NCBI RefSeq assembly: GCF_019711655.1
Contig: NZ_JAIGNU010000002.1
Coordinates: 62,001-126,000 of the forward strand
Source of the DNA: Qipengyuania mesophila
GTDB taxonomy: Bacteria; Pseudomonadota; Alphaproteobacteria; Sphingomonadales; Sphingomonadaceae
Length of the DNA: 64,000 bases
Direction: 5' to 3'
Position 1 is the first letter of the stretch, and the number at the start of each line of letters is the position of its first letter. The position numbers and the translations under genes were made by a program. A model generated the notes under the pieces. That model saw only the letters and a program-made list of their open reading frames with translations, did no database searches and was not told the DNA's origin. This document shows, piece after piece, positions 1-64,000 of the stretch.

Positions 1-1403
1 AGAACAGCCGCGGGCGGCGGCGCGGCCTCTCGGCACGGCTCGCCGATGTCGCGAGCTATGACGAGGCGGGCGGCGACGCGGTCGAGGCCGCAGTCGAGGC
101 GGCGCATGCCCTGCCGTCCGAAGGCTGGCTCGGGCGGCTAGCCGAGAATGCCCCGCTCGGCCCGCTCGAGGAACTGCTCGCTGCGGTCCGCGCGACCACC
201 TTCGCGCGTGACGAAAGCGGCCTCGAGGCAGGCTACGGCATCGAGACCGAATGCGCGCAGCTTCCCGGCGAGCTGGTCGAGGCGGCGGGCAGCGCGGCAC
301 AGGCTCTCGCCGCGATCCGCACGCCGCTGCTCAAGCTTGCCGGAAGGCTCGAGGCGGTGATGGAGGACGCGCCCGACTGGCTCGACGGCCAGGGCCGTGC
401 GCGGATCGAAGGCGCGCGCCATTCGCTCGCCTGGCGGATCGACCTGATCGCCGCATGGGAAGCGCTGCTCGGCCGCCTCGGCGGGCCCGCCGATCCCGAA
501 TTCGTCGACTGGCTGCAGGTCGACCGCAACGATGCGCGCGAATTCGATGTCGGGCTCTATCGCCACTGGCTCGACCCGATGAAGCCCTTCGCCAGGGTCG
601 TGCTCGAACCCGCGCATGGCGTGATGCTGACCAGCGCCACGCTGACCGATCGCGACGAGAGCGGGCCCGACTGGCCGCATGCGGTGACCAAGAGCGGCGC
701 GCCGCATCTAGAACTGCAGCCCAAGACCGCGCAGGCCGACAGCCCCTTCGACTATGCGGGCCGCGCCGAAGTGCTGATCGTCACCGATATCCGCAAGGGC
801 GACATTCCGGCGCTGGCGGGCGCCTACGCGCGGCTGATCGAGGCTTCGGACGGCGGCGTGCTCGGCCTGTTCACCGCGATCCGCCGGATGCGCGCGGTCT
901 ATGGCCGCATCGCCGACCGGCTCGCGCGCGCCGGCCTGCCGCTCTACGCGCAGCACGTCGATCCGATCGACACCGGCACGCTGACCGATATCTTCCGCGA
1001 CGATCCCCGCGCCAGCCTGCTCGGCACAGATGCGCTGCGCGACGGGGTCGACGTGCCCGGCCGGAGCTTGCGCTGCGTGGTCATGGAAAGCGTGCCCTGG
1101 CCGCGGCCGACGATCCTCCACCGCGCACGCCGCGCCGCCGCCGCCGAGCAGGAGGGCGGCGCGCAACGCTACGACGACCGCATCATCCGCGCGCGGCTGG
1201 CGCAGGCCTTCGGGCGGCTGATCCGCACGCGCGAGGATGCGGGCCATTTCGTCGTCCTCTCGCCCGCTTTTCCCAGCCGGCTGCTCAGCGCCTTCCCGGA
1301 AGGAACGCCCGTCACACGCCTGACGCTCGACGAGGCTTTACAGCGCGTCGCCCAGGGTGTTGTTAGCCCCGAGCATTCGCCAGCGGAGAACCCAACATCG
1401 TGA
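1..1403 (+). CDS. DinG-type ATP-dependent DNA helicase, C-terminal part (5' end outside window)
   Basis: The reading frame (third base of the window onward) is open from the left edge to a TGA at 1401-1403, so the N-terminal Walker A part is missing. What remains is the second half of a superfamily 2 XPD/DinG-like helicase, which unwinds DNA using ATP. Late motifs are visible: LTSATLTD near 613-640, a GTDALRDGVDVPG stretch, and a motif VI-like QAFGRLIRTRED near the end. Its stop overlaps the GTG start of the next gene, so the two are probably co-transcribed. Exact subfamily cannot be fixed without the N-terminus. Confidence 0.85.
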   Translation, partial: NSRGRRRGLSARLADVASYDEAGGDAVEAAVEAAHALPSEGWLGRLAENAPLGPLEELLAAVRATTFARDESGLEAGYGIETECAQLPGELVEAAGSAAQALAAIRTPLLKLAGRLEAVMEDAPDWLDGQGRARIEGARHSLAWRIDLIAAWEALLGRLGGPADPEFVDWLQVDRNDAREFDVGLYRHWLDPMKPFARVVLEPAHGVMLTSATLTDRDESGPDWPHAVTKSGAPHLELQPKTAQADSPFDYAGRAEVLIVTDIRKGDIPALAGAYARLIEASDGGVLGLFTAIRRMRAVYGRIADRLARAGLPLYAQHVDPIDTGTLTDIFRDDPRASLLGTDALRDGVDVPGRSLRCVVMESVPWPRPTILHRARRAAAAEQEGGAQRYDDRIIRARLAQAFGRLIRTREDAGHFVVLSPAFPSRLLSAFPEGTPVTRLTLDEALQRVAQGVVSPEHSPAENPTS

Positions 1404-1927
1404 AGATCCTCGGCCTGTTGCGCCACGCCAAGTCCGACTGGGGCCAGAGCGACAAGCGCGATTTCGACCGAGGACTGAACGATCGGGGCCACCGCGGCGC
1501 GCATGTCATCGGCGAGCATATTGCGAAGCATGGCATCAAGTGGGACAAGCTCGTCGCCAGCCCCGCCACGCGGGTCAGGCTGACGGTCGAGGACGCACTC
1601 CCCGACCTCACCCCGCACTGGGACGAGCGGCTCTATCTCGCTGGGACCGACACGATCATGGACGTCATCCGCGAAAGCGGCGGCGATGCGGATGCGCTGC
1701 TGGTTTCGGGCCATAATCCGGGCCTCGGCGACATGCTGTTCGAACTGGTATCGCCCAAGAACGAGAACGCGCTCTACGACGAGGCCAAGGTCAAGTTCCC
1801 CACCGCCGCCTATGCGGTGTTCGAACTCGATATCGAGGACTGGAGCGAACTGCGCGACGGCTGCGGCGTGCTGGTCCAATTCGCCCGCCCGCGCGATCTC
1901 GATCCGGAGCTGGGACCGGAATATTAG
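1400..1927 (+). CDS. SixA-like histidine phosphatase family protein
   Basis: 175 aa starting at a GTG that overlaps the upstream helicase stop (GTGA). The N-terminus carries the phosphoglycerate-mutase/SixA signature LLRHAKSDWG, with phospho-accepting His9. The second catalytic histidine is expected in SGHNPGL (His105). SixA proteins dephosphorylate phosphohistidine on HPt domains or phosphotransfer proteins; the true substrate here is unknown. Length and motif order fit the SixA/SixA-like branch rather than cofactor-dependent mutases. Overlap suggests translational coupling to the helicase. Confidence 0.85.
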   Translation: MKILGLLRHAKSDWGQSDKRDFDRGLNDRGHRGAHVIGEHIAKHGIKWDKLVASPATRVRLTVEDALPDLTPHWDERLYLAGTDTIMDVIRESGGDADALLVSGHNPGLGDMLFELVSPKNENALYDEAKVKFPTAAYAVFELDIEDWSELRDGCGVLVQFARPRDLDPELGPEY

Positions 1928-2034
1928 TGCGGCTGATCCGGTTTGCGGTGTAGAGCGTTCGCAAGGGTTGGGCGGCTATTGGGTGGAAAGCAGACTTTCG
2001 AAGCAGGCCCCTCTTCACGCGCGTAAACAGGTGA

Positions 2035-2445
2035 TCAGTACTGTTTCACACGATACGGCTCGATGCCCAAGTCGATGCCGAGGCTCGCGATCGCTGAGAG
2101 CAACTCGACGTCGAAGACCTCACCGTGCTCGCCACAGGTCCAGCCAACGAAGAAGCTTAGCCTGCCTCCACTCTGCTTGATTTCTTCGATGTAGCTTTTC
2201 TTCGCCTCAAGTTTATCCACGAGGCCTTTGAAGCAGTCAGCCAGCTTGCCATCTTCACCTGAGGCGAGATCGAAATGACAGTAGCTTTCTCGATACGTCC
2301 CTGAGAGCGGGGTGCCCTTGGATGTCTTTCGCGCCTTACCAGCCGTTTTTTTGTGCGACGCTTCGAGTGCAAACCCTCGCTCGACCAGATCCGGGTCGGC
2401 ATGGGGGTGCCAAACCTGAAGACCGATAGAATATTGAAAGCTCAT
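2035..2445 (-). CDS. DUF4279-like protein, atypical base composition
   Basis: 136 aa beginning MSFQYSIGLQVWHP. The opening strand followed by WHPHADPDLVERGFALEASHKK resembles DUF4279 proteins, which start with a similar beta-strand and an HP-x-DP motif and have no firmly known function; some occur near immunity or toxin genes. No signal peptide or membrane segment. The central part (2161-2280) is about 50 percent GC by count, clearly below the roughly 65-70 percent flanking genes, and codon use is AT-richer, suggesting recent acquisition. It is isolated, opposite in direction to SixA and same direction as soxR, with no partner gene beside it. Confidence 0.65.
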   Translation of the reverse strand: MSFQYSIGLQVWHPHADPDLVERGFALEASHKKTAGKARKTSKGTPLSGTYRESYCHFDLASGEDGKLADCFKGLVDKLEAKKSYIEEIKQSGGRLSFFVGWTCGEHGEVFDVELLSAIASLGIDLGIEPYRVKQY

Positions 2446-2505
2446 CCGAGCAGGTTAGATGGTCAGCGAATATCTGCAATCGCGTCGAGAGCAGAATGTC
2501 GTGAA

Positions 2506-2943
2506 TCACCGCAGCACCCGCGGCCCCGGCCCGCCTTCGGCGGCGATGTCGTCGGGATTGTACAGCTTGCAGGTCTTGAGGCTGAGGCAGCCGCAGCCGA
2601 TGCAGCCGTCGAGATTGTCGCGCATCGCGCGCAATTGCTCGATCCGCCGGTCGAGGCTGCCGCGGATCGCCTCGCTGATCTTCCACCAGTCGAAGCTCGA
2701 CGGCGCACGGCCCTTGGGCAGGCTGCGCAGGTGCTCGCCGATCTCCTCGAGCGAGAGACCGAGCTTCTGGACGATCAGGATGAAACTCAGCCGCCTTATG
2801 TCGCTGCGCAGGAATCGCCGCTGGTTGCCCGCGGTGCGGAAGGATTCGATCAGCCCCTTGTCCTCGTAGAAGCGGATCGCCGAGGTCGAGAGGCCGGTGC
2901 GGCGCGCAAGATCGCCGATGGTGAGGTGGTCGTTCGCATTCAT
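2506..2943 (-). CDS. soxR: Redox-sensitive transcriptional activator SoxR
   Basis: 145 aa MerR-family regulator. Residues 7-45 form the winged HTH (LTIGDLARRTGLSTSAIRFYEDKGLI), followed by a dimerisation helix. The [2Fe-2S] cluster ligands are intact: C114, C117, C119 and C125 in the pattern C-x2-C-x-C-x5-C. In this family oxidation of the cluster by redox-cycling compounds switches on target promoters. It diverges from a VOC gene, and a SoxR-box promoter lies in the 126-bp gap. No soxS is nearby, consistent with SoxR in non-enteric bacteria directly controlling a few genes. Confidence 0.95.
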   Translation of the reverse strand: MNANDHLTIGDLARRTGLSTSAIRFYEDKGLIESFRTAGNQRRFLRSDIRRLSFILIVQKLGLSLEEIGEHLRSLPKGRAPSSFDWWKISEAIRGSLDRRIEQLRAMRDNLDGCIGCGCLSLKTCKLYNPDDIAAEGGPGPRVLR

Positions 2944-2970
2944 CGATTTCTCTGATAGGCGTTTTGCGGC

Positions 2971-3001
2971 TTGACCTCAAGTGAACTTTAAGTTGCATAA
3001 G
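2971..3001 (+). promoter_or_regulatory. SoxR-box promoter driving the VOC gene
   Basis: A -35 TTGACC (2971-2976) and a -10-like CATAAG (2996-3001) are separated by 19 bp, the lengthened spacer typical of MerR-family activated promoters. Between them sits CCTCAAGTGAACTTTAAG (2975-2992), matching the enterobacterial SoxR operator CCTCAAGTTAACTTGAGG at 15 of 18 positions. Orientation points to the VOC gene at 3070. Confidence 0.85.
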
Positions 3002-3069
3002 TCCGGGCATCGCAAGACGGGATGCCCGGGCCGGCCATGGTCCGCGAGCTCCCCAACAGGAGATGCACC

Positions 3070-3441
3070 ATGGCCACAGGACGCCTCGAACACGCCAATA
3101 TCTCGGTCACCGATCCCGAGCGCAGCGCCGCGCTGCTCAAGGACCTGCTCGGCTGGGAGGAACGCTGGCGCGGCCCTTCTCTGCAAAGCGGCCGTTCGGT
3201 CCACATTGGCGCCGAGCACGATTACATCGCGCTCTACACCGGCGATCACGTGAAGGGCGAATACAGCAAGGGCCAACCGCTCAACCACGTCGCCTTCACG
3301 GTCGACGATCTCGATGCGGCCGAAAAGGTTGTGACCGAGCACGGCCTCGAGCCTTTCGGGCACGACGATTACGAGCCCGGGCGCCGGTTCTATTTCTTCG
3401 ACTGGGACGGGATCGAATTCGAGGTGGTCAGCTATGAATGA
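3070..3441 (+). CDS. VOC family (glyoxalase/bleomycin-resistance fold) protein, probable SoxR target
   Basis: 123 aa single VOC domain: LEHANISVTDPERSAALLKDLLGW at the start, central PLNHVAFTVDDLD, and a C-terminal FDWDGIEFEVVSYE with the usual metal-side glutamate. Start chosen at ATG 3070 because AGGAG lies just upstream (about 3058-3062); an earlier in-frame ATG at 3022 lacks one. VOC proteins handle metals and small electrophiles (glyoxalase, dioxygenase, drug binding); the substrate cannot be told. The SoxR-box promoter upstream implies induction by redox-cycling agents. Confidence 0.85.
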   Translation: MATGRLEHANISVTDPERSAALLKDLLGWEERWRGPSLQSGRSVHIGAEHDYIALYTGDHVKGEYSKGQPLNHVAFTVDDLDAAEKVVTEHGLEPFGHDDYEPGRRFYFFDWDGIEFEVVSYE

Positions 3442-3458
3442 GCCGATGCCCCGCGAAC

Positions 3459-3782
3459 CTATGTTCGCGCCGCCTGCCCCGCGCCGACCGGTCCGTGGAA
3501 CCCGGCCATCGCCGCCAGGGGCACTTCCTCGAAGCGGCCCAGCCAGCGCCGGGCCATTTTCGCCAGCGGCACCGGGTTGAGATAGTGCCGCTTGCAGCGT
3601 CCGTCGCGCTCCGAGGCGACCAGCTCGGCCGCCTCGAGCACGGCGAGGTGCTTGGCCACCGCCTGCCGCGTCATCGGCAGGTCCTCGGCAAGGTCGGACA
3701 GCGTCAGCCCGCCCTCCTCGCTCAGCCGGTCGAGCAGCAGCCGGCGGGTGGGATCGGAAAGCGCCACGAAAGTGTCGGTCAT
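3459..3782 (-). CDS. ArsR/SdpR-family transcriptional regulator
   Basis: 107 aa winged-helix repressor: FVALSDPTRRLLLDRLSEEGGLTL and the recognition region MTRQAVAKHLAVLEAAELV are typical of ArsR-like proteins. No CxC metal-binding pair is visible, so it probably senses something other than arsenic-type thiophilic metals. It converges on the VOC gene (17 bp between stops) and has no obvious downstream target in the same direction within the next gap. The C-terminal tail PVGAGQAART looks unstructured. Confidence 0.85.
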   Translation of the reverse strand: MTDTFVALSDPTRRLLLDRLSEEGGLTLSDLAEDLPMTRQAVAKHLAVLEAAELVASERDGRCKRHYLNPVPLAKMARRWLGRFEEVPLAAMAGFHGPVGAGQAART

Positions 3783-3861
3783 GGCCGCAAGGTTAAGAAG
3801 CGCTTGCCGAGTCGCTCAAGTTTGCCGGCCCGCGGGGACGCTACTTGTCCACGGATCGGGT

Positions 3862-4314
3862 TCAGCCCGGCAGGGTACCGGTCTGGCGCAGCGCCTCGGC
3901 GAGCGCGATCGCGGCGCTGGTGGCGACGTTGAGCGAGCGAACCCCCTCGCGCATCGGCAGACGCAGCTGTGCGTAGCTGGCATGCACAACATGGTCGGGC
4001 ACGCCGGCGCTCTCCTTGCCGAACAGCAGCACGTCGTCGGCGCGATAGGCGAAGTCATAGGCCGATTGCGTCGACTTGGTGGTGAAGAGCACCAGCCGCG
4101 CCTCCCCAAGCGTTTCTAGGAAGGCTTCGAAGCCCGCGTGGCGCACGATCTCGACATGGTCGATATAGTCCATCGCCGCGCGCCGGACGCGGCGGTCGTC
4201 CCAGGTAAAGCCCATCGGCTCGATCAGGTCGATGGCCGCGCCGAGACACGCCCCGAGCCGCATCACCGCACCGACATTCCCGGCAATCTCGGGTTCGAAC
4301 ATCGCGATACGCAT
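3862..4314 (-). CDS. trmL: tRNA (cytidine(34)-2'-O)-methyltransferase TrmL
   Basis: 150 aa SPOUT-class methyltransferase. It starts MRIAMFEPEIAGNVGAVMRL, matching the TrmL/YibK opening (xxPxIxxNxG). The C-terminal knot region carries LFGKESAGVPD and LRLPMREGVRSLNVATSAAI, which bind S-adenosylmethionine. TrmL methylates the wobble nucleotide ribose of tRNA-Leu isoacceptors. Length is normal for the family. It is the last gene of the ubiA-yedK-trmL operon, 3 bp after yedK. Confidence 0.92.
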   Translation of the reverse strand: MRIAMFEPEIAGNVGAVMRLGACLGAAIDLIEPMGFTWDDRRVRRAAMDYIDHVEIVRHAGFEAFLETLGEARLVLFTTKSTQSAYDFAYRADDVLLFGKESAGVPDHVVHASYAQLRLPMREGVRSLNVATSAAIALAEALRQTGTLPG

Positions 4315-4317
4315 GGG

Positions 4318-4944
4318 TCAGAGCAGCCTTGTCGCGGTCGCCGCACTGCCGGCCCAGGGCTCGTCCGTGCGATCGAGCGTCAGCGGGCCTTCCCAGGGGC
4401 GGCACAGGTCCAGCGCCTCTTCGGGCGAGCCGCCGGTCCAGCGAGCCCAGTCCTCATCGCGCAGCAGCACGGGCATGCGCGTGTGACATTCGGCCGCCGC
4501 GCCGCAGGCCTCGGTCATGACCATCGAATAGCAGCGCCCCCATTCCTCGCTGTCGCGCCAGACTCCCGCAACCGCGAAAAGTTCGGCATCCGGACGCGAC
4601 AGCCAGCTTCGCGTCTTCCCGCCCCTCGGCCCTTCTGCCTCGGCCCAGGCGGTAACCGGGATCAGGCAGCGGCGCTCCTCGAAGCTGTAGCGCCAGAAGA
4701 AGCTGTCGAGCTTGTCTGCGCGCGCGTTGTTCACCGGCTTGGGCTTCAACGGCTGGCCATTTCTGCCCTTCATCGCCAGGGGGAAACCCCAGGTCATCTG
4801 CGTGAGCCTGCCCTCCGCCACGACAGCGCCGGGATAGCCAGGAAAGACCTCGGTGCCGAAATTGGCCCCGCCAAGCGCGTCGACCGCGCCGAACCACTTC
4901 GCGACCTCGTCCTTGGTCTTGGTCATATTGTAGAGATTGCACAT
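4318..4944 (-). CDS. yedK: SOS response-associated peptidase (HMCES/YedK), abasic-site shield
   Basis: 208 aa SRAP-domain protein. After Met removal Cys2 (MCNLYN) becomes the N-terminal nucleophile that crosslinks to abasic sites in single-stranded DNA. Expected partners are present: Asn72/73 in PVNNARADK, the acidic AWAEAEG near 99-105, and His154 in AECHTRMPVLL. Its ATG overlaps the ubiA stop, so it is in the ubiA operon; no LexA-type box is visible upstream of ubiA, so SOS control is not evident here. Confidence 0.93.
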   Translation of the reverse strand: MCNLYNMTKTKDEVAKWFGAVDALGGANFGTEVFPGYPGAVVAEGRLTQMTWGFPLAMKGRNGQPLKPKPVNNARADKLDSFFWRYSFEERRCLIPVTAWAEAEGPRGGKTRSWLSRPDAELFAVAGVWRDSEEWGRCYSMVMTEACGAAAECHTRMPVLLRDEDWARWTGGSPEEALDLCRPWEGPLTLDRTDEPWAGSAATATRLL

Positions 4945-5858
4945 CAGGCGTTGCCCACAACGAAACAGGCTGCGGCGACCAGCGCGCCGGCCATGCGGTT
5001 CGAGCGGAAGCGGTCGAGCGGATTACCCGGAGCCTCGCCATCGAGCGTCGCGACCTGCCAGAGCAGGTGCCCAGCCGCCGGGAGCAGTGCGAGCAGCGCG
5101 ACCCAGTCGGCGCGATAGAACCAGAAGGCGAGCGCCCAGAAAGCAACCGCACCGGCGTAGAACAGCGCCACCCCGCCCTTCACCCGACCGCCGAGCCGCA
5201 GCGCGGAAGAGCGGATGCCGACCAGCGCATCATCTTCCCGGTCCTGCATGGCGTAGATCGTGTCGTATCCGATCACCCACAGCACGCTGCCAGCATACAT
5301 GGCCGCGAGCGCATCCCAATTGTCCGCCCGCAGCTGCGTCCAGCCGACCAGCAGGCCCCAGGTGAAGACCATGCCGAGCCAGGCCTGCGGCCACCAGGTT
5401 ATCCGCTTCATGAAAGGATAGGCGGCGACCAGCGCGATGCTCCCCAGCGCGACCCCCTGCGCCAGCGGTCGCAATTGCAGCAGCACCAGCAGCCCGATGG
5501 CGCAGAGCGCCAACAGCCATCCCCACGCCAGTTTCTTCGACACGCGTCCGCTCGCCACCGGGCGCAGGGCGGTGCGCGCAACCTGCCGGTCGAGGTCGGC
5601 GTCGACGATGTCGTTATAGACGCAGCCAGCGCCGCGCATCGCAATGCTCCCGAGCAGCAGCCACGCGACCAGCTCGAGCTGCCAGCCAGCCCCGGTCAGC
5701 CACACGCCCCAGGCGCAGGGCCAGAACAGCAGCCACCAGCCGATCGGCCGGTCGAATCGTGCCAGCTGCGCCAGGTCGCGCGGCATTTGGGGCAGCCGCG
5801 CGACGAGGCCGCGGTGCTCGCTGTCGGGTACGACGTCGGGAGTGGCGGTCTCGCTCAT
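4944..5858 (-). CDS. ubiA: 4-hydroxybenzoate polyprenyltransferase UbiA
   Basis: 304 aa integral membrane prenyltransferase of ubiquinone synthesis, attaching the polyprenyl tail to 4-hydroxybenzoate. Both Asp-rich motifs are seen: N82-D-x2-D-x3-D90 (NDIVDADLD) and the second, D199..D206..D210 (YDTIYAMQDREDD). Seven to nine hydrophobic segments fill the rest. The ATG at 5858 is preceded by AGGGAG; although the frame stays open far upstream, that extension lies opposite rsmE and is not used. First gene of ubiA-yedK-trmL, divergent from rsmE with a 39-bp gap. Confidence 0.95.
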   Translation of the reverse strand: MSETATPDVVPDSEHRGLVARLPQMPRDLAQLARFDRPIGWWLLFWPCAWGVWLTGAGWQLELVAWLLLGSIAMRGAGCVYNDIVDADLDRQVARTALRPVASGRVSKKLAWGWLLALCAIGLLVLLQLRPLAQGVALGSIALVAAYPFMKRITWWPQAWLGMVFTWGLLVGWTQLRADNWDALAAMYAGSVLWVIGYDTIYAMQDREDDALVGIRSSALRLGGRVKGGVALFYAGAVAFWALAFWFYRADWVALLALLPAAGHLLWQVATLDGEAPGNPLDRFRSNRMAGALVAAACFVVGNA

Positions 5859-5897
5859 GGCTTGCTCCCTAACCGCGCCCGTGCCACCTGCAAAGCC

Positions 5898-6653
5898 ATG
5901 CCTGCCACCCCCGCCTGGCCGCCCAAGAGCGCCCCTCGCCTGTTCGTCGAGCACGCCCTGTCCGCCGACCAGCCCGTGCAGATCGAGGGCAACCAGGCGC
6001 ATTACCTCGCCAAGGTGATGCGCGTGACCCCCGGCGACGCTGTGATCCTGTGCGATGACGTGACCGGCGAATGGGCCGCCGAAGTGATCGAAGTGGCCAA
6101 GCGTCACCTCCTTCTCCAGCCCCGCGACCACCAGCGCCCGCGCGAACCGGTGCCCGATTTCTGGCTCTGCCCCGCACTGCTCAAGAAGGACCGCTTCGAC
6201 ATGGTGCTCGAAAAGGCGACCGAGCTCGGCGCCGCGCGGATCGTCCCTGTCATCACGCGCCGCTGCGTCGCCGACAAGCTCAATGCCGAACGCGCCGCCA
6301 CGGTGGTCACCGAAGCCGCCGAACAATGCGCGCGCACCGCACTGCCCGAAGTCGCGCCGGTGACGAAGCTCGAGGCGCTGCTGCGCGGCTGGCCGCAAGA
6401 ACGCCACCTGTTCTTCGCCGACGAGGAGGGCGGCGAGCCGGCGGCCGATGCCTTCTGCTACGCCGAGGGGCCCGCCGCGCTGCTGGTCGGGCCCGAAGGC
6501 GGGTTCGACGATGCCGAGCGCGCCGCGATCCGCGCGCATCCGGCATCGGTCGCGATCACCCTCGGCCCGCGGATCCTGCGCGGCGAAACCGCGGCGATCG
6601 CCGGCATGGCGGTATGGATGGCCGAGGCCGGCGACTGGATCGACGAAGAATAA
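5898..6653 (+). CDS. rsmE: 16S rRNA (uracil(1498)-N(3))-methyltransferase RsmE
   Basis: 251 aa SPOUT methyltransferase. An N-terminal PUA-like part (RLFVEHALSADQP..NQAHYLAKVMRV) is followed by KKDRFDMVLEKATELGAARIVP and the SAM-binding knot LLVGPEGGFDDAE near residue 195 and LGPRILRGETA near 223, all hallmarks of RsmE. It methylates U1498 of 16S rRNA in assembled 30S subunits. The frame is open for 800 bp upstream, but family alignment places the start at ATG 5898. Followed 41 bp later by gshA in the same direction. Confidence 0.94.
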   Translation: MPATPAWPPKSAPRLFVEHALSADQPVQIEGNQAHYLAKVMRVTPGDAVILCDDVTGEWAAEVIEVAKRHLLLQPRDHQRPREPVPDFWLCPALLKKDRFDMVLEKATELGAARIVPVITRRCVADKLNAERAATVVTEAAEQCARTALPEVAPVTKLEALLRGWPQERHLFFADEEGGEPAADAFCYAEGPAALLVGPEGGFDDAERAAIRAHPASVAITLGPRILRGETAAIAGMAVWMAEAGDWIDEE

Positions 6654-6694
6654 TTTCCTTTCCACGCAAGGTTCCGTTTCCTAACGAAACCGGC

Positions 6695-8065
6695 ATGAGC
6701 ACGCGCGACATCTCCGCCAAGGAAGATCCCATCATCGAATCGCGCGACCAGTTGGTCGCCCCGATGCAACTCGGCGAAAAGCCGGAGGCGGACTGGCGCA
6801 TCGGCACCGAGCACGAGAAGCTCGTCTATTGCCGCAAGACCTTCAAGGCGCCGTCCTACGACGAGCCCGGCGGCATCCGCGACATCCTGATGGCGCTGAC
6901 CGAGTTCGGCTGGGAGCCGATCGAGGAAGGCGGCAAGGTCATCGCGATGAAGGGCGACGATGGCACGGTCAGCCTCGAGCCCGCCGGCCAGCTCGAACTC
7001 TCGGGCGCTCCGCTCGAGAACCTGCACCAGACCTGCGCCGAGACCGGCCGGCACCTCGACCAGGTGAAACAGGTTGGCGAACGCTTCGGCGTGGGTTTCC
7101 TCGGCCTCGGCATGTGGCCCGACAAGACCCGCGCTGAGCTGCCGGTGATGCCCAAGGGGCGCTACGAGATCATGATGCGGCACATGCCGCGCGTCGGCAG
7201 CCTCGGCCTCGACATGATGCTGCGCACGTGCACCATTCAGGTCAATCTCGACTATTCGAGCGAGGCCGACATGGCGCAGAAGTTCCGCACCGGCCTCGCG
7301 CTCCAGCCGCTGGCAACAGCGCTGTTCGCCAATTCGCCCTTCACCGAAGGGAAGCCCAACGGTTACCTGTCGTATCGCAGCCATATCTGGAGCGACACCG
7401 ACCCGCATCGCACCGGCATGCTGCCCTTCGTCTTCGAGGACGGCTTCGGCTACGAGCGCTGGGTCGACTACATGCTCGACGTCCCGATGTATTTCGTCTT
7501 CCGCAACGGCAAGTACATCGATGCCGCCGGCCTCAGCTTCCGCGATTTCCTCGACGGCAATCTCTCGGTCCTGCCCGGCGAAAAGCCCACCCAGAGCGAT
7601 TGGTGGGATCACCTCTCGACCGCATTCCCCGAGGTCCGCCTCAAGAGCTTCCTCGAAATGCGCGGCGCCGACGGCGGTCCGTGGAGCCGCATCTGCGCGC
7701 TGCCCGCCTTCTGGGTGGGCCTGCTCTACGACCAGGCCGCGCTCGATGGGGCCTGGGATCTCGTCAAGCACTGGACGATGGAAGAACGCGAGGAACTGCG
7801 CAACGCGGTACCGAAACTGGCGCTCGACGCGCCGATCCCGGGCGGCGGCAAGCTGCGCGACCTGGCAAAGGACGTGCTCGCCATCTCGCGTGCCGGGCTC
7901 GCCGCGCGTGGCCGCTACAACAGTTCGGGCGACAACGAGACCGGCTTCCTCGAGACGCTCGACGAGATCGTCGCTAGCGGCAAGGTTCCGGCGCAGGTCC
8001 TGCTCGACCGCTACCACAGCGAATGGGGCGGCGACATCAAGCGCGTCTACAAATACAGCTTCTGA
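6695..8065 (+). CDS. gshA: Glutamate--cysteine ligase (alphaproteobacterial/plant type)
   Basis: 456 aa enzyme making gamma-glutamylcysteine, the first step of glutathione synthesis. RIGTEHEKLVY near residue 38, MKGDDGTVSLEPAGQLELSGAP and MMLRTCTIQVNLDYSSEADM are family signatures of the class II/plant-like ligase. Two redox cysteines known from plant enzymes are not evident. Start at ATG 6695 follows a gap after rsmE. A glutathione pool is consistent with the two GST-rich regions and GFA protein later in the window. Confidence 0.93.
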   Translation: MSTRDISAKEDPIIESRDQLVAPMQLGEKPEADWRIGTEHEKLVYCRKTFKAPSYDEPGGIRDILMALTEFGWEPIEEGGKVIAMKGDDGTVSLEPAGQLELSGAPLENLHQTCAETGRHLDQVKQVGERFGVGFLGLGMWPDKTRAELPVMPKGRYEIMMRHMPRVGSLGLDMMLRTCTIQVNLDYSSEADMAQKFRTGLALQPLATALFANSPFTEGKPNGYLSYRSHIWSDTDPHRTGMLPFVFEDGFGYERWVDYMLDVPMYFVFRNGKYIDAAGLSFRDFLDGNLSVLPGEKPTQSDWWDHLSTAFPEVRLKSFLEMRGADGGPWSRICALPAFWVGLLYDQAALDGAWDLVKHWTMEEREELRNAVPKLALDAPIPGGGKLRDLAKDVLAISRAGLAARGRYNSSGDNETGFLETLDEIVASGKVPAQVLLDRYHSEWGGDIKRVYKYSF

Positions 8066-8071
8066 GAAGGC

Positions 8072-8086
8072 ACCGATCGTATCGGT
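8072..8086 (+). terminator. Weak hairpin after gshA
   Basis: ACCGAT-CGT-ATCGGT forms a perfect 6-bp stem with a 3-nt loop 7 bp after the gshA stop, followed by TTGTCG. The stem is short and the T-run poor, so this may only be a weak or rho-assisted terminator. The remaining 8087-8230 shows nothing else I can name. Confidence 0.3.
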
Positions 8087-8230
8087 TTGTCGCAGGCGTA
8101 ACGCCAGCGTCTCGGAATGCGATGGTTCAATCCATAGCGTACAAGATGATACCGGGCGCCGTTGACCTGTAGCCCTTCCCCGTCATTCATCGGACCGGGT
8201 TCCGAGGGATGAGAGGATGAGGGTCTAGGC

Positions 8231-9478
8231 ATGCCAAACATGGCGCGAAACATCGTATCGCTTGCAGCTCTTTCGCTGCTCCTGGCGGCCTGCGGCGGCG
8301 GGGGCTCCACAGGGACAACGGGCGGCGGCGGCGGAGGTACTGCGGTGGTGACACCCACCCCCACCCCGGCGCCCACGCCGACCCCCACCCCGCCGACAAC
8401 GGGCAACGAGGACGGCAACGCCATCATCCAGGCCTATCTGCGCCTCGATCTCGATGCGCTGGAAAACTACGCCGCGCCCACGTTGCCGGCCTATTACGAC
8501 AACACCGCATTCGCGCTCGACAACACGCCCAACAACGACCCCGTGAGCGACGATCTGGCCATGCTCGGCCGGGTGCTGTTCTACGACACCGCGCTGAGCG
8601 TGAACGATTCGATCAGCTGCGCCAGCTGCCACCAGCAGCAATTCGGCTTCGACGACAACGAGCGCTTTTCCGAGGGCTTCGCCGGGGGCGCATTTACCGG
8701 CGCGCATGCCATGCGGCTGGGCAATGTGCGCTTCTACCAGCCGGGCGAGATGTTCTGGGACCGCCGCGCCGACAGCGTGGAGGACCAGGCGACCCAGCCG
8801 ATCCTCAACCCGGTCGAAATGGGGTGGGTCGACAATGGCGGCCTCGCCGCGCTGGTGACCAAGCTTCAGGGTCTCGAATACTACCCCGTCCTGTTCGATT
8901 ACGTGTTCGGCGACGAGGCGATCACCATGAACCGCATCGAGCGGGCGCTGGCCAATTTCGAGCGCGCGATGATCTCCACCGACAGCCGCTGGGATCGCGC
9001 CTATGCGCAGGTCTTCAATGCCAATGCGCAGAACCGCAACCTGAACGTGAACCTGCCGGGCTTCTCGGCCAGCGAGAACCGCGGGCGCCAGCTGTTCATG
9101 GGCGGCCCCAACAATGGCGGCGCGGGCTGTTCCGCGTGCCACCAGCCGCCGACCTTCGCGCTCAGTGCCAACAGCCGCTCCAACGGGCTCGACGCCGGCG
9201 AGACGACGATCTTCAAATCGCCCTCGCTCAAGAATGTGGGGCTCTCGACCAACTTCATGCACGATGGCCGCTTCGACAGCCTGCTCGACGTGATCGTCCA
9301 CTACGACCAGGGCATCCAGGCCGGCCCGGCGCTCGACAACCGCCTGCAGGCAGGCGGCGCCCCGCGACGGCTCAACCTCTCGGTCGCCGACCGCCAGGCG
9401 CTGGTCGATTTCCTCCTCACGCTGACTGACGACACGCTCACCACCGATCCGAAATTTTCCGATCCTTTCATCCGGTGA
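8231..9478 (+). CDS. Di-heme cytochrome c peroxidase/MauG-like lipoprotein
   Basis: 415 aa exported lipoprotein. The signal peptide ends in a lipobox LAAC (Cys21), then a Gly- and Thr/Pro-rich linker (about residues 22-58, alternating TP) that would hold the catalytic part away from the membrane. Two heme c sites follow: C130-ASCH (CASCH, 130-134) and CSACH (300-304). TNFMHDGRFD near 341-349 probably supplies a Met ligand. The order fits CcpA/MauG peroxidases that reduce H2O2 or oxidise protein targets in the periplasm. Start at ATG 8231; an ATG at 8240 is possible. Confidence 0.9.
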   Translation: MPNMARNIVSLAALSLLLAACGGGGSTGTTGGGGGGTAVVTPTPTPAPTPTPTPPTTGNEDGNAIIQAYLRLDLDALENYAAPTLPAYYDNTAFALDNTPNNDPVSDDLAMLGRVLFYDTALSVNDSISCASCHQQQFGFDDNERFSEGFAGGAFTGAHAMRLGNVRFYQPGEMFWDRRADSVEDQATQPILNPVEMGWVDNGGLAALVTKLQGLEYYPVLFDYVFGDEAITMNRIERALANFERAMISTDSRWDRAYAQVFNANAQNRNLNVNLPGFSASENRGRQLFMGGPNNGGAGCSACHQPPTFALSANSRSNGLDAGETTIFKSPSLKNVGLSTNFMHDGRFDSLLDVIVHYDQGIQAGPALDNRLQAGGAPRRLNLSVADRQALVDFLLTLTDDTLTTDPKFSDPFIR

Positions 9479-9487
9479 CCTGCTATC

Positions 9488-9518
9488 GCCTCTCTCTACG
9501 CGACGAGAGGAGAGAGGC
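9488..9518 (+). promoter_or_regulatory. RNA hairpin enclosing the ribosome-binding site of the monooxygenase gene
   Basis: GCCTCTCTC (9488-9496) and GAGAGAGGC (9510-9518) form a perfect 9-bp stem with a 13-nt loop. The 3' arm is the purine-rich GAGAGAGG Shine-Dalgarno directly before ATG 9520. It begins 10 bp after the peroxidase stop. It could hide the start site or slow the upstream transcript's decay; no T-run follows. Confidence 0.55.
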
Positions 9519-9519
9519 G

Positions 9520-9822
9520 ATGATCCAGATAAACGGCACGATAAAGCTCGGGCGACCGATCGACGCGGCGACGCGCAAGGCGATGGTCGAAATGATCCGC
9601 GCGAGCCGCGCCGAGGACGGTTGCCTCGACTACACCTTTGCCAGCGACCTCGCCGATCCCGACACGCTGATCCTGTTCGAACGCTGGCGCGACCGCGAGG
9701 CCTTGGCCGCGCATGGCGCCTCTGCCCACATGGCCGAATTCCAGAAGGTCATGGCCGCCAATCCCCCCGAAACGCGCGACCTGAGGATCTACGAGACCGA
9801 CGACGGCCAGCCGCTCGGCTGA
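9520..9822 (+). CDS. Antibiotic biosynthesis monooxygenase (ABM) domain protein
   Basis: 100 aa ferredoxin-like single-domain protein. The pattern MVEMIRASRAEDGCLDYTFASDLADPDTLILFERWRDREALAAH matches the ABM/YgiN fold, in which dimers oxidise quinols or polyketides without a cofactor, or act as dimeric heme or small-molecule binders. ATG 9520 is chosen because a strong purine-rich Shine-Dalgarno precedes it; the frame extends 45 bp upstream without a good start. It sits 41 bp after the peroxidase and may be co-transcribed. Substrate unknown. Confidence 0.82.
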   Translation: MIQINGTIKLGRPIDAATRKAMVEMIRASRAEDGCLDYTFASDLADPDTLILFERWRDREALAAHGASAHMAEFQKVMAANPPETRDLRIYETDDGQPLG

Positions 9823-11178
9823 CTATTCGGCAGGCTGGATCTCGATCGCGGGGCGCGGCCGAAAGCGGTGCCACATCCGCGTCAGCGGCGCGGTGATGAG
9901 ACCGTGCTGCGCCATCCAGGCGTGGTATTCGCGATATTTCGGATCCTCGGCGAGGAGATGCGCCTCCTCGGTCTTGGCACGCCAGAAATAGATCCCGTTG
10001 ACCACTGCGAGGAAGAAGCAGTTGCGGATCGCCTCGACCAGCGAGCCGGTGGTGACGAGGAACGGCATCACCGAAGCCCACCAGAACAGGTTCTTCGAAA
10101 CATATGCAGGATGACGCGTGAAGCGATAGGGGCCGTTGGTCAGCACGCCGCGATAGGTGAGATTGGAGAACCTTAGCCCGAAGGCGAAGGTCGCCCACGC
10201 ATAGATCGCGGTCAGGGCCACCAGCAGCGCGCCCCACAGAGCAATCGCCAGATCGTGCCCCTCGAGCCAGTGCAGCCAACCCGCGGTATCCTCTTCGTAG
10301 AAGATCGCCTTGCCGTTCCCGAGAATGCCCCAGACCGCCGGCGGATAGCAGATCAGCGCCGCGATCCAGCCGCCGAGCAACGGGTTACCCGAACGGATAT
10401 GCGCGTCGAGCGGGCGCATGGTGACGATATAGCCGACCGTGCCGATCATCACGTCGATCATGAACATCGCCTCGATCACGGTCAGCGCGATACGCTCGGG
10501 GCGCGCCATGACTTCGGCGAAATCTGCGGTCACGATGTGGCGGAACGCGAAGGGGATGATCGAGATCATGAAGGCGGTGAAGAAAGCCTTGATGATCCAG
10601 GCCCGCCAGTGCTTCTTGACCTCGTCCAGCTCCCAGCCGGGCCGCATCAGCAGCAAGGCGCCGAAATGCCAGGCATGGTCGCGCGGATTGACCAGCGCGC
10701 GGTCGATCCAGAAGACATAGGGCACCGAAAGCACCACCAGCGGCAGCGCGGCATAGCCGAGTACCTGCATCGAGAAGACATATTGCCCCTGCCAGTACCA
10801 GCGGCACAGGCAGTAGAGCCCGGCGATGATCGCCCAGGTCGCCCATAGCCCCGCAAGCTTGACCCAGGTAACGCTGCGATCGGGCCTGCGGCTGTTCATC
10901 AGCGACCAGTCGAGCCCGGTCGAGGGGCGCAAGTGGACCTTGTCGACGAGTATCGACCAGGCGGCCATGGGGAGCGCTGCCGCAAGCAGGCCGACGAGCG
11001 CCGAATTCTGCCCGCCCAGCGTATCGTGCGGTACGGCCCAGTCGAAGGCCTCGGCAATGCTGGGGAATGCGCGCGCGAAGACGACCCAGGCGAACAGCCC
11101 GGCAAGGCCCACCAGCCCTACGGCCGAAGAGACGTCGCTCCGCGGCCGCGCAAGGGGTGCTTGCTCCATCGCACTCAT
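9823..11178 (-). CDS. Polytopic membrane methyltransferase, isoprenylcysteine carboxyl methyltransferase (ICMT)-like
   Basis: 451 aa with about nine hydrophobic segments. The C-terminal third contains the ICMT/PEMT SAM-binding signature: NGPYRFTRHPAYVSKN (RHPAY 355-359) and a downstream Glu pair (404-405) in KTEEAHLLAEDPKYREYHAW. The N-terminal 300 residues are an extra multi-spanning region not found in short bacterial ICMT homologues. The methyl acceptor (lipid, thiol or protein) is unknown. Its stop abuts the convergent monooxygenase stop. It lies downstream of bamB on the same strand, 55 bp away. Confidence 0.75.
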   Translation of the reverse strand: MSAMEQAPLARPRSDVSSAVGLVGLAGLFAWVVFARAFPSIAEAFDWAVPHDTLGGQNSALVGLLAAALPMAAWSILVDKVHLRPSTGLDWSLMNSRRPDRSVTWVKLAGLWATWAIIAGLYCLCRWYWQGQYVFSMQVLGYAALPLVVLSVPYVFWIDRALVNPRDHAWHFGALLLMRPGWELDEVKKHWRAWIIKAFFTAFMISIIPFAFRHIVTADFAEVMARPERIALTVIEAMFMIDVMIGTVGYIVTMRPLDAHIRSGNPLLGGWIAALICYPPAVWGILGNGKAIFYEEDTAGWLHWLEGHDLAIALWGALLVALTAIYAWATFAFGLRFSNLTYRGVLTNGPYRFTRHPAYVSKNLFWWASVMPFLVTTGSLVEAIRNCFFLAVVNGIYFWRAKTEEAHLLAEDPKYREYHAWMAQHGLITAPLTRMWHRFRPRPAIEIQPAE

Positions 11179-11233
11179 GACCCTGCCTCGTTAGCCCAGA
11201 TTGGTTAACACGCGGGTCACGCTAGCACGAAAA

Positions 11234-12580
11234 TCAGCGGAAAGCGGTAATCCGGCCGCTGTCGTCGAGAATGTAGAGCGTGTTGTTGGCCACGATCGGC
11301 GCGAGCGAGACCGACTGGTCGAGATCGGTGAACAGGCTCGCCGAGCCCTCGCCGGTGCTGATGCGATAGACCTCGCCTTCCGAATTGACCGCCCACAGGC
11401 TGTCGCCGGCGAGCACCGGGCCCGACCAGAAGATCGGCCCCTTCTTGTCCTTCTCGTCGCGCCATCGCTGCATCTGCGTGAGCCAGCGCACCTTGCCCGT
11501 CGAGCGGGCGATGGCGAGCAGGCGGGCATCGTCGGTGAGGGTGAAAATCCATTCACCCGCGACGGCCGGAGTGGAGATGCCTGCGAGGTTGAGTTCCCAG
11601 ATCCGCTGGCCGGTCACCAGTTCGTAGGCAGCCATCCGACCGCCCTGGCCGAGCGCATAGACGCGGCCGTTATCGATGATCGGATCGGCATCGATATCGG
11701 TCAGCGAGCCGACCGAGGTCGAGATCGAAGTGCGTGCGAGCGCGTCGGCCCACAGCGTACGACCGTTTTCATAGCGATAGGCGTTCAGTTCGCCCGAGCT
11801 GTACCCGGCGATGACCGTGCCCTGCCCCGCTGCCGGAGCGGCAACCCCGAAGACGCCAGCCTGCGTCGAGGAACCCGTTTCCTGCCACTGGACCGAGCCG
11901 TCGGCAGCACTGAGGGCGAAGATCTGGTTGTCCTGCGTCATCACGAAGACCGAGCCGAAAGCGATGGTCGGCGAACCGCGTAGCGGCCCCGAGGGCTTCA
12001 CCTTCCACAGCACCGATCCGTCGGCGGCATTGAGCGCGACGACATCGCCGACGCCGTCGGTCATGTAGACCTTGCCGTCGTCATAACTCGCCCCGCCACC
12101 GAAGGCCGAGGGTCGCAGGTCGCTCTCGATGCCGGGATTGTAGGTCCAGCGGCGCGCGCCGGTCTGGGCATCGAAGGCGGACAGTGTGCCGTCGCCGCCG
12201 ACGGCGAACAGCTTGCCGCCACCGACCACCGGAGCCGCACCGAGCCGGCGGCGCTGGCTGGCGCCCTCGACATTGACCGTGAAGGCACGCGTCGGGTTCT
12301 GCGAAAGCGCCACATGGCCATAGGACTTGCTGGCGGTGCCGCCGGCCTGCGCCCAGCTCTCGTTGACCTGTGCCGGCGGGAGCACGACCGAGACGCTCGC
12401 CAGTGCCGGGTCGACCTTGGCACCGGTTTCGATGCGCGAGAGGATCGGCTGGCGATCGCCCAGCGTGGGGGTGACCTTCTTGTCCTTGCCGCCGCCGAAC
12501 AGGCCGCCGCCCGCGCAGGCGCCAAGGCCGATCGCCAGAGCCACGACGAGCGCCGAGCGCGAGAGGTGTGTGCGGTTCAT
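11234..12580 (-). CDS. bamB: Outer membrane protein assembly factor BamB
   Basis: 448 aa lipoprotein with signal peptide and lipobox LGAC (Cys22). The body is a series of PQQ-like beta-propeller blades: repeated units such as GGKLFAVGGDGTLSAFDAQTGARRWTY, GKVYMTDGVGDVVALNAADGSVLWK, FALSAADGSVQWQ and VYALGQGGRMAAYELVTGQRIWE. BamB assists the BamA complex in folding outer-membrane beta-barrels. It follows the TPR protein gene by 39 bp, the usual yfgM-bamB arrangement. The C-terminal blade ends ILDDSGRITAFR. Confidence 0.94.
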   Translation of the reverse strand: MNRTHLSRSALVVALAIGLGACAGGGLFGGGKDKKVTPTLGDRQPILSRIETGAKVDPALASVSVVLPPAQVNESWAQAGGTASKSYGHVALSQNPTRAFTVNVEGASQRRRLGAAPVVGGGKLFAVGGDGTLSAFDAQTGARRWTYNPGIESDLRPSAFGGGASYDDGKVYMTDGVGDVVALNAADGSVLWKVKPSGPLRGSPTIAFGSVFVMTQDNQIFALSAADGSVQWQETGSSTQAGVFGVAAPAAGQGTVIAGYSSGELNAYRYENGRTLWADALARTSISTSVGSLTDIDADPIIDNGRVYALGQGGRMAAYELVTGQRIWELNLAGISTPAVAGEWIFTLTDDARLLAIARSTGKVRWLTQMQRWRDEKDKKGPIFWSGPVLAGDSLWAVNSEGEVYRISTGEGSASLFTDLDQSVSLAPIVANNTLYILDDSGRITAFR

Positions 12581-12619
12581 TGAAATCCTCGTTCCGTGTC
12601 TTGTCCGGCCGCAGCGGCC

Positions 12620-13420
12620 TTATTCGGTGGCAGCCGCGGCGTTATCGCCTGCGGCCTCTTCGCGTTCGACCCCCTGTTCCTCGAGCAGCGCATCGACATC
12701 CTCGATCGCATCGACGCCGAGCACGCCGGCCATCTGCCGCGCACGCGAACGGAGGGTTTCGGGTGCATCCTTGTCTTGCGCGATCTGCGCGAACAGCGCA
12801 CCGGCCTCCGCCTTCTTGCCCTGGTCGAGATAGGTATGCGCCAGCAGCTCACCTGCGCTGGCGAAATAGGGCTTGCCCGGGACCGCCAGCGGCTTGAGCG
12901 CGGCAACGATCTCGGCGCTCTTCATGCCGTCGTAGTTGAGAGCCACGTCGCGCAGGCGTGCAAGGTCGCGTAGTGCGGGCGCGGCGTCCTCGTTGTTGGC
13001 TACGCGCTTGAACATTTCCGAAGCCTGCGCGCTGTCGCCGCGCTGCTCGGCGATCCCCGCACGCATCAGCACGGCGGCCACCGCCGCGCCGCCGCCATCC
13101 TCGCCGGCCAGACCTTCGAGCCGGTCGAAGCCGGAATCGAGATTGCCCGCCTGAATCTGGTCGAGCGCGCCGACGAGCGTCTCGGCATCGCGCTCCATCG
13201 CCGCTTCCTGGCGGCTTTCCCAATAGAGATAGCCACCGAAGGCGGCGAGCCCGGCGAGCAGCACGCCGAGCAGCGGCTTGCCCCATTGATTGAGAAAGGC
13301 CTCCGCATCGCCCTGGCGGACGGCATCGTCGACTTCGCGCAGCAACGCTTCCTGCTGGGCGTTTTCTTCCTTGGCGCGCTTTTCTTCGCGGGAGAGTTCG
13401 TTCTTCGGCGTCAGGGCCAC
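12620..13420 (-). CDS. TPR-like membrane protein (YfgM/ancillary translocon type)
   Basis: 266 aa with the GTG start at 13420 (MALTPKNEL). That start is chosen because GGAG lies at 13430-13433 with 9 nt spacing; an upstream ATG (13435) and a TTG (13489) have no Shine-Dalgarno. A lysine/glutamate-rich N-terminus precedes one membrane segment (about residues 50-67, LLGVLLAGLAAFGGYLYW), then helical repeats such as ALLMRAGIAEQRGDSAQASEMFKRVA-type units. It matches the YfgM family, membrane-tethered periplasmic TPR proteins at the SecYEG translocon, and stands upstream of bamB as usual. C-terminus is acidic and Ala-rich. Confidence 0.85.
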   Translation of the reverse strand: MALTPKNELSREEKRAKEENAQQEALLREVDDAVRQGDAEAFLNQWGKPLLGVLLAGLAAFGGYLYWESRQEAAMERDAETLVGALDQIQAGNLDSGFDRLEGLAGEDGGGAAVAAVLMRAGIAEQRGDSAQASEMFKRVANNEDAAPALRDLARLRDVALNYDGMKSAEIVAALKPLAVPGKPYFASAGELLAHTYLDQGKKAEAGALFAQIAQDKDAPETLRSRARQMAGVLGVDAIEDVDALLEEQGVEREEAAGDNAAAATE

Positions 13421-13537
13421 TGCGGCGGGCTCCATCTGGATAGGTATCGGTTTGCGCGGCTCTTTACGGGCAGGCGGGGGCAAGGGCAATGGTCGGGAAA
13501 GCCTGTCCCCCAGCGCGTGAATGCCGGATGAAAGGGC

Positions 13538-14689
13538 CTAGAGGTCAATTCGCATCGCGCTCGAATAGAGACGGCGGTAGGTCGCGACCATCTTCGCCTC
13601 GTCGAACTCGGCCACGGCCTTCGCGCGGTTGGCTTCGCCGACCTCCTTGCGCAGGTCCTTCGAGACGGCGAGCTGGACCAGCGCCATCGCTAGCTCTTCT
13701 TCATTGCCCGGCGGAGCGATGAACTCGGCATTGGGCGCCGACACCATGTGCGCGATATCGCCCACCGCGGGGGCAACCACCGGCAGGCCGGCGGCCATCG
13801 CCTCGACCACCGAGAGCGGGAATTGCTCGGAATCGCTCGACAGGGCGAAGATGTCGAACAGGCCGATGACGCGCGCCGGATCGGACACCGCGCCGGGCAG
13901 GTGGACGCGGTGGTTGATCTGCAAACGGTCGGCCTCGGCCAGGATCGCCTCGCGCGCGCCGGCGTCGCCCTCGCCCAGGATCACCAGCTGCCAGTTCTCG
14001 GGCAGGTCGGCGAAGACGCGCACCAGCCGCGGCAGGTTCTTGATCGTGCGCAGTCCCGCCAGCGTGCCGACCCAGAACTCGCCCGGATGCTTGATCAGCC
14101 GCAGCGCGTCCTTCTTGGGCCGCATGGCGAAGGCCTTGGTGTCGATCCCGTTGGGAATGCGCTTCACCCGGCCGAGCGGCTGCTGCCAGTCGACCAGCGC
14201 GATCTCCTCGAGTCGCTCGGACGGGACGACCAGGCCAGCAGCCTTGCCCAATGCGATCCGGCGGTACCAGGTGCGGCTCGGCTTGAGCCTTGTCAGCTCG
14301 CTCTCGTCGAAGCCGTCCTCGTGATGGATCAGCGGGGGGAGATTGTGGAGGTCCTTGAACAGCGTGTGCGCCATCACCGCGTCCATTGCACCCCAATTGT
14401 AGGTGCAGACGAGGTCGTAGCCCTTCATCGCCTTGGCGAGTCTCTGCAGCCGCCCCGGCATGGGCCAGCCTTTGAGGCTGGGAAATTCGGGCTGGAGGCG
14501 GACGTCGATCCCCTTGTCGATCCGCTGGGCCGCGCCGAGATTCTCGGGTTCGGCCGAGACGATCGTGTGCCGCGCCTTGCGGCCGAAAGCGTTGATCAGC
14601 TGGACCGTGCGCAATTCCTTGCCGCCAGGGGCGAAGGTCGAATGGAGATGCAGGATATGCGGCACCGCGCCGCCACGCGGCCGGTTCAT
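13538..14689 (-). CDS. GT4-family glycosyltransferase
   Basis: 383 aa. The N-terminus VPHILHLHSTFAPGGKELRTVQL has the Gly-rich acceptor-side loop of GT-B enzymes. The C-terminal domain has FWVGTLAGLRTIKNLPRLVRVF and the E-x7-E nucleotide-sugar motif in EQFPLSVVEAMAAGLPVVA (about residues 288-297). It would transfer a sugar from an NDP-sugar to a surface polymer or lipid; acceptor unknown. Its ATG overlaps the stop of the upstream hydrolase gene (ATGA), so the two are translationally coupled. Confidence 0.88.
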   Translation of the reverse strand: MNRPRGGAVPHILHLHSTFAPGGKELRTVQLINAFGRKARHTIVSAEPENLGAAQRIDKGIDVRLQPEFPSLKGWPMPGRLQRLAKAMKGYDLVCTYNWGAMDAVMAHTLFKDLHNLPPLIHHEDGFDESELTRLKPSRTWYRRIALGKAAGLVVPSERLEEIALVDWQQPLGRVKRIPNGIDTKAFAMRPKKDALRLIKHPGEFWVGTLAGLRTIKNLPRLVRVFADLPENWQLVILGEGDAGAREAILAEADRLQINHRVHLPGAVSDPARVIGLFDIFALSSDSEQFPLSVVEAMAAGLPVVAPAVGDIAHMVSAPNAEFIAPPGNEEELAMALVQLAVSKDLRKEVGEANRAKAVAEFDEAKMVATYRRLYSSAMRIDL

Positions 14690-15552
14690 GCGACGCGCGC
14701 CAGCAGTCGGTCGATCGCCGCGCGCGCTTCGGGCTCGTCGAGCGTGGGGGCATGGCCCACCTGCGGGATCACTGCGCTCTCCGCAGTGGGGGCCACCTTC
14801 TGCATCTCGGCAAAGCTGGCGGCGGAGAGCAGCGTCGACAATTCGCCGCGCAGCAGCAGCAACGGCTTGCCGGCGAGCGCGCGGAAAGCGGGCCACAGAT
14901 CGACCGGTGCCGCCGCCTCGGGCGAAGCGAGGATCGGTTCGGCGAGCTTCATGTCGTAGTCGAACACGATCCGTCCGCTGCTCGACAGCGTCATCACCCG
15001 CTTGGCCATCGCGATCCAGTCCTGGATGTCATAGGCGGGGAAGCTTGCGCCATGCACTTCCTCGAGCCCGCGTGCCGCGTGCATCCAGGTGGGGAAGCTG
15101 CGCCCCTGTCCAACATAGGACTTGATCGTGTCGAGCCCCTCGGTTTCGAGCACTGGCCCGATATCGTTGAGCACCGCACCCGCGACCCGCTCGGGCTGCG
15201 CCTGCGCCAGCAGCATCGTCATCAACCCGCCCATCGAGGTGCCGATCGCGACGAAGCGCTCGATCCGCTCCTGATCGAGCAGCGCGAGCAGGTCGCCGAC
15301 ATAGGTCGGCAGCGCGTAGCTCTCGGAGTGTTCGGAATAGTCGCTGTCGCCACGACCGCGCGTGGAGGGGACCAGCACCCGCCAGCCCTGCGCCGCGATA
15401 TGCGGCGCGAGCTCCTCGAAATCGCGGGCGTTGCGCGTCAGCCCATGCAGGCAGATCACCGGCGGGCGGTCGCCGGCGCTGCCGTATTCGCGGAAACGGA
15501 GGGTGAGACCGTCGGCACTGGGCCACTGACGGTCGGTGAAGCTGGTATCCAT
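14686..15552 (-). CDS. Alpha/beta hydrolase (Ser nucleophile)
   Basis: 288 aa. It contains the oxyanion loop CLHGLTRNARDFEEL, the nucleophile elbow G-T-S106-M-G (IGTSMGGLM), and the catalytic His in PQVGHAPTLDEPEA near 265. The sequence resembles small esterase/lactonase-like hydrolases of proteobacteria. The acid residue position has GELSTLLS where many relatives have Asp, so the third member of the triad is uncertain. First gene of a two-gene unit with the glycosyltransferase, divergent from selO (42 bp between starts). Confidence 0.86.
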   Translation of the reverse strand: MDTSFTDRQWPSADGLTLRFREYGSAGDRPPVICLHGLTRNARDFEELAPHIAAQGWRVLVPSTRGRGDSDYSEHSESYALPTYVGDLLALLDQERIERFVAIGTSMGGLMTMLLAQAQPERVAGAVLNDIGPVLETEGLDTIKSYVGQGRSFPTWMHAARGLEEVHGASFPAYDIQDWIAMAKRVMTLSSSGRIVFDYDMKLAEPILASPEAAAPVDLWPAFRALAGKPLLLLRGELSTLLSAASFAEMQKVAPTAESAVIPQVGHAPTLDEPEARAAIDRLLARVA

Positions 15553-15594
15553 GTCTGGCGGCGAAAACCCCGGTAACTTGGCGTTCGAGCCCTT

Positions 15595-17046
15595 GTGTCG
15601 GGCTGGCTTGCCGCCCACTATCGCCGCATGCGCGCCGAACCGCAAGCCGCGAGCTATCGCCCCGACACGCCGATCGAAACGCTCGCCGACTGGATCGGCG
15701 ATGCGGTCGAGCCGGCCCCGTTTCCCGAAACATGCCTGCGCCTCCGCAACGATTCGCATGCCGCGACTGTCGGACTGGCCTCGCTGACCGACGAGGAATG
15801 GCTGCGCCATTTCGGGCGCTTCGAACCGCTCGAAGGCAACCTCGCCCACCCTCTGGCGCTGCGCTATCACGGGCACCAGTTCCGCGTGTACAATCCCGAG
15901 ATCGGCGATGGCCGCGGGTTCCTTTTCGCCCAGCTGCGCGATGGCGGGGGCCGACTGCTCGATCTCGGCACCAAGGGCTCGGGCCAGACTCCGTGGAGCC
16001 GCGATGGCGACGGGCGGCTGACGCTCAAGGGCGCGGTGCGCGAAATCCTCGCCACCGAGATGCTCGAGGCGCTCGGCGTCTACACGTCGAAGACCTTCAG
16101 CGTGGTCGAGACCGGCGAGAAACTGTGGCGCGGCGACGAGCCCTCGCCCACCCGTTCGGCGGTGCTGACGCGGCTCAGCCACGGCCATATCCGCATCGGG
16201 ACCTTCCAGCGCCTGCTCGCGCTCGAGCAACGCGAGCACATGGAGCAACTTGTCGATTATTGCCTCGCGCAGTTTCCCGGTCCGCCCCCGCCCGAAGACG
16301 CGCCTGGGCGCGAGGAACCGGCGGTGCGGCTGATGCATCTGGTCGTCGAACGGCTCGCCGACCTGGCGGCAAGCTGGATGGTCGCGGGCTTCGTCCACGG
16401 CGTGCTCAACACCGACAACATGAACATCTCGGGCGAGAGCTTCGATTACGGGCCGTGGCGCTTCCTGCCGCATTGGGACCCGGCATTCACCGCCGCCTAT
16501 TTCGACCACCAGGGGCTCTATGCCTTCGGGCGCCAGCCCGAGGCCCTGCACTGGAACTGTGGGCAACTCGCCGTCGCGCTGCGTCTGGTGGCCGAGGCCC
16601 CGCCGCTGATCGCGGCGATGGAGCGCTTCGGACCGCTCTACATGGATGCCGTCGGCCGACGCTGGTGCTGGCGGCTGGGCCTGGTCCCGCGCGATGCCGA
16701 GGCCAACGCGAAGCTCGTCGCCGCCTCGGAGAAGGCGCTGCGTGAGAGCGGCATGGCGCCCGACACCTTCTTCTTCGGTCATCGCGGCGGGCGCGAGGCG
16801 CAAGGCGAGCTCGCCGAGGCGCTGCACGACTTCGAAGCGGTGGCGAGCGATCATCCCTATTGGAGCGACGATACGCCACAATCCATGCTCATCGAGGAGG
16901 TCGAGACGATCTGGTCTGCCATTGCGGAGCACGACGACTGGCAGCCGCTCGAACACAAGGTCGCTGCATTGCGCCGCATGGGCGAGGCACATGGCGCGCC
17001 GCCCGCACCTGCCGGACACGCCTTGCGCGGCGAAGACGTCGATTGA
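15595..17046 (+). CDS. selO: Protein adenylyltransferase SelO (YdiU)
   Basis: 483 aa pseudokinase-fold enzyme that AMPylates proteins, some linked to redox balance. Characteristic elements are present: LALRYHGHQFRVYNPEIGDGRG, the nucleotide loop GTKGSGQTPWSRDGDG with Lys127, VREILATEML, and HGVLNTDNMNISGESFDYGPW holding the base Asp274 and metal Asp284. The C-terminal selenocysteine/cysteine seen in some SelO proteins is absent (ends GEDVD). GTG 15595 is used; ATG 15628 is an equally possible start and neither has a clear Shine-Dalgarno. Confidence 0.92.
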   Translation: MSGWLAAHYRRMRAEPQAASYRPDTPIETLADWIGDAVEPAPFPETCLRLRNDSHAATVGLASLTDEEWLRHFGRFEPLEGNLAHPLALRYHGHQFRVYNPEIGDGRGFLFAQLRDGGGRLLDLGTKGSGQTPWSRDGDGRLTLKGAVREILATEMLEALGVYTSKTFSVVETGEKLWRGDEPSPTRSAVLTRLSHGHIRIGTFQRLLALEQREHMEQLVDYCLAQFPGPPPPEDAPGREEPAVRLMHLVVERLADLAASWMVAGFVHGVLNTDNMNISGESFDYGPWRFLPHWDPAFTAAYFDHQGLYAFGRQPEALHWNCGQLAVALRLVAEAPPLIAAMERFGPLYMDAVGRRWCWRLGLVPRDAEANAKLVAASEKALRESGMAPDTFFFGHRGGREAQGELAEALHDFEAVASDHPYWSDDTPQSMLIEEVETIWSAIAEHDDWQPLEHKVAALRRMGEAHGAPPAPAGHALRGEDVD

Positions 17047-17110
17047 CGCGGCGCTTCTGACCTACCACTTAGGGCCCGATTCGAGCCGCAGAGAGGAATA
17101 TCATACCACA

Positions 17111-18523
17111 ATGGCGACCGAACTGGTCTCAACCGAACCCGCGACCGGCAAAGAGATCTGGCGCGGCAAGTCCGGCAATGTCGACGCGGCGATCGAACGC
17201 GCGCGCAAGGCGATGCGTGAATGGTCGCGCGAGCCGCTGGCCCGCCGGATCGAATTCATGCGCCGCTTCGCCAACACCGTGCGCAAGCATGCCGAGCCCT
17301 TCGCCGAACTGATCGCGCGCGAAACCGGCAAGCCGCTGTGGGAAGCGCGCACCGAGGTCGAGGCGGTCATCGGCAAGGTCGAGATCTCGATCACCGCCTA
17401 TGCCGAGCGGACCGGGATGAAGAAGCTCAACAGCGCGCTGCAGGGCACCGCCGCGGTACGCCACAAGCCGCATGGCGTGATGGCGGTGCTGGGCCCCTAT
17501 AATTTCCCCGCGCACCTGCCCAACGGCCATATCGTCCCGGCGCTGATCGCGGGCAATGTGGTGATCTTCAAGCCGAGCGAGAAGACGCCCGCAGTGGGCG
17601 AATTCCTCACCCGTTGTTTCCACGAGGCGAAGATTCCCGAAGGCGTGGTGCAGTGCATCCACGGTGGGGTCGAGACCGGCCAGGCGCTGGTCGAGCACTG
17701 GATGGTCGACGGCGTCCTTTTCACCGGCTCGGCACGCGCGGGCATCGCGATCAACCGCAAGCTCGCCGCCGATCCGGGCAAGATCGTCGCGCTGGAAATG
17801 GGCGGCAACAACCCCATCGTCGTGGTCGACACGCCGAAGGTCGAGGATGCGGCCGCAACGATCATCCAGTCGGCCTTCACCACCGCAGGTCAGCGCTGCA
17901 CCGCCGCGCGGCGACTGATCGTGGTCGATTCGATGTTCGACAAGATCGTCCCCGCGGTGAAGGCGCTCGCCGAACGGCTGATCGTCGACGAGCCCTTCGC
18001 CGATCCGCAACCCTTCATGGGCTGCGTGATCGACAACGGCACCGCCGACCTGTTGTCGGAAAGCTTCGTCGCGCTGATGAACCGCGGCGGCACGCCGATC
18101 ATGCACATGCGCCGCCCCGACGAGAAGCTGCCCTTCCTCTCGCCCGGCATCCTCGACGCGACCGACGTCCACGAACGGCCCGACATCGAGCTGTTCGGCC
18201 CGCTGCTGCAGGTGATCCGCGTGGCCAATTTCGAAGAGGCGATCTACGAAGCGAACAACACGCGCTACGGCCTTTCGGCCTCGCTGATCGGCGGCAAGCC
18301 GAGCGATTTCGACCGTTTCTGGGACGAGATCCGCGCCGGGATCGTCAACTGGAACCGCCCGACCAACGGCGCCTCCTCGGCCGCTCCCTTCGGCGGGATT
18401 GGCCTGTCGGGCAACCATCGCCCGGCGGCCTTCTATGCCGCGGATTACTGCGCCTATCCGGTTGCCAGCAATGAGATGGAACAGCCGCGCGCCAGCATCG
18501 GCGTCGGCGTCAAGGACGCCTGA
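17111..18523 (+). CDS. astD: Succinylglutamate-semialdehyde dehydrogenase-like ALDH
   Basis: 470 aa NAD(P)-dependent aldehyde dehydrogenase. Catalytic residues are seen: Glu229 in ALEMGGNNP and Cys263 in FTTAGQRCTAARRL; the Rossmann region includes VLGPYNFPAHLPNGHIVPALIAGNV and FTGSARAG. Overall sequence best resembles AstD, the fourth enzyme of arginine succinyltransferase catabolism. No other ast gene lies in the window, so assignment rests on sequence only and a different aldehyde substrate is possible. Placed 64 bp after selO. Confidence 0.82.
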   Translation: MATELVSTEPATGKEIWRGKSGNVDAAIERARKAMREWSREPLARRIEFMRRFANTVRKHAEPFAELIARETGKPLWEARTEVEAVIGKVEISITAYAERTGMKKLNSALQGTAAVRHKPHGVMAVLGPYNFPAHLPNGHIVPALIAGNVVIFKPSEKTPAVGEFLTRCFHEAKIPEGVVQCIHGGVETGQALVEHWMVDGVLFTGSARAGIAINRKLAADPGKIVALEMGGNNPIVVVDTPKVEDAAATIIQSAFTTAGQRCTAARRLIVVDSMFDKIVPAVKALAERLIVDEPFADPQPFMGCVIDNGTADLLSESFVALMNRGGTPIMHMRRPDEKLPFLSPGILDATDVHERPDIELFGPLLQVIRVANFEEAIYEANNTRYGLSASLIGGKPSDFDRFWDEIRAGIVNWNRPTNGASSAAPFGGIGLSGNHRPAAFYAADYCAYPVASNEMEQPRASIGVGVKDA

Positions 18524-18529
18524 GGCGGC

Positions 18530-19240
18530 TCAGTCGGTAGTGACGAGGTCGATCTCGGTCACACCCTGCTGCAGGCGCCGGCCGTACACCACATAGGCCG
18601 ACTTGCCCTTGGTCCCGCTGAGGATGTTGTCGCCTCCGCTGGTGACATGCTCGACGCTGTAGCCCGAAGTTTTGGCGCGAGTGTTGTAGAAGGCGAGCAC
18701 CTCGTCGAGCGCGACGGGGGTCAGGAAAGACACGACGCGCAGCGCGCATTGGCCCTCGTCGGTACCGGCGGCTTCCTGCGTGTTGCCGCGCGGATAGACC
18801 GGGAAGGCCGCAGGCAGCTTGGCCGCCCAGGCCGAGGTGTAATCGACCTTGTCGCCGCAATTCGCACCGCCCGGCGCGACCGCGGCCTTGGCCGCGGCAA
18901 CCATCGCCTTGCTCGGCGCGGCATCCTGGCCCAGCGCCTTGGCCGCGGGCGGTGCCACCAGCTTGCTGCGCCCGCCGACCAGTTCGGCGGCGCGGCTGCG
19001 CGCGGCCTCGATGGCGCGCGTCGACTTGTCGATGTTGGGGACCGCCGCATTGCCCGTGCCCGACAGCGCGGCATTCGCCTCGTTGCGGCCGGCAAGGTCC
19101 GGATCGGTCGCCAATTCGTCGTTGAGAGCCTGTTCGCTGGCCGGGTCCATTGCGTCGCCTGCTGCCTCGTCCTCGGTCTTGTCGCCACAGCTTGCGAGCA
19201 GGGCGACGGGGAGGAGTGAGACCAGCAGGCGACGTTTCAT
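18530..19240 (-). CDS. Uncharacterised lipoprotein
   Basis: 236 aa. Signal peptide MKRRLLVSLLPVALLASC with lipobox LASC (Cys18). The mature protein is low-complexity and acidic for about 60 residues (EDEAAGDAMDPASEQALNDELATDPDLAGRNEANAAL), followed by an alpha-rich part and a C-terminal mixed domain (DYTSAWAAKLPAAFPVYPRGNTQEAAGTDEG...) with two cysteines that may pair. I do not recognise the family. ATG 19240 marks the signal peptide; the longer open frame upstream is not used. Stop is 6 bp from the convergent astD stop. Confidence 0.75.
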   Translation of the reverse strand: MKRRLLVSLLPVALLASCGDKTEDEAAGDAMDPASEQALNDELATDPDLAGRNEANAALSGTGNAAVPNIDKSTRAIEAARSRAAELVGGRSKLVAPPAAKALGQDAAPSKAMVAAAKAAVAPGGANCGDKVDYTSAWAAKLPAAFPVYPRGNTQEAAGTDEGQCALRVVSFLTPVALDEVLAFYNTRAKTSGYSVEHVTSGGDNILSGTKGKSAYVVYGRRLQQGVTEIDLVTTD

Positions 19241-19417
19241 CTGTAGACCTTCAGCTTGGGAACACGGACCCCATAAGGCTGGACTCGCGGATGAATCCAG
19301 CGGGGCGGAGCGGCTGCACCATAGCGGGACAGCCCTTGCCGAAAAGACTAATGGGCGCCGCCCGCCCCCGCAAGCGAGGACGAACGACGCCCGCACGGTC
19401 CGCTGGGGACCGCGGTA

Positions 19418-19443
19418 TCCGGCCGTGGGTGGGCACGGCCGGA
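19418..19443 (-). terminator. GC-rich hairpin downstream of the glycine-zipper gene
   Basis: TCCGGCCGTG and CACGGCCGGA form a perfect 10-bp stem with a 6-nt loop, 15 bp past the 19458 stop on the minus strand. No T-run follows on that strand, so it is either a factor-dependent terminator or an mRNA 3' stabiliser. A second small repeat (CGGTCC..GGACCG at 19395-19410) follows. Nothing else is evident in 19241-19417. Confidence 0.45.
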
Positions 19444-19457
19444 TCTCGGTATTTCAG

Positions 19458-19931
19458 TTAGCCGCAGCGCGTGCTGGAACGGTCGATCGAACGGCCGAGG
19501 AGCGCGCCGGCGGCACCGCCGAGGATCGCGCCAAGCGTGCGGTCCCCGCCGCGCCCGGCGACTTCGTGACCGATCAGCGCGCCGACGCCGGCTCCGACCA
19601 GGAGACCCGTGGTGCCATTGTCGCGGCGACAGTAATAGCGCCCGTCATTGCCGCGCCAGATGCGCGTGTCGGCGCGAACCGGCTGACCGTAATAGCGGCC
19701 ATAGCCTTCGTAATAGGGCTGCGCGCGGTAGCTGCCGCGATAGCCGCGGTAGTCGCGCTCGCGGTGCTTGCGATACTTGCGGTGCTTGCCATGCTCGAAA
19801 CTCATGTCGCCGGTGACAGCGGCATGCGCGCCGAGGCCGGCGTGGGTCACGGGCGCGGCGCTCGCCGGCATGGCCAGTGCGAGGCCGGTCGCAGCGAGCG
19901 CCATCGAAGCGGTCTTGAAGGTCTTCGCCAT
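19458..19931 (-). CDS. Glycine zipper 2TM domain protein, exported
   Basis: 157 aa. A Sec signal peptide (MAKTFKTASMALAATGLALAMPASA, cleavage near 25/26) is followed by a His/Lys/Arg/Tyr-rich region (residues 47-85, HRKYRKHRERDYRGYRGSYR), then a glycine zipper: GLLVGAGVGALIGHEVAGRGG and GAILGGAAGALLG. Such proteins (Rick_17kDa/OsmB-like) sit in the envelope; their exact role is not known. A Cys pair (about 102 and 156) could form a disulfide. Own transcription unit; the 190-bp gap to RarD would hold its promoter. Confidence 0.85.
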   Translation of the reverse strand: MAKTFKTASMALAATGLALAMPASAAPVTHAGLGAHAAVTGDMSFEHGKHRKYRKHRERDYRGYRGSYRAQPYYEGYGRYYGQPVRADTRIWRGNDGRYYCRRDNGTTGLLVGAGVGALIGHEVAGRGGDRTLGAILGGAAGALLGRSIDRSSTRCG

Positions 19932-20122
19932 GGTCAGGGTCCTTTTCTTCGTCTTCTTCGTCGGTTTGCGGAGCTCACTCCGTCGATGTCGTTAAGCTTT
20001 ACACCCCCGAATCTGAACGGAATGCAACATCCCTGTCAGATTTGCGTTTTTCGATGACGCGAGCGTCCCGGGCGACGAATTGACACTTGCGGGCCCTGCC
20101 ATGCCCGCCTAGCGCGCCGGTG

Positions 20123-21025
20123 ATGAACGCGAGCGCCACACCGCAGCACGACCGCACCGGGCTCGCCGCAGCCTTCTGCGCCTATCTCATCTGGGGCTTC
20201 CTGCCGCTCTACCTGATCCTGGTGAAGAGCGTGCCGGCCTTCGAATTCGTCGGCTGGCGGATCATCTGGACGCTGCCGCTGTGCCTCATCATCGTTGCGG
20301 CGCGCAAGCAGGGCGGCGAGCTGCGCGAAGCGTTGCGCAATCCGCGCACCATGGGCTGGCTCGCCGTCAGCGCGACGCTGATCGCGGTCAACTGGGTGGT
20401 CTATGTCTGGGCGATCCAGGCGGGCGAGGTCTATGCCGCGAGCCTGGGCTATTACATCAACCCGCTGGTCAACGTGCTGCTCGGCACGATGCTACTCGGC
20501 GAGAAGCTCACCCGACCGCAATGGGCTGCGGTGGGGATCGCCGCGGTCGGCGTCTCGCTGCTGGCGGCGGGTGCATTGACGACGCTGTGGATCAGCCTGA
20601 CGCTGGCACTGAGCTTCGGCACATATGGCCTCATCCGGAAGCGTGTGGAGATCGGCTCGGTCCCCGGGCTGACGATCGAATCGACGCTGCTGCTGCTGCC
20701 GTCGGCGGGCGTGGTCTGGTATTTCGCGCAGACGCAGGGCTCATCCTTCACGGTCTCGACCGAGCTGAGCCTGGCGATCATGGCGGGCGGCGCGCTGACC
20801 GCCTTCCCGCTGCTGTGCTTCGCCATCGCCGCACGCAAGCTGCCCTATTCGACGCTCGGCTTCATCCAGTTCCTCGCGCCGAGCATCGTCTTCATCCTCG
20901 GGCTGACGGTCTTCGACAAGCCGCTCCATCCGGCCGAGATCGCCTGTTTCGCCTGCATCTGGCTGGCGGCAGCGATCTTCGTGTGGGACCTCGTCGCGCG
21001 GTCTAGGAAGCCAGCCACCAGCTGA
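20123..21025 (+). CDS. rarD: EamA-family transporter RarD
   Basis: 300 aa with ten predicted hydrophobic segments and two EamA repeats. The N-terminal [37 protein letters not shown] and [28 protein letters not shown] are RarD signatures. RarD proteins are inner-membrane drug/metabolite exporters of uncertain substrate (chloramphenicol sensitivity was the original phenotype). ATG 20123 is chosen over 20087 because it directly precedes the conserved opening. It overlaps the convergent pyrC end by 23 bp. Confidence 0.9.
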
Positions 21026-22040
21026 GCGTCTCGCCCGCATGGAAAGGCACGATCGGCGCCTCGCCGCCATCGAGCTCGGCGGGCACGTCCACCGGCGCCT
21101 TCTCGAGCGTGATCCGCTCCTCATTGGGCGGCAGGCGATAGAAGGCCGGGCCGTTGAGGCTGGCAAAGGCTTCGAAATGCTCGAGCGCCCCTTCTTCCTC
21201 GAAGACCTGGAGGTAGCTTTCCAGTGCGAAGGGCGCGTTGAAGATGCCCGCGCAGCCGCAATCGCTTTCCTTGGCGTGGCGATGGTGCGGTGCGCTGTCG
21301 GTGCCGAGGAAATACTTCGGCGAACCGCTGGTCGCCGCGCCGCGCAGTGCGAGCCGGTGCTGCTCGCGCTTGGCCACCGGAAGGCAGTACATATGCGGGC
21401 GGATGCCGCCGACGAGGATGTCGTTGCGGTTGATGTGGAGGTGCTGCGGCGTGATCGTCGCGGCGACATTCGGTCCCGCGCTCTCGACGAAGCCGACCGC
21501 CTGCATGGTCGTGATGTGCTCGAAGATGACGCGCAGGGTCGGCAGGCGATCGACCAGCGGCTGGAGCACGCGGTCGATGAACACCGCTTCGCGGTCGAAG
21601 ATGTCGATGTCGGGCGTGGTCACCTCTCCATGGACGCACAGCGGCATCCCGATCTCGGCCATGCGCTCGAGCACGCCCATGATATTGGCGATATCGGTCA
21701 CACCCTGCGCCGAATTGGTGGTGGCCCCGGCAGGATAGAGCTTGGCCGCGGTCAGCACGCCGTCGGCATGGCCCGCCGCCAGATCGTCGGCATCGCTCTC
21801 GTCGGTGAGGTAGGCGGTCATCAACGGGGTGAAGTCGAGCCCCTCGGGCACGGCGTCGAGGATCCGTTCGCGATAGGCATTGGCGAGTGCGCTGGTGGTC
21901 ACCGGCGGGGCGAGATTGGGCATCACGATCGCACGGGCGAACTGGCGCGCGGTATGCGGCACCACGGCGCGCATGGTCTCGCCATCGCGGAAGTGCAGGT
22001 GCCAGTCGTCGGGGCGGCGGATTGTCAGCGATTCGACCAT
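21003..22040 (-). CDS. pyrC: Dihydroorotase PyrC
   Basis: 345 aa, the usual class II dihydroorotase length. Zinc ligands His14 and His16 ([10 protein letters not shown]), the carboxylated Lys100 (TAAKLYPAG), [13 protein letters not shown] and the substrate loop ([10 protein letters not shown]) are intact. It closes carbamoyl aspartate to dihydroorotate in pyrimidine synthesis. The start is ATG 22040; a GTG at 22076 extends the frame but would overlap the divergent ygfZ promoter. pyrE lies 17 kb away, so the pathway is dispersed. Confidence 0.95.
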
Positions 22041-22078
22041 GCGGTTGCCTATGGCGGCAGGCGGCCTATCTGTCACCC

Positions 22079-22822
22079 ATGACCGCCACCCGCCTGACCA
22101 GCCGCGCCGTGATCCGCCTTTCCCCCACCGACGAGTGCGAAGACGTGATCGCTTTCCTCCAGGGGCTCGTGACCAACGACGTTATCGGTACGCTGCCCGC
22201 CTATGCTGGGCTGCTGACGCCGCAGGGCAAGACGCTGTTCGACTTCATCGTCTGGCCGGGCAAGCCGGGCGAACTCCTGCTCGATTGCGAGGCCGAGGTG
22301 GCGGAGGAGCTGGTCAAGCGGTTGTCGCTCTATCGCCTGCGCCGCAAGATCGCCATCGCGGTCGATCCCGCAGTTGCGGTCCACTGGCGGCCCGAAATGG
22401 GTGACGGCGCCGCCGCGGACCCCCGGCTGGGTTCGCTGGGCCAGCGCTGGCTTGCACCCGCGGCCGATGGCGAAGAAGCAGCCGACGAGGCCTGGCAAGC
22501 GCACCGGCTCTCGCTCGGCGTGCCTGAAGGCCGCGCCGAGCTCGGCGACATACTGTGGCTCGAGACCAATGCGGTCGAGCTCCACGGCGTCAGCTTTTCC
22601 AAGGGCTGCTACATCGGCCAGGAAAACACCGCGCGGATGAACTGGCGCAGCAAGGTCAACCGCCGGTTGCTGGTGGTGCCGCTCGGCGAGTCGGAGGAAA
22701 AGCGGCGCAAGGCGGCATATCCCGCGCTCGGCCTCGCAGTCGACCACCTGCGCGTAGAGAACATCGATCCGGAGCGCGCGCCCGCCTGGCTGCGCGCCAC
22801 GCTCAGCCCTTCGGAAGCCTGA
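22079..22822 (+). CDS. ygfZ: Folate-binding YgfZ-family protein
   Basis: 247 aa GcvT-like protein. The diagnostic K-G-C-Y-I-G-Q-E motif is at residues 175-182, with LQGLVTNDV near 28-35 and [18 protein letters not shown] for the tetrahydrofolate-binding half. YgfZ proteins support assembly or repair of certain Fe-S enzymes (for example MiaB). Somewhat shorter than E. coli YgfZ. Start ATG 22079 is 38 bp from the divergent pyrC start. Its end overlaps the convergent TetR gene by 20 bp. Confidence 0.9.
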
Positions 22823-23402
22823 CCTCGATCGAGCGCGTCAGCATGCGCTCGGCCCGGTCGCGCGCGGCGGTTTCGGGCAGGCCGAGCGAGCGCGACAGCG
22901 CACCGCCGATCAGCGCATCGCCCATCGCCATCAGCACCAGCGCCAGCGTTTCCTCGTGCACCTGCGCGGGCGTGGCGCCATGCGCCGCCTCTTCGGGCGC
23001 GATCTCGTCGACAAGCTGGTGGATGGTCTCGACGATCGGCGTCAGCGCATCCTCGTTGCCGGTCAGGATCATCCAGCTGGCAAGCGCGCCGGCGCCCTCC
23101 TTGTCGAAGGCGTCGAAGGCGAGGTCGACCACCTCGCGCGGCGATCCCAGCCCCGCCCTGCTCGCGCGCACGGCATCGATGATCGTGTCGCAGACGGTCT
23201 TGGCGAGATGGCCGGCGAGCTCCTTCTGCAGCCCGGCGGCCGAGCCGAAGTGATGCAGCAGATTGGCGTGGGTGCGCCCGATACGCCCCGCCACCGCCTT
23301 CAGCGTGACCGATTGCGGGCCGGTTTCGATCAGCAGCGCGCGCGCCGCTTCGAGCGCTGCGAGCCGCGATTCTTCGGGAGAAAGTCGTTTTCGTGTCGCC
23401 AT
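22803..23402 (-). CDS. TetR-family transcriptional regulator of the adjacent di-iron protein gene
   Basis: 199 aa. The N-terminal HTH (AARALLIETGPQSVTLKAVAGRIGRTHANLLHHFGSAAGL) is typical TetR; the ligand domain follows (residues 70-195). It is divergent from the PF10118-type gene, and a 21-bp palindrome lies in that gene's promoter, so it probably represses its neighbour and possibly itself. Ligand unknown. Confidence 0.9.
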   Translation of the reverse strand: MATRKRLSPEESRLAALEAARALLIETGPQSVTLKAVAGRIGRTHANLLHHFGSAAGLQKELAGHLAKTVCDTIIDAVRASRAGLGSPREVVDLAFDAFDKEGAGALASWMILTGNEDALTPIVETIHQLVDEIAPEEAAHGATPAQVHEETLALVLMAMGDALIGGALSRSLGLPETAARDRAERMLTRSIEVRLPKG

Positions 23403-23456
23403 TGGCCTCCGGGTTAACTCATCTCCGGCAGGGTGGGAAGCCGTCTCGAAAGCTTA

Positions 23457-23487
23457 TTGACATTTATGTAAGTAAGCACTACTTACA
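23457..23487 (+). promoter_or_regulatory. Promoter with overlapping TetR-type operator
   Basis: A perfect -35 TTGACA (23457-23462) and -10 TACTTA (23480-23485) are 17 bp apart. The palindrome TGTAAGTA-N5-TACTTACA (23467-23487) fills the spacer and covers the -10, so a bound repressor would exclude RNA polymerase. The region is markedly AT-rich compared with its surroundings. Confidence 0.85.
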
Positions 23488-23515
23488 CTCCTGTCAGTCA
23501 ATTCCCGGAGTACCG

Positions 23516-24394
23516 ATGCACGCCCCCGTCACGATCGATACCGACACGCGCCGGTCGGCACCGACCCCCGCCGACCTCACCATCACCGTGCGCGACGAGC
23601 GCTTCAACCGCGCCAGCAGCCCGCGCCGCTGGTGGGCGGGCGAGCCCTTCGGCACCGCCTGGCACAACGCGCTCTCGGCCACCTTTCCGCGCGGCGAAGC
23701 CTTCTTCATCGAGGCGGTCAAGGCGCATCGCGAAGGAGCCGACCCCAAGCTCGAGGCCGAGATCCGCGCCTTCGTGAAGCAGGAAATCAACCACACGCGC
23801 GAACATATCGCCTTCAACCGTCTCGCCGAAGATGCAGGCTACGACATCAAGGCGATCGACAAGCGCGTGGCCGAACTGCTCGCGCTGACCAAGGATCGCC
23901 CGGCCATCGCCAATCTCGCAGTCACCATGGCGCTCGAGCACTATACCGCCATGATGGCCGCCGAGTTCCTCGCGAATCCGAAGCATTTCGCAAATGCCGA
24001 CAAGGAAGTGCGCGACATGTGGCGCTGGCACGCCGCCGAGGAGATCGAGCACAAGGGCGTCGCCTTCGACACCTGGAACCACGCGACCAGGGACTGGACC
24101 GGCTGGCGCCGCTGGAAGGTCCGCAGCCTCGTCATGCTCACCGTCACCGCGCGCTTCTTCAAGAACCGCTGGATCGATTCGCTCAACCTGCTCGAGCAGG
24201 ACGGTATCACCGGCTGGAAGGCCAAGTGGGGCCTGTTCAAATACCTCACCGTCAGCCCGGGCGTGGTGCGGCGGATCTTCCCGGCGTGGCTGGCCTATTT
24301 CAAGCCCGGCTTCCACCCGTGGGACCACGACGACCGCGAGCTCATCAAGCTCTACGAGGGCGACTTCCAGGACGCTCTCATGCCGGCCGAATAA
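23516..24394 (+). CDS. PF10118-type metal-dependent hydrolase (ferritin-like di-iron protein)
   Basis: 292 aa. Conserved metal-ligand motifs appear in order: EINHTREHIAFN (near 84-95), LEHYTAMMAAEF and WHAAEEIEHKGVAFD, an E/H pattern like ferritin-fold di-iron proteins of the PF10118 family. Family members are annotated metal-dependent hydrolases, but their reaction is not established. The N-terminus up to about residue 20 is polar. ATG 23516 follows CCGGAG. Controlled by the divergent TetR through the promoter-operator at 23457-23487, suggesting induction by a hydrophobic compound. Confidence 0.82.
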   Translation: MHAPVTIDTDTRRSAPTPADLTITVRDERFNRASSPRRWWAGEPFGTAWHNALSATFPRGEAFFIEAVKAHREGADPKLEAEIRAFVKQEINHTREHIAFNRLAEDAGYDIKAIDKRVAELLALTKDRPAIANLAVTMALEHYTAMMAAEFLANPKHFANADKEVRDMWRWHAAEEIEHKGVAFDTWNHATRDWTGWRRWKVRSLVMLTVTARFFKNRWIDSLNLLEQDGITGWKAKWGLFKYLTVSPGVVRRIFPAWLAYFKPGFHPWDHDDRELIKLYEGDFQDALMPAE

Positions 24395-24411
24395 GCCGCT
24401 TCAAGAAAAGC

Positions 24412-24447
24412 AAAGGGCCCCGCAAGCACATCGCTCGCGGGGCCTTT
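24412..24447. terminator. Bidirectional rho-independent terminator
   Basis: AAAGGGCCCCGC (24412-24423) pairs with GCGGGGCCTTT (24437-24447) with one bulge and a 13-nt loop. A-rich on the left and T-rich on the right, it can stop the di-iron gene from the left and the convergent GNAT gene from the right (minus strand reads TTTGCTTTTC after the stem). Confidence 0.85.
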
Positions 24448-24455
24448 CGTTTGGC

Positions 24456-24995
24456 TCAGGCCGCCATCGGCGGGACGAGCGTCTCATCGCCGAGATCGAG
24501 CCGGTAGAGGGCGCAGTCGACCGCCTCGCCGCGCCCGCAGCTGTGCCGCCTGGCAACCTTGCCCGTGGGACGGAAGCTGAGCTTGCGCAGGACGCGACCC
24601 GAGGCGGGATTGTCGAGGAAGTGGCCGGCTTCGAGCTTGCCGTACCCGAGCAGCCTGGCGACCTCGATCACCCCCCTGCCCGCCTCGGTGGCGAAGCCCT
24701 GGCCCCAATAGGGCCGCGCGATCCAGTAGCCGAGCTCGACGCCCGTCTCGGTTTTGCCCAGCCCGATCGAGCCGATGATGCGCGAGCCGTCCTCGCCGGG
24801 CAGCGTCATGAGGAAGTTGGGGACGCGCTGGTCCTGGCCGCGGGCGACGAATTCACGCGCATGTTCGGGGAGATAGGGCCACGGCGCGCGCGCGAGATTG
24901 CGCACGACGGTTTCGTCGGCGATTCCGCGCAGCAGCGCATCGGCATCTTCGGGCCAGGCAGGCCGCAGCAGCAGCCTTTCGGTGACATGGAACAT
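24456..24995 (-). CDS. GNAT family N-acetyltransferase (RimJ/RimL-like)
   Basis: 179 aa. FHVTERLLLRPAWPEDADALLRGIAD opens the RimJ/RimL-type GNAT fold, and GYWIARPYWGQGFATEAGRGVIEVA contains the acetyl-CoA pyrophosphate-binding R/Q-x-x-G-x-G/A loop (YWGQGFA). It would acetylate an amine, possibly a protein N-terminus or a small molecule; substrate unknown. ATG 24995 is preceded by GGGGAG. Monocistronic, ending at the shared terminator. Confidence 0.88.
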   Translation of the reverse strand: MFHVTERLLLRPAWPEDADALLRGIADETVVRNLARAPWPYLPEHAREFVARGQDQRVPNFLMTLPGEDGSRIIGSIGLGKTETGVELGYWIARPYWGQGFATEAGRGVIEVARLLGYGKLEAGHFLDNPASGRVLRKLSFRPTGKVARRHSCGRGEAVDCALYRLDLGDETLVPPMAA

Positions 24996-25104
24996 CGGTA
25001 ATCTCCCCTTCGATCCACGCTCCGGGCTCCTAGGCCGGACGCGTGACAATTGCGTGATGGCGAAAGAAAATTTCGCGGCGAATTGTGAAGAGAGAGAAAC
25101 GACG

Positions 25105-25135
25105 AGAGGGAGACGGGGTGGTCCCATCTCCCTCT
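25105..25135 (-). terminator. Terminator of the rplU-rpmA operon
   Basis: AGAGGGAGA (25105-25113) pairs with TCTCCCTCT (25127-25135), a 9-bp stem. On the minus strand the stem lies about 70 nt after the rpmA stop and is followed by TCGTCGTTTCTCTC, moderately T-rich. Orientation and place fit the ribosomal protein operon. Confidence 0.6.
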
Positions 25136-25203
25136 TCGGTTGCCGGATCATGGACCCGGCTGGGACCGTCCCGTTTGGACGATCCCGTTATCGGAGCGTC
25201 CGG

Positions 25204-25473
25204 TTATTCGGCGGCTTCGGCCATCATGTCGACCGAGACGAACTTGCGGTCGAGCTTGCCCTTGTGGAAGCGCACAACACCGTCGGTAAGGGCGAACAGC
25301 GTGTGGTCCTTGCCCATGCCGACATTGGCGCCCGCGTAGAACTTGGTGCCACGCTGGCGCACGATAATGTTGCCGGCGACGACGTTTTCGCTGCCGAACT
25401 TCTTCACGCCAAGGCGACGACCAGCCGAGTCACGACCGTTACGCGACGAACCGCCTGCTTTCTTATGTGCCAT
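25204..25473 (-). CDS. rpmA: 50S ribosomal protein L27
   Basis: 89 aa, normal length. Starts [22 protein letters not shown], the universally conserved N-terminus that reaches the peptidyl-transferase centre, followed by [20 protein letters not shown] and [14 protein letters not shown]. No Firmicutes-type N-terminal extension. Second gene of the rplU-rpmA operon (12 bp after rplU). Confidence 0.98.
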
Positions 25474-25485
25474 CGTCCGCGCTCC

Positions 25486-25911
25486 TTACTTCTTGGCTTC
25501 GGTCTTCTTGGCAGCAGCCTTCTTCGGCGCAGCCTTCTTGGCGGGAGCCTTCTTCTCCGCGGCTTCTGCCTTCGGAGCGGCTTCCTTCTTCGGCGCAGCC
25601 TTCTTGGCCGAACCGGTGCCGACATCGGTGATGCGCAGCAGGGTCATCTGCTGGCGATGACCGTTCTTGCGGCGATAGTTGTGGCGGCGACGCTTCTTGA
25701 AAACGATCACCTTTTCGCTCTTCGCCTGCGCGATGATCTCGGCCGAAACGGTCACCTTGCCGGCGTCCGAAAGCGAATCGCCTTCGCCTGCAAGCAGGAC
25801 GTCGCCCAGCGTGATGGTGTCGCCGGCTTCGCCTGCCAGCTTCTCGACCGCGATCTTGTCTCCGGCGGCAACCCGGTATTGCTTGCCGCCCGTGCGCACT
25901 ACTGCGAACAT
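25486..25911 (-). CDS. rplU: 50S ribosomal protein L21 with Ala/Lys-rich tail
   Basis: 141 aa. The L21 core [25 protein letters not shown] through [24 protein letters not shown] ends near residue 100; core L21 is about 103 aa. A tail of roughly 40 residues built from AAPKK/EAKK-like units follows, lysine- and alanine-rich and probably disordered, a common alphaproteobacterial addition that may bind rRNA. ATG 25911 gives the family start; frame extension upstream is ignored. First gene of rplU-rpmA; its promoter and leader lie within 25912-26113. Confidence 0.97.
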
Positions 25912-26113
25912 GGTGGTTATCTCTCGTTCAAATTGCTGTGCCCTCACCCACAAGACGAATTCTTGCAAATGCACGGCGCGCCCGTCAGGCCGCCAGTGGC
26001 AGCCCCGGAAAGAAGCGTGCCGTTAGGCGAAAGGAGGGGCCAAGTCAACGCTTGCCGCGAGGAAATTTGCATCCTCGCTGGCGCCCGGCGATGCGCGTGA
26101 TATGGAGAAGGCG

Positions 26114-26632
26114 ATGAACTTCCGCAAGCTTCCCGTTCTCACGATCACCGCAATCCTGCTCGCCGGCTGCGCCACGACCGCCGACGACCGCTATCCCTCG
26201 CTCGCCACGCGCGATGTCGAGCGCGCCGAAGGGACCTTCGAGCCGGTCGAGACGGAGGAACTCGACGTGCCCCCGGTCGAAGTCAACCAGGGAACGAACC
26301 TCGCCGAGCGGCTCGACGCACTGGTCGCGCAGGCGCGCGAGGCGCATGCCGGCTTCCTCGACGCGGTGCCAACCGCCGAAAGCCGCGTGAAGGCCGCCGC
26401 GGGAAGCAGTGTGGGCAGCGACGGCTGGGCCGCCGCTCAGGTCGCGCTCGCCGATCTCGATTCGGCGCGCAGCAATGCGGCGATCGCACTGGGCGATCTC
26501 GATATCCTCTTCACCGCAGCGACGGTCCAGGCAGATGATGCCACCGCCATCGTCGCCGCGCGCGACAGCGTCATCGCGCTGGTGGCGGAGGAAGATGCCG
26601 TGCTCGAAAGACTTCGCGCACAGGTTCGCTGA
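26114..26632 (+). CDS. Uncharacterised lipoprotein
   Basis: 172 aa. Signal peptide MNFRKLPVLTITAILLAGC with lipobox LAGC (Cys19). The mature part has an acidic linker (residues 20-60) and a long alpha-helical region with heptad-like Leu/Ala spacing (LAERLDALVAQAREAHAGFLDAV, ALADLDSARSNAAIALGDLD, IVAARDSVIALVAEEDAVLERLRAQV), suggesting a coiled coil or helical bundle in the periplasm. ATG 26114 is chosen since GGAG and GAAGG lie just upstream at 26104-26110. Divergent from rplU. Family not recognised. Confidence 0.78.
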   Translation: MNFRKLPVLTITAILLAGCATTADDRYPSLATRDVERAEGTFEPVETEELDVPPVEVNQGTNLAERLDALVAQAREAHAGFLDAVPTAESRVKAAAGSSVGSDGWAAAQVALADLDSARSNAAIALGDLDILFTAATVQADDATAIVAARDSVIALVAEEDAVLERLRAQVR

Positions 26633-26651
26633 CTCGACCACGAAATGCTAA

Positions 26652-26679
26652 GCGCGGGGCCGGTTTCCCGACCCCGCGC
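26652..26679. terminator. GC-rich hairpin between convergent genes
   Basis: GCGCGGGG (26652-26659) and CCCCGCGC (26672-26679) make an 8-bp GC stem with a 12-nt loop, between the lipoprotein stop and the convergent membrane-protein stop. Weak T content on either side; probably a shared terminator. Confidence 0.5.
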
Positions 26680-26704
26680 CTCTCCCCAGTCGATTTGAAG
26701 TGCT

Positions 26705-27127
26705 TCAGGTGAAGGCGGCGATCGTCACCGCGGCAATCCCCCAGCAAAAGATCAGCACCGGCAGGACCAGCACCTGCACCGCAGCGTCGCGCGCACTGAC
26801 GCGTCCAGTATGGGTGGCGACACCCTGGCTGACCAGCCGCGACCAGCTTATGTTGCGGCTGCGATGGGGCGGCTGCATCCGCGCCCAGATCGTCGGAAGG
26901 CCGAAGCCGGCGAGAATGAAGAAGGCGAAGATCGCCATCGGGATGATCAGGCCCGGGCTCGACAGCCCGGCCGCCATCACCGCGAGGAAGCCGAGATAGA
27001 GCCCCACGGTCGCGACATAGAGCCCCTTGGGCAATTCGAAGCTGCGATCGACCTCGTGCGCGACCTTGGGCGTTTCGACGATGATGGCCTGTTCGGCAAC
27101 AAGCTCACGGGTGAAGTGCTTGACCAT
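26705..27127 (-). CDS. Uncharacterised small integral membrane protein
   Basis: 140 aa. The first 35 residues are polar (VKHFTRELVAEQAIIVETPKVAHEVDRSFELP). Then come a pair of adjacent hydrophobic stretches (GLYVATVGLYLGFLAVMAAGL and GLIIPMAIFAFFILAGFGLPTIW) and a third near the C-terminus (VLVLPVLIFCWGIAAVTIAAF). About three membrane spans with a cytoplasmic basic loop (PPHRSRN). No family recognised. Alone between the terminator and moaE. Confidence 0.75.
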   Translation of the reverse strand: MVKHFTRELVAEQAIIVETPKVAHEVDRSFELPKGLYVATVGLYLGFLAVMAAGLSSPGLIIPMAIFAFFILAGFGLPTIWARMQPPHRSRNISWSRLVSQGVATHTGRVSARDAAVQVLVLPVLIFCWGIAAVTIAAFT

Positions 27128-27201
27128 GCTGTGCTCCTTTTCCGGAGCCTTGATGCGCCGGCCATCGCGAGGCTTCCTTGATCGAAATCAAGAGGTGCGG
27201 A

Positions 27202-27669
27202 TTATTTCCACCGGTCCAGGTCGGTGCGGTCGGCCCCGCGCGGTTCGACCCAGTGCCAGCCATTGCCACGCTTCTCGCGCTTCCACAGCCAGGCCGCCGA
27301 TTTGAGATGATCCATCAGATAGTCGGCCCCCTCGAAGGCATTTCGCCGATGGCGCGCGGCAGCCGCGACCATCACGATCGCCTCGCCCGGCACCATCACG
27401 CCCACCCGGTGCCAGACGAGCGCCCCGTCCAGCTCGAAGCGCGCCTGCGCGGAGCTGGCCAGTTCCTGCATCCCGGGCAAAGTCAACGGCTCGTAGTGCG
27501 TCAGTTCAAGTGCCCTGACATCGCCATCCGGGCGGACCTTGCCGAGAAAGGAGACGATCCCGCCCGCCTCGCCATGCGCCGCGTTGAATGCCGCCAGCGC
27601 CTCCCCGACCGACAGCCCCCGGGCGAGCAGCCGGACGTCGAGCGGAGTCGAGAGGGCGAGCCTAGCCAC
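27202..27669 (-). CDS. moaE: Molybdopterin synthase catalytic subunit MoaE
   Basis: 155 aa starting at GTG 27669, which overlaps the moaD stop (GTGGCTAG). Family features: GGIVSFLGKVR near the start, HYEPLTLPGMQELA, and HRRNAFEGADYLMDHLKSAAWLWKREK with the catalytic lysines. MoaE together with thiocarboxylated MoaD adds the dithiolene sulfurs to precursor Z in molybdenum cofactor synthesis. Last gene of a folB-(99 aa)-moaD-moaE run; moaA, moaB and moaC are not in the window. Confidence 0.93.
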   Translation of the reverse strand: MARLALSTPLDVRLLARGLSVGEALAAFNAAHGEAGGIVSFLGKVRPDGDVRALELTHYEPLTLPGMQELASSAQARFELDGALVWHRVGVMVPGEAIVMVAAAARHRRNAFEGADYLMDHLKSAAWLWKREKRGNGWHWVEPRGADRTDLDRWK

Positions 27670-27904
27670 CGCTGACCGGGGGCAGCAGCGCGACCTCGTC
27701 GCCCTCGCGCGCATCGAGCCGGGTCTTGTCGCCCAGAACCCTGCTGCCACAGGCGACATGGACCCGAGGCTCGCGCAGTTGGTCGGCAATATCGGGGCCG
27801 ACCGCTGCGAGCAGGCCCGCCCAGTCGAGCGGGGCCGGCACTTCGCGCTCCGGCTCGCCCGCGATATCGCGCAGCGGCCCGAGGAAGAGGATGCGTACGC
27901 CCAC
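27662..27904 (-). CDS. moaD: Molybdopterin synthase sulfur carrier subunit MoaD
   Basis: 80 aa ubiquitin-like protein from a GTG start (27904). It begins GVRILFLGPLRDIAG and ends VALLPPVSGG, the C-terminal Gly-Gly that is adenylated and thiocarboxylated by MoeB/sulfurtransferase. Its last codons overlap the moaE start, giving the usual 1:1 coupling. Starts 3 bp after the 99-aa gene. Confidence 0.94.
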   Translation of the reverse strand: MGVRILFLGPLRDIAGEPEREVPAPLDWAGLLAAVGPDIADQLREPRVHVACGSRVLGDKTRLDAREGDEVALLPPVSGG

Positions 27905-27907
27905 TTC

Positions 27908-28207
27908 TCAGGTCTCGAGATACTGGCCGGTGATGCCGGGTGCCCGGGCGAGATAGGTCTCGGTGGCATCGACCGCATCGCCCTCGCCCGCGACCATGTT
28001 GATCCGCTGCGGTGCATGCTTGCGCGCGAGACCAGCGACGATGGAAAGGCGCCATTCGCGATGGGTGTGATCGGCGGAGCCAATCTGCAGCATCACGTCC
28101 TCGCCCCTGCCCAGCACGTCTTCGACATGCGCCAGCCAGTGCTGGTGGAAGACGCCCGCGGCGGCGAGCGGGTCGTCGGGCAATCCGTCGACCGCGATGC
28201 GCTTCAT
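27908..28207 (-). CDS. Uncharacterised 99-aa protein, SDR/Rossmann-like
   Basis: 99 aa, MKRIAVDGLPDDPLAAAGVFHQHWLAHVEDVLGR... The centre (HTHREWRLSIVAGLARKHAPQRINMVAGEGD) resembles the late Rossmann segment of short-chain dehydrogenases, where a helix is followed by RVN-x-V-x-P/G; the N-terminal nucleotide loop is missing. So it looks like a half-Rossmann domain, perhaps a binding or scaffold protein. It overlaps folB by ATGA and ends 3 bp before moaD, strongly suggesting co-expression. Both flanking pathways are pterin pathways (folate, molybdopterin), so a pterin link is an inference worth noting. Confidence 0.7.
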   Translation of the reverse strand: MKRIAVDGLPDDPLAAAGVFHQHWLAHVEDVLGRGEDVMLQIGSADHTHREWRLSIVAGLARKHAPQRINMVAGEGDAVDATETYLARAPGITGQYLET

Positions 28208-28578
28208 TCGCGCCGCTCACGGTGCAGCGTGATGCCGATCTTCTCGCCCGCTTCGGCAATGGCGAGCTTGACGATCTTGACCGTCACCGCCTCGATCCGC
28301 CTGTCCTGCAGGAACAGCGTCTCGCAGACATGGTCGGCGACCGCTTCGATCAGCTTGAAATGCACGCCTTCGGGCAGCGCCTCCGAGGCGGCGAATTTCA
28401 GATCCATGTAGTTCTTCGAATGATCGAGCGAGGTCTCGGGATCGTAACGAAGCAGCGGCTTCATCCGCGCCTGGATGGTGAAGCGCAGCGGCTGCGGACG
28501 GCCGGTTTCTTCCGAATAGATGCCGGTGAGCACGTCGTACTCGAAATCGGCCACCTCGAGGATCAGCGAATCGGTCAT
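28204..28578 (-). CDS. folB: Dihydroneopterin aldolase FolB
   Basis: 124 aa, normal FolB length. Signature elements: LEVADFEYDVLTGIYSEETGRPQPLRFTIQ near the start, SLDHSKNYMDLKF and HFKLIEAVADHVCETLF, ending with VTVKIVKL. It cleaves dihydroneopterin to 6-hydroxymethyldihydropterin for folate synthesis. ATG 28578 is used; the upstream extension opposite nothing conserved is dropped. Ten bp after the methyltransferase gene, overlapping the 99-aa gene. Confidence 0.92.
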   Translation of the reverse strand: MTDSLILEVADFEYDVLTGIYSEETGRPQPLRFTIQARMKPLLRYDPETSLDHSKNYMDLKFAASEALPEGVHFKLIEAVADHVCETLFLQDRRIEAVTVKIVKLAIAEAGEKIGITLHRERRE

Positions 28579-28588
28579 GACGGGCGCC

Positions 28589-29503
28589 TTAGCGCGGATT
28601 GGACCAGCGCGCGAAGATCGCGGTGGGCAGCAGCCGGCCCGCCCGCTCACCCTGAGGCTGTCGGAGGGCGTCTTCTTCCACCGCCAGATCGCCGTGTTCG
28701 ATCGTGCCGGGAAGCCCTGCGAAAACCTCTTCGAGCAGTCCGCCCAGTGCGAGGCTGCTCATCCGCACGGCATAGACGGTGAGGAAGAGGAAGCGGCTGT
28801 TGTCGTCGAGCAGCTGGCGGCAATCCGAAACGAGACCGGGCAGCCCTTCTTCGAGCCGCCAGACCTCGCCATCGGGACCGCGCCCGAATTTGGGCGGATC
28901 GAGAATGATCCCGTCGTAGCGACGCCCGCGGCGCACTTCGCGCGCGGTGTATTTCATCGCATCCTCGACCAACCAGCGGATCGGGCGGTCGTCCAGCCCG
29001 GCGAGCGTCGCATTGGCGCGCGCCTGCGCGACCGATTTCTTGCTCGCATCGACATGGGTCACGCGGCCGAAACGGCTGAGCGCCTGCGTGCCGACGCCGG
29101 TGTAGCCGAACAGGTTCATCGTCTCGGCGTCGGTGGCATCGGCCAGCTGCGCACCCATCCACTCCCACACCGGCGCCATGTCGGGGAAGAAGCCCAGGTG
29201 GCGGAAGGGCGTGCATTGCGCGGTGAAGCGTGCTTCCGCGCCCCAGCCGAGCTCCCAGCCATCGTCGGGCACGCTCTTCGCATACTGCCAGCGCCCGCCG
29301 CCGTCCTCGTCGCTGCCGGGAACGAACTCGCCATGCGCGTCCCAGCTCTCGAGCCGCGGCGACCACATCGCCTGCGGCTCGGGACGGATGAAGCGGTAGG
29401 GGCCATAGGCCTCGAACTTGCGGCCATGCCCGCTGTCGAGCAGGCGATAGGCATCCCAGCCCTCGCCGACCATCAGCACGGGTTCGCGAACCAGCTCGGC
29501 CAT
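28589..29503 (-). CDS. Class I SAM-dependent rRNA-type methyltransferase (RlmI-like)
   Basis: 304 aa. Motif I is NLFGYTGVGT (130-139), motif II is VDASKKSV, and motif IV is DPPKFG (202-207), the combination of RlmI/RlmL-type 23S rRNA cytosine or guanine methyltransferases. The N-terminal PUA domain of RlmI is absent, replaced by an unfamiliar region (residues 1-90) with a GHGRKFEAYGPYRFIRPEPQAMW stretch. The methylated base is therefore not known. Its ATG overlaps the thrC stop. Confidence 0.82.
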   Translation of the reverse strand: MAELVREPVLMVGEGWDAYRLLDSGHGRKFEAYGPYRFIRPEPQAMWSPRLESWDAHGEFVPGSDEDGGGRWQYAKSVPDDGWELGWGAEARFTAQCTPFRHLGFFPDMAPVWEWMGAQLADATDAETMNLFGYTGVGTQALSRFGRVTHVDASKKSVAQARANATLAGLDDRPIRWLVEDAMKYTAREVRRGRRYDGIILDPPKFGRGPDGEVWRLEEGLPGLVSDCRQLLDDNSRFLFLTVYAVRMSSLALGGLLEEVFAGLPGTIEHGDLAVEEDALRQPQGERAGRLLPTAIFARWSNPR

Positions 29504-30894
29504 CAGGAGGCATGCCCCAGGATATGCTCGCGCACCGCCTCGTAGGTGCCGGGCAGCTCGGTATAGGCTTCCTCGCGCGCGAACAGGTCGCCGACCCGCG
29601 CGGGCAGCGTCGGCCGCATTCCGGTGGCGCGTTCGACCGCATCGGGGAACTTGGCCGGATGCGCGGTCGCCAGCGTAACCACCGGGACATCGGTGGGCAG
29701 TTCGGCCTGCAGCGCAGCATGAAGCCCGATCGCGGTATGCGGGTCGATCGTCTCGCAGCAGGATTCATAGGCCCAGCGGATCGCCTGCGCGGTTTCGGCC
29801 TCGTCGGCGCGCGCGCTGGTGAAGAGTGCCGCGGCGCCCTCGCGCTGGGCATTGGTCAGCTGCATAGCCCGGCTCGCCTCGAAGCCGCGCATCTGCTCGG
29901 CCAGCGCCGCGCCGTCGCGCCCGCCGACATCGAACAGCAGCCGCTCGAAGTTCGAGCTAACTTGAATATCCATGCTCGGCGCGGCGGTGGGGGTGACGGT
30001 GCCGGTCGAATAATCTCCGCTCGACAGCGCGCGGTGGAGGATGTCGTTGATATTTGTGGCGACCAGCAGCTGCTCGATCGGCAGCCCCATTCGCGCGGCG
30101 ACATGGCCCGCGAAGACATCGCCGAAATTGCCCGTCGGCACACTGAAGGCCAGCTTGCGCTCGGGCCCGCCGAGTTGCAGCGAGGCGGCGAAATAATAGA
30201 CCACCTGCGCCATCAACCGCGCCCAGTTGATCGAGTTGACCGCGCCGATGCGATGCTTGGCGGTCACGCTCTCGTCGGCGAAGATCCGCTTCACCATCGC
30301 CTGCGCATCGTCGAAGCTGCCGTCGATCGCGATATTGTGGACGTTGGGCGCGCGCACCGTGGTCATCTGGCGGCGCTGGACGTCGCTCACCCGGCCCTTG
30401 GGGTGGAGCATGAAGATCTCGACCCGGTCGAGCCCCGCGACCGCATCGATCGCCGCACTGCCGGTATCGCCGCTGGTCGCCCCGACGATCGTCAACGTGC
30501 CGTCCTCGCGCGCGAGGAATTCCTCGAACAGCAGGCCGAGCAATTGCAGCGCCACATCCTTGAAGGCGAGCGTCGGCCCGTGGAACAATTCGAGCAGCCA
30601 CTGTTGTTCAGTCAATTGTACCAGCGGTGTGACCGCCTTGTGGGCGAAGCGGGCATAGGCTTTCGCGGTCAGCTCGTGCAGTTTTTCGGGCGTCAGGCAG
30701 TCGCCGACGAAGGGCTGCATGACCCGCGCGGCGAGCTCGGGATACGGGAGGCCGCGCATCGCGGTGATCTCGTCGAGCGAGAATTGCGGCCATTCTTCGG
30801 GGACATAGAGGCCGCCGTCGCTGGCCAGCCCGGCGAGCGTGACGCCGGCGAAATCGAGCGCAGGCGCGCTACCGCGGGTGGAGACGTATTTCAT
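29503..30894 (-). CDS. thrC: Threonine synthase ThrC
   Basis: 463 aa, full length for the bacterial (gamma) class. N-terminus MKYVSTRGSAPALDFAGVTLAGLASDGGLYVPE; PLP Schiff-base Lys112 in GPTLAFKDVALQLLG; SGDTGSAA phosphate-binding loop. It converts O-phosphohomoserine to threonine. Heads a tightly packed minus-strand unit thrC-methyltransferase-folB-99 aa-moaD-moaE. Upstream, the divergent ArsR/SRPBCC module separates it from the cytochrome oxidase locus. Confidence 0.95.
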   Translation of the reverse strand: MKYVSTRGSAPALDFAGVTLAGLASDGGLYVPEEWPQFSLDEITAMRGLPYPELAARVMQPFVGDCLTPEKLHELTAKAYARFAHKAVTPLVQLTEQQWLLELFHGPTLAFKDVALQLLGLLFEEFLAREDGTLTIVGATSGDTGSAAIDAVAGLDRVEIFMLHPKGRVSDVQRRQMTTVRAPNVHNIAIDGSFDDAQAMVKRIFADESVTAKHRIGAVNSINWARLMAQVVYYFAASLQLGGPERKLAFSVPTGNFGDVFAGHVAARMGLPIEQLLVATNINDILHRALSSGDYSTGTVTPTAAPSMDIQVSSNFERLLFDVGGRDGAALAEQMRGFEASRAMQLTNAQREGAAALFTSARADEAETAQAIRWAYESCCETIDPHTAIGLHAALQAELPTDVPVVTLATAHPAKFPDAVERATGMRPTLPARVGDLFAREEAYTELPGTYEAVREHILGHAS

Positions 30895-30942
30895 CGCGAC
30901 AAGCGGTTAGCGGGCGCAGTGTGAGCGGGCAAGCAAGCCGGC

Positions 30943-31296
30943 CTAGTCGGTGGATTGCTTTTCCTTGTCCTCGACCGCTTCGAGGTCCCGCTTGAGGCGC
31001 GCCAGCCCCTGCACCGCCTGCGCGGCATGGGGGCCGATCCAGCGCTCGTGAATATCGTGGATCGGCATCGCGTCAAGGTGATTGAACCGCTCACGCCCCT
31101 TGCGCACCGGGACCACCAGCCCCGCCTCCTCGAGAACCCGCAGGTGCATCATGACGGTGGTCCGGTCGAGCGTCGGAAATTCGGTGCAGAGCTGCTTGGT
31201 CGTCAACGGGCGCGGCCGGATTGCGTCGCAGATCGCTCGCCGGACCGGATTGGCCAGTGCCTTGAACACGCGGTCGAACTGCTCCTCGGTTGACAT
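30943..31296 (-). CDS. ArsR-family repressor, probably leaderless
   Basis: 117 aa winged-helix protein: EEQFDRVFKALANPVRRAICDAIRPRPLTTKQLCTEF and DRTTVMMHLRVLEEAGLVVPVRKGRERFNHLD. No clear metal-binding Cys pair (one Cys near 56). It is paired with a divergent SRPBCC gene, a very common arrangement in which ArsR represses the lipid-binding partner. Its ATG lies inside a palindrome and only about 8 nt after a TATAAA-like -10, so the message would have almost no leader. Confidence 0.87.
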   Translation of the reverse strand: MSTEEQFDRVFKALANPVRRAICDAIRPRPLTTKQLCTEFPTLDRTTVMMHLRVLEEAGLVVPVRKGRERFNHLDAMPIHDIHERWIGPHAAQAVQGLARLKRDLEAVEDKEKQSTD

Positions 31297-31318
31297 GTTA
31301 GTTTTTTATAACATACAC
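31290..31318. promoter_or_regulatory. Divergent ArsR operator-promoter
   Basis: ATGTTA-N8-TAACAT (31295-31314) is a perfect palindrome in a run of A/T. On the plus strand TTGACA (31290-31295) is a consensus -35 with a -10 candidate ATACAC/TACACA at 31313-31319 for the SRPBCC gene. On the minus strand TATAAA lies just before the arsR ATG. One bound dimer would cover both promoters. Confidence 0.75.
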
Positions 31319-31343
31319 AATCGCGCGGCAAGAGGAGTCGGCC

Positions 31344-31796
31344 ATGGAACTCAGATATCGCGTCTTCGCCCATATCTCCAAGCCTCCGCACGAGGTGTTC
31401 GAGGCGGTCGCCGACCCGGACAAGCTGTCACGCTATTTCACCACCGGCGGGGCCGAGGGACGGATTGAGCCGGGCGCCACGGTCATGTGGGACTTCCACG
31501 ATTTCCCCGGCGCCTTCCCGGTCCAGGTGATCGAGGTCGTGCCCGACGAACGCATCGTGCTCGAATGGGAGGGCGAGCCCGATGCGGGCTACAATGTCAC
31601 GGTGACGATGACCTTCAAGCCGGTCGATGGGGATGCCGGGCGAACGCTGGTGGAGATCGCGGAGGAAGGCTGGCGCGAAACCGAGAGCGGGCTCAAGGGC
31701 AGCTACAACAATTGCATGGGCTGGAGCCAGATGCTCGCCGCGCTCAAGGCCTGGGTCGAATACGGCATCAATCTGCGCGAGGGGATGTACAAATAG
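31344..31796 (+). CDS. SRPBCC/AHSA1-like protein
   Basis: 150 aa START-like hydrophobic-ligand-binding fold: YRVFAHISKPPHEVFEAVADPDKLSRYF at the N-terminus, RIEPGATVMWDFHDFPGAFPVQVIEVVPDERIVLEWE in the middle, and a long C-terminal helix NNCMGWSQMLAALKAWVEYG. Activator-of-Hsp90-like subfamily; ligand unknown. ATG 31344 follows AGAGGAG. Regulated with the divergent ArsR. Ends 1 bp from the convergent SURF1 stop. Confidence 0.87.
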   Translation: MELRYRVFAHISKPPHEVFEAVADPDKLSRYFTTGGAEGRIEPGATVMWDFHDFPGAFPVQVIEVVPDERIVLEWEGEPDAGYNVTVTMTFKPVDGDAGRTLVEIAEEGWRETESGLKGSYNNCMGWSQMLAALKAWVEYGINLREGMYK

Positions 31797-31797
31797 G

Positions 31798-32373
31798 CTA
31801 GGCGCGGCTCCGGCGGCGCAGCGCGCGGATGTAGATCACCAGCGCGGTCAGGGCGAAGAAGAACCACTGGCCGGCATAGGCAAGGTGGTTGTTGGGGATC
31901 GAGCGGGGGTCCGGGCGTGCGCTTGCCTCAAGACCGGGAGCCGGTTCGTCCGCTACTACTCGCGCTCCGTCAGGGCCATCAGGCGCGATTATGCCCGCTA
32001 CCCGATCAAGCTCGTATGGGACAGTGGCCGGGTTCTGTGACCAACCGATGTTTACCAAAACCGGTGTATGGTCGACATCCTCCGTGCAGCGGGCCCAATG
32101 CGCCCAGCCTACCCGGCCCTCCTTATTTGCGCCAGCGCGCGGCTCGGTTACGCCGCTACCCGTGCAGGTGAGCGTCGTATGGCGGAAATAGAATTGCGGT
32201 CGCTCAAGCGATTTTCCCATGAGCGGAGCATCTTCCGTCATCATCTCCGCCTGCGCATATCGTGCCAGCAGCGCTTCCTTTTCATCCTTGCGACCCAGCT
32301 GCCAGATGCCGAGCGCGATCATCGTGGCGACCGCGCCGGCGACGAAGACGGTGGGTATCAGCGGAAGGCGCAT
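31798..32373 (-). CDS. SURF1 family cytochrome oxidase biogenesis protein
   Basis: 191 aa, slightly short for SURF1. N-terminal membrane segment LIPTVFVAGAVATMIALGIWQLGRKDEK contains the conserved LG-x-WQL-x-R-x-x-K; the periplasmic domain has VLVNIGW; the second span is near the C-terminus (NHLAYAGQWFFFALTALVIYI), where the NNHLAYAGQWF motif is typical. SURF1 helps insert heme a into subunit I. Its ATG overlaps the DUF983 stop. Last gene of the oxidase operon. Confidence 0.92.
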   Translation of the reverse strand: MRLPLIPTVFVAGAVATMIALGIWQLGRKDEKEALLARYAQAEMMTEDAPLMGKSLERPQFYFRHTTLTCTGSGVTEPRAGANKEGRVGWAHWARCTEDVDHTPVLVNIGWSQNPATVPYELDRVAGIIAPDGPDGARVVADEPAPGLEASARPDPRSIPNNHLAYAGQWFFFALTALVIYIRALRRRSRA

Positions 32374-32774
32374 CACAGATCCTTGCTGCCCGCTTCGCGG
32401 GCGTCGTTGCGGTATTCGCTGGCGAGCAGCCACGCCTTGGTCACGCGCAGGCCGCCGATGACCAGCGCGAAGGTCAGCGGCACCCACAGCAGGGCGTGCA
32501 CCCACCATGGCGGCTCGAACGACAATTGCACCCAGATCGCCAGCCCCACGGTGATCGTGCCCACTGCAAGCGTCACCAGTGCGGCGGGGCCATCGCCGAC
32601 GTTGAAGCGCGCATAGTCCAGCCCGCAGGCGGGGCAGCGCTCGGAAAAGGCGAGCATGCCGCCGAACATCGTCTTGGCCCGGCAGCGGGGGCACAAACCG
32701 AGAAGGGCAGCCTCGGCCAGAGAAGTCTCGGTGCCGGGCTGCCCTTCGCGTGTTTCGGGATTGTCCGAAGACAT
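32373..32774 (-). CDS. DUF983 family membrane protein
   Basis: 133 aa. LAEAALLGLCPRCRAKTMFGGMLAFSERCPACGLDYARF carries two CxxC motifs (CPRC and CPAC), a zinc-ribbon-like N-terminus, followed by two membrane spans (ALVTLAVGTITVGLAIWVQL and WVHALLWVPLTFALVIGGLRV). DUF983 proteins are regularly placed between oxidase subunit III and SURF1 in alphaproteobacteria, implying a role in oxidase biogenesis that is not defined. Its start overlaps the ctaE stop and its stop overlaps the SURF1 start. Confidence 0.88.
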   Translation of the reverse strand: MSSDNPETREGQPGTETSLAEAALLGLCPRCRAKTMFGGMLAFSERCPACGLDYARFNVGDGPAALVTLAVGTITVGLAIWVQLSFEPPWWVHALLWVPLTFALVIGGLRVTKAWLLASEYRNDAREAGSKDL

Positions 32775-33595
32775 CAGTGGATGGCAGCGCCCCACCCGCC
32801 CCAGACATAGACGGTGACGAAGAGGAACAGCCACACCACGTCGACGAAGTGCCAGTACCACGCGGCCGCTTCGAAGCCGAAGTGCTGACGCGGGGTGAAG
32901 TGGCCCTTGTAAGCGCGCACCAGACAGACGATCAGAAAGATCGTGCCGACCAGCACGTGGAAGCCGTGGAAGCCGGTCGCCATGTAGAATGCCGAACTGT
33001 AAGTGTTGCCACCGAAGCCGAACGGCGCATGCGCGTATTCATAGGCCTGAATGGCGGTGAACAGCGCGCCGAGCACGATGGTCAGCCACAGGCCCTTCTT
33101 GAGGCCTTCGCGGTCGCCGTGGATCAGGCTGTGGTGCGCCCAGGTCACCGTGGTGCCCGAGCACAGCAGGATCAGCGTGTTGAGCAGCGGCAGGCTGAAC
33201 GGATCCATGACCGCTTCGATCGCCTTGGGCGGGAACACGCCGCCGACGACGTCGGACAGCTGGCTGGGGAACAGCGCGAAGTCGAAGAAACTCCAGAACC
33301 AGCCGACGAAGAACATCACTTCCGAAGCGATGAACAGGATCATGCCGTAGCGCATGTGGAGCTGCACCACCGGGGTGTGATCGCCGCGCTGCGCTTCCTT
33401 CACGATGTTCGAGAACCAGCTGAAGAAGGTCGCGATGAGGCCTGCGATGCCGAGGCCGAGCACGAGATGCGCGCTGGCCATCTCGTGCATGAACAGGACC
33501 ATGCCGCTGGTGAAGGTCAGCGCCGAAATCGAACCGATCAGCGGCCAGATATCGGGTTCGAGGATGTGATATTCGTGATTGACGTTGCCAGCCAT
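32774..33595 (-). CDS. ctaE: Cytochrome c oxidase subunit III
   Basis: 273 aa, seven hydrophobic segments. Family markers: HEYHILEPDIWPLIGSI, YGMILFIASEVMFFVGWFWSFF, the conserved acidic EVMFF, LLNTLILLCSGTTVTWAHHSLI, and FYMATGFHGFHVLVGTIFLIV, ending with WYWHFVDVVWLFLFVTVYVWG. Part of the aa3-type oxidase in the inner membrane. Located 66 bp after ctaG and overlapping DUF983. Confidence 0.96.
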   Translation of the reverse strand: MAGNVNHEYHILEPDIWPLIGSISALTFTSGMVLFMHEMASAHLVLGLGIAGLIATFFSWFSNIVKEAQRGDHTPVVQLHMRYGMILFIASEVMFFVGWFWSFFDFALFPSQLSDVVGGVFPPKAIEAVMDPFSLPLLNTLILLCSGTTVTWAHHSLIHGDREGLKKGLWLTIVLGALFTAIQAYEYAHAPFGFGGNTYSSAFYMATGFHGFHVLVGTIFLIVCLVRAYKGHFTPRQHFGFEAAAWYWHFVDVVWLFLFVTVYVWGGWGAAIH

Positions 33596-33661
33596 TGTAC
33601 TCGCGTCCTGGGTTTCGCTTTGCGGGTGCCCTTAATGCGCCATTGCGCGCGGGTCTAGGGG

Positions 33662-34234
33662 CTACTCGGCTAAATCCAGCGCCCGGTGAAAAGTATAGGA
33701 GAGCGTGATCTGCTCCACCCCCTTCATATTGGGATCGTCGAGCGCCTTGGGATCGACGTAGTAGAGCACCGGCATGCGCACTTCCTGACCCGGCTCGAGC
33801 ACCTGCTCGGTGAAGCAGAAGCACTGGATCTTGTTGAAATAGGCGCCCGCCTGTTCGGGCTCGACATTGAAGGTCGCGGTGCCGGTGATGCGCTCGTCCG
33901 AATTGTTCTTCGCGATATAGATCGCCATGTCGCGCTGGCCGATCGTGACCGTGTCGGTGGGATGCTCCGGGTGGAAGGTCCAGGGCATGTCCGACGCGGT
34001 ATTGCCGTCGAAGCGGATCGAGATCGTTCGCGCGGCCGCGCTGTCCGCGAAGCGGGCGGCCCGAGCGGCGTCGCTTTCGCTGGCGACCTGGGTGGTACCG
34101 GCAAAGCCGGTGACCTGGCAGAACATGCGATAGAGCGGGACTGCGGCAAAGCCGAGCGCGAGCATGCCGAGCGCCATCAGCACGGCGAACACCGCGGTGC
34201 GGTTCTTGCGCATGTCGAGGGTCGATGCACTCAT
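33662..34234 (-). CDS. ctaG: Cytochrome c oxidase assembly protein CtaG (Cox11)
   Basis: 190 aa. One N-terminal span (TAVFAVLMALGMLALGFAAVPLYRMFCQVTGF) with the conserved YRMFCQ-x-TG-x-GGT-like segment, then a periplasmic domain with the copper motif KIQCFCFTEQVL (C-x-C) and EVRMPVLYYVDP. It delivers copper to the CuB site of subunit I. ATG 34234; a GTG 12 bp upstream is less likely. Follows the 39-aa gene by 8 bp. Confidence 0.94.
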   Translation of the reverse strand: MSASTLDMRKNRTAVFAVLMALGMLALGFAAVPLYRMFCQVTGFAGTTQVASESDAARAARFADSAAARTISIRFDGNTASDMPWTFHPEHPTDTVTIGQRDMAIYIAKNNSDERITGTATFNVEPEQAGAYFNKIQCFCFTEQVLEPGQEVRMPVLYYVDPKALDDPNMKGVEQITLSYTFHRALDLAE

Positions 34235-34242
34235 GTCCGGCC

Positions 34243-34362
34243 TCACATCCGCGCGATGGTGATCACGTAGAACAGGACTGCCAGAAACAGCAGGATGCCG
34301 CCAACCACAAGGTTGCGGCTCTTCTGGCGACGACGGTATTCGGCTTCTTCTTCGGGGGTCAT
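34243..34362 (-). CDS. 39-aa single-span membrane protein in the cta operon
   Basis: [20 protein letters not shown]... is 39 aa: an acidic/basic N-terminus and one membrane helix ([19 protein letters not shown]). Its ATG overlaps the ctaB stop (ATGA). Tiny single-span proteins in this position (sometimes called CoxF) are common in alphaproteobacterial oxidase operons; the function is not established. An alternative ATG 9 bp upstream would add three residues. Easy to miss because of its size. Confidence 0.85.
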
Positions 34363-35291
34363 GCGATCCATCCGTTGTTGGCCAGCGCCCGGTCCACCAC
34401 CAGCGCGGCGAACAGGGCGAAAAGGTAGATGATGCTGAAGCCGAACAGGCGCTTCTCGGGCTTCATCGTGTCGGTCTCCCCGGTCTGCCGGAAGGCGACG
34501 GGAAGCGAAAGCGCAAGGAAGGCAAGCGACAGTGCGAGCGCCGCAATACCGTAGACATAGCTCGTCCCGCCGATGAACCAGGGCGCGGCGGCGACCGGCA
34601 CCAGCAGCACGGCATAGGCGAATATCTGGCGGCGGGTCGATTTCTCGCCCTTGACCACCGGCATCATGGGTATGCCGACATTGGCGTAATCGGTCTTCAC
34701 GAACAGCGCGAGCGCCCAGAAATGCGGCGGCGTCCACATGAAGATGATCAGGAACAGCAGCACCGGCATCAGCGTGATGTGGCCGGTCACCGCGACCCAG
34801 CCGATCAGCGGCGGAAAGGCCCCCGCCCCGCCGCCGATGACGATATTCTGCGGCGTGCGCGGCTTGAGCCAGATGGTGTAGACGACGGCGTAGTAGAGGA
34901 TCGACAGGGCCAGAATCCCGGCCGAGAGCCAGTTGACGCCCAGCCCCATGATCACCACCGAGGCGGCCGAGATCAGCACGCCGAAATCGCGCGCGTCGGT
35001 GCGCTGCAGCCGTCCGGCAGGCAGCGGCCGCTTGCTGGTCCGTTTCATGCCGGCGTCGAGATCGGCTTCCCACCACTGGTTGAGCGCCGCCGCCCCGCCC
35101 GCGCCCAGCGCGATGCACAGGATGGCGGTAAAGCCGAGCACGGGATGGATGCTGCCGGGCGCGGCGAGCAGGCCGCACAGGCCGGTGAAGATCACCAGGC
35201 TCATCACGCGCGGCTTCGTCAGCGCAAAGAAATCGCGCCAGTCGGCAGGCAGCTGGGTTGGAACGGTCTGGGTCATGGAATCGGGCGCCAT
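34359..35291 (-). CDS. ctaB: Protoheme IX farnesyltransferase (heme O synthase)
   Basis: 310 aa UbiA-superfamily membrane enzyme. [25 protein letters not shown] at the start, the Asp motif [25 protein letters not shown], and the later conserved [31 protein letters not shown] are diagnostic. It farnesylates heme B to heme O, needed for heme a of this oxidase. Start at 35291 or 35276; neither has a strong Shine-Dalgarno. Placed 8 bp after the epoxide-hydrolase-like gene. Confidence 0.95.
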
Positions 35292-35299
35292 ATAGGGCG

Positions 35300-36259
35300 T
35301 CAGAGACGCTTTAGCCAGTCAATCAGGAGGCGATTCACTTCTTCCGGGCGTTCCTGCTGCGTCCAGTGGCCGACGCTATCTAGAATATGACCTTCGGCCT
35401 TGGGTGCGAAGAGCTTCACCAGCGCGACGGGGTCATCGACCGCGCCGAACAGGAAGGTCGCCGGATCGCGCGTCCCGCCAATGAACAAGGCAGGCTGTTC
35501 GATCAGCTTGCCCGCCCACCCCTGCAGCCATTTATAGTCCGCTTCGTGGTTGCGATAGCGGTTGAGCGGGCCGCGGAAGCCCGATGCCTTGAACTCGGCT
35601 TCGTAGAAATCGAGGTCGTCCTCGGTGAGCCAGGAAACGGGTTCGGGATCGGGCAGCCCTTCGAGGAAACTCGCGCCGAGCGGCTTGTTCCAATAATCGC
35701 CCGGCGGCACGTCGCCGCTGATCGAGTACATCATCCGCTGAACGAAATCGCGCGGGTCCTTCTCCGCTTCCGCCTCGGCGACGCCGGGTTCCTGGAAATA
35801 TTCCTGGTAGAAGAACCGCCCCTGGCTGGTGAAATGCTCGCGGAACACCTCGGTGAAGGGCCTGGAGGGCACGCCCGCGAAGGGCACCGAAAGCCCGGCC
35901 ACCGCGCGAAAATCCTCGGGATGGGTGAGCGCCGAGTTCCACACGATCGGCGCCCCCCAGTCGTGGCCGATCAGTATGGCGGGTGTGTCGGGAGAAAGGG
36001 CTTTGCGCAGGCCCACCAGGTCGCCGACGATGTGCTCCATCGCATAGGCATCGACCGGTTCGGGCTTGTCCGAGCCGCCATAGCCGCGCACGTCGATGGC
36101 GCAGGCGGTGAAACCGGCGTCAGCGACGGGGCCGATCTGGTGGCGCCAGCTGTACCAGCTTTCGGGAAAGCCGTGGACCATGATGGCGAGCGGCCCTTCG
36201 CCCTCCACGGCACAGCGCAGGCTGACCTCACCCGTATCGATCGTGCGCATTCGCGGCAT
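35300..36259 (-). CDS. Epoxide hydrolase-like alpha/beta hydrolase inside the cta locus
   Basis: 319 aa. [14 protein letters not shown] is the oxyanion region; the nucleophile is Asp100 in [11 protein letters not shown], and the catalytic His is in [13 protein letters not shown]. An Asp nucleophile with HGFPES points to soluble epoxide hydrolases or dehalogenases, not esterases. ATG 36259 is chosen because GAGGGG stands about 9 nt upstream; the ATG at 36280 abuts the T-run of the ctaD terminator. It interrupts the usual ctaD-ctaB order and is the only non-respiratory gene there. Substrate unknown. Confidence 0.86.
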
Positions 36260-36287
36260 TGGCTCATTCCCCTCGGACATGAAAAAA

Positions 36288-36313
36288 CGGCCGGTCCACC
36301 ATGGGACCGGCCG
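36288..36313 (-). terminator. Rho-independent terminator after ctaC-ctaD
   Basis: CGGCCGGTCC (36288-36297) pairs perfectly with GGACCGGCCG (36304-36313) around a 6-nt loop. On the minus strand a run of six T (36282-36287) follows directly. A strong intrinsic terminator 33 bp after the ctaD stop, sealing ctaCD from the downstream assembly genes except by read-through. TCTTTTC on the other side makes it partly symmetrical. Confidence 0.9.
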
Positions 36314-36345
36314 CTCTTTTCTGTCCAGTCTTTCGACCGCTCGCG

Positions 36346-38088
<1,743 letters not shown>

Positions 38089-39117
38089 TTAAGCGGCCGG
38101 TGCGGCGGGGGCCGCTTCGGCTTCGGCGCCTGCCGCATCCTCGGCCGGTGCAGCCGCGGGAGCCGCGTCCTCGGCGCCGGCGACCGTGCCGCCCTGCGCC
38201 AGGACCCAGGCGTTGTACTGATCCATCGGCAGCGCTTCGACCGCGATCGGCATATAGCCGTGGCGCGCGCCGCACAGTTCCGAACACTGGCCGTAATAGA
38301 CGCCGGGCTCGTCGATGAAGAGCAGCTTCTCGTTGAGGCGTCCGGGGACGGCGTCGAGCTTGAACCACAGGCTCGGCACGGCGAAGGAGTGGATCACGTC
38401 GGCCGCGGTGGTCTGCAGGCGGATCGGCACGCCGGCGGGGACGACCATGCGGTTGTCGACCGCCAGCTGGTGCGGCTCGCCACGGGCGTCGGCCTCTTCC
38501 TTGGTCAGCATGTTCGAGACGACTTCGAAGTCGCCGTTGTCGGGATAGGAATAGCCCCAGTACCACTGATAGCCGGTCGCCTTGATGGTAATCGCGTCCT
38601 TCGGCGGCGTCTTGTACTGCGCGCTCAACAAGCCGATCGAGGGGATCGCGATGCCCAGCAGCACCAGCGCCGGAACCACCGTCCACACCACTTCGATCAG
38701 CGTGTTGTGGCTGGTCTTCGACGGCACCGGATTGGCGCGCTTGTTGAACTTGAGGATCACCCAAACGAACAGCGCGAGGACGAAGATGCTGATGATCGCC
38801 ATGACCCAGACGAGGCCGATGTGCAGCGCATTGGCCTGATGGCCGATCGGCGAGTACTGCGGTTGGACGTCGATGCCCTTGGCAACCGGCATGCCCTTGC
38901 CTTCGGTCGGCTTCATCGGCGTGTAGCCACCCGAACCCGGGCCAACATCCGCGCTCGAAGCATCGGCGGCTGCGGCCGGGTCGGCCTGCTCGATCTGCGC
39001 GGTCGCGTCGGCGGCGTCCTGCGCCATCGCGCCCTGTGCGCCGAAAGCCAGCATCGCGGCCATCGCCAGGCTGGCGACAATCCGGTGGAACCCGTTGAGG
39101 GAGCCGAGAATTTTCAT
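38089..39117 (-). CDS. ctaC: Cytochrome c oxidase subunit II
   Basis: 342 aa. Signal peptide (cleavage near MAQ, residue 32), a low-complexity acidic Ala-rich stretch, two spans (about 99-124 and 143-165), then the CuA domain. CuA ligands: His243, Cys278, Glu280, Cys282, His286 and Met289 (CSELCGARHGYM). The aromatic patch YQWYWGYSYP for cytochrome c electron entry is present. The C-terminus has an Ala/Glu-rich tail. First gene of the oxidase operon; ATG 39117 opens the signal peptide. Divergent from pyrE (212 bp). Confidence 0.97.
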   Translation of the reverse strand: MKILGSLNGFHRIVASLAMAAMLAFGAQGAMAQDAADATAQIEQADPAAAADASSADVGPGSGGYTPMKPTEGKGMPVAKGIDVQPQYSPIGHQANALHIGLVWVMAIISIFVLALFVWVILKFNKRANPVPSKTSHNTLIEVVWTVVPALVLLGIAIPSIGLLSAQYKTPPKDAITIKATGYQWYWGYSYPDNGDFEVVSNMLTKEEADARGEPHQLAVDNRMVVPAGVPIRLQTTAADVIHSFAVPSLWFKLDAVPGRLNEKLLFIDEPGVYYGQCSELCGARHGYMPIAVEALPMDQYNAWVLAQGGTVAGAEDAAPAAAPAEDAAGAEAEAAPAAPAA

Positions 39118-39329
39118 CGTCTTGGCACTCTTTCGTGTCGTGTCTTCGTCGGGGCCTCTTGCCTCTGCGCATTCCGCGTGCACGGCGGAACGCACCCCTG
39201 TGGCAGGGCCCGATTGCGCCCGCCCTATAGGCAGGGATTGCGCCAGCCTCAAGCGGGTGGCGGATAAAAATGTGCAAGCGCCTTTGCCTCTTGCGCAAAT
39301 GCGCGCGAGGCGCTTTGGACGCACGGACC

Positions 39330-39911
39330 ATGACCGACGATGAAATCCTCCACGAGTTCCGGGCCAGCGAAGCGCTGCTCGAAGGCCACTTCAAGCTCTC
39401 GAGCGGGCGCCACAGCGGCCACTATTTGCAATGCGCGCGCGTGTTGATGAACCCGGAGCGTGCCGGGCGCCTCGCCTTCGCGCTCGCCCAGAAGATCCCG
39501 CGCGACATCCGCAGCCAGATCGAGGTGGTCGTCAGCCCGGCGATGGGCGGGATCATCATCGGCCAGGAATTGGGCCGTGCTCTGGGCAAGGACGCGATGT
39601 TCCTCGAACGACCCGAGGGGACCTTCCACCTGCGGCGCGGCTTCCGGCTGGAACCGGGTGCCAAGGTGCTGATGGTCGAGGACGTCGTCACCACCGGCCT
39701 CTCCAGCCGCGAAGCGATCGAGGCCGTCGGGCGCGAGGGCGGCGAGGTGATCGCGGAAGTCGCGCTGGTCGACCGCTCGAATGGCGAGGCCGACCTCGGC
39801 GTACCCTTCTTCCCGCTGGTCGACATCAACTTCCGGACCTACGCCGAGGACGAATTGCCCGCCGAGCTGGCCGCCGTCCCGGTGACCAAGCCGGGGAGCC
39901 GCGCCGCTTGA
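39330..39911 (+). CDS. pyrE: Orotate phosphoribosyltransferase
   Basis: 193 aa. PRPP-binding motif [13 protein letters not shown] (113-125), with [19 protein letters not shown] near the start and [17 protein letters not shown]. It makes OMP from orotate and PRPP. ATG 39330 gives the family N-terminus; the longer frame starting at 39270 is not used. The stop overlaps the TTG start of pdxJ. First gene of pyrE-pdxJ-(98 aa)-acpS-lepB. Confidence 0.95.
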
Positions 39912-40648
39912 GCGAGCGCCTTCGCCTCGGGGTCAATATCGACCACGTCGCGACGATCAGGAACGCGCGCGGCGGCGATCATCCCGACCCGGTGCGCGCG
40001 GCGGAAATCGTCGCAGCGGTCGGTGGCGACGGGATCACCGCGCATCTGCGCGAAGACCGCCGACACATCCGCGACGACGACCTCAAGCGCATCCGGGCGG
40101 CGACCGACCTGCCGCTGAATCTCGAAATGGCCGCGACCGAGGAGATGCTCGCGATCGCCCTAGCCCACCAGCCGCACGCCGCCTGCATCGTCCCCGAAAA
40201 GCGCGAGGAACGCACCACCGAGGGCGGGCTCGATGCCGCCGGCCTCCACAACCAGCTCGCCCCGATCGTCTGGAGACTTGCCGACAACGGCATCCGCGTC
40301 TCGCTGTTCATCGAGGCCAGCGAGCGGCAACTCGAGGCCGCCGAGCGCCTGCGCGCTCCGGTGGTCGAATTCCACACGGGCGAATATGCCCACGCCGGAC
40401 TCGATGGCGACAGGGATCGCGAGGCGAAGGAGCTCGACCGTATTGCGGCCATGTCCAGGTTGGCGCGGGAGATGGGGATCGAGCCGCACGCCGGCCACGG
40501 CCTCACCTATGACAACGTCAAGCCGATCGCCGCCATACCCGAGCTCGCCGAGCTCAATATCGGCCACTATCTCGTCGGCGAGGCGGTGTTCGTCGGGCTC
40601 GAGGCGGCGGTCCGCCGGATGCGCCAGCTGATGGACGAGGCGCGATGA
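39908..40648 (+). CDS. pdxJ: Pyridoxine 5'-phosphate synthase
   Basis: 246 aa TIM barrel: [64 protein letters not shown] and [28 protein letters not shown]. It condenses deoxyxylulose phosphate with amino-acetone phosphate in the DXP-dependent vitamin B6 route. The start is TTG 39908 (overlap with the pyrE stop as TTGA), preceded by GGGGAG at 39893-39898 with 9-nt spacing; no ATG or GTG precedes the conserved start. Rare start plus coupling may set its level below PyrE. Confidence 0.93.
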
Positions 40649-40941
40649 CCGAAGCTACCCAAGCGAGCATCTGGGCCTACCGGATCGCCTTCATCGCGGC
40701 TGTCGTGCCCCTGGCCTACTGGCTTCTCGTGACCTTCTACGCCGTGTTCTTCTTCGGCATTGCTCCTGCCTGGGCGCTGCCCCTCGCCATCGTGGCGTGC
40801 GGGGTGCAGATCGTCGGCCTGAGCGTGGCGAAGGGGGAGATGGCGAGCGGTGCGATCGTCACGGCGACAAAGCGCGCCGCGTCGCATGCCGTCGGTTTCT
40901 GGTCGATTACGATCGCCTTCGTCTTGCTGGCATGGAAGTAG
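40645..40941 (+). CDS. Uncharacterised 98-aa membrane protein
   Basis: 98 aa with three hydrophobic stretches: [48 protein letters not shown] is nearly continuous, and the C-terminal [18 protein letters not shown] forms another. Probably an inner-membrane protein. The ATG overlaps the pdxJ stop (ATGA) and acpS starts 4 bp later, so it belongs to the operon. No family recognised. Confidence 0.75.
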
Positions 40942-40945
40942 CATC

Positions 40946-41347
40946 ATGATCATCGGCCTCGGCTCCGACCTCTGCAATATCGAGCGCATCCAGAATTCGC
41001 TCGACCGCTTCGGCGAGCGGTTCGAAAACCGCGTCTTCACCGATATCGAACGCGCCAAGGCGCGACGCCGCCCCTTCACCATCGCCGGCACCTACGCCAA
41101 GCGCTTCGCCGCGAAGGAAGCCTTCTCCAAGGCGGTCGGCACCGGCTTTCGCCGCGGCGTGTTCATGAAGGACATCGGCGTGGTCAATGCCCGCTCGGGT
41201 GCACCGACGCTGGCGTTGACCGGCGGGGCGGCGATCGTACTTGCGGAAATGGTGCCGCAAGGCCATGAGGCGCGCATTCATCTTACCCTCACCGACGATC
41301 ATCCATGGGCCCAGGCCTACGTCATCATCGAGGCCCTACCCAAGTGA
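40946..41347 (+). CDS. acpS: Holo-[acyl-carrier-protein] synthase
   Basis: 133 aa. The N-terminal [14 protein letters not shown] has the magnesium Asp8, and [16 protein letters not shown] (Glu near 58) is the second signature. It transfers 4'-phosphopantetheine to ACP. Normal length. Overlaps the lepB start (GTGA) and follows the 98-aa gene closely. Confidence 0.95.
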
Positions 41348-42222
41348 CCAGCGGCGCCACGGCATTGAACAAGTCCCCTGAAACCGAATCCGACAAGAAG
41401 GTCGACTGGATCGCGGAAATCCGCGGCCTTGCGCTGATGCTGCTGGCGGTCTTCGCCTTTCACAGCTTCGTCGCCAAGCCATTCTACATCCCGTCGGAAT
41501 CGATGATGCCCAACCTGCTGGTCGGCGACAGGTTGATCGTCAGCAAGTATCCCTATGGCTGGAACTGGAGCTCGATCAGCTTCCATCTCGCCCCGCGCGG
41601 GCAATGGAGACTATTCGGCGGAACCCCCGAATATGGCGACATCGTCATCCCCGTGCATCCCGAGAAGGACGAGGATTACATCAAGCGCGTCGTAGCTCTT
41701 CCGGGCGACCGACTCGCGGTCCGCAATGGCCAGATCATCCTCAACGGCACGCCGGTCGAACAGAAGGTCGAACCCGCGCTCGACCTGCCGCTCGATGCCA
41801 ATTCGCGCTGCGACGGCTTCGGTTTCGACGATTTCCGTGCGGAAACTGCCGCCGGCAAGCGCGTCTGCCGCGTGCCGGTGTTGCGCGAAACGCTGCCCAA
41901 TGGTGCGACCTATCTGGTGATCGACCATCAAAACCAGGAACTCGACAACTTCCCCGAAATCACCGTGCCCGACGATGCCGTCTTCGTCATGGGCGACAAT
42001 CGCGACCATTCCGCCGACAGCCGAGAACTCAACAATTCGCGCGGCCTGCTCGGTCCCGTACCGCTCGAGAACATCGGCGGACGGGCCGAATTCATCACCT
42101 TCTCGCTCGACGGCACGACCACGCTGAACCCGATCAGCTGGTGGACCAGCCTGCGCGAGGGACGGGCGTGGTCGACCCTGCGCCCTGCCATCGCGGAACG
42201 AAAAGCCGCTCCCGAGCGCTAG
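41344..42222 (+). CDS. lepB: Signal peptidase I
   Basis: 292 aa, GTG start at 41344 overlapping acpS. One N-terminal span ([22 protein letters not shown]), catalytic Ser53 in [12 protein letters not shown], Lys114 in [16 protein letters not shown], and [14 protein letters not shown] near 220. It cleaves Sec/Tat signal peptides at the inner-membrane surface. In many relatives rnc and era follow lepB; here an AI-2E transporter follows. Confidence 0.95.
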
Positions 42223-42244
42223 GGCTCTGAAACAGGGGACGCGC

Positions 42245-43357
42245 ATGGCCGAAGAGACACAGGGCAGCACCAACCAGGATCTCGGCACCAGCCCTTCGCG
42301 GATCAACAACCCGCGCATCCGCCATGAAATATCGCGTGCAATCGTGTGGGTCGCGGTCGTCGGCACGGTCGCGCTGGCGGTGTGGATCGCACGCCCGCTG
42401 CTGGTGATCTTCGGAGCGATGGTTTTCGCCTCGATGATCGATGGCGGCGCGCGCCTGCTGGGCCGCGCGCTCTCGATCAGGCGCAGCTGGCGCGTCGCCA
42501 TCGTCCTCGCCGCAACGGTCTCCTTCATGCTCTGGCTCGGCTATTTCGCCGGTTCGACGATCTCGCAGGAAGCCGCCCAGTTCCCCGCCATCGTCGAGCG
42601 CCAGCTTGGCGAGCTGTTCGCCTGGGCCCGTGCCCAGGGCTTCCAGATCGACCAGTCGCAACTGCAGAATTACCTCGGCAATATCGGCAGCGGGATCAGC
42701 ACCGTCACCAAGGCGCTCGGAGGGATTCTGGGCAGCGCGGCGACGATGCTGCTCATCGTAGTGATCGGCATCTATGTAGCAGTTGACCCACAGCTCTACG
42801 AGCGCGGGGTCGCCTGGATGCTACCGCGTGAACAGCGCGACCGGTTTTACGTCACGACCGCGCGCATGGGCCAGACCATGCGACGGCTGATGGCCGGCCG
42901 CCTGCTCGGCATGGTGGTCGAAGCGCTGTTCACCTATCTCATGCTGGCGGTGGTCGCCCCGCTGATCGGCATCGGCGTGGTGCCCATGGCCGCCCTGCTT
43001 GCAATCCTCACCGGCCTGCTCGCCTTTGTCCCCAATCTCGGCGCGATCATCTCGGGTGCGCTGATGGTGCTGGTCGGATTTTCGGGCGGGGTCGAGATGG
43101 GGATCTACACCATCTTCGTCTATTTCTTCGTCCAGAACTTCGACGGCTATATCGTCATCCCCATGATCGCCAAGAAGACCGTGGATCTGGCCCCGGCGCT
43201 GGTGCTCGCCTTCCAGCTGATCATGGGCATATTGTTCGGCATCCTCGGCCTGTTTCTTGCCGATCCGCTGCTGGCAATGATCAAGGTCGCGCTCGAACGC
43301 CGGGCCGAACAGGCGGATGAAAACACTTCGGGAGAAGCGGTCGGCCATGGCGCGTAA
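42245..43357 (+). CDS. AI-2E family transporter
   Basis: 370 aa with about eight membrane segments. VIFGAMVFASMIDGGARLL, VVAPLIGIGVVPMAALLAILTGLLAFVPNLGAIISGALMVLV and QNFDGYIVIPMIAKKTVDLAPALVLAFQLIMGILFGILGLFLADPLLAMIKV are family signatures. The family includes AI-2 exporters and Na+/H+ antiporters; no evidence picks between them. ATG 42245, 22 bp after lepB; its end overlaps the DUF3089 start by 11 bp. Confidence 0.9.
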   Translation: MAEETQGSTNQDLGTSPSRINNPRIRHEISRAIVWVAVVGTVALAVWIARPLLVIFGAMVFASMIDGGARLLGRALSIRRSWRVAIVLAATVSFMLWLGYFAGSTISQEAAQFPAIVERQLGELFAWARAQGFQIDQSQLQNYLGNIGSGISTVTKALGGILGSAATMLLIVVIGIYVAVDPQLYERGVAWMLPREQRDRFYVTTARMGQTMRRLMAGRLLGMVVEALFTYLMLAVVAPLIGIGVVPMAALLAILTGLLAFVPNLGAIISGALMVLVGFSGGVEMGIYTIFVYFFVQNFDGYIVIPMIAKKTVDLAPALVLAFQLIMGILFGILGLFLADPLLAMIKVALERRAEQADENTSGEAVGHGA

Positions 43358-44591
43358 GTTCCTCTACTTCATCGCGGTCTGCATCGTGCTGGGCATCGCG
43401 GGAGCAATCGCCCTGTCGATCTGGTCGCGCGAGTTGACCGAGATCGCCTTCGTTCCGCGCGGCGAGTTCGTCGAGCAGGAACCGCTCGCGGCAAACGCCT
43501 ATCAGGATCCTGCGATGTGGTACTCGCGCCCCGGCATCGGGCCGAGCGATCCTGCGCGCTACCAGCCCGCGATCGCCGAGAGTGCACCCGACCCGGCTGA
43601 GCAGGACGCTTCGCCCGAGGCTCCGGCTGCCGAGCAAAGCCTCGATGCACCCGCTCCTACCGCAACCCTCGGCTCGCGCGCCGGCGAAGCGGCCGAGCCT
43701 GACGCGCTGCCGAAGTTCGCCGTCTTCTTCGTTCCCCCGACCAGCTACACCAAGGGCGCGCTGGGCGACTGGAATGCAGCACTGAACGATGCCGATACAG
43801 ACCGCCTCGCCGCGGTGTTCCTGCGCGGCCTTGCCAGCCCCTTCAACCGGGCCGACGAGCTGTGGGCGCCCAAGTACCGCCAAGCCGCGGTCGGTGCCTT
43901 CCTGACCGACAAGCCCGAGGCGACCATGGCGATCGATGCCGCCTATGCCGACGTCGCGCAGGCCTTCGAATATTTCCTTTCGAGCGTTGGTCCTGACAAG
44001 CCGATCGTCCTCGCAGGCCATAGCCAGGGATCGACCCATATCCTGCGGCTGCTGCGCGAGAAGGTGGCCGGAACGCCGATCGAGGCGCGCATCGCTGCCG
44101 TGTATGCGCCGGGCTGGCCGATCTCGGTCGAGCACGATTTGCCCGCCTTGCCCGTGCCCGCCTGCGCCGCACCGAACCAGGCCGCATGCCTCGTCGCCTA
44201 TGCGAGCTTCGCCGACGATGGGGATGCAGGTCAGTTACTGCGCCGCTACGCCGCAACGCCGGGATTGGACGGCGAACCGCGCGGCGAAGACGATCCGATC
44301 GTTTGCGTCAATCCGCTGACCGGCGTGAGCGGCGGTTCGGCGGAGGCTTCCGCCAACCTCGGCACGCTGCTCCCGAGCAAGAACCTCGCCACTGCAGAGC
44401 TTGTGGCGAAGGCGGTGCCGGCCCGCTGCGATGCGCGCGGCCTGCTGCGGATCGGGGATCCGCCGGAACTGGGCCCCGGAGTCCTTCCTGATGGCAACTA
44501 TCACGTCTACGACATTCCGCTGTTCTGGAAGAACCTGCAGGAGGACGTCATCGCTCGAGTGAAGGCATGGACGGCGGCACACGCATCGTAA
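43347..44591 (+). CDS. DUF3089 alpha/beta-hydrolase-fold protein
   Basis: 414 aa. N-terminal signal anchor (residues 4-26), then a 60-residue acidic/Ala-Pro insertion (about 75-120) that looks disordered. The core has FAVFFVPPTSYTKGALGDWNAAL, the nucleophile elbow G-H-S226-Q-G (LAGHSQGSTHIL), and VYDIPLFWKNLQEDV at the end, all DUF3089 features. A membrane-tethered serine hydrolase with unknown substrate. ATG 43347; it overlaps AI-2E upstream and ruvX downstream (25 bp). Confidence 0.86.
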   Translation: MARKFLYFIAVCIVLGIAGAIALSIWSRELTEIAFVPRGEFVEQEPLAANAYQDPAMWYSRPGIGPSDPARYQPAIAESAPDPAEQDASPEAPAAEQSLDAPAPTATLGSRAGEAAEPDALPKFAVFFVPPTSYTKGALGDWNAALNDADTDRLAAVFLRGLASPFNRADELWAPKYRQAAVGAFLTDKPEATMAIDAAYADVAQAFEYFLSSVGPDKPIVLAGHSQGSTHILRLLREKVAGTPIEARIAAVYAPGWPISVEHDLPALPVPACAAPNQAACLVAYASFADDGDAGQLLRRYAATPGLDGEPRGEDDPIVCVNPLTGVSGGSAEASANLGTLLPSKNLATAELVAKAVPARCDARGLLRIGDPPELGPGVLPDGNYHVYDIPLFWKNLQEDVIARVKAWTAAHAS

Positions 44592-45055
44592 CCGACAATG
44601 CGCTAGCCTACGGCGATGTGCTGCCCGATGGCGGCGCGCTGCTCGGGCTCGACCTCGGCACCAAGACGATCGGTGTCGCCACCTGCGATGCCGGATGGCG
44701 TTATGCAACGGCCGGCAAGACCATCGCGCGCAGCAAGTTCACCAAGGATTGCGGGGCCTTGCGCGCCATCGTTGCCGAGCGTTCGATCAAGGGCGTGGTG
44801 ATCGGCCTGCCGCGCAACATGGACGGGAGCGAAGGGCCGCGCGCGCAAGCGAGTCGCGCCTACGCCCGCAACCTCGCCCAATCGCTCGATCTGCCGGTAC
44901 TGCTGTGGGACGAACGCTGGTCGACCTCGAGCGCCGAATCGGCGATGATCGGGCAGGACATGAGCCGGGCGAAACGCGCGGACAAGATCGACAGCCATGC
45001 TGCGGCGGTAATTCTGCAGGGCGCGATAGACGCGTTGGCGGGCGGCGGGCTATAG
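44567..45055 (+). CDS. ruvX: RuvX/YqgF RNase H-like resolvase, 16S pre-rRNA maturation
   Basis: 162 aa. RNase H fold with the first acidic residue in LGLDLGTKTIGVA (Asp29), VVIGLPRNMDGSEGPRA, and LWDERWSTSSAESAM plus DKIDSHAAAVILQGAID for the remaining acids. YqgF is essential for 16S rRNA 5'-end processing in E. coli. The N-terminal ~22 residues precede the domain and overlap the DUF3089 coding end; a later start is possible. Confidence 0.92.
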   Translation: MDGGTRIVTDNALAYGDVLPDGGALLGLDLGTKTIGVATCDAGWRYATAGKTIARSKFTKDCGALRAIVAERSIKGVVIGLPRNMDGSEGPRAQASRAYARNLAQSLDLPVLLWDERWSTSSAESAMIGQDMSRAKRADKIDSHAAAVILQGAIDALAGGGL

Positions 45056-45066
45056 TCGCAGCCGCC

Positions 45067-45228
45067 ATGCGGCTGATCGATGCTCTCCGGCACCTCGCCT
45101 TGGGCGAAGGGTCCGATCCCGATACCGGGCTGGCGCATCGTGAACGCTCGCTGTCGCGCGCGCTGGCGCTGCTCGCCGCGATCTTCCTGCTGCTCGGCTT
45201 CGGCCTCTTCGTAATTCTCTACGGCTGA
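45067..45228 (+). CDS. Uncharacterised 53-aa single-span membrane protein
   Basis: 53 aa from ATG 45067: MRLIDALRHLALGEGSDPD... then a C-terminal membrane helix (LARALALLAAIFLLLGFGLFVILYG-like, residues 31-53). Eleven bp after ruvX and in the same direction. Its end overlaps the convergent cupin-like gene by 10 bp. Codon use matches the neighbours, so I regard it as real. No known family. Confidence 0.65.
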   Translation: MRLIDALRHLALGEGSDPDTGLAHRERSLSRALALLAAIFLLLGFGLFVILYG

Positions 45229-46115
45229 ATCGCGGCGCGGCGCAGACGCGCTTCCCCGGCCAGCATGAGGCTCCCGGCCCGCTCCGCCTCGCGCCACAGG
45301 CCATCGCGGTCCGCGTCGCAGTCGAGCAGTCCGCTGCGCGCCTCGAAACTGGCCAGCCGCATCCGGGCGCTGGGGTGCGTCCGGCCGAAGCATTCGGCAA
45401 GATCGAGCGCCTCGGCATCGCCCAGCGCCACCGCGCAGCGCAGGAAGGTCTCGCTGGCGGAGGGATTGAGGATTCGCGCCACAGCCGAGCGCTCGAGATC
45501 AAAGCCGTATTGGTCGAACCAGTCCTGCCCCGCATCGACCCGCATGACGTTGAGCGAAACTGACGTGGTCACCGGCGGAAGCTGCGCGTGGACATCGACA
45601 TGCGCGCGATAGTGCATGAGCTTGCCTTCATGGAGCGCGCTGCGCTCGGCGAAGCGCAGCGGAACCTCCTCGCCCGAGAAGCCGGCGATCGCCTCGTAGT
45701 CGATCTCGTAATAGTCGCTGCGGTAGCCGGGTCCGAAATAGCCCGCGGTGAGAAAGTCGAAATTGTGATCGTGCGGGATCCCGTAGACGAAGCTGCGCGC
45801 GCCGCTGGAGCGAAAGCAGCTCTCTTCCTCGCTGGGCCAGATATTGGCGCGCAGAAAACAGCCGCCCCGCAGCGGCGAGAGCACGATCGCCTGCGGGCCG
45901 TAGGCGCTGTCCTCGAAGGCGTCGCGATGCCGCTCCCGCAATTGCGCGACCAGCAGATCGCCGAGAAAATGGCGGTTGTTGGCCAGCCGTTCGAGCGCCG
46001 CGGCGGCCTCCAGCGTGCTGGCCTCGTCGCGCGGGTCGAAGCCTTGCGCGAGCGCGTCGATCGTCTCTGCGAGACTGGCGGTGCCCGCCTGCGTATTGGC
46101 GATCACGCGAGGCAT
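45219..46115 (-). CDS. Uncharacterised cupin-like metalloprotein with helical tail (third gene of peptide operon)
   Basis: 298 aa. Residues 1-75 are helical. The middle resembles a cupin: GIPHDHNFDFLTAGYFGPGY (His115, His117) as motif 1, and EGKLMHYRAHVDVHAQLPPVTTSVSLNV (His168/172/176, then N189) as motif 2. That is a plausible Fe/Zn site, as in cysteine dioxygenase-like or 2-oxoglutarate-type enzymes. Residues 210-298 look like HEAT-type helices (SASETFLRCAVALGDAEALDLAECFG). No family I can name with certainty. Overlaps the preceding gene by 13 bp, so it is co-translated. Confidence 0.75.
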   Translation of the reverse strand: MPRVIANTQAGTASLAETIDALAQGFDPRDEASTLEAAAALERLANNRHFLGDLLVAQLRERHRDAFEDSAYGPQAIVLSPLRGGCFLRANIWPSEEESCFRSSGARSFVYGIPHDHNFDFLTAGYFGPGYRSDYYEIDYEAIAGFSGEEVPLRFAERSALHEGKLMHYRAHVDVHAQLPPVTTSVSLNVMRVDAGQDWFDQYGFDLERSAVARILNPSASETFLRCAVALGDAEALDLAECFGRTHPSARMRLASFEARSGLLDCDADRDGLWREAERAGSLMLAGEARLRRAAIQP

Positions 46116-47083
46116 GGCTCAGGCTCTAGATTCGCGAGTCGTGGGTGCGTTTCGACCAGCCCCGCGCGCAGATTCCGCGCGGGGCCGGACAACGCATCGG
46201 CAGGGTCCTTGGCAATGCTCGACAGCACGCGGAATCCCGCGGCAGTGTCGAGCGCGAGGCATTCGCGCAGGGCCTGCCACCGGAAATGCTCGCTGCCGCC
46301 TGCACCGTCCAGGGCGAGATCGGCGAGCACCGGCACGGCATCGGAGCGCCCCATGCGGCCGAGCAGCGCCATCATCAATTCGTGCTGGCTCTCGCGTCGG
46401 TCGCCGCTGGCGCGATGGAGCAAATTGCCGGACGGGAGCGCGAAGCGGCGGGTCGGCCGCGGCGCCTCGGCGAACCGGATCAGGCACAGGATCAGCAATC
46501 GCCCGCGCACCGCGCGCAGGATATGCGATTGGGCGGGGCCGCACAGGGCAATCACGCGACCCTCGCCAACCTGCTGACGACGCTCGACAATCGTCGCATC
46601 CGCACCGTTTTCGCTGGCGATTTCGAGCAGGCCGAACTCGCCTGCACCGGCCAGTACGACGTCGTGTCGCTCGGCATCGGGGAAGGTTGCGCTTGTCGCT
46701 TCGAAGCTCGGCGCCCCTCGATCGTAAAGAGCGAAACCCAGCGTCGCGCGCCCCTTCCGGGCAATCTGCAGGTAGTGAAATCCGGATCCCGACTGGTGGC
46801 GAAAGGCGAGTTGCGCCAGGGGATAAGCGCGCTGCAAGCCCACCAGACGGCGCACAAATGGTTCAATCGCCCTTCGCGGATTCCCCTCTGCTGCGAACAG
46901 CGTCGCGAGATGTGTGCAGTCGGAGAGAAAAGCTCCGGCCCCATAGGCTTCGAGGTCGGTCAGGACAGGCGCCAAAGCAGGATCGTCCCGGCATTGTCGC
47001 ACCACCTCGACCACCGCCTCGCGCATGACGCGCTGCGCGGCATGGTCGCCGCGCAGCGCACCGATCTGCGGATCGATCTGCAT
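46103..47083 (-). CDS. Uncharacterised protein with beta-rich centre and HEAT-like C-terminus (second gene of peptide operon)
   Basis: 326 aa. Residues 1-90 are helical; the centre (about 95-200) is beta-rich (FHYLQIARKGRATLGFALYD, HDVVLAGAGEFGLLEI, GRVIALCGPAQSHILRAVRGRLLILCLIRF), a possible degenerate cupin without an obvious HxH pair. The C-terminus (210-320) has paired helices with an EHFRWQALRECLALD motif. It shares architecture with the next gene, suggesting ancient duplication. It starts 14 bp after the 50-aa peptide gene. Function unknown. Confidence 0.72.
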   Translation of the reverse strand: MQIDPQIGALRGDHAAQRVMREAVVEVVRQCRDDPALAPVLTDLEAYGAGAFLSDCTHLATLFAAEGNPRRAIEPFVRRLVGLQRAYPLAQLAFRHQSGSGFHYLQIARKGRATLGFALYDRGAPSFEATSATFPDAERHDVVLAGAGEFGLLEIASENGADATIVERRQQVGEGRVIALCGPAQSHILRAVRGRLLILCLIRFAEAPRPTRRFALPSGNLLHRASGDRRESQHELMMALLGRMGRSDAVPVLADLALDGAGGSEHFRWQALRECLALDTAAGFRVLSSIAKDPADALSGPARNLRAGLVETHPRLANLEPEPCLA

Positions 47084-47097
47084 CGTCCGCCCGCGGG

Positions 47098-47250
47098 TCA
47101 GAGCAACATGTCGATCAGCGAATGGTCGTAGACATAGACCATGATCGCCACGATCGTGTCGTCCGACCCGCCCGCCGACAGACTGCCGAACAGGCCCGTC
47201 GCCGCCTCGAGCTCGGGCAGGCTGCCCAGGTCGATCTTGGGAAAATCCAT
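47098..47250 (-). CDS. 50-aa peptide, candidate precursor of a modified peptide
   Basis: Starts MDFPKIDLGSLPELEAATGL, then FGSLSAGGS, then an acidic/hydrophobic C-terminus (DDTIVAIMVYVYDHSLIDML + L). The start is set by a near-perfect Shine-Dalgarno AGAGGAGGAG ending 4-5 nt before ATG 47250. The layout (polar leader with alternating hydrophobics, Gly/Ser hinge, aromatic and acidic tail) resembles RiPP precursors, but no characteristic lanthipeptide, lasso or thiopeptide residues are present: no Cys, a Thr/Ser-poor tail. First gene of a three-gene operon. A small regulatory or structural protein is the alternative. Confidence 0.65.
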   Translation of the reverse strand: MDFPKIDLGSLPELEAATGLFGSLSAGGSDDTIVAIMVYVYDHSLIDMLL

Positions 47251-47384
47251 CAACTCCTCCTCTATCCCCAGCATCCGTCGAACCCCCTGTTCCCGTCTGC
47301 CGCGATCCAGGCTGACCGAGCGTGGCAAGAAGAAGTATTTAAAGGATTGTAAGGTCTGCGGCCGCGCGGCTATCGCAGCCCGCG

Positions 47385-47831
47385 ATGAGCGAGCAGGAGC
47401 GCAAATTCGACCCCGCAAAGGCGACGTCCTTCTTCACCGGGCGCGGGCATTCGGGCTGGCTGGGATTGAAATATTCCGACCATGGCGACGACTGGGTCGA
47501 ACTCGAGCTTCCCTGGCGCGAGGATTTGCTCGGGGAGGAAGGCCAGCGCGTGCTCGCCTCGGGCCCGATCCTCAGCCTGATGGACATGGCGAGCGGCATG
47601 GCGATCTGGCGCGCGATGGACGAATTCACCGCCATCGCCACGCTCGACCTGCGGGTCGATTACGTCCGCCCCGCGCGCGAGGGCGCGAGCGTGTTCGGCC
47701 GCTCGCAATGCTATCGCGTCACCCGCAGCGCCGCCTTCGTCCGCGGCCTGGCGCATGATGGCGACGCCGACGATCCGGTGGCGCACATCCAGGCGGTCTT
47801 CATGAAGATCGCACCCACGGCGAGGCTCTGA
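47385..47831 (+). CDS. PaaI-like hotdog thioesterase
   Basis: 148 aa. GHSGWLGLKYSDHGDDWVELELPWREDLLG, the active-site-side helix GPILSLMDMASGMAIW and the strand TIDLRVDYVRPAREG-type segment (ATLDLRVDYVRPAREG) mark the 4HBT/PaaI family. It hydrolyses acyl-CoA esters; substrate unknown. Divergent from the peptide operon (134 bp) and 1 bp before a second hotdog gene, so the two may form a heteromer or share regulation. Confidence 0.85.
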   Translation: MSEQERKFDPAKATSFFTGRGHSGWLGLKYSDHGDDWVELELPWREDLLGEEGQRVLASGPILSLMDMASGMAIWRAMDEFTAIATLDLRVDYVRPAREGASVFGRSQCYRVTRSAAFVRGLAHDGDADDPVAHIQAVFMKIAPTARL

Positions 47832-47832
47832 G

Positions 47833-48246
47833 ATGGCGGACCATCCCGAAATCGACGCACTCACCCCCTACGCCCGTTCGCTCGGCATCACGCTCGACCG
47901 CTGGGAGGATGGCACGCCAACCCTTTCGGTACCGTTCGACGAGACGGTCGAGGGCCGGCCCGACCATTATCACGGAGGGGCAACCGGCGGGTTGCTCGAG
48001 ACCGCGGGCTATGCAGCGCTGCGCGCCGAGCTCGCGCGCCAGGATCGCGCCGCGATGCTCAAGCCGATCAACATCACCGTGCAATATCTCGCCGCGGGCA
48101 AGAGCCGCACGAGCTATGCGCAGGGGCGGATCACCAAGCTCGGCAGGCGCAGCGCCAACATCACCGTCGAAGCGTGGCAGGACGACCGCAGCCGTCCGAT
48201 CGCCACCGCGGTGATGAACGTCTTCATGGCCGAGCCGGAAGGCTAG
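47833..48246 (+). CDS. PaaI-like hotdog thioesterase (second copy)
   Basis: 137 aa. TLSVPFDETVEGRPDHYHGGATGGLLETAGYAAL has the typical hotdog helix with HGGATGGLLE in place of the usual HGGxxxxLxD, and INITVQYLAAGKSRTSYAQGRITKLGRRSANITVEAW the later strands. Only weakly similar to the upstream hotdog gene, so not a recent duplicate. Converges on the PBP gene with 4 bp overlap at their ends. Confidence 0.85.
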   Translation: MADHPEIDALTPYARSLGITLDRWEDGTPTLSVPFDETVEGRPDHYHGGATGGLLETAGYAALRAELARQDRAAMLKPINITVQYLAAGKSRTSYAQGRITKLGRRSANITVEAWQDDRSRPIATAVMNVFMAEPEG

Positions 48247-50432
48247 TTGCGCGGCTCCTGCGCCGCGGCCTCCTCGCGGCGATTGCGCGCTTCCGCCCGC
48301 CGTTCGTCAGCGCGCCGGCGGGCCTCCTCGATCGCCGCCTGGTCGACCACCACACCCCCGTCACCGATGGAAATGTCGAGCGGCACACCGTCGATCTCGG
48401 TCGAAAGCACCGCCTCGCCGTCGCGGATGCGGAGGCGCGAATTGCCGTCGCCCAGCGGGATGTCCTCGAGGTCGGGTACGTCGAGCGGCTCGATCGGGCC
48501 GCCCGGATCGTCCTGCTCGCGCGGCTCGGGACGGCTCGGCGCGGCTTTCACGTTCATCGCGCGGTTCATGAAGTCGCGCCAGATCCGCGCAGGCATCCCG
48601 CCCCCGCTGATCGCGCCCTTGAGCGGCGAGTTGTCGTCATTGCCGATCCACACGCCGACCACCAGGTCGCCCGCATAGCCGACGAAGAGCGCATCGCGAT
48701 TGTCCTGCGTCGTGCCGGTCTTGCCGAAATTCGGGCCGCGCAGCATGGCCGCACGACCGGTGCCGTTGTTGATCGCCGAACGCAGCATCCTCTCCATGGA
48801 CCGCTGGGTCGAGGAGGAGAAGCTCGAGGGCCCGTCCCACAGATTCTCGAAGAAGCCGCGCTCGGGCCTGGCGAAGGCGTGCGGCTCGATCGGGTATTCG
48901 TTGGCGGCCACCGCGGCATAGGCCGAGGTCAGTTCGAGCAGCGACATGGTCGAAGTGCCCAGCGCCAGGCTCGGGTCGCCCTCGGCGAGCGGCGAGGTGA
49001 CGCCGAGATCGCGCGCGGTGGCGATGACCTTGTCGCTCCCGACTTCGCCGAGCAGGCGGACCGCGGCAACATTGCTCGATCGCGCGAAGGCTTGCTCGAG
49101 CGTGAGGCTCTCCGAATAGCGCCCGCCCGAATTCTTGGGGCGATAGCTGCCTTCGGTGATTTCGGTATTGGCGATCAGGTCGTCGGGGCTCCACCCGGCG
49201 CGCAGCGCCGCGAGATAGACGAACAGCTTGAAGGTCGAACCCGGCTGGCGGCGCGCCTGCGTCGCGCGGTTGAAGGGCGATTGCGCGTAATCCTTGCCGC
49301 CGATCATCGCCACCACCTCGCCATTGCGCCGCATGGCGACGAGCGCGACCTGCGCCCCGCCCAGCGGCGCGCCCTGCGTCACCTGGCGGGCGATGTTCTG
49401 CAGGCGGGCATCGAGCGTGGTGGTCAGCGTCTGCCTGGCATAGCCCGCCTCTGTCTGGTCGCGCGCCTCGGGCAGCGCCCAGTCCGCGAAATAGGTTCCG
49501 GTCGGCAGATCGTTGCGCGTGCGCACGTCGAGCGCAGGCGGCCTCATCGCGCGCGCCTCGGCCTCGGTCAGGTAGCCCGCGGCGACCATCGACTGGATCA
49601 CGATCGCCATGCGCTTGCTCGCCCGGTCGTAATGCTGTGTCGGGGCATAGGCGCTGGGCGCCTGCAGCAGCCCCGCGAGCATGGCTGCCTGGTTGGGTTT
49701 GAGGTTCTCGGGCTTGCGGTAGAAATAGTGCAGGCTCGCAGCGCGCAGGCCGTAGACGTTGTCGCCGAAATAGGCGTTCGAGAGATAGCGGCTGAGGATC
49801 TCGTCCTTGGTCAGCCAGGCCTCCAGCCAGAAGGCGATCAGCGCCTCGCGCGCCTTTCGCGTCAGCGTCCGCTCGGGCGTAAGGAAGGTGAACTTGGCGA
49901 GCTGCTGGGTGATCGTGCTGCCCCCGCCCGTGCCGGTGAACGCGGCGCGGGCGATGCCGCGCGGATCGACGCCCCAGTGCGAGTAGAAGCGCCGGTCCTC
50001 GGTTGCGAGGAAGGCCTCGACCACATGCGGCGGAAGCTTCGCCACCTCGACCGGTTCGTCGGTGATCGCGCCGTTGCGTGCGATCGGCGTGCCGTCGGCG
50101 GCAAGCAGGGTGATCTGCGGTGCGGCGATGGGCTCGAGCGATTTCGAGAGCGGCGCGGTGATCGCCAGCCAGGCGAACAGCGCCATGAACAGGCCGAGCA
50201 CGCCCGCGACCAGGCGGACCGCCCACCAGCGCTTGCGCCGTCCGCGCCAGTATTCGCGCTGCCAGAAGCGCAGGCGCTTGCGCTCCTCGGCCTCCAGCGC
50301 GGTGTCGAGCCGGTCGAGACGGTCGTCCCAATCGTCGTAGTCGAGCGCCTCGTGCGTCGCGTAATAGCCGCGATGCGCGGGGAAGTCCGCCTGCGGTTCG
50401 CTCTTGCGCCGGAAGGAATCGAAAACGCCCAT
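48243..50432 (-). CDS. Class A penicillin-binding protein (PBP1-like)
   Basis: 729 aa bifunctional peptidoglycan synthase. Cytoplasmic N-terminus (1-68), one span (70-93), then the GT51 domain: catalytic Glu145 in TEDRRFYSHWGVD, GGSTITQQLAK (170-180), TRKAREALIAFWLE and KDEILSRYLSNAYFG. The transpeptidase has S399-TFK (GSTFK), S452-SN and K571-TGT. The C-terminal tail (about 650-729) is charged and disordered. Shorter than E. coli PBP1a because the OB insert is absent. Monocistronic. Confidence 0.94.
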   Translation of the reverse strand: MGVFDSFRRKSEPQADFPAHRGYYATHEALDYDDWDDRLDRLDTALEAEERKRLRFWQREYWRGRRKRWWAVRLVAGVLGLFMALFAWLAITAPLSKSLEPIAAPQITLLAADGTPIARNGAITDEPVEVAKLPPHVVEAFLATEDRRFYSHWGVDPRGIARAAFTGTGGGSTITQQLAKFTFLTPERTLTRKAREALIAFWLEAWLTKDEILSRYLSNAYFGDNVYGLRAASLHYFYRKPENLKPNQAAMLAGLLQAPSAYAPTQHYDRASKRMAIVIQSMVAAGYLTEAEARAMRPPALDVRTRNDLPTGTYFADWALPEARDQTEAGYARQTLTTTLDARLQNIARQVTQGAPLGGAQVALVAMRRNGEVVAMIGGKDYAQSPFNRATQARRQPGSTFKLFVYLAALRAGWSPDDLIANTEITEGSYRPKNSGGRYSESLTLEQAFARSSNVAAVRLLGEVGSDKVIATARDLGVTSPLAEGDPSLALGTSTMSLLELTSAYAAVAANEYPIEPHAFARPERGFFENLWDGPSSFSSSTQRSMERMLRSAINNGTGRAAMLRGPNFGKTGTTQDNRDALFVGYAGDLVVGVWIGNDDNSPLKGAISGGGMPARIWRDFMNRAMNVKAAPSRPEPREQDDPGGPIEPLDVPDLEDIPLGDGNSRLRIRDGEAVLSTEIDGVPLDISIGDGGVVVDQAAIEEARRRADERRAEARNRREEAAAQEPRN

Positions 50433-50492
50433 TGCCTACTGTGTTAACGGAACAACACAGCTATGCATAGGGGACGTCCGATGATCCCTGCT

Positions 50493-51488
50493 TTACGAGG
50501 CTTTGCCGACCACGCTCTCGGGCAGGTCTTCGCCGAACACGCGCTGGTAGTATTCGGCCACCAGCATGCGTTCTTCCTCGTCGCACTTGTTGAGGAAGCT
50601 GAGGCGGAAGGCGAAGCCGACATCCTTGAAGATGGCGTAGTTCTGCGCCCAGGTGATCACCGTTCGCGGACTCATCACCGTGCTGATGTCGCCATTGATG
50701 AAGCCCTGGCGCGAAAGGTCGGCGACCTTGATCATGTCGGCGAGAATCTTGGGATCGATGTCGGGGTTCTTCGCCTCGACGATCTTCTGCTCGGTTTCGG
50801 CGGGCAGGTAGTTGAGGCCAACGACGATGTTCCAGCGGTCCATCTGGCCCTGGTTGATCTGCTGCGTCCCGTGATAGAGCCCGCTCGTATCGCCGAGGCC
50901 GACCGTGTTGGCGGTGGCGAAGAGGCGGAAGCCGGCATCGGGCCGGATCACGCGGTTCTGGTCGAGCAGGGTCAGCTTGCCCTGCTGTTCGAGAACGCGC
51001 TGGATCACGAACATAACGTCGGGGCGGCCGGCGTCGTATTCGTCGAACACCAGCGCCACCGGGTGCTGCAGCGCCCACGGCAGCAGGCCTTCGCGGAATT
51101 CGGTGACCTGCAACCCGTCGCGCAGCACGATCGCGTCGCGCCCGACGAGGTCGATACGGCTGATATGCGCATCGAGGTTGATCCGCACGCAGGGCCAGTT
51201 GAGACGCGCGGCGACCTGTTCGATATGCGTCGACTTGCCGGTGCCGTGATAGCCCTGCACCATGACGCGGCGATTGTGGGCAAAGCCCGCGAGGATCGCG
51301 AGCGTGGTGTCCGGGTCGAAGACATAGGCCTCGTCGAGATCGGGGGTGCGTTCGTCCGGCTTGCTGAAGGCGGGCACCTGCCAGTCGATATCGATCCCGA
51401 AAGTCTCGCGCACGTCGACGGTGGTGTCGGGCGCGGGAAGCACGGTTTTGGCGGAAGCGTCGAAGGTCTTGTCGGTCATATCGTTCAT
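50493..51488 (-). CDS. cobS: CobS-type AAA+ ATPase (cobaltochelatase subunit-like)
   Basis: 331 aa AAA+ protein. Walker A GYHGTGKS (79-86), Walker [10 protein letters not shown] (144-152), arginine-containing sensor segments, and the CobS-typical N-terminus [40 protein letters not shown]. CobS with CobT and CobN inserts cobalt in aerobic B12 synthesis; neither partner is within the window. In this lineage cobS is often near a cobT/DnaJ-like locus, and DnaJ-like and BolA genes do lie 8 kb downstream. ATG 51488 or 51479. Confidence 0.88.
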
Positions 51489-51596
51489 CGCGTCTGGCGG
51501 GTTAGACGGATGGATAGGTAGCTGCAAGCAACGAAATCGCTGGGCCGGTCAAGCCCGGCTCGACTCGCCGTTCGCGCGGTCGCATAGTCGGCACCG

Positions 51597-52445
51597 ATGC
51601 TGCCGCCGACGCCGCTGTCCGAACGCTTTCGCCGCAAGCTCGTCGAGCGGGTGCGCGGCGTGTTCAACGACGTCCAGAACGGACAGCAGCCCGTCCCTCC
51701 CTCCGACGAGGCGCTGTTCGAACGCGACAGCCCGATCCGCATGGTCCATGCCGATATCGTGGCGATGATGGTCGGCGGGATCCGCGGCCTGCTGCTACAG
51801 ATGCTCCACCCCCATGCGCTGCAGGGCGTGCTCGACCATTCGAATTTCCGCAGCGACATGCACGGGCGCCTGCGCCGCACCGCGCGGTTCATCGCGGTCA
51901 CGACCTTCGGCCATAGGGACGACGCGCAGCAAGCGATCGCGCGGGTCAACCGGATCCACGCCGCCGTCGGCGGAGTATTGCCCGACGGCACGCCCTACTC
52001 GGCCTCCGATCCGCGCGTCCTCGCCTGGGTCCACGTCGCCGAAGCGACCAGCTTCCTCGCCGCCTATCTGCGCCATGTGCGACCCGAAATGCCGGGCAGC
52101 GAGCAGGACGAATATTACCGCCAGTTCGCCACCATCGCCCATGCGCTCGGCGCTGACCCCATCCCGACCGATCGCAGCGAAGCCGAGGCGATTTTCCACG
52201 AGTTGCGCCGCGACCTGTCGGGTTCTCCGGCAGCGCGCGAGATTGCCAACCTCGTCCTCAACCAGCGCCCGGCAGGCGCACCGCCAGCGGTGCAGACCCT
52301 GCTCGGGGCGGAAGCTGTCGCGCTGCTGCCGTCCTTCGCCCGCCCGATGCTCGGCCTCGAACGCCCCGGCCTGACGGGCATTCCGGCGCGTGCGGCGACC
52401 TGGGGCATGGGCAAGACGCTGCGCTGGGCCTTTCGCCAGAACTGA
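51597..52445 (+). CDS. MpaB/DUF2236-family oxygenase
   Basis: 282 aa, mostly helical. The family pattern is present: RMVHADIVAMMVGGIRGLLLQMLHPHALQGVLDHSNFR, RTARFIAVTTFG, AAVGGVLPDGTPYSASDPRVLAWVHVAEATSFL. The H-P-H / H-S-x-F-R and later E/H positions bind a heme in latex-clearing and MpaB-like oxygenases. Substrate unknown. Divergent from cobS with a 108-bp gap; followed by the TetR gene. Confidence 0.85.
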   Translation: MLPPTPLSERFRRKLVERVRGVFNDVQNGQQPVPPSDEALFERDSPIRMVHADIVAMMVGGIRGLLLQMLHPHALQGVLDHSNFRSDMHGRLRRTARFIAVTTFGHRDDAQQAIARVNRIHAAVGGVLPDGTPYSASDPRVLAWVHVAEATSFLAAYLRHVRPEMPGSEQDEYYRQFATIAHALGADPIPTDRSEAEAIFHELRRDLSGSPAAREIANLVLNQRPAGAPPAVQTLLGAEAVALLPSFARPMLGLERPGLTGIPARAATWGMGKTLRWAFRQN

Positions 52446-52490
52446 TCGTTTCGACGGCGCGCCCGCACCCTTCGCCGCATCCGCCTTGTC

Positions 52491-52512
52491 TACATACCGA
52501 CCGGTTGGTATG
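52491..52512 (+). promoter_or_regulatory. TetR-type operator overlapping the start codon of its own gene
   Basis: CATACC-GACCGGTT-GGTATG (52493-52512) is a palindrome of 6+8+6 bp whose last three bases are the TetR ATG. A TACATA -10 candidate is at 52491-52496. Bound repressor would block its own transcription and, by position, the VOC and GST genes behind it. ACCGACCGGT cores are frequent in TetR operators. Confidence 0.7.
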
Positions 52513-53157
52513 CCGCCTCTCGTGATACCGAATCGACCCTTCCGCCCCGCCCCACAGAATGCGCGCGATCGCCTGCTCGAGGCGGGCGTGAAGCTGATCC
52601 GCACGCAGGGCTTCGCCGCCACGTCGGTCGGCGAATTGTGCGCCGAGGCGGGCGTAACCAAGGGCGCGTTCTTCCATCATTTCGAATCGAAGGAAGCGCT
52701 GGGCGCGGAGCTTGCCGCATATTGGAGCCGGTCGACCTCGGGCTTCTTCACCGATGCGCCGTTCCGGCAGATCGAGGATCCGGTCGAGCGCATCCTCGGC
52801 TATCTCGACCTCCGCCTCGCGCTCATCGGCGGGCCGACCGAGGGGTTCAGCTGCGTCGCGGGCACGATGATCCAGGAGAGCTTCCGGACCAGCGAGCCGA
52901 TCCGTGCCGCCTGCCGCGACAGCATCCTCGGCAATGCCGACCTGTTCGTCGCCGATTTCGCCGAAGCGATCGAAACATACGGCGTCGAGGCGGACGCCAG
53001 GAGCCTGTCGCTGCACATGCAGGTGGTGATCCAGGGCGCCTTCATCCTCGCGAAGACGCAGGACAGCGACGATGCCGCAGCCGCCATGGCGCGCGACAGC
53101 CTGATCCATCTCAAGCACTACATTTCGCTGCTGTTCGAAAAGGAAACGGTCCAATGA
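52510..53157 (+). CDS. TetR/AcrR-family regulator of the detoxification cluster
   Basis: 215 aa. HTH: NARDRLLEAGVKLIRTQGFAATSVGELCAEAGVTKGAFFHHFESKEALG (residues 17-66), with the recognition helix GVTKGAFFHHF typical of AcrR/NemR-like proteins. The ligand domain contains CVAGTMIQESFRTSEPIRAACRD with two Cys that could react with electrophiles. Its stop overlaps the VOC start. It probably represses its own operon (self-operator at the ATG). Confidence 0.9.
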   Translation: MPPLVIPNRPFRPAPQNARDRLLEAGVKLIRTQGFAATSVGELCAEAGVTKGAFFHHFESKEALGAELAAYWSRSTSGFFTDAPFRQIEDPVERILGYLDLRLALIGGPTEGFSCVAGTMIQESFRTSEPIRAACRDSILGNADLFVADFAEAIETYGVEADARSLSLHMQVVIQGAFILAKTQDSDDAAAAMARDSLIHLKHYISLLFEKETVQ

Positions 53158-53594
53158 GCCAGATGATCTTCGTGAACCTGCCGGTGGCCGATCTCGCCCG
53201 CTCGAAGGCCTTCTACGAGGCGATCGGCTTCACCAACGAACCCAAGTTCACCGACGAAACCGCCGCCGGCATGATGCTGAGCGAGGCGATCCACGTCATG
53301 CTGCTGACGCATGACAAGTGGAAGGGATTCACCAGCAAGGCGATTCCCGATGCGAAGAAGTCCGCGCAGATGATGCTGTGCCTCAGCCGCGAGAGCCGCG
53401 AGGCTGTCGACGCCATCATCGCCGATGTCGCCGAGGCGGGCGGCAATACCGATTGCGATCCGCCGCAGGACTACGGCTTCATGTACGGCCGCAGCTTCGA
53501 AGACCCCGACGGCCACAATTGGGAAGTCATGTGGATGGACCCGGTCGCAGTCGAGAAGGGTCCCGAGGCCTTCATGGAAGCGGCGGCGGAATAG
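53154..53594 (+). CDS. VOC family protein
   Basis: 146 aa. MIFVNLPVADLARSKAFYEAIGFTNEPKFTDETAAGMMLSEAIHVMLL begins a single glyoxalase-fold domain; the C-terminal FMYGRSFEDPDGHNWEVMWMDP contains the His/Glu metal side. Resembles the lactoylglutathione lyase-like subgroup common beside TetR regulators. Overlaps the TetR stop by 4 bp. Confidence 0.86.
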   Translation: MSQMIFVNLPVADLARSKAFYEAIGFTNEPKFTDETAAGMMLSEAIHVMLLTHDKWKGFTSKAIPDAKKSAQMMLCLSRESREAVDAIIADVAEAGGNTDCDPPQDYGFMYGRSFEDPDGHNWEVMWMDPVAVEKGPEAFMEAAAE

Positions 53595-53598
53595 GCCG

Positions 53599-54273
53599 AT
53601 GTCGATGATCGATCCGGATGCCGAAATCGAGATCAGCGGCTACCGCTGGGTGCCCGGTTTCGCGCAGGGCTTCGTCCGCGACCTGCGCCCGCGCTGGGCC
53701 TGCGAGGAGGCCGGTATCCCCTATCGCGAACGCCTGGCCAATGTGGCCGACAAGCCTGCGTGGCTGGTCGAGGGCCAGCCCTGGAGCCAGGTTCCGATCA
53801 TGCGCCATGGCGAGATCGCGATGTTCGAAAGCGGCGCGACCCTGCTCCACCTCGGCGAGATGAGCGAGACCCTGCTGCCGCGCGATCCGCAGCGACGCGC
53901 CAGCGCGATCTCCTGGCTCTTCGCCGCCTTCAATACGGTCGAGCCGCCGATCTTCGAACACGGCAATATCTCGTTCTTCGCCAAGGACGAGGAATGGGCC
54001 AGGCTGCGCCGCCCCTCGCTCGAGGAATTCCTCGGTCGGCGGCTCGCCCCGCTCGAACGGCGCCTGTCGCAAAGCGACTGGCTCGGCGAGGCCTTCACCA
54101 TCGCCGATATCGCCATGGTCACGACGCTGCGCGCGCTTTCGGGCAGCCGGGTAATGGACGCCCACCCCGCAATCACCGCCTATGTCGCGCGCGGCGAGAC
54201 CCGTCCCGGGTTCAAGCAGGCGATGGCCGACCAGTTGGCTGCTTTCGCGCGCCATGCGGACAATACCGAATGA
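53599..54273 (+). CDS. Glutathione S-transferase family protein
   Basis: 224 aa. N-terminal thioredoxin-like half (SGYRWVPGFAQGFVRDLRPRWACEEAGIPYRERL, and QPWSQVPIMRHGEIAMFESGATLLHL with the cis-Pro VP and ESGA glutathione-binding loop) and a helical C-terminal half (LGRRLAPLERRLSQSDWLGEAFTIADIAMVTTLRAL). It would conjugate or reduce electrophiles with glutathione. Four bp after the VOC gene. Confidence 0.88.
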   Translation: MSMIDPDAEIEISGYRWVPGFAQGFVRDLRPRWACEEAGIPYRERLANVADKPAWLVEGQPWSQVPIMRHGEIAMFESGATLLHLGEMSETLLPRDPQRRASAISWLFAAFNTVEPPIFEHGNISFFAKDEEWARLRRPSLEEFLGRRLAPLERRLSQSDWLGEAFTIADIAMVTTLRALSGSRVMDAHPAITAYVARGETRPGFKQAMADQLAAFARHADNTE

Positions 54274-54296
54274 GATAACAGCCGAGGAGAGAGGCG

Positions 54297-54668
54297 ATGT
54301 ATGTGAACGGATTCGTGGTTCCCGTCCCCGAAGGCAACAAGGATGCCTATCGCGAGGTGGCGGCGAAATTCTGGCCGATCGCCAGGGACTATGGCTGCAC
54401 CGGCCATTTCGAGGCCTGGGAAGCCGACGTGAAGGACGGCCAGCACACCGACTTTCGCCGCGCCGTCGACCTCCAGCCCGGCGAGAAGGTGGTATTCAGC
54501 TGGATGACCTGGCCCGACAAGGCCTCCGCCGACGCGGCGCATGAGAAGATGATGGCCGACGAGCGCATGGCAACCGAGTTCGGCGCCCCCGACGGCAGCG
54601 ACATGCCCTTCGACGGCAAGCGCATGATCATCGGCGGGTTCGAAGTCATGTTCAGCGAGGAGGCCTGA
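54297..54668 (+). CDS. DUF1428 family protein
   Basis: 123 aa. YVNGFVVPVPEGNKDAYREVAAKFWPIARDYGCTGHFEAWEADVKDGQHTDFRRAV and MPFDGKRMIIGGFEVMF are DUF1428 hallmarks (ferredoxin-like dimer alpha+beta barrel, YbaA-like). Function unknown; such proteins recur beside GST and VOC genes. ATG 54297 has AGGAGAGAG upstream. Confidence 0.88.
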   Translation: MYVNGFVVPVPEGNKDAYREVAAKFWPIARDYGCTGHFEAWEADVKDGQHTDFRRAVDLQPGEKVVFSWMTWPDKASADAAHEKMMADERMATEFGAPDGSDMPFDGKRMIIGGFEVMFSEEA

Positions 54669-54671
54669 GCC

Positions 54672-55463
54672 ATGTCCGACGATCGCGGTGCCTTCATCTG
54701 GTACGAACTCATGACCACCGATCCCGAAGGCGCAAAGGCCTTCTACGACGAGGTGGTGGGCTGGTCGCTCTCGACCGGTCACGCAGGCGACGATTCCTAC
54801 GGCTTCATCACGCGCAGCGATGGCGGAATGAATGGCGGCGTCCTGCGATTGGCAAAGGACATGACCGATCACGGGATGCGGCCATGCTGGATCGGTTACA
54901 TCCACGTCCCCGATGTCGATGCCGCCGTGAGCGCGATCGAGGCCGCCGGCGGCAAGACGCTGATGCCCGCAACCGACAACGAGATGGCGGGTCGCTTCGC
55001 CATGGTGGCCGATCCCGACGGGTCGATGTTCTACGTCATGACGCCCAAGCCACCCCCCGGCAATCCCGACGCGAAGAGCGACGTCTTTTCGGTCGACCAG
55101 GCACAGCACGTGCGCTGGAACGAGTTGTGGGCCTCCGACCCGCAAGCGGCCGTGTCCTTCTATCGCGAGCAGTTCGGCTGGACGCAGGAAGGCGCCATGC
55201 CGATGGGCGATTTGGGCGACTATCTCTTCATCCAGCACGACGGCGTCGGGATCGGCGCGATCGCGCCCGTCATGCCGGGTGGCCAGGGCCCGCGCTGGAA
55301 CATCTACATCGGCGTCGACGATATCGATCGCGCGATGACCGCCGTGACTGGCGGCGGCGGGTCCCTGCTCGGAGACGCGCAACAAATTCCAGGTGGCGAA
55401 TGGTCGGCCCACTGCCGCGACCCACAGGGGGCGGATTTCGGCCTCGTCGGTCCCCGAAAATAG
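54672..55463 (+). CDS. Two-domain VOC family protein
   Basis: 263 aa with a tandem repeat of the glyoxalase fold: domain 1 GAFIWYELMTTDPEGAKAFYDEVVGWSL (residues 6-33) to about 120, domain 2 VRWNELWASDPQAAVSFYREQFGWTQEG (about 147-175) to the end. Each domain ends in a G-D/E pattern (VADPDGSMFYVM; CRDPQGADFGLVG). The type resembles hydroxylase-like CFP32-type proteins. Function unknown. Last gene before the LexA-box promoter. Confidence 0.86.
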   Translation: MSDDRGAFIWYELMTTDPEGAKAFYDEVVGWSLSTGHAGDDSYGFITRSDGGMNGGVLRLAKDMTDHGMRPCWIGYIHVPDVDAAVSAIEAAGGKTLMPATDNEMAGRFAMVADPDGSMFYVMTPKPPPGNPDAKSDVFSVDQAQHVRWNELWASDPQAAVSFYREQFGWTQEGAMPMGDLGDYLFIQHDGVGIGAIAPVMPGGQGPRWNIYIGVDDIDRAMTAVTGGGGSLLGDAQQIPGGEWSAHCRDPQGADFGLVGPRK

Positions 55464-55468
55464 GAGTC

Positions 55469-55505
55469 TTGGCAAAATAGTGCGAGAATGTTCTAATTAT
55501 GTTCT
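55469..55505 (+). promoter_or_regulatory. Promoter with alphaproteobacterial LexA-type box
   Basis: TTGGCA (55469-55474) and TCTAAT (55492-55497), spaced 17 bp, form a promoter. The sequence contains GTTC-TAATTAT-GTTC (55490-55504), exactly the GTTC-N7-GTTC direct repeat recognised by LexA in alphaproteobacteria, overlapping the -10. It is the only AT-rich stretch in the 61-bp gap. It drives the GST gene at 55524. Confidence 0.6.
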
Positions 55506-55523
55506 CATATGGGGAGACACCGC

Positions 55524-56153
55524 ATGGCCGACTATACCTTCTTCACCAACCCGATGAGCCGCGGCCAGATCGTGCGCTGGGCGCTTCACGAAGCCGGCGC
55601 CGACTACGAGACCGAGTTCGTCGAATGGCAGGACAAGCAGCCCGCCTTCCTCGAGGCCAACCCGATCGGAAAGGTCCCGACGATCGTCCACCACCATGGC
55701 GACCATAGTCACGTCGTCACCGAAGCGGCGGCGATCTGCCATTACCTCGCCGAAATGCACCCCGACGCGGGCCTGCTGCCGCGGGCGCACGAGAAGGCCG
55801 ACTATTTCCGCTATTTCTTCTTCGCGGCAGGACCGGTCGAGCAGGCGGTCACCGCCAATGCGATGGGCTGGCAGGTGCCCGAGGAGCGCACCGGCATGGC
55901 GGGCTTCGGCACCTACGACCGCGCAATGGACACATTCGAGCAGATGTTCTCAGACCGCGATTTCGTCTGTGGCGATCGCTTCACCATGGCCGACGTCTAT
56001 GTCGGCAGCCAGGTCGACTGGGGCCTAAGCTTCGGCTCGATCCCCACGCGCCCGGCCTTCGAGGCCTATGCCGCGCGCCTGCGCGAGCGCCCCGCCTACA
56101 AGAAGGCGAAAGCCATAGACATGAAGCTGATCGAGGAGAGCCAGAATGGTTGA
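55524..56153 (+). CDS. Glutathione S-transferase family protein (possible LexA-regulated)
   Basis: 209 aa. ADYTFFTNPMSRGQIVRWALHEAGADYETEFVEWQDKQPAFLEANPIGKVPTIVHHH is the GSH-binding half with the Ser in NPMSRG and the cis-Pro in KVPTIV; EAAAICHYLAEMHPD follows. The helical half ends in RFTMADVYVGSQVDWGL. ATG 55524 has GGGGAG upstream. Heads the second detox run, behind a LexA-type box. Overlaps the next gene by 8 bp. Confidence 0.9.
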   Translation: MADYTFFTNPMSRGQIVRWALHEAGADYETEFVEWQDKQPAFLEANPIGKVPTIVHHHGDHSHVVTEAAAICHYLAEMHPDAGLLPRAHEKADYFRYFFFAAGPVEQAVTANAMGWQVPEERTGMAGFGTYDRAMDTFEQMFSDRDFVCGDRFTMADVYVGSQVDWGLSFGSIPTRPAFEAYAARLRERPAYKKAKAIDMKLIEESQNG

Positions 56154-56625
56154 GAAGCTGACCACCGTGCTGTGGTACGATGGCGACGCCGAAGAAGCCG
56201 CGCGGTTCTATGCCGAGACCTTCCCCGACAGCGAGGTGGGAGAAATCTTCCGCGCCCCGGCCGACTTCCCCAGCGGCAAGAAGGGCGATGCGCTGACGGT
56301 CGAGTTCACCGTGCTCGGCCGCACCTTTTCCGGCCTCAACGGAGGCGACATGTTCAAGCCCAACGAGAGCGTCAGCTTCATGGTCGTGACCGAGGACCAG
56401 GAGGAGACCGACCGCTACTGGGATGCCATCGTGGGCAATGGCGGCCAGGAAAGCGCCTGTGGCTGGTGCAGGGACAAATGGGGCTTCAGCTGGCAGATCA
56501 CCCCGCGCACGCTGCTCGAATCGCAAATGGCGGGCGGTGACGAGGCCCGGCGTGCCTTCGAGGCCATGATGGGCATGGGCAAGATCGACGTCGCGGCGAT
56601 CGACGCCGCGCGCGCGGGGAACTGA
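56146..56625 (+). CDS. PhnB-like VOC protein (3-demethylubiquinone methyltransferase-like domain)
   Basis: 159 aa. KLTTVLWYDGDAEEAARFYAETFPDSEVGEIFRAP and FSGLNGGDMFKPNESVSFMVVTEDQEETDRYWDAIVGNGGQESACGWCRDKWGFSWQITPR match the PF06983 PhnB/YjdN-type VOC subgroup. The C-terminal RAFEAMMGMGKIDVAAIDAA is the usual helical close. Biochemical role is unknown. Overlaps the GST stop. Confidence 0.88.
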   Translation: MVEKLTTVLWYDGDAEEAARFYAETFPDSEVGEIFRAPADFPSGKKGDALTVEFTVLGRTFSGLNGGDMFKPNESVSFMVVTEDQEETDRYWDAIVGNGGQESACGWCRDKWGFSWQITPRTLLESQMAGGDEARRAFEAMMGMGKIDVAAIDAARAGN

Positions 56626-56629
56626 GCCG

Positions 56630-57295
56630 GTGGCGCGCAGCATCATCGGGGCGGCCTTCGTTTCGCTCGACGGAGTCATGCAGGCTCCAGGCGGGATCGA
56701 TGAGGATCGCAGCGGCGGCTTCGAGCATGGTGCGTGGCTGGCGCCGGTGGGCGACGAGGCGCTCGAGCAGGCGCTCGGCGCGCTGTTCGATGGCGAGTTC
56801 GACCTCCTGCTGGGCCGCCGCACCTACGATATTTTCGCCGCCTACTGGCCATACGCTTCGATGGACAATCCCATCGCCGCCAAATTCGCCGAATGCGACA
56901 AATTCGTGCTGACCGGGCGCGACGCCCCGCTCGACTGGGCGGGCAGCCACCGGCTTGCCTCGGTCGACGAGATAGCCGCGCTCAAGGCGGGCGACGGTCG
57001 CGACCTGATCGTCCAGGGGAGCTCGACGCTCTATCCGCAGCTGCTCGAACGCGGGCTGATCGACAGGCTGGTCCTGATGATTGCCCCGGTCCTGCTGGGC
57101 AGCGGCAAGCGACTGTTCGGCGACGACACGCCGCCGCGCACGCTGAGCCTCGTCTCACAGGTGACCGGCTCGAACGGAATGAACGTGGCCACCTACGAAC
57201 CCGCGGGCCCGGTGGAACACGCACCCGCCGGTCCCGAAATCACCAGCGATGCCGAACTCGCGCGGCGGGCCGAAGTCGCCAAGGGAACCTGGTGA
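56630..57295 (+). CDS. Dihydrofolate reductase/RibD C-terminal-like reductase
   Basis: 221 aa, GTG start 56630. RSIIGAAFVSLDGVMQAPGGIDEDRSGGFEHGAW opens the RibD_C fold; LLLGRRTYDIFAAYWP, FVLTGRDAPLDWAGSH, DLIVQGSSTLYPQLLERGLIDRLVLMIAPVLLGSGKRLF are the NADPH-binding and catalytic blocks. It reduces an unknown substrate; homologues are often called DHFR-like. The C-terminus has an extra ~25 residue tail. Its stop overlaps the next start (TGATG). Confidence 0.88.
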   Translation: MARSIIGAAFVSLDGVMQAPGGIDEDRSGGFEHGAWLAPVGDEALEQALGALFDGEFDLLLGRRTYDIFAAYWPYASMDNPIAAKFAECDKFVLTGRDAPLDWAGSHRLASVDEIAALKAGDGRDLIVQGSSTLYPQLLERGLIDRLVLMIAPVLLGSGKRLFGDDTPPRTLSLVSQVTGSNGMNVATYEPAGPVEHAPAGPEITSDAELARRAEVAKGTW

Positions 57296-57969
57296 TGCTT
57301 GATCTCCACGGACATCTGTTTTCTTCCTACACCTGGAAGGCGCTTATCGCGCTCTACGCCAACGAGACGCCCTTCACTTTCGTCGAGATGGAGGGCGACA
57401 AGCCGCTGCACCAGCAGTTCTGCGGCAAGGTCCACCCCGGCGGCCACATCCCCGTGCTGGTCGACGACGGTAATATCGTGGTCGAGGCAACCAGCATCGT
57501 CGAGCATCTTGCCGTCCACCATCCCGGCCCTGCCCCGCTGATACCGGCGCATCCGGCCGAGGCAGTGGTCGCGCGCATGATGGACCGGGTGTTCGACAAT
57601 TACGTGATGGGCAATATGCAGCGTTTCGTCTCGAGCTGGTTCATCAGCCGGGACCGGCCCGAACAAGGCCTGCGCGAGACGCCCGATGCCGGCGAACAGG
57701 ACGCCGCCCGCATGCGCCTCTACCAGGCCTACGACTGGCTCGAGGACTGGCTCGGCTCCAACAGGCTACCACCACACATCAGCCTGGTGAGCTGCGCCGC
57801 CGCACCGAGCCTGTTCTACGCCGACTGGATCGAGCCGATCGGTGCCAGCCGCCCGCGCCTTGCGGCGTTGCGCACCGAATTGCTCGCGCTTCCCGAGGTC
57901 GCGCGCTGCATCGACGATGCCCGACCCTATCGCGAATACTTCCCCCCCGGCGCGCCCGACCGCGATTGA
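57295..57969 (+). CDS. Glutathione S-transferase family protein
   Basis: 224 aa. LDLHGHLFSSYTWKALIALYANETPFTFVEMEGDKPLHQQFCGKVHPGGHIPVLVDDGNIVVEATSIVEHL: the active-site Ser/Tyr region is SSYTW and the GSH loop EATSIVEHL; cis-Pro is in HIPVLV. The helical half holds VARMMDRVFDNYVMGNMQRFVSSWF. Related to the bacterial GST of the DUF-type/GSTA group; distinct from the GST at 55524. Overlaps the reductase gene. Confidence 0.87.
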   Translation: MLDLHGHLFSSYTWKALIALYANETPFTFVEMEGDKPLHQQFCGKVHPGGHIPVLVDDGNIVVEATSIVEHLAVHHPGPAPLIPAHPAEAVVARMMDRVFDNYVMGNMQRFVSSWFISRDRPEQGLRETPDAGEQDAARMRLYQAYDWLEDWLGSNRLPPHISLVSCAAAPSLFYADWIEPIGASRPRLAALRTELLALPEVARCIDDARPYREYFPPGAPDRD

Positions 57970-57980
57970 CGGAGAGCACC

Positions 57981-58418
57981 ATGAACGAACTGAGCATTAC
58001 CCGCTTCATCGACGCACCCCCGGCAAAGGTCTGGGAGGCCATGACCGAGCGGCAGGAGGAGTGGTTCTGCCCCGCGCCCTGGCGCGCGGAGGTGGTGACG
58101 CAGGAACGCCGCCCCGGCGGACGCTGCGACATGGTGTTCAAGGGACCGGACGGCGAGGAAATGCCGCAGAACGGAATCTACCTCGCCTGGGACGAAGGGA
58201 GGCGCTTCGTGACGACCGACGCCCTTACCGCCGATTTCGAGCCCGCCGGCCCCTTCATGGTCGGCAGTTGGGAGGTCGCGCCCGAAGGCAAGGGCACCCG
58301 CTACACCGCCACCGCGCGACACTGGACCGAGGAGGCCAAGAAGCAGCACGAGGACATGGGCTTCGAGCAAGGCTGGGGTGCCTGCGCCGACACGCTCGCC
58401 AAGTTGTGCGAGGAGTGA
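57981..58418 (+). CDS. SRPBCC/AHSA1-like protein
   Basis: 145 aa. NELSITRFIDAPPAKVWEAMTERQEEWFCPAPWRAEVVTQERRPGGRCDMVFKGPDGEE and TATARHWTEEAKKQHEDMGFEQGWGACADTLAKL match Activator-of-Hsp90-like START proteins; the W/F-rich face suggests a hydrophobic ligand. Similar in type, not in close sequence, to the SRPBCC at 31344. GGAGAG stands before ATG 57981. Confidence 0.87.
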   Translation: MNELSITRFIDAPPAKVWEAMTERQEEWFCPAPWRAEVVTQERRPGGRCDMVFKGPDGEEMPQNGIYLAWDEGRRFVTTDALTADFEPAGPFMVGSWEVAPEGKGTRYTATARHWTEEAKKQHEDMGFEQGWGACADTLAKLCEE

Positions 58419-58448
58419 TAGCCTCGCGCGTCGAGGGAGGGTTTATCC

Positions 58449-58922
58449 ATGCGTGACGGCGGCTGCACCTGCGGCAAGGTGCGCTATCGCCTGACCGAGG
58501 ACCCGATCGTGGTCCATTGCTGCCACTGCCGGTGGTGCCAGCGCGAGACCGGTGCATCCTTCGCGCTCAACGCCGTGATCGAGGCCGACAGGGTCGAACA
58601 GTTACAGGGCGAACCCGAATGCATCGACACGCCCTCCGAAAGCGGGCGCGGTCAGCCGATCTTCCGCTGTCCGTCGTGCAAGGTCGCGCTGTGGAGCCAC
58701 TATGGCGCGGTGAAGGACAAGGCCGACTTCATCCGCGTCGGCACGCTCGACGATCCCGACCGCTGCCCTCCCGACGTGCATATCTTCACGCGGAGCAAGC
58801 AGCCCTGGGTGGTCATCCCGGAGGGGGCCGAGGCCTATCCGGTATTCTATTCGGGCGAGGACGTCGTCCGGATCTACGGCGAAGACGGTGCGCGGCGCTG
58901 GCGCGCGCTCAAGGACGGGTGA
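58449..58922 (+). CDS. GFA family (glutathione-dependent formaldehyde-activating/CENP-V) protein
   Basis: 157 aa. Zinc-site cysteines in the family pattern: C6 and C8 (GGCTCGKVRY), C25, C27, C30 (HCCHCRWCQRETGASF) and C76/C79 (FRCPSCKVALW). GFA proteins bind Zn and are thought to help glutathione react with formaldehyde or similar aldehydes. Family length. 30 bp after SRPBCC and 4 bp before the membrane gene. Confidence 0.88.
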   Translation: MRDGGCTCGKVRYRLTEDPIVVHCCHCRWCQRETGASFALNAVIEADRVEQLQGEPECIDTPSESGRGQPIFRCPSCKVALWSHYGAVKDKADFIRVGTLDDPDRCPPDVHIFTRSKQPWVVIPEGAEAYPVFYSGEDVVRIYGEDGARRWRALKDG

Positions 58923-58926
58923 CGGG

Positions 58927-59367
58927 ATGAGGCGCTGGATCTACGCAACATTGGTCTGCGGAACGCTCGACATCGTCTATGCCTTCATCGCCTCGGCCAC
59001 GCTCAAGGGGCGCGACCCGGTCACCGTGCTGCAAGGCGTCGCCACGGGCCCGTTCGGCGATGCGGCAGCCTCGTGGGGCCTTGGCGGGGCCGCATTGGGG
59101 GCCCTGACGCATTACGCCATCATGGCGGCGATGGTCGCCATCGGCTTCACACTCCATGCCCGCAAGCCCTTCACGACGATGCCGTGGTGGCTGGCGGGCA
59201 GCATCTACGGGCTGGCCTTGTGGTTCGTGATGTACGGCATCGTCCTGCCCATGCGCTTCGGCGCGCCTTTCCCCAACCCGGACCCGGTCGCGCTGGTGGT
59301 GTGGGGTCTGCCACACTGGCTCTGCGTCGCCTGGCCGCTCGCCTGGCTGACGCGTCGGCCGACCTAG
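58927..59367 (+). CDS. Uncharacterised four-span membrane protein
   Basis: 146 aa. Four hydrophobic segments: WIYATLVCGTLDIVYAFIAS, LGALTHYAIMAAMVAIGFTL, WWLAGSIYGLALWFVMYGIVLPM and ALVVWGLPHWLCVAWPLAWL. Motifs PVTVLQGVATGPFG and FVMYGIVLPMRFGAPFPNPDP suggest a conserved family, though I cannot name it. Starts 4 bp after GFA; the last gene of the detox run, ending against a convergent DnaJ-like gene. Confidence 0.78.
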   Translation: MRRWIYATLVCGTLDIVYAFIASATLKGRDPVTVLQGVATGPFGDAAASWGLGGAALGALTHYAIMAAMVAIGFTLHARKPFTTMPWWLAGSIYGLALWFVMYGIVLPMRFGAPFPNPDPVALVVWGLPHWLCVAWPLAWLTRRPT

Positions 59368-59957
59368 GCGATCGCGCGCGACTTCCTGAGCGTCTGATAG
59401 GCTTCGACCACCCGGTTGAGCCGGCCTTCATACTGCCGGTCGCCGCCATTGCGGTCGGGGTGGTAGCGCCGCACGAGTTCCGAATACCGGCGGCGCAAGC
59501 GGGTGCGGTCGGTATCGAGCCCCAGCCCCATCGTCTCGAGCGCCTCCGCCTCCTCCTTCGAGAAGCGCCCGTCCATCGCCATTTCCGCTTCGCGCCGGGC
59601 GCGGCTCTTGATCCCCGCCGCGCGCGCCGAGATCGCCTCGAGCGGATCGTCGTAATCCGCCCAGCGCGGCATTCCGTCGACACCGCCGGTGGGACGAAAA
59701 CTGGGACTTTCGGTGCGCCAGCCCGATCCGGGGGCCTGCGCGTGATAGATCTCTTCCGCGCTCATCCCCTCGAACCAGTCGTAGCCGGAGTTGAATTCGC
59801 GGACGTGGTCGAGGCACAGCCAGCGCCACTCGCCGGGGCCGTCGAACCCGTGCCCCTGCATGCCCGGAGCACGGAATTCTCCGGGCTCTTCGCAGGCGGG
59901 ATGCGCGCAAATCCGGCCGGTGTTGTCAAATCTCCCGTGAAACTTAGTCTGGCGCAT
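59364..59957 (-). CDS. J-domain protein with C-terminal J domain and Cys/His N-terminal motif
   Basis: 197 aa with reversed layout: the J domain is at the end (GLDTDRTRLRRRYSELVRRYHPDRNGGDRQ, with HPD at 166-168), which would stimulate Hsp70/DnaK. The N-terminus has C17-x4-C22 and C48-x2-H51 (ICAHPACEEPGEF, WLCLDHVREFN), a possible zinc knuckle. The middle (60-130) is charged. DnaJ-like proteins of this type occur beside bolA in sphingomonads. Start ATG 59957 (an ATG at 59978 is possible). Divergent from bolA (60 bp). Confidence 0.85.
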   Translation of the reverse strand: MRQTKFHGRFDNTGRICAHPACEEPGEFRAPGMQGHGFDGPGEWRWLCLDHVREFNSGYDWFEGMSAEEIYHAQAPGSGWRTESPSFRPTGGVDGMPRWADYDDPLEAISARAAGIKSRARREAEMAMDGRFSKEEAEALETMGLGLDTDRTRLRRRYSELVRRYHPDRNGGDRQYEGRLNRVVEAYQTLRKSRAIA

Positions 59958-60017
59958 TCGGTATAGAATGGGGAGCAATCTGCGCTAAGGAAACCCCTGA
60001 AGAGGAGATTCGAACGC

Positions 60018-60290
60018 GTGTCAGGACCCGTCCAGCAGGAAATGGAACGCCTCTTGACCGAGGCATTCGCACCGACCCGGCTCGAGGTCATCAACGACAG
60101 CGTCAGCCACGCGGGCCATTCGGGCGACGATGGCAGCGGGGAATCGCACTTCACCGTCGTGATCGAGGCGCCGGCGTTCGCCGACAAGTCGCGGCTCGAA
60201 CGACAGCGCATGGTCAACAAGGCGCTGGGCGACATTCCGGGTGAGCGGGTCCACGCGCTCGCCATCCAGGCCTCGGCCCCGACCAGCTAG
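60018..60290 (+). CDS. bolA: BolA family protein
   Basis: 90 aa from GTG 60018, with AGGAGA upstream. MERLLTEAFAPTRLEVINDSVSHAGH is the BolA opening; SHFTVVIEAPAFADKSRLERQRMVNKALGDI has the conserved FxxKxRxxRxRxVx signature, and HALAIQAS ends the fold. The H/SH region lacks a Cys, as in BolA1-type. BolA with monothiol glutaredoxin binds [2Fe-2S] clusters. Precedes the pirin gene by 13 bp. Confidence 0.92.
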   Translation: MSGPVQQEMERLLTEAFAPTRLEVINDSVSHAGHSGDDGSGESHFTVVIEAPAFADKSRLERQRMVNKALGDIPGERVHALAIQASAPTS

Positions 60291-60303
60291 GAGACGCGCG
60301 ACC

Positions 60304-61194
60304 ATGAGCCAGATCGACCAGGTCCTGACCCCGACCACGCACGATCTCGGCCAGTTCGAAGTCCGACGCGTCCTGCCTTCGCGGCCCCGGAGCATGGTCG
60401 GGCCGTTCATCTTCGTCGACCAGTTCGGTCCCGCGCAGCTCGATCTCGGCACCGGCATGGACGTGCGCCCGCATCCGCACATCAATCTCGCCACGGTGAC
60501 CTGGCTGTTCGAGGGGGCGATCGACCACCGCGACAGCCTGGGGAGCTTCTCGACCATCCGGCCAGGTCAGGTAAACCTGATGACCGCGGGTCGCGGCATC
60601 GTTCATTCGGAGCGGTCGCCCGAAAGCGAGCGCGCCACCGGCCCCCGGCTCTTCGGCATGCAGACCTGGCTCGCCCTGCCCGACGGCCGCGAGGAGATCG
60701 ATCCGGCCTTCGAGGCGGTCAGCGACCTTCCGGTCATCGAGGACGGGCGCGCCAAGGCGATCGTCATCATGGGCGAGCTGTGGGGCGAGCGCGCCGCGAC
60801 CACCACCTATGCCGATACGATCTATGCCGAAATCCACCTTGCCCCCGGCGGCGCGATCCCGATCGAGGACGAGGCCGACGAGCGCGCGGTCATGCTGGTC
60901 GAGGGCGAGGCCACGATCGACGGGCATTCGTTGAAGCGCTACGAACTCGCGGTCCTCCAGCCGGGCCGCGACATGACGCTCGAAACCAAGACGGGCGGGC
61001 GGGTGATGCTGCTCGGCGGCGAGGCCTTCGAGACCCGGCGCCATGCCTGGTGGAATTTCGTCAGCTCGCGCCGCGAGCGGATCGAGCAGGCGCGCGCGGA
61101 CTGGCGCGCGGGGCGCTTTCCCAAGGTGCCGGGCGACGAGGAGGAATTCATCCCCCTGCCCGAAGGGACGCCCAAGACCGTTACCTATCCGTGA
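60304..61194 (+). CDS. Pirin family protein
   Basis: 296 aa bicupin. Metal ligands: His57, His59 (RPHPHINLATVTWLFEG), His101 and Glu103 (GRGIVHSERSPE), and the C-terminal cupin (VMLVEGEATIDG; MLLGGEAFETRRHAWWNFVSS). Pirins can act as quercetin dioxygenases or redox sensors. ATG 60304, 13 bp after bolA; the SDR gene follows in 10 bp. Confidence 0.93.
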   Translation: MSQIDQVLTPTTHDLGQFEVRRVLPSRPRSMVGPFIFVDQFGPAQLDLGTGMDVRPHPHINLATVTWLFEGAIDHRDSLGSFSTIRPGQVNLMTAGRGIVHSERSPESERATGPRLFGMQTWLALPDGREEIDPAFEAVSDLPVIEDGRAKAIVIMGELWGERAATTTYADTIYAEIHLAPGGAIPIEDEADERAVMLVEGEATIDGHSLKRYELAVLQPGRDMTLETKTGGRVMLLGGEAFETRRHAWWNFVSSRRERIEQARADWRAGRFPKVPGDEEEFIPLPEGTPKTVTYP

Positions 61195-61204
61195 GGGGAG
61201 ACTT

Positions 61205-62020
61205 ATGAGTTTCGAAGGCAAGACCGCCTGGATTACCGGCGCATCGAGCGGAATCGGCGCGGCGCTGGCCCGCGAATGGGCGAGCCGCGGTGCGCGCATC
61301 ATCCTGTCGGGCCGCGACGAGGAACGCCTCGCCCAGGTGGCCGCAGACATCTCGACCGAGACGCTGGTGCTCCCCTTCGACGTGCGCGACGAGGCGGCGA
61401 TGCGCGCGGCGACCGACAAGGCGATCGGCTGGCACCGCGGTGTCGACATCTTCGTCGCCAATGCCGGCGTTTCGCAACGCAGCGCGGCGCTCGAGACCGA
61501 GATGAACGTCTATCGCGAGATCATCGACATCGACCTGACCGCGCAGATCGCCGCGACTCAGGCGCTGCTGCCGCATCTGGTCGAGCGCGGGAGCGGGCAC
61601 CTGCTGTTCATCAGCTCGATCGCGGGCAAGGTCGGCGTGCCCATGCGCACCGCCTATTGCGCCGCCAAGTTCGGACTGATCGGCTATGCCGACGCGCTCC
61701 GCGCCGAGCTCTCGCAGCAGGGCGTATCGGTCCATGTCGTGTGCCCCGGCTCGGTTGCGACCGATGTCAGCCGCAACGCGCTGACCGCCGACGGCAGCAA
61801 GCGCGGGCGCAGCGACAAGGTGATCGACAACGGCATCGCCCCTGCCGAGGCGGCGCAGCGGATCATCGACGCGGTGGCTGCAGGCCAGCGCGAGATCGTC
61901 GTCGCCGAGGGCATGGAGCAGGCGATGGGCGAAATGCGGCGCACGCCCGACCAGCTGCTCGACCAGGTCGCGGGCATGGTTGCGGCGGGCTATATGGAAA
62001 AGATGAAAGCGGAGGCCTGA
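61205..62020 (+). CDS. SDR family NAD(P)-dependent oxidoreductase
   Basis: 271 aa classical SDR: TGASSGIG (11-18), NAGVS near 86-90, Ser138, and Y151-x3-K155 (TAYCAAKFG). DHRS7-like sequences share LLFISSIAGKVGVPMRTAYCAAKFGLIGYADALRAELSQQGVSVHVVCPGSVATD. The oxidised or reduced substrate is unknown. Two bp before the hydrolase gene and likely co-transcribed. Confidence 0.9.
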   Translation: MSFEGKTAWITGASSGIGAALAREWASRGARIILSGRDEERLAQVAADISTETLVLPFDVRDEAAMRAATDKAIGWHRGVDIFVANAGVSQRSAALETEMNVYREIIDIDLTAQIAATQALLPHLVERGSGHLLFISSIAGKVGVPMRTAYCAAKFGLIGYADALRAELSQQGVSVHVVCPGSVATDVSRNALTADGSKRGRSDKVIDNGIAPAEAAQRIIDAVAAGQREIVVAEGMEQAMGEMRRTPDQLLDQVAGMVAAGYMEKMKAEA

Positions 62021-62022
62021 GC

Positions 62023-62928
62023 ATGACGCTCGAGCAGAAGCGCGTCGAGCTTGCCAACGGCATCCACCTCGACGTGGTCGACGAGGGGCCGCGCGACGCG
62101 CCGGTGCTGATCTTCCTCCACGGCTTTCCCGAAAGCCACCGCACCTGGCGCCACCAGATCGCGCATTTCTCCGGTCGCTACCGCTGCATCGCGCCCGACC
62201 AGCGCGGCTATCGCGGATCGTCCAAGCCGCGGGAGGTCGAGGCCTATACGCCCGACAAGATGGTCGGCGACGTCTTCCTCCTCGCCGATGCACTCGGCGT
62301 CGACAGCTTCACCATCGTCGGCCACGACTGGGGTGGCGCGATCGCCTGGGGCGTGGCCTATGGCGGGATGGCGAACAGCCGCGTGACGCGCGCGATCATC
62401 GCCAATGCGCCGCATCCGGTGCTGTTTCCCAAGCTGCTTTACACCAATCGCCAGCAGCGCGAGGCGAGCCAGTATTTCCGCGAGTTCCGCGATCCGGCCC
62501 ATGATCCGATGATCCGCGAACACGGTCTCGCGCCGGTGCTGATGAAGGCGTTCGAGGGGCGCGAGGTGACGACCAGCATGGAGCCCGAGGAACAGGCACG
62601 CCTGCTGGAGGACTGGGCCGATCCCGCGGCCGCGTTCGGCATGCTCAACTATTACCGCGCCAGCCCGATGGCGGTGCTGCCGCTCGATGCGCCTTACGAG
62701 CTACCGGCGGACTATACGCCCTTCCCGCTACCCAGGCTGACCATCCCGACGCTGGTGATCTGGGCGATGGAGGACGAGGCGCTGCCCCCGACCAATCTCG
62801 ACGGGCTCGACGAAGTCATCGAGAACCCCGAGATTGTGAAGGTGCCCGGCTGCGGACATTTCGTCCAGTGGGAGGCACCCGACGCGTTCAACGCCGCGGC
62901 CGACACCTTCCTCTCTCGAACGGCCTGA
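62023..62928 (+). CDS. Alpha/beta hydrolase, Asp-nucleophile type (epoxide hydrolase-like)
   Basis: 301 aa. HGFPESHRTWRHQI, nucleophile Asp102 in IVGHDWGGAIAWG, and His in VPGCGHFVQWEAPDA. The Asp nucleophile and PESHRTW cap match epoxide hydrolase/haloacetate dehalogenase relatives; a second protein of this class lies at 35300-36259. Substrate unknown. Closely linked to the SDR gene. Confidence 0.87.
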   Translation: MTLEQKRVELANGIHLDVVDEGPRDAPVLIFLHGFPESHRTWRHQIAHFSGRYRCIAPDQRGYRGSSKPREVEAYTPDKMVGDVFLLADALGVDSFTIVGHDWGGAIAWGVAYGGMANSRVTRAIIANAPHPVLFPKLLYTNRQQREASQYFREFRDPAHDPMIREHGLAPVLMKAFEGREVTTSMEPEEQARLLEDWADPAAAFGMLNYYRASPMAVLPLDAPYELPADYTPFPLPRLTIPTLVIWAMEDEALPPTNLDGLDEVIENPEIVKVPGCGHFVQWEAPDAFNAAADTFLSRTA

Positions 62929-64000
62929 TCAGCCCTTCCAATCGATCCAACTGCCGTGCGGATGCGCGGTGGCGAGCTTGCGCCGCATGTCTCCGTGCGG
63001 CCAGTAACTCACCGTCAGCTCGTGCCGGTGGGTGTCGCGGTTGGCCTCGAGGCTGACCCAGGCGAGCGGCGTCTCTTCGCGCGCCCTGTGCCCCGCCTCT
63101 TCCATCAGTTCGACGATCTGGTCGCGCTCCTCGCGCGGGACATATTGCCACACCACCGAGTGCATCAGCACCCGTGTCGTGCCTTCCTGCTGCGGCCGCT
63201 CGAGGCGATCGCGCAGGAAATCGACCGCGCGCATGCGGGCGATCTCGGGCGGGAAGACGTTCGCCGCCTCGATCGCCGCCTCGAGCCGGGCAAAGCGTTC
63301 AGTGAATTCGGGCCAGATATAGGCCTTCAGGCGCAGGGCCTGCATCTCATCTGTCAGATCGACAGGGGCGACATCGCACCCCTCGGCCCCGACGATGTCG
63401 TAGCCTTCCGTCGGCGGCGGGGGCCCACGCCACTCGGGTTTCAGCTGCATGCGCGCATTCTTCGGCCCGATCATGACCCCGCCGAGATCGTAGCGAAAGC
63501 GGCGCATCATCAGGTTGATCCCCGCGCTCGAGCCGATTTCGAGCAGGTCGAAATGCCCGGGCAGCCCGTGATCCACCAACCACAGGAAAGCCGCGGCAAA
63601 GCCCGCCGAGCGCCCAGCCTCATTGGTCTGCGGCGGGCCATCGAGCCACGGCATAAGGAACGGTTCGTGCCGCTCGATCGCATCGGCGATCAGGTCGGTC
63701 GCATTGGTCGGGCCCAGCCCTTCGTAGATCGGTGCCAGGCTGGGTTCGTCTCCGCGCAGATGGAGCGCGTGCAACCCGCCAGCGACGCGCAACGGCAGGG
63801 CATCGGCGAGCGCAGGGCCCGCCCAGCGACGCACCCGTCGCATCACCGCACCCCCGCGTTCGCTGTCGAGCAGTTCGCATAGCGCCTGACACACCAGCGC
63901 CGTGATCGGTGCGCCGTTGTCGCGACAATAGGCGACCTGGTTCTCGAAGGCCCGAAACACCGCCTCGGATCCGGTGGCCCCCGGTTCGATCACCACATAT
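62929..64000 (-). CDS. DUF2332 family protein (5' end at or beyond window edge)
   Basis: At least 355 aa; the frame is open to the right edge, with GTG at 63996 and 63993 as possible starts, so the true start may lie outside. Conserved DUF2332 blocks: FENQVAYCRDNGAPITALVCQALCELLD near the N-terminus, GHFDLLEIGSSAGINLMMRRFRYDLG, WPEFTERFARLEAAIEAA, and VLMHSVVWQYVPREER. The LEIGSSAGIN stretch resembles a methyltransferase motif I, but function is unestablished. Its stop abuts the hydrolase stop. Confidence 0.88.
   Translation of the reverse strand, partial: YVVIEPGATGSEAVFRAFENQVAYCRDNGAPITALVCQALCELLDSERGGAVMRRVRRWAGPALADALPLRVAGGLHALHLRGDEPSLAPIYEGLGPTNATDLIADAIERHEPFLMPWLDGPPQTNEAGRSAGFAAAFLWLVDHGLPGHFDLLEIGSSAGINLMMRRFRYDLGGVMIGPKNARMQLKPEWRGPPPPTEGYDIVGAEGCDVAPVDLTDEMQALRLKAYIWPEFTERFARLEAAIEAANVFPPEIARMRAVDFLRDRLERPQQEGTTRVLMHSVVWQYVPREERDQIVELMEEAGHRAREETPLAWVSLEANRDTHRHELTVSYWPHGDMRRKLATAHPHGSWIDWKG

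Follow-up and report, generated by a model that had tools for sequence, protein, structure and literature searches.

The window analysed here is a 64,000-nucleotide stretch of a Qipengyuania mesophila contig, and it contains a pair of small, divergently oriented genes separated by an intergenic gap of 47 bp. On the minus strand lies arsR (30943–31296), which encodes a regulator of 117 amino acids of the HTH_20/HTH_5 type beginning with Met-Ser (ATG TCA); this ATG is the earliest start possible downstream of an in-frame stop. The protein belongs to the ArsR family according to its Pfam matches to HTH_20 (E 6.3e-14; 52.1 bits, cut-off 27) and HTH_5 (E 4e-6; 27 bits, cut-off 22). The plus-strand gene (31344–31796) encodes an SRPBCC/AHSA1-type protein of 150 amino acids, matching AHSA1 over residues 14–139 (E 2.3e-15; 57.4 bits, cut-off 22.1) and Polyketide_cyc2 (E 2.3e-7). 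Members of the AHA1 family share the Bet v 1 fold, for which a role as scaffold of large hydrophobic ligands has been described (PMC2577659). Elsewhere in the window, the minus strand encodes another, weaker relative of ArsR at 3522–3776 (E 3e-16 to the ArsR profile).

Regulators of the metal-sensing ArsR/SmtB branch carry a conserved CxC motif in alpha-3 or a DxH/HxxE-type motif in alpha-5. Looking for metal-ligand cysteines, we found no invariant cysteine column in 14 aligned or 25 listed ArsR sequences; the alpha-5-type motif was assessed by eye only. The NCBIfam profile HTH_metalloreg scored 48.6 bits, under its cut-off of 55. Because ArsR has no conserved cysteines and stays below the metalloregulator cut-off, metal sensing was rejected and a non-metal signal is likely. 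A single-sequence structure prediction of ArsR yielded a poor model (mean pLDDT 54, pTM 0.44), which was not used for conclusions.

The sequence-only reading of this DNA had placed an inverted repeat, ATGTTA-N8-TAACAT, over the arsR start codon, and this was borne out: a palindrome of 20 bp, ATGTTAGTTTTTTATAACAT in the window, with the consensus form ATGTTATA-N4-TATAACAT among relatives, extends over both strands from 31295 to 31314 and lies mostly within the gap. It is the predicted ArsR operator. The A and T of the arsR ATG (CAT at 31294–31296) are inside the palindrome, the G just outside. The gap had also been described as AT-rich and sharply unlike its surroundings, which agrees with a GC content of 0.45–0.48 in two 60-base segments across it, compared with mostly 0.60–0.77 in the rest of 30500–32200, where some other 60-base segments also drop to about 0.53. 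When up to two mismatches are allowed, the whole window contains a single occurrence versus 0.10 expected in shuffled sequence, with at least one match in 9 of 100 shuffles. Within the 3.13-Mb genome it is unique (n = 1), and reversed-pattern controls gave 0 matches.

Promoter-like boxes flank and overlap this palindrome. The arsR start codon at 31294–31296 is probably also the +1 of a leaderless mRNA, judging from promoter geometry and from a register identical in all 71 copies aligned below. On the minus strand, the predicted arsR −10 box TAAAAA lies at 31303–31308 (−12 to −7), its T−12 and A−11 being present in 71/71 copies, and the predicted −35 box TTGCCG at 31326–31331 (−35 to −30), with a spacer of 17 and a TTG conserved at −35 to −33. 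The TATAAA that had been noted 8 nt before the arsR ATG is indeed found there (31305–31310, minus strand; −14 to −9) and is an alternative −10 box that would shift the start about 2 nt earlier. The consensus TTGACA claimed for the SRPBCC gene is likewise found on the plus strand at 31290–31295, antisense to arsR codons 1–3; this predicted −35 box reads TTGACA in 68/71 copies. After a spacer of 16 follows the predicted SRPBCC −10 box CATACA (31312–31317), which is weak in the Qipengyuania genome (3/6 consensus matches) and reads CATAAT in 31/71 copies. The Shine-Dalgarno motif of the SRPBCC gene, GAGGAG, is located at 31332–31337 on the plus strand. A generic promoter scan of 30800–31900 returned no sigma-70 site.

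Taken from the Qipengyuania genome alone, the case is modest: the arms have only six bases, the SRPBCC −10 box is poor, the promoter scan has no match, and shuffled sequence gives the matches mentioned above. In favour of a palindrome that arose by chance within the AT-rich gap, a 6-bp inverted repeat is short, and TATAAA and TTGACA are each common alone. Conservation of the layout in relatives bears on this explanation.

Strong orthologues of the SRPBCC protein were identified in 46 genomes, 26 from the family, 5 new ones from the class and 15 new ones from the phylum. In 44 of them a divergent arsR starts inside the palindrome, in the same register. With AHSA1 treated as the Pfam counterpart of COG3832, the adjacency of ArsR and COG3832 thus holds in 44/46 orthologous genomes, with the two genes diverging rather than forming a same-strand operon. 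The family search covered 149 genomes and gave 30 matches, 26 of them strong (E 7.3e-57 or better), the others being a fragment (L028, E 4e-9) and weak matches (L029–L031, E 2e-4 to 7e-4). A divergent arsR beginning in the palindrome, register unchanged, accompanies 25 of these 26, including L003, whose arsR start was shifted 12 nt upstream after inspection; L005, L008, L009, L024 and L027 deviate at one or two bases of the arms. The SRPBCC gene of L025 stands alone, with no arsR and no operator in the 3.5 kb fetched.

Searches with an SRPBCC profile extended this set by five strong genomes among 289 of the class (L062–L066; layout in 5/5) and by fifteen among 398 of the phylum (L161–L175; layout in 14), and all 21 matches of the phylum search fall in the window's own genome, its family or its class. 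L161 (genome G1096) has kept the operator (at about 1452) and the SRPBCC gene, and a tblastn search of its 3.5 kb of fetched sequence detected no ArsR. In a genome of the same genus (G279, locus L160), ATA replaces the arsR ATG while the palindrome arms are intact; this arsR may use a rare start codon or be impaired. Two weaker matches are of another kind: no ArsR was found adjoining the SRPBCC gene of L067, and L176 is a co-directional pair with a different palindrome.

The reverse approach, starting from the operator, led to the same genes. The DNA pattern GACATGTTA-N8-TAACA occurs in 33 of 396 genomes of the order, at one site each and with a reversed control of 0; all 33 belong to the window's family, and the pair is present at 30/30 of the loci fetched. 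A stricter form, CATGTTAT-N5-TATAACAT, which leaves out the window copy with its G at position 5, matched 7 of 385 class genomes (control 0), six of them at an ArsR-SRPBCC pair. The seventh, L145 (G572; GC 0.38), was rejected as a pair, since nothing in its 3 kb matched ArsR or SRPBCC with an E-value below 0.05; it reads like a hairpin. With a centre of N7 instead of N6, a search of 84,980 species genomes gave 36 matches scattered over many phyla and no named sphingomonad, so that the neighbouring, one-base-longer spacing is not visibly associated with sphingomonads. Judged from these matches, the palindrome is specific to the arsR-SRPBCC pair. A search for it near other such pairs had been proposed together with the original reading as a check, and its outcome was strongly positive. 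The conservation in 44/46 genomes and the 0 control matches of the operator-first searches refute a chance palindrome, which we consider practically negligible as an explanation.

For a closer view of the intergenic region, we aligned 71 copies (25 + 19 + 5 + 7 copies, plus L150 and L162–L175; rows L025, L028, L137, L160 and L161 were omitted), with the A of the arsR ATG taken as position 0 and numbers rising upstream. These copies are related sequences and hence not independent. Positions −4 to 3, 11, 12 and 14–16 are invariant (n = 71). Pairwise identity is 87% in the operator columns, which are partly preset because 19 of the 71 rows were gathered with an operator-fixing pattern, and drops to 34%, i.e., near random, in columns 22–32. 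The outer seven arm pairs are complementary in 93–100% of the copies and the eighth in 61%, while the window copy has six perfect arm pairs; by this comparison its six-base arms are a slightly decayed local version of longer arms. The arm columns hardly vary and therefore offer no compensatory changes that would prove the palindrome to be read as a unit.

Beyond the near-random columns, conservation returns at C33 A34 A35 G36, which corresponds to CTTG on the arsR strand. A TTG at −35 to −33 of arsR, not preset by the way the rows were gathered, is present in 60/71 copies and, allowing one base either way, in 70/71; it is accompanied by TA at −12/−11 in 71/71. The last base of the −10 hexamer departs strongly from the consensus (TAAAAA in 31/71). 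In none of the 71 copies do the 22 nt ahead of the arsR ATG contain a Shine-Dalgarno-like motif. Boxes placed at −35 and −10 of the ATG, with hexamers short of the full consensus, and the lack of a Shine-Dalgarno motif form the promoter geometry expected of a leaderless mRNA. Together with the fixed register, this comparison favours the leaderless arsR put forward in the sequence-only reading.

The possibility has to be weighed that the operator and the shared control are real and arsR is not leaderless, being transcribed from further upstream or translated from the GTG at codon 10 (31267–31269) behind a GAGGAG motif. In the Qipengyuania genome this GAGGAG indeed lies 12 nt ahead of the GTG, and the silence of the generic promoter scan also fits such a reading. 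Against it stand the Met-Ser start in each of 56 translated copies and in all 14 of L162–L175, as well as the TTG at −35, the TA at −12/−11 and the absence of Shine-Dalgarno-like motifs described above. Codon 10, a valine codon in the window, specifies isoleucine in several relatives (L005, L011, L014), and the GTG start was rejected because it is not conserved. We consider an arsR with a leader unlikely and favour the leaderless start.

On the other side of the gap, the predicted SRPBCC −10 box has at least 4/6 matches to TATAAT in 57/71 copies, located 16 bp from TTGACA. The latter leaves a trace in the coding sequence of the regulator: since TTGACA is antisense to arsR codons 1–3, the codon of Ser2 is fixed as TCA, found in 54/56 copies, versus 23 of 459 other serine codons of the same genes. 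The register-locked palindrome and the overlap of this box with arsR codons favour the proposal, likewise made from the window alone, that a single operator would serve both genes.

The conserved CAAG (31329–31332 in the window) could alternatively belong to the ribosome-binding region of the SRPBCC gene instead of forming the arsR −35 box, in which case the arsR promoter would not be identified; this would be compatible with the operator. CAAG often abuts a Shine-Dalgarno motif (CAAGGAG in several relatives), and in most copies not only its distance to the arsR ATG but also that to the SRPBCC start (14–21 nt) is similar. The distances taken over all copies argue against this assignment. CAA is fixed at 33 from the arsR ATG in 60/71 copies and at 32–34 in 70/71. 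By contrast, the SRPBCC start, when placed by homology (68/71 coincide with ATG or GTG), lies anywhere between 13 and 48 nt from CAAG. Thirteen copies have the SRPBCC start at least 56 nt from the arsR ATG; in 12 of them CAAG stays at 33 and the TTG at −35 of arsR is thereby kept, the exception being L064. We therefore judge a purely ribosome-binding role of CAAG rather unlikely and keep to its assignment as part of the arsR −35 region.

In 16 of 25 family loci the pair lies between thrC and surf1-cox3, as in the window (29503–33595). From 31 genomes of the same genus, 12 surf1 loci were fetched; the pair is present in 3 of these loci, and thrC adjoins surf1 in 9. Members of the genus that have the pair include G856 and G279. 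A recent insertion at the thrC/surf1-cox3 locus is not needed to explain the 16/25 family and 3/12 genus loci, and the distribution fits an old presence with repeated loss.

The pair is also found on plasmids. A tblastn search yielded 53 plasmid records, and of eight that were fetched, seven have the same layout: Paracoccus denitrificans PD1222 (L134; PDEN_RS22520/RS22525), P. alcaliphilus, Roseibium aggregatum, Sulfitobacter sp. D7, Tritonibacter mobilis, Sinorhizobium meliloti and Shinella sp., with arsR read from the sequence in the Tritonibacter and Shinella plasmids, which were without usable annotation. VOC-family genes lie beside or near the pair on the Paracoccus, Roseibium and Sulfitobacter plasmids (L134, L136, L139), which hints at a role in detoxifying small molecules.

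The class also contains ArsR proteins that are more distantly related (L111–L133), of which 15 (L111–L125) were inspected. An AHSA1 gene follows downstream on the same strand in eight (L111, L112, L117, L118 and L120–L123), directly except in L120, where about 450 nt intervene. On our reading, ten (L111, L112, L114, L116–L120, L124, L125) have an ATG 3–8 nt past a −10-like box and a palindrome between the boxes. In L121 there is clearly a leader, which carries a Shine-Dalgarno motif; another four of the 15 lack the close spacing from −10 box to ATG. The letters of the palindrome seem to change with the recognition helix of the ArsR protein, as read by eye and without statistics: RQAV goes with TGCAAC..GTTGCA, RFGV with a GTGAC-type site, and R[CT]TV, the type of the window, with ATGTTATA..TATAACAT; RIAV/RIGV helices occur as well. 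In L114, L115, L117, L119 and L122 an automatic palindrome finder chose other repeats. The co-directional ArsR-SRPBCC operons of the class resemble the window in having a related ArsR by an AHSA1 gene and, in many cases, a TTGACA-palindrome-TATAAT arrangement with an arsR that is leaderless by sequence. They differ in their palindromes (TGCAAC..GTTGCA and others), in an operator that lies between the boxes and off the start codon, and in their single direction of transcription.

Leaderless, autoregulated repressor genes are familiar from lambda cI, transcribed from PRM, and from tetR of Tn1721, which, unlike the window pair, belong to unrelated families and involve several operators. CrtR of Corynebacterium glutamicum is a parallel in that the repressor gene diverges from its target, is reported to be leaderless and has its operator in the shared gap, but it is a MarR family protein, the gap is 200 bp and the operator is off the start codon (PMC5401885). 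Leaderless genes are normal in S. meliloti, which belongs to the same class and has 171 mapped start sites of this kind (PMC3616915). The nearest case with a footprint that we found is Rv2034 of Mycobacterium tuberculosis, an autorepressing ArsR by a Polyketide_cyc2-type gene, Rv2035, for which a 20-bp 8-4-8 palindrome, CCGTAAGT-N4-ACTTACGG, was footprinted with protection from −30 to +3 in that paper's numbering (PMC3338718). The length of the palindrome is that of the window operator, whereas its letters are others and the two mycobacterial genes overlap in one operon; the main text of the paper does not use the word leaderless (PMC3338718).

Pairs of this composition have been described before. 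In a 2009 survey, ArsR-COG3832 modules were proposed as toxin-antitoxin-like, with 280 occurrences counted from the ArsR side (Makarova et al. 2009, PMC2701414, Table 2). Like the window pair, they combine an ArsR-type HTH protein without a metal-binding motif with an adjoining AHSA1/COG3832 gene and are patchily distributed; they are predicted operons, whereas the window pair is divergent with one shared operator over the arsR start codon (PMC2701414). A toxin-antitoxin module with ArsR as antitoxin and the SRPBCC protein as toxin would be in line with that proposal and with the two small genes, their patchy distribution and their presence on plasmids. The authors of the survey themselves lean to a resistance role (PMC2701414), and a COG3832-ArsR pair of Stenotrophomonas proved non-toxic both in E. 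coli and in the host it comes from (PMC7650669). In our set, moreover, SRPBCC genes occur with no arsR found alongside (L025, L161) or with an altered arsR start (L160). We regard a toxin-antitoxin function as very unlikely.

The gene pair, the palindrome, its register, the promoter-like boxes, the lack of a Shine-Dalgarno motif and the specificity of the palindrome for the pair, all read from the sequences, very probably reflect a two-gene autoregulated switch, in which an ArsR dimer on one 20-bp operator would shut both the leaderless arsR promoter and the divergent SRPBCC promoter. From them we infer the steps of the following model: binding of the operator, transcription of arsR without a leader, shutdown of the two genes, their induction and a ligand. 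An ArsR-type repressor without conserved metal-binding cysteines would bind the palindrome as a dimer. On the arsR strand, this palindrome would take in the −10 region and the two initial bases of the leaderless mRNA; on the SRPBCC strand, it would occupy the interval that separates the −35 box from the −10 box. Because it overlaps the arsR −10 box and start as well as the SRPBCC −35/−10 interval, one bound dimer could block RNA polymerase at both promoters; by analogy with Rv2034, a single dimer on 31295–31314 would exclude the polymerase from both. A signal, probably a hydrophobic ligand or a reactive compound handled by the SRPBCC protein, would then free the repressor and switch both genes on.

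An even more compact arrangement was found on plasmid 23 of the actinomycete Tsukamurella tyrosinosolvens (L137). There the gap (about 2464–2492) contains an imperfect palindrome, GACATGTTGTAGTTTTATCACATGTC, and according to the annotated starts the arsR ATG lies in one arm and the SRPBCC ATG in the other, 16 nt apart; the inner arm bases are not all paired, and it is a single case. Both L137 genes would be leaderless on this reading. It is conceivable, though we hold this tentatively and as somewhat doubtful, that leaderlessness of the repressor is a defining, selected trait of the whole ArsR-SRPBCC clan, with operators built into minimal promoters such that one footprint covers promoter, +1 and start codon. 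L137 would then be its most compact form, one dimer covering two leaderless divergent starts.

The components of the system are known from the ArsR-COG3832 pairs described earlier (PMC2701414); for the divergent, leaderless version with a single operator we found no description in the open-licence literature searched. ArsR-COG3832 pairs are widespread; they still figure among the putative toxin-antitoxin systems, and few functional tests of them have been made (PMC7650669). The divergent variant compresses an operator, two promoters and a start codon into about 45 bp, where the −35 box of the SRPBCC gene fixes the second codon of arsR. It offers a precise regulatory model that is testable in Paracoccus denitrificans PD1222 and Sinorhizobium meliloti, and a specific operator by which further members can be found.

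Follow-up and report, generated by a model that had tools for sequence, protein, structure and literature searches.

A precursor-like peptide gene heads a three-gene operon

A tight operon of three genes, PEP-G2-G3, occupies 47250 to 45219 on the minus strand of the window, the 64,000-nucleotide stretch of Qipengyuania mesophila DNA analyzed here. Its first gene, PEP (47098..47250, minus strand, stop codon included), translates to the 50-residue peptide MDFPKIDLGSLPELEAATGLFGSLSAGGSDDTIVAIMVYVYDHSLIDMLL, which can be divided into a putative leader (residues 1–23), a linker (24–30), a core-like segment (31–42), and a variable tail (43–50). It is followed by G2 (46103..47083, minus strand), whose 326-residue product combines helices, a predicted cupin fold (residues about 95–225), and a HEAT-like C-terminus, and bears no invariant histidine set. 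Last comes its probable paralogue G3 (45219..46115, minus strand; 298 residues), marked by near-invariant R89, W93, H115-D-H117, H176, Q178, and N189 and thereby a candidate three-histidine metal site. G2 begins 14 bp past the PEP stop, and the G2 and G3 reading frames overlap by 13 bp.

The PEP start codon lies in the context GATAGAGGAGGAGTTG-ATG. An earlier, sequence-only reading of this DNA had assigned an AGGAGG-type ribosome-binding site to ATG 47250, and the element, AGAGGAGGAG (47254..47263, minus strand), is indeed present. Its predicted anti-Shine–Dalgarno duplex of −12.0 kcal/mol is the strongest among all 1,825 ATG contexts of the window, in which both strands together hold 32 copies of AGGAGG. 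The residue numbers quoted in that reading for the 50-residue product were also all correct on translation. An in-frame TTG at 47251–47253, between the Shine–Dalgarno element and the ATG, is a possible alternative initiation codon. The very strong site is peculiar to this strain, its orthologues having ordinary ones such as GGGAG or GGAGA. Since this strength is not shared, it is little informative on the family, whereas protein conservation is. PEP orthologues, 43–78% identical, are encoded by 40 of 60 congeneric (Qipengyuania group) genomes, and pN/pS against close relatives falls between 0.23 and 0.44; these orthologues and the purifying selection acting on them indicate that PEP is a real gene, beyond chance. 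Conceivably, PEP could be a translated upstream reading frame that merely sets the translation of G2–G3, as the 14-bp spacing and the powerful Shine–Dalgarno site might suggest, but the conservation of its amino acid sequence (pN/pS of 0.39 in two segments) and the recurrence of this peptide type across genera make such a role very improbable.

The operon has a fixed address in the genus. At all 39 other genus loci PEP is divergent to a hotdog thioesterase gene pair and followed by G2, with G3 next in 38 and ruvX beyond G3 in 37. A profile search found no G3 match in any of the 20 PEP-less genomes among the 60, a set that holds no positive control of its own, although the same profile detects G3 elsewhere in the genus. 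The thioesterase gene is present in 18 of these 20, and in 15 of the 18 ruvX sits 42–277 bp from it, leaving an empty site. Decaying copies are also encountered: L049 retains a truncated G2 without G3, L050 a broken G2, and L064 carries a deletion. PEP and G2/G3 are therefore strictly linked and jointly lost, which gives PEP a conserved, co-encoded partner that is putatively its modifying enzyme; that G3 is the enzyme is suggested by its invariant residues.

The interval separating PEP from the divergent thioesterase gene contains an element (47338..47375) that reads TTTAAAGGATTGTAAG...GCTATCG on the plus strand. The AT-rich portion of this element, TTACAATnTTTTAATT when read on the minus strand, hardly varies where the operon is present and mostly missing from the empty-site genomes, most of which retain only a GCTATC-like −10. 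The GCTATC probably serves the thioesterase gene as its −10. The AT-rich element may pertain to that gene as well, and for this reason was set aside as a proven PEP promoter.

Two constrained segments flank a variable linker

Alignment of 36 PEP orthologues reveals M1, L11, G19, F21, G22, D31, and Y39 as exceptionless, and Y41 as retained in most of the genus. Pooled pN/pS amounts to 0.39 for residues 2–23, 0.67 for the linker (24–30), which also changes in length, 0.39 for residues 31–42, and 0.96 for the tail (43–50), values that are relative only, given the large synonymous change. The sequence-only reading had split leader from core at a Gly-Ser hinge. That division survives in outline, as two constrained segments do surround a Gly/Ser-rich linker, but GG27-28 is not conserved in the genus; the boundary suggested by the alignment is the variable linker at about 24–30 rather than a fixed Gly-Ser. 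For the same reason GG27-28 was set aside as a fixed cut site. The alignment was also run against the opposite pattern, a tail kept and a leader not, and gave the reverse, with residues 2–23 at 0.39 and the tail at 0.96. In having a conserved leader and a separable constrained segment, with linker and tail both variable, PEP resembles a RiPP precursor.

The Tyr, Asp, and His residues that the same reading proposed as modification sites fare unevenly. The conserved stretch within what it called the tail is DDxxVxIMVYxY[DE], so that D31 and Y39 are genus-invariant and Y41 is mostly kept, but D42, H43, and D47 lie in or border the variable end, and none of these residues is conserved family-wide. 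Because the tail varies, these positions are mostly unsupported as modification sites. Across the wider family, the last 25 residues are devoid of Tyr in 19 of 132 unique peptides; since neither Tyr nor Asp is universal there, both were set aside as universal modification sites.

Distribution and the character of distant precursors

G3 is found in 88 of 249 Sphingomonadaceae genomes (about a third), representing 44 of the 96 genera sampled. It is found in 5 of 385 class-sample genomes, one of the five lying outside the family, and also in two genomes from other families of the phylum and in one more (class sample, n = 274). A scan of public contigs returned G3 from Qipengyuania, Erythrobacter, Altererythrobacter, Novosphingobium, and others. 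A search of a phage collection gave no match.

At 44 loci from other genera the order PEP, G2, G3 is nearly always kept. Exactly one ATG reading frame of 30–75 residues, led by a Shine–Dalgarno site, stands at the expected place in 38 of the 44, and in 37 of these 38, chosen irrespective of hydrophobicity, the most hydrophobic 9-mer falls within the C-terminal half. The 44-locus comparison and the 38-locus test are free of hydrophobicity bias, unlike the counts over the 132 unique peptides, which come from a list scored in favor of hydrophobic frames. Distant precursors have highly divergent C-terminal halves (e.g., IIIAIAVF, GIIAVAILIF, VIVVAVVIFL) but usually retain an acidic front of the LP.L type together with a hydrophobic end. 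The window PEP contains no Cys, which occurs in only 12 of the 132 unique peptides. That no heteroatom side chain is universal in the core counts against a RiPP-like reading.

Several loci depart from the common plan. Three genomes (G508, G566, and G662) each harbor two divergent G3 copies with differing precursors, exemplified by L109 and L110 from G508. In L103, the sole Shine–Dalgarno-led short frame found upstream of G2 has a Pro/Gly-rich, non-hydrophobic tail, unlike the others. In L296 the usual peptide was not found upstream, which also counts against the RiPP-like reading; on the opposite strand, at about 6652–6802 (minus), this locus holds a 50-residue candidate, MKDEIFDELQNTTEIQ...GFGCIDSE, preceded by AGGAGG and without a hydrophobic C-terminus. 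A Vibrio plasmid (L294, NZ_CP080241.1, 3009–4565) carries a reduced G2/G3-like pair near a Tn3 transposase, and a 59-residue frame comes after the pair.

Two loci with neighboring exporters

No exporter, protease, or immunity gene was recognized adjoining the operon in the window, another point against the RiPP-like reading. Two loci elsewhere are differently equipped. On the Alteromonas stellipolaris plasmid CP013927 the order is HlyD-like protein, MacB-type ATPase and permease, two short frames, G2, G3, ABC ATPase, and ABC-2 permease. The two precursor-like frames, each led by a Shine–Dalgarno site and encoding 38 and 41 residues, lie at 2621–2734 and 2836–2958 of L293 (CP013927.1 64122–72904), before a single G2–G3 pair. 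The second ends GAACFGIGMAVGVYLNQLR and is similar to Cys-containing sphingomonad cores. The Sphingomonadaceae locus L123 has genes for a C39-peptidase ABC exporter and for an HlyD protein divergent to the peptide. Exporter queries over about 130 other loci gave a full-length match in L123 only.

It is mainly because of these two loci that a RiPP-like reading is preferred to one in which PEP serves a cofactor pathway or as a regulatory subunit. For the sphingomonad operon, it counts against the RiPP interpretation that it leans on two unusual loci, the Alteromonas plasmid and L123. A chromosomal operon at a single fixed site in the genus, devoid of an exporter and encoding a peptide with an invariant Y39 and a mostly retained Y41, could also supply the starting peptide for a cofactor or signal used inside the cell, in the manner of PqqA for PQQ, rather than for a secreted product. 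This appears unlikely in view of the many relatives without Tyr, the co-loss of the operon in a third of the genus, the linkage to an exporter or C39 peptidase at the two loci, and a conserved gene set that includes no radical SAM protein.

G2 and G3 as a probable cupin–HEAT pair

Searches of Pfam, NCBIfam, and PADLOC with PEP, G2, G3, and their whole alignments produced weak HEAT matches only, and a PDB sequence search with the G2 and G3 profiles gave nothing useful. Compared with each other, profiles built from 134 G2 and 139 G3 sequences match at E=1.7e-5 over 267 columns, a comparison that had been uninformative with small alignments. Since they align along most of their length, the two are probably full-length paralogues sharing helices, cupin, and HEAT-like parts. 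In the G2 model (pLDDT 88) helical parts flank a cupin. Thiol dioxygenases head its VIA ranking (Z 10–11 over about 160 residues), whereas Foldseek ties them with other cupins; the modeled fold is thus best described as a cupin with no single nearest family.

The histidines tell the paralogues apart. The commonest His columns of G2 reach only 69, 66, 49, and 40%. In G3, by comparison, H115 and H117 are present in 138 of 139 sequences (the remaining one is gapped) and H176 in all 139, and R89, W93, Q178, and N189 are kept in nearly all. From this pattern we infer a three-histidine metal site in G3. The AlphaFold model of G3, built from a narrow alignment, has a pLDDT of 56 and a poorly modeled cupin domain, which counts against the RiPP-like reading; a fold search with it returned helical-repeat matches with Z under 7, which were set aside. 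The best alignment of G3 to cysteine dioxygenase (CDO) proteins brings the HDH and the subsequent H of both into register, yet the profile comparison (E=0.16) is not significant, a further point against, and among the matches listed for 28 G3 proteins there is no CDO_I (PF05995).

These features invite comparison with thiol dioxygenases (CDO, PF05995; plant PCO/ADO), which share the cupin fold of the G2 model (Z about 11) and the H-D-H...H arrangement aligned in G3, but Pfam CDO_I does not match and the profile similarity of G3 is not significant. Moreover, G2 and G3 add a HEAT-like domain and come as a paralogue pair, and the window PEP offers no Cys. One might still suppose, from the top VIA ranking and the aligned histidines, that G3 acts as a thiol-type dioxygenase on small molecules, with PEP serving the G2/G3 complex as a regulatory or structural subunit. 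This is judged improbable: the C-terminal half of PEP is strongly variable between genera where the putative G3 site is not, two PEP-like frames precede one G2–G3 pair on the Alteromonas plasmid, and the profile and Pfam comparisons with CDO fail.

A somewhat better, if still unlikely, case can be made for PEP as a small hydrophobic peptide that stays unmodified and is membrane-active or bacteriocin-like, with G2 and G3 binding it, chaperoning it, or protecting the producer from it. Binding surfaces are what HEAT-like domains usually provide, an ABC-2 transporter follows G2/G3 on the Alteromonas plasmid, and the C-terminal half is hydrophobic in 37 of 38 frames picked irrespective of that property. 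Against it, the three invariant histidines of G3, together with its near-invariant R, W, Q, and N across 139 sequences, look catalytic, and an exporter is absent from most loci.

Comparison with known peptide-modifying systems

The closest documented parallel found is the cupin-like hydroxylase PbsQ of the biphenomycin-type pbs cluster, which acts on a ribosomal precursor peptide (PMC12257519). PbsQ is related to a JmjC-domain protein, and its pathway includes an MNIO, an arginase, and a B12-rSAM enzyme (PMC12257519). Both systems couple a cupin-like protein with a ribosomal precursor, the enzymatic role of G3 being presumed from its residues, but they differ in enzyme type and setting, and PEP-G2-G3 includes no MNIO, arginase, or B12-rSAM. 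The short operon of precursor, candidate iron oxygenase, and partner also recalls the MNIO (DUF692) RiPPs and their partner proteins; unlike these, G2 and G3 match neither a DUF692-type enzyme nor an RRE model in Pfam or NCBIfam. Partners typical of lasso peptide or PQQ-type systems (RRE, transglutaminase-like, Asn-synthetase-like, or radical SAM proteins) are likewise absent from the operon.

Double-glycine, C39-exported peptides and microcins resemble L123, with its divergent C39 ABC exporter and HlyD protein, and some distant precursors whose linker ends in GG or AG; a C39 exporter is lacking at most loci, that of the window among them, and the genus does not conserve GG. Membership of the double-glycine leader class was set aside, there being no conserved GG/GA/GS site in the genus and a C39 exporter in L123 only. 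No description of the PEP-G2-G3 operon was found in the literature searched, though absence there is not proof.

A proposed RiPP-like pathway and its significance

On balance, PEP-G2-G3 is probably a compact RiPP-like biosynthetic operon in which the PEP precursor is modified by G3 with G2 as its partner. PEP would be the ribosomal precursor, with residues 1–23 as leader, 24–30 as a flexible linker, and a hydrophobic segment rich in beta-branched Val and Ile around 31–42, plus the variable tail, as core. G2, its predicted cupin fold stripped of the conserved histidine set, would be non-catalytic, pair with G3, and probably help hold the precursor. G3, through its three invariant histidines, would probably bind a metal such as Fe(II) and oxidize the core. 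Trimming and export of the product may then fall to proteins whose genes lie elsewhere in sphingomonad genomes, or to neighboring exporters at the few loci that have them. Here we infer the modification, metal, pairing, cleavage site, product, and role alike. Because the core persists as Val/Ile-rich, oxidation of aliphatic positions by G3 is the most economical guess, and only a guess. More tentatively still, and with the chances leaning against it, the operon may define a new RiPP class, common in Sphingomonadaceae and present on at least one plasmid of a gammaproteobacterium; in this class a cupin–HEAT paralogue pair, one active and one not, would oxidize unactivated Val and Ile of a hydrophobic core.

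None of the family libraries used names PEP, G2, or G3, though the operon resides in about a third of the sampled family genomes. If G3 does modify PEP, a cupin–HEAT pair would be added to the known peptide-modifying machinery, and the family would offer a simple three-gene system with more than 100 natural precursor variants from which substrate rules could be read.
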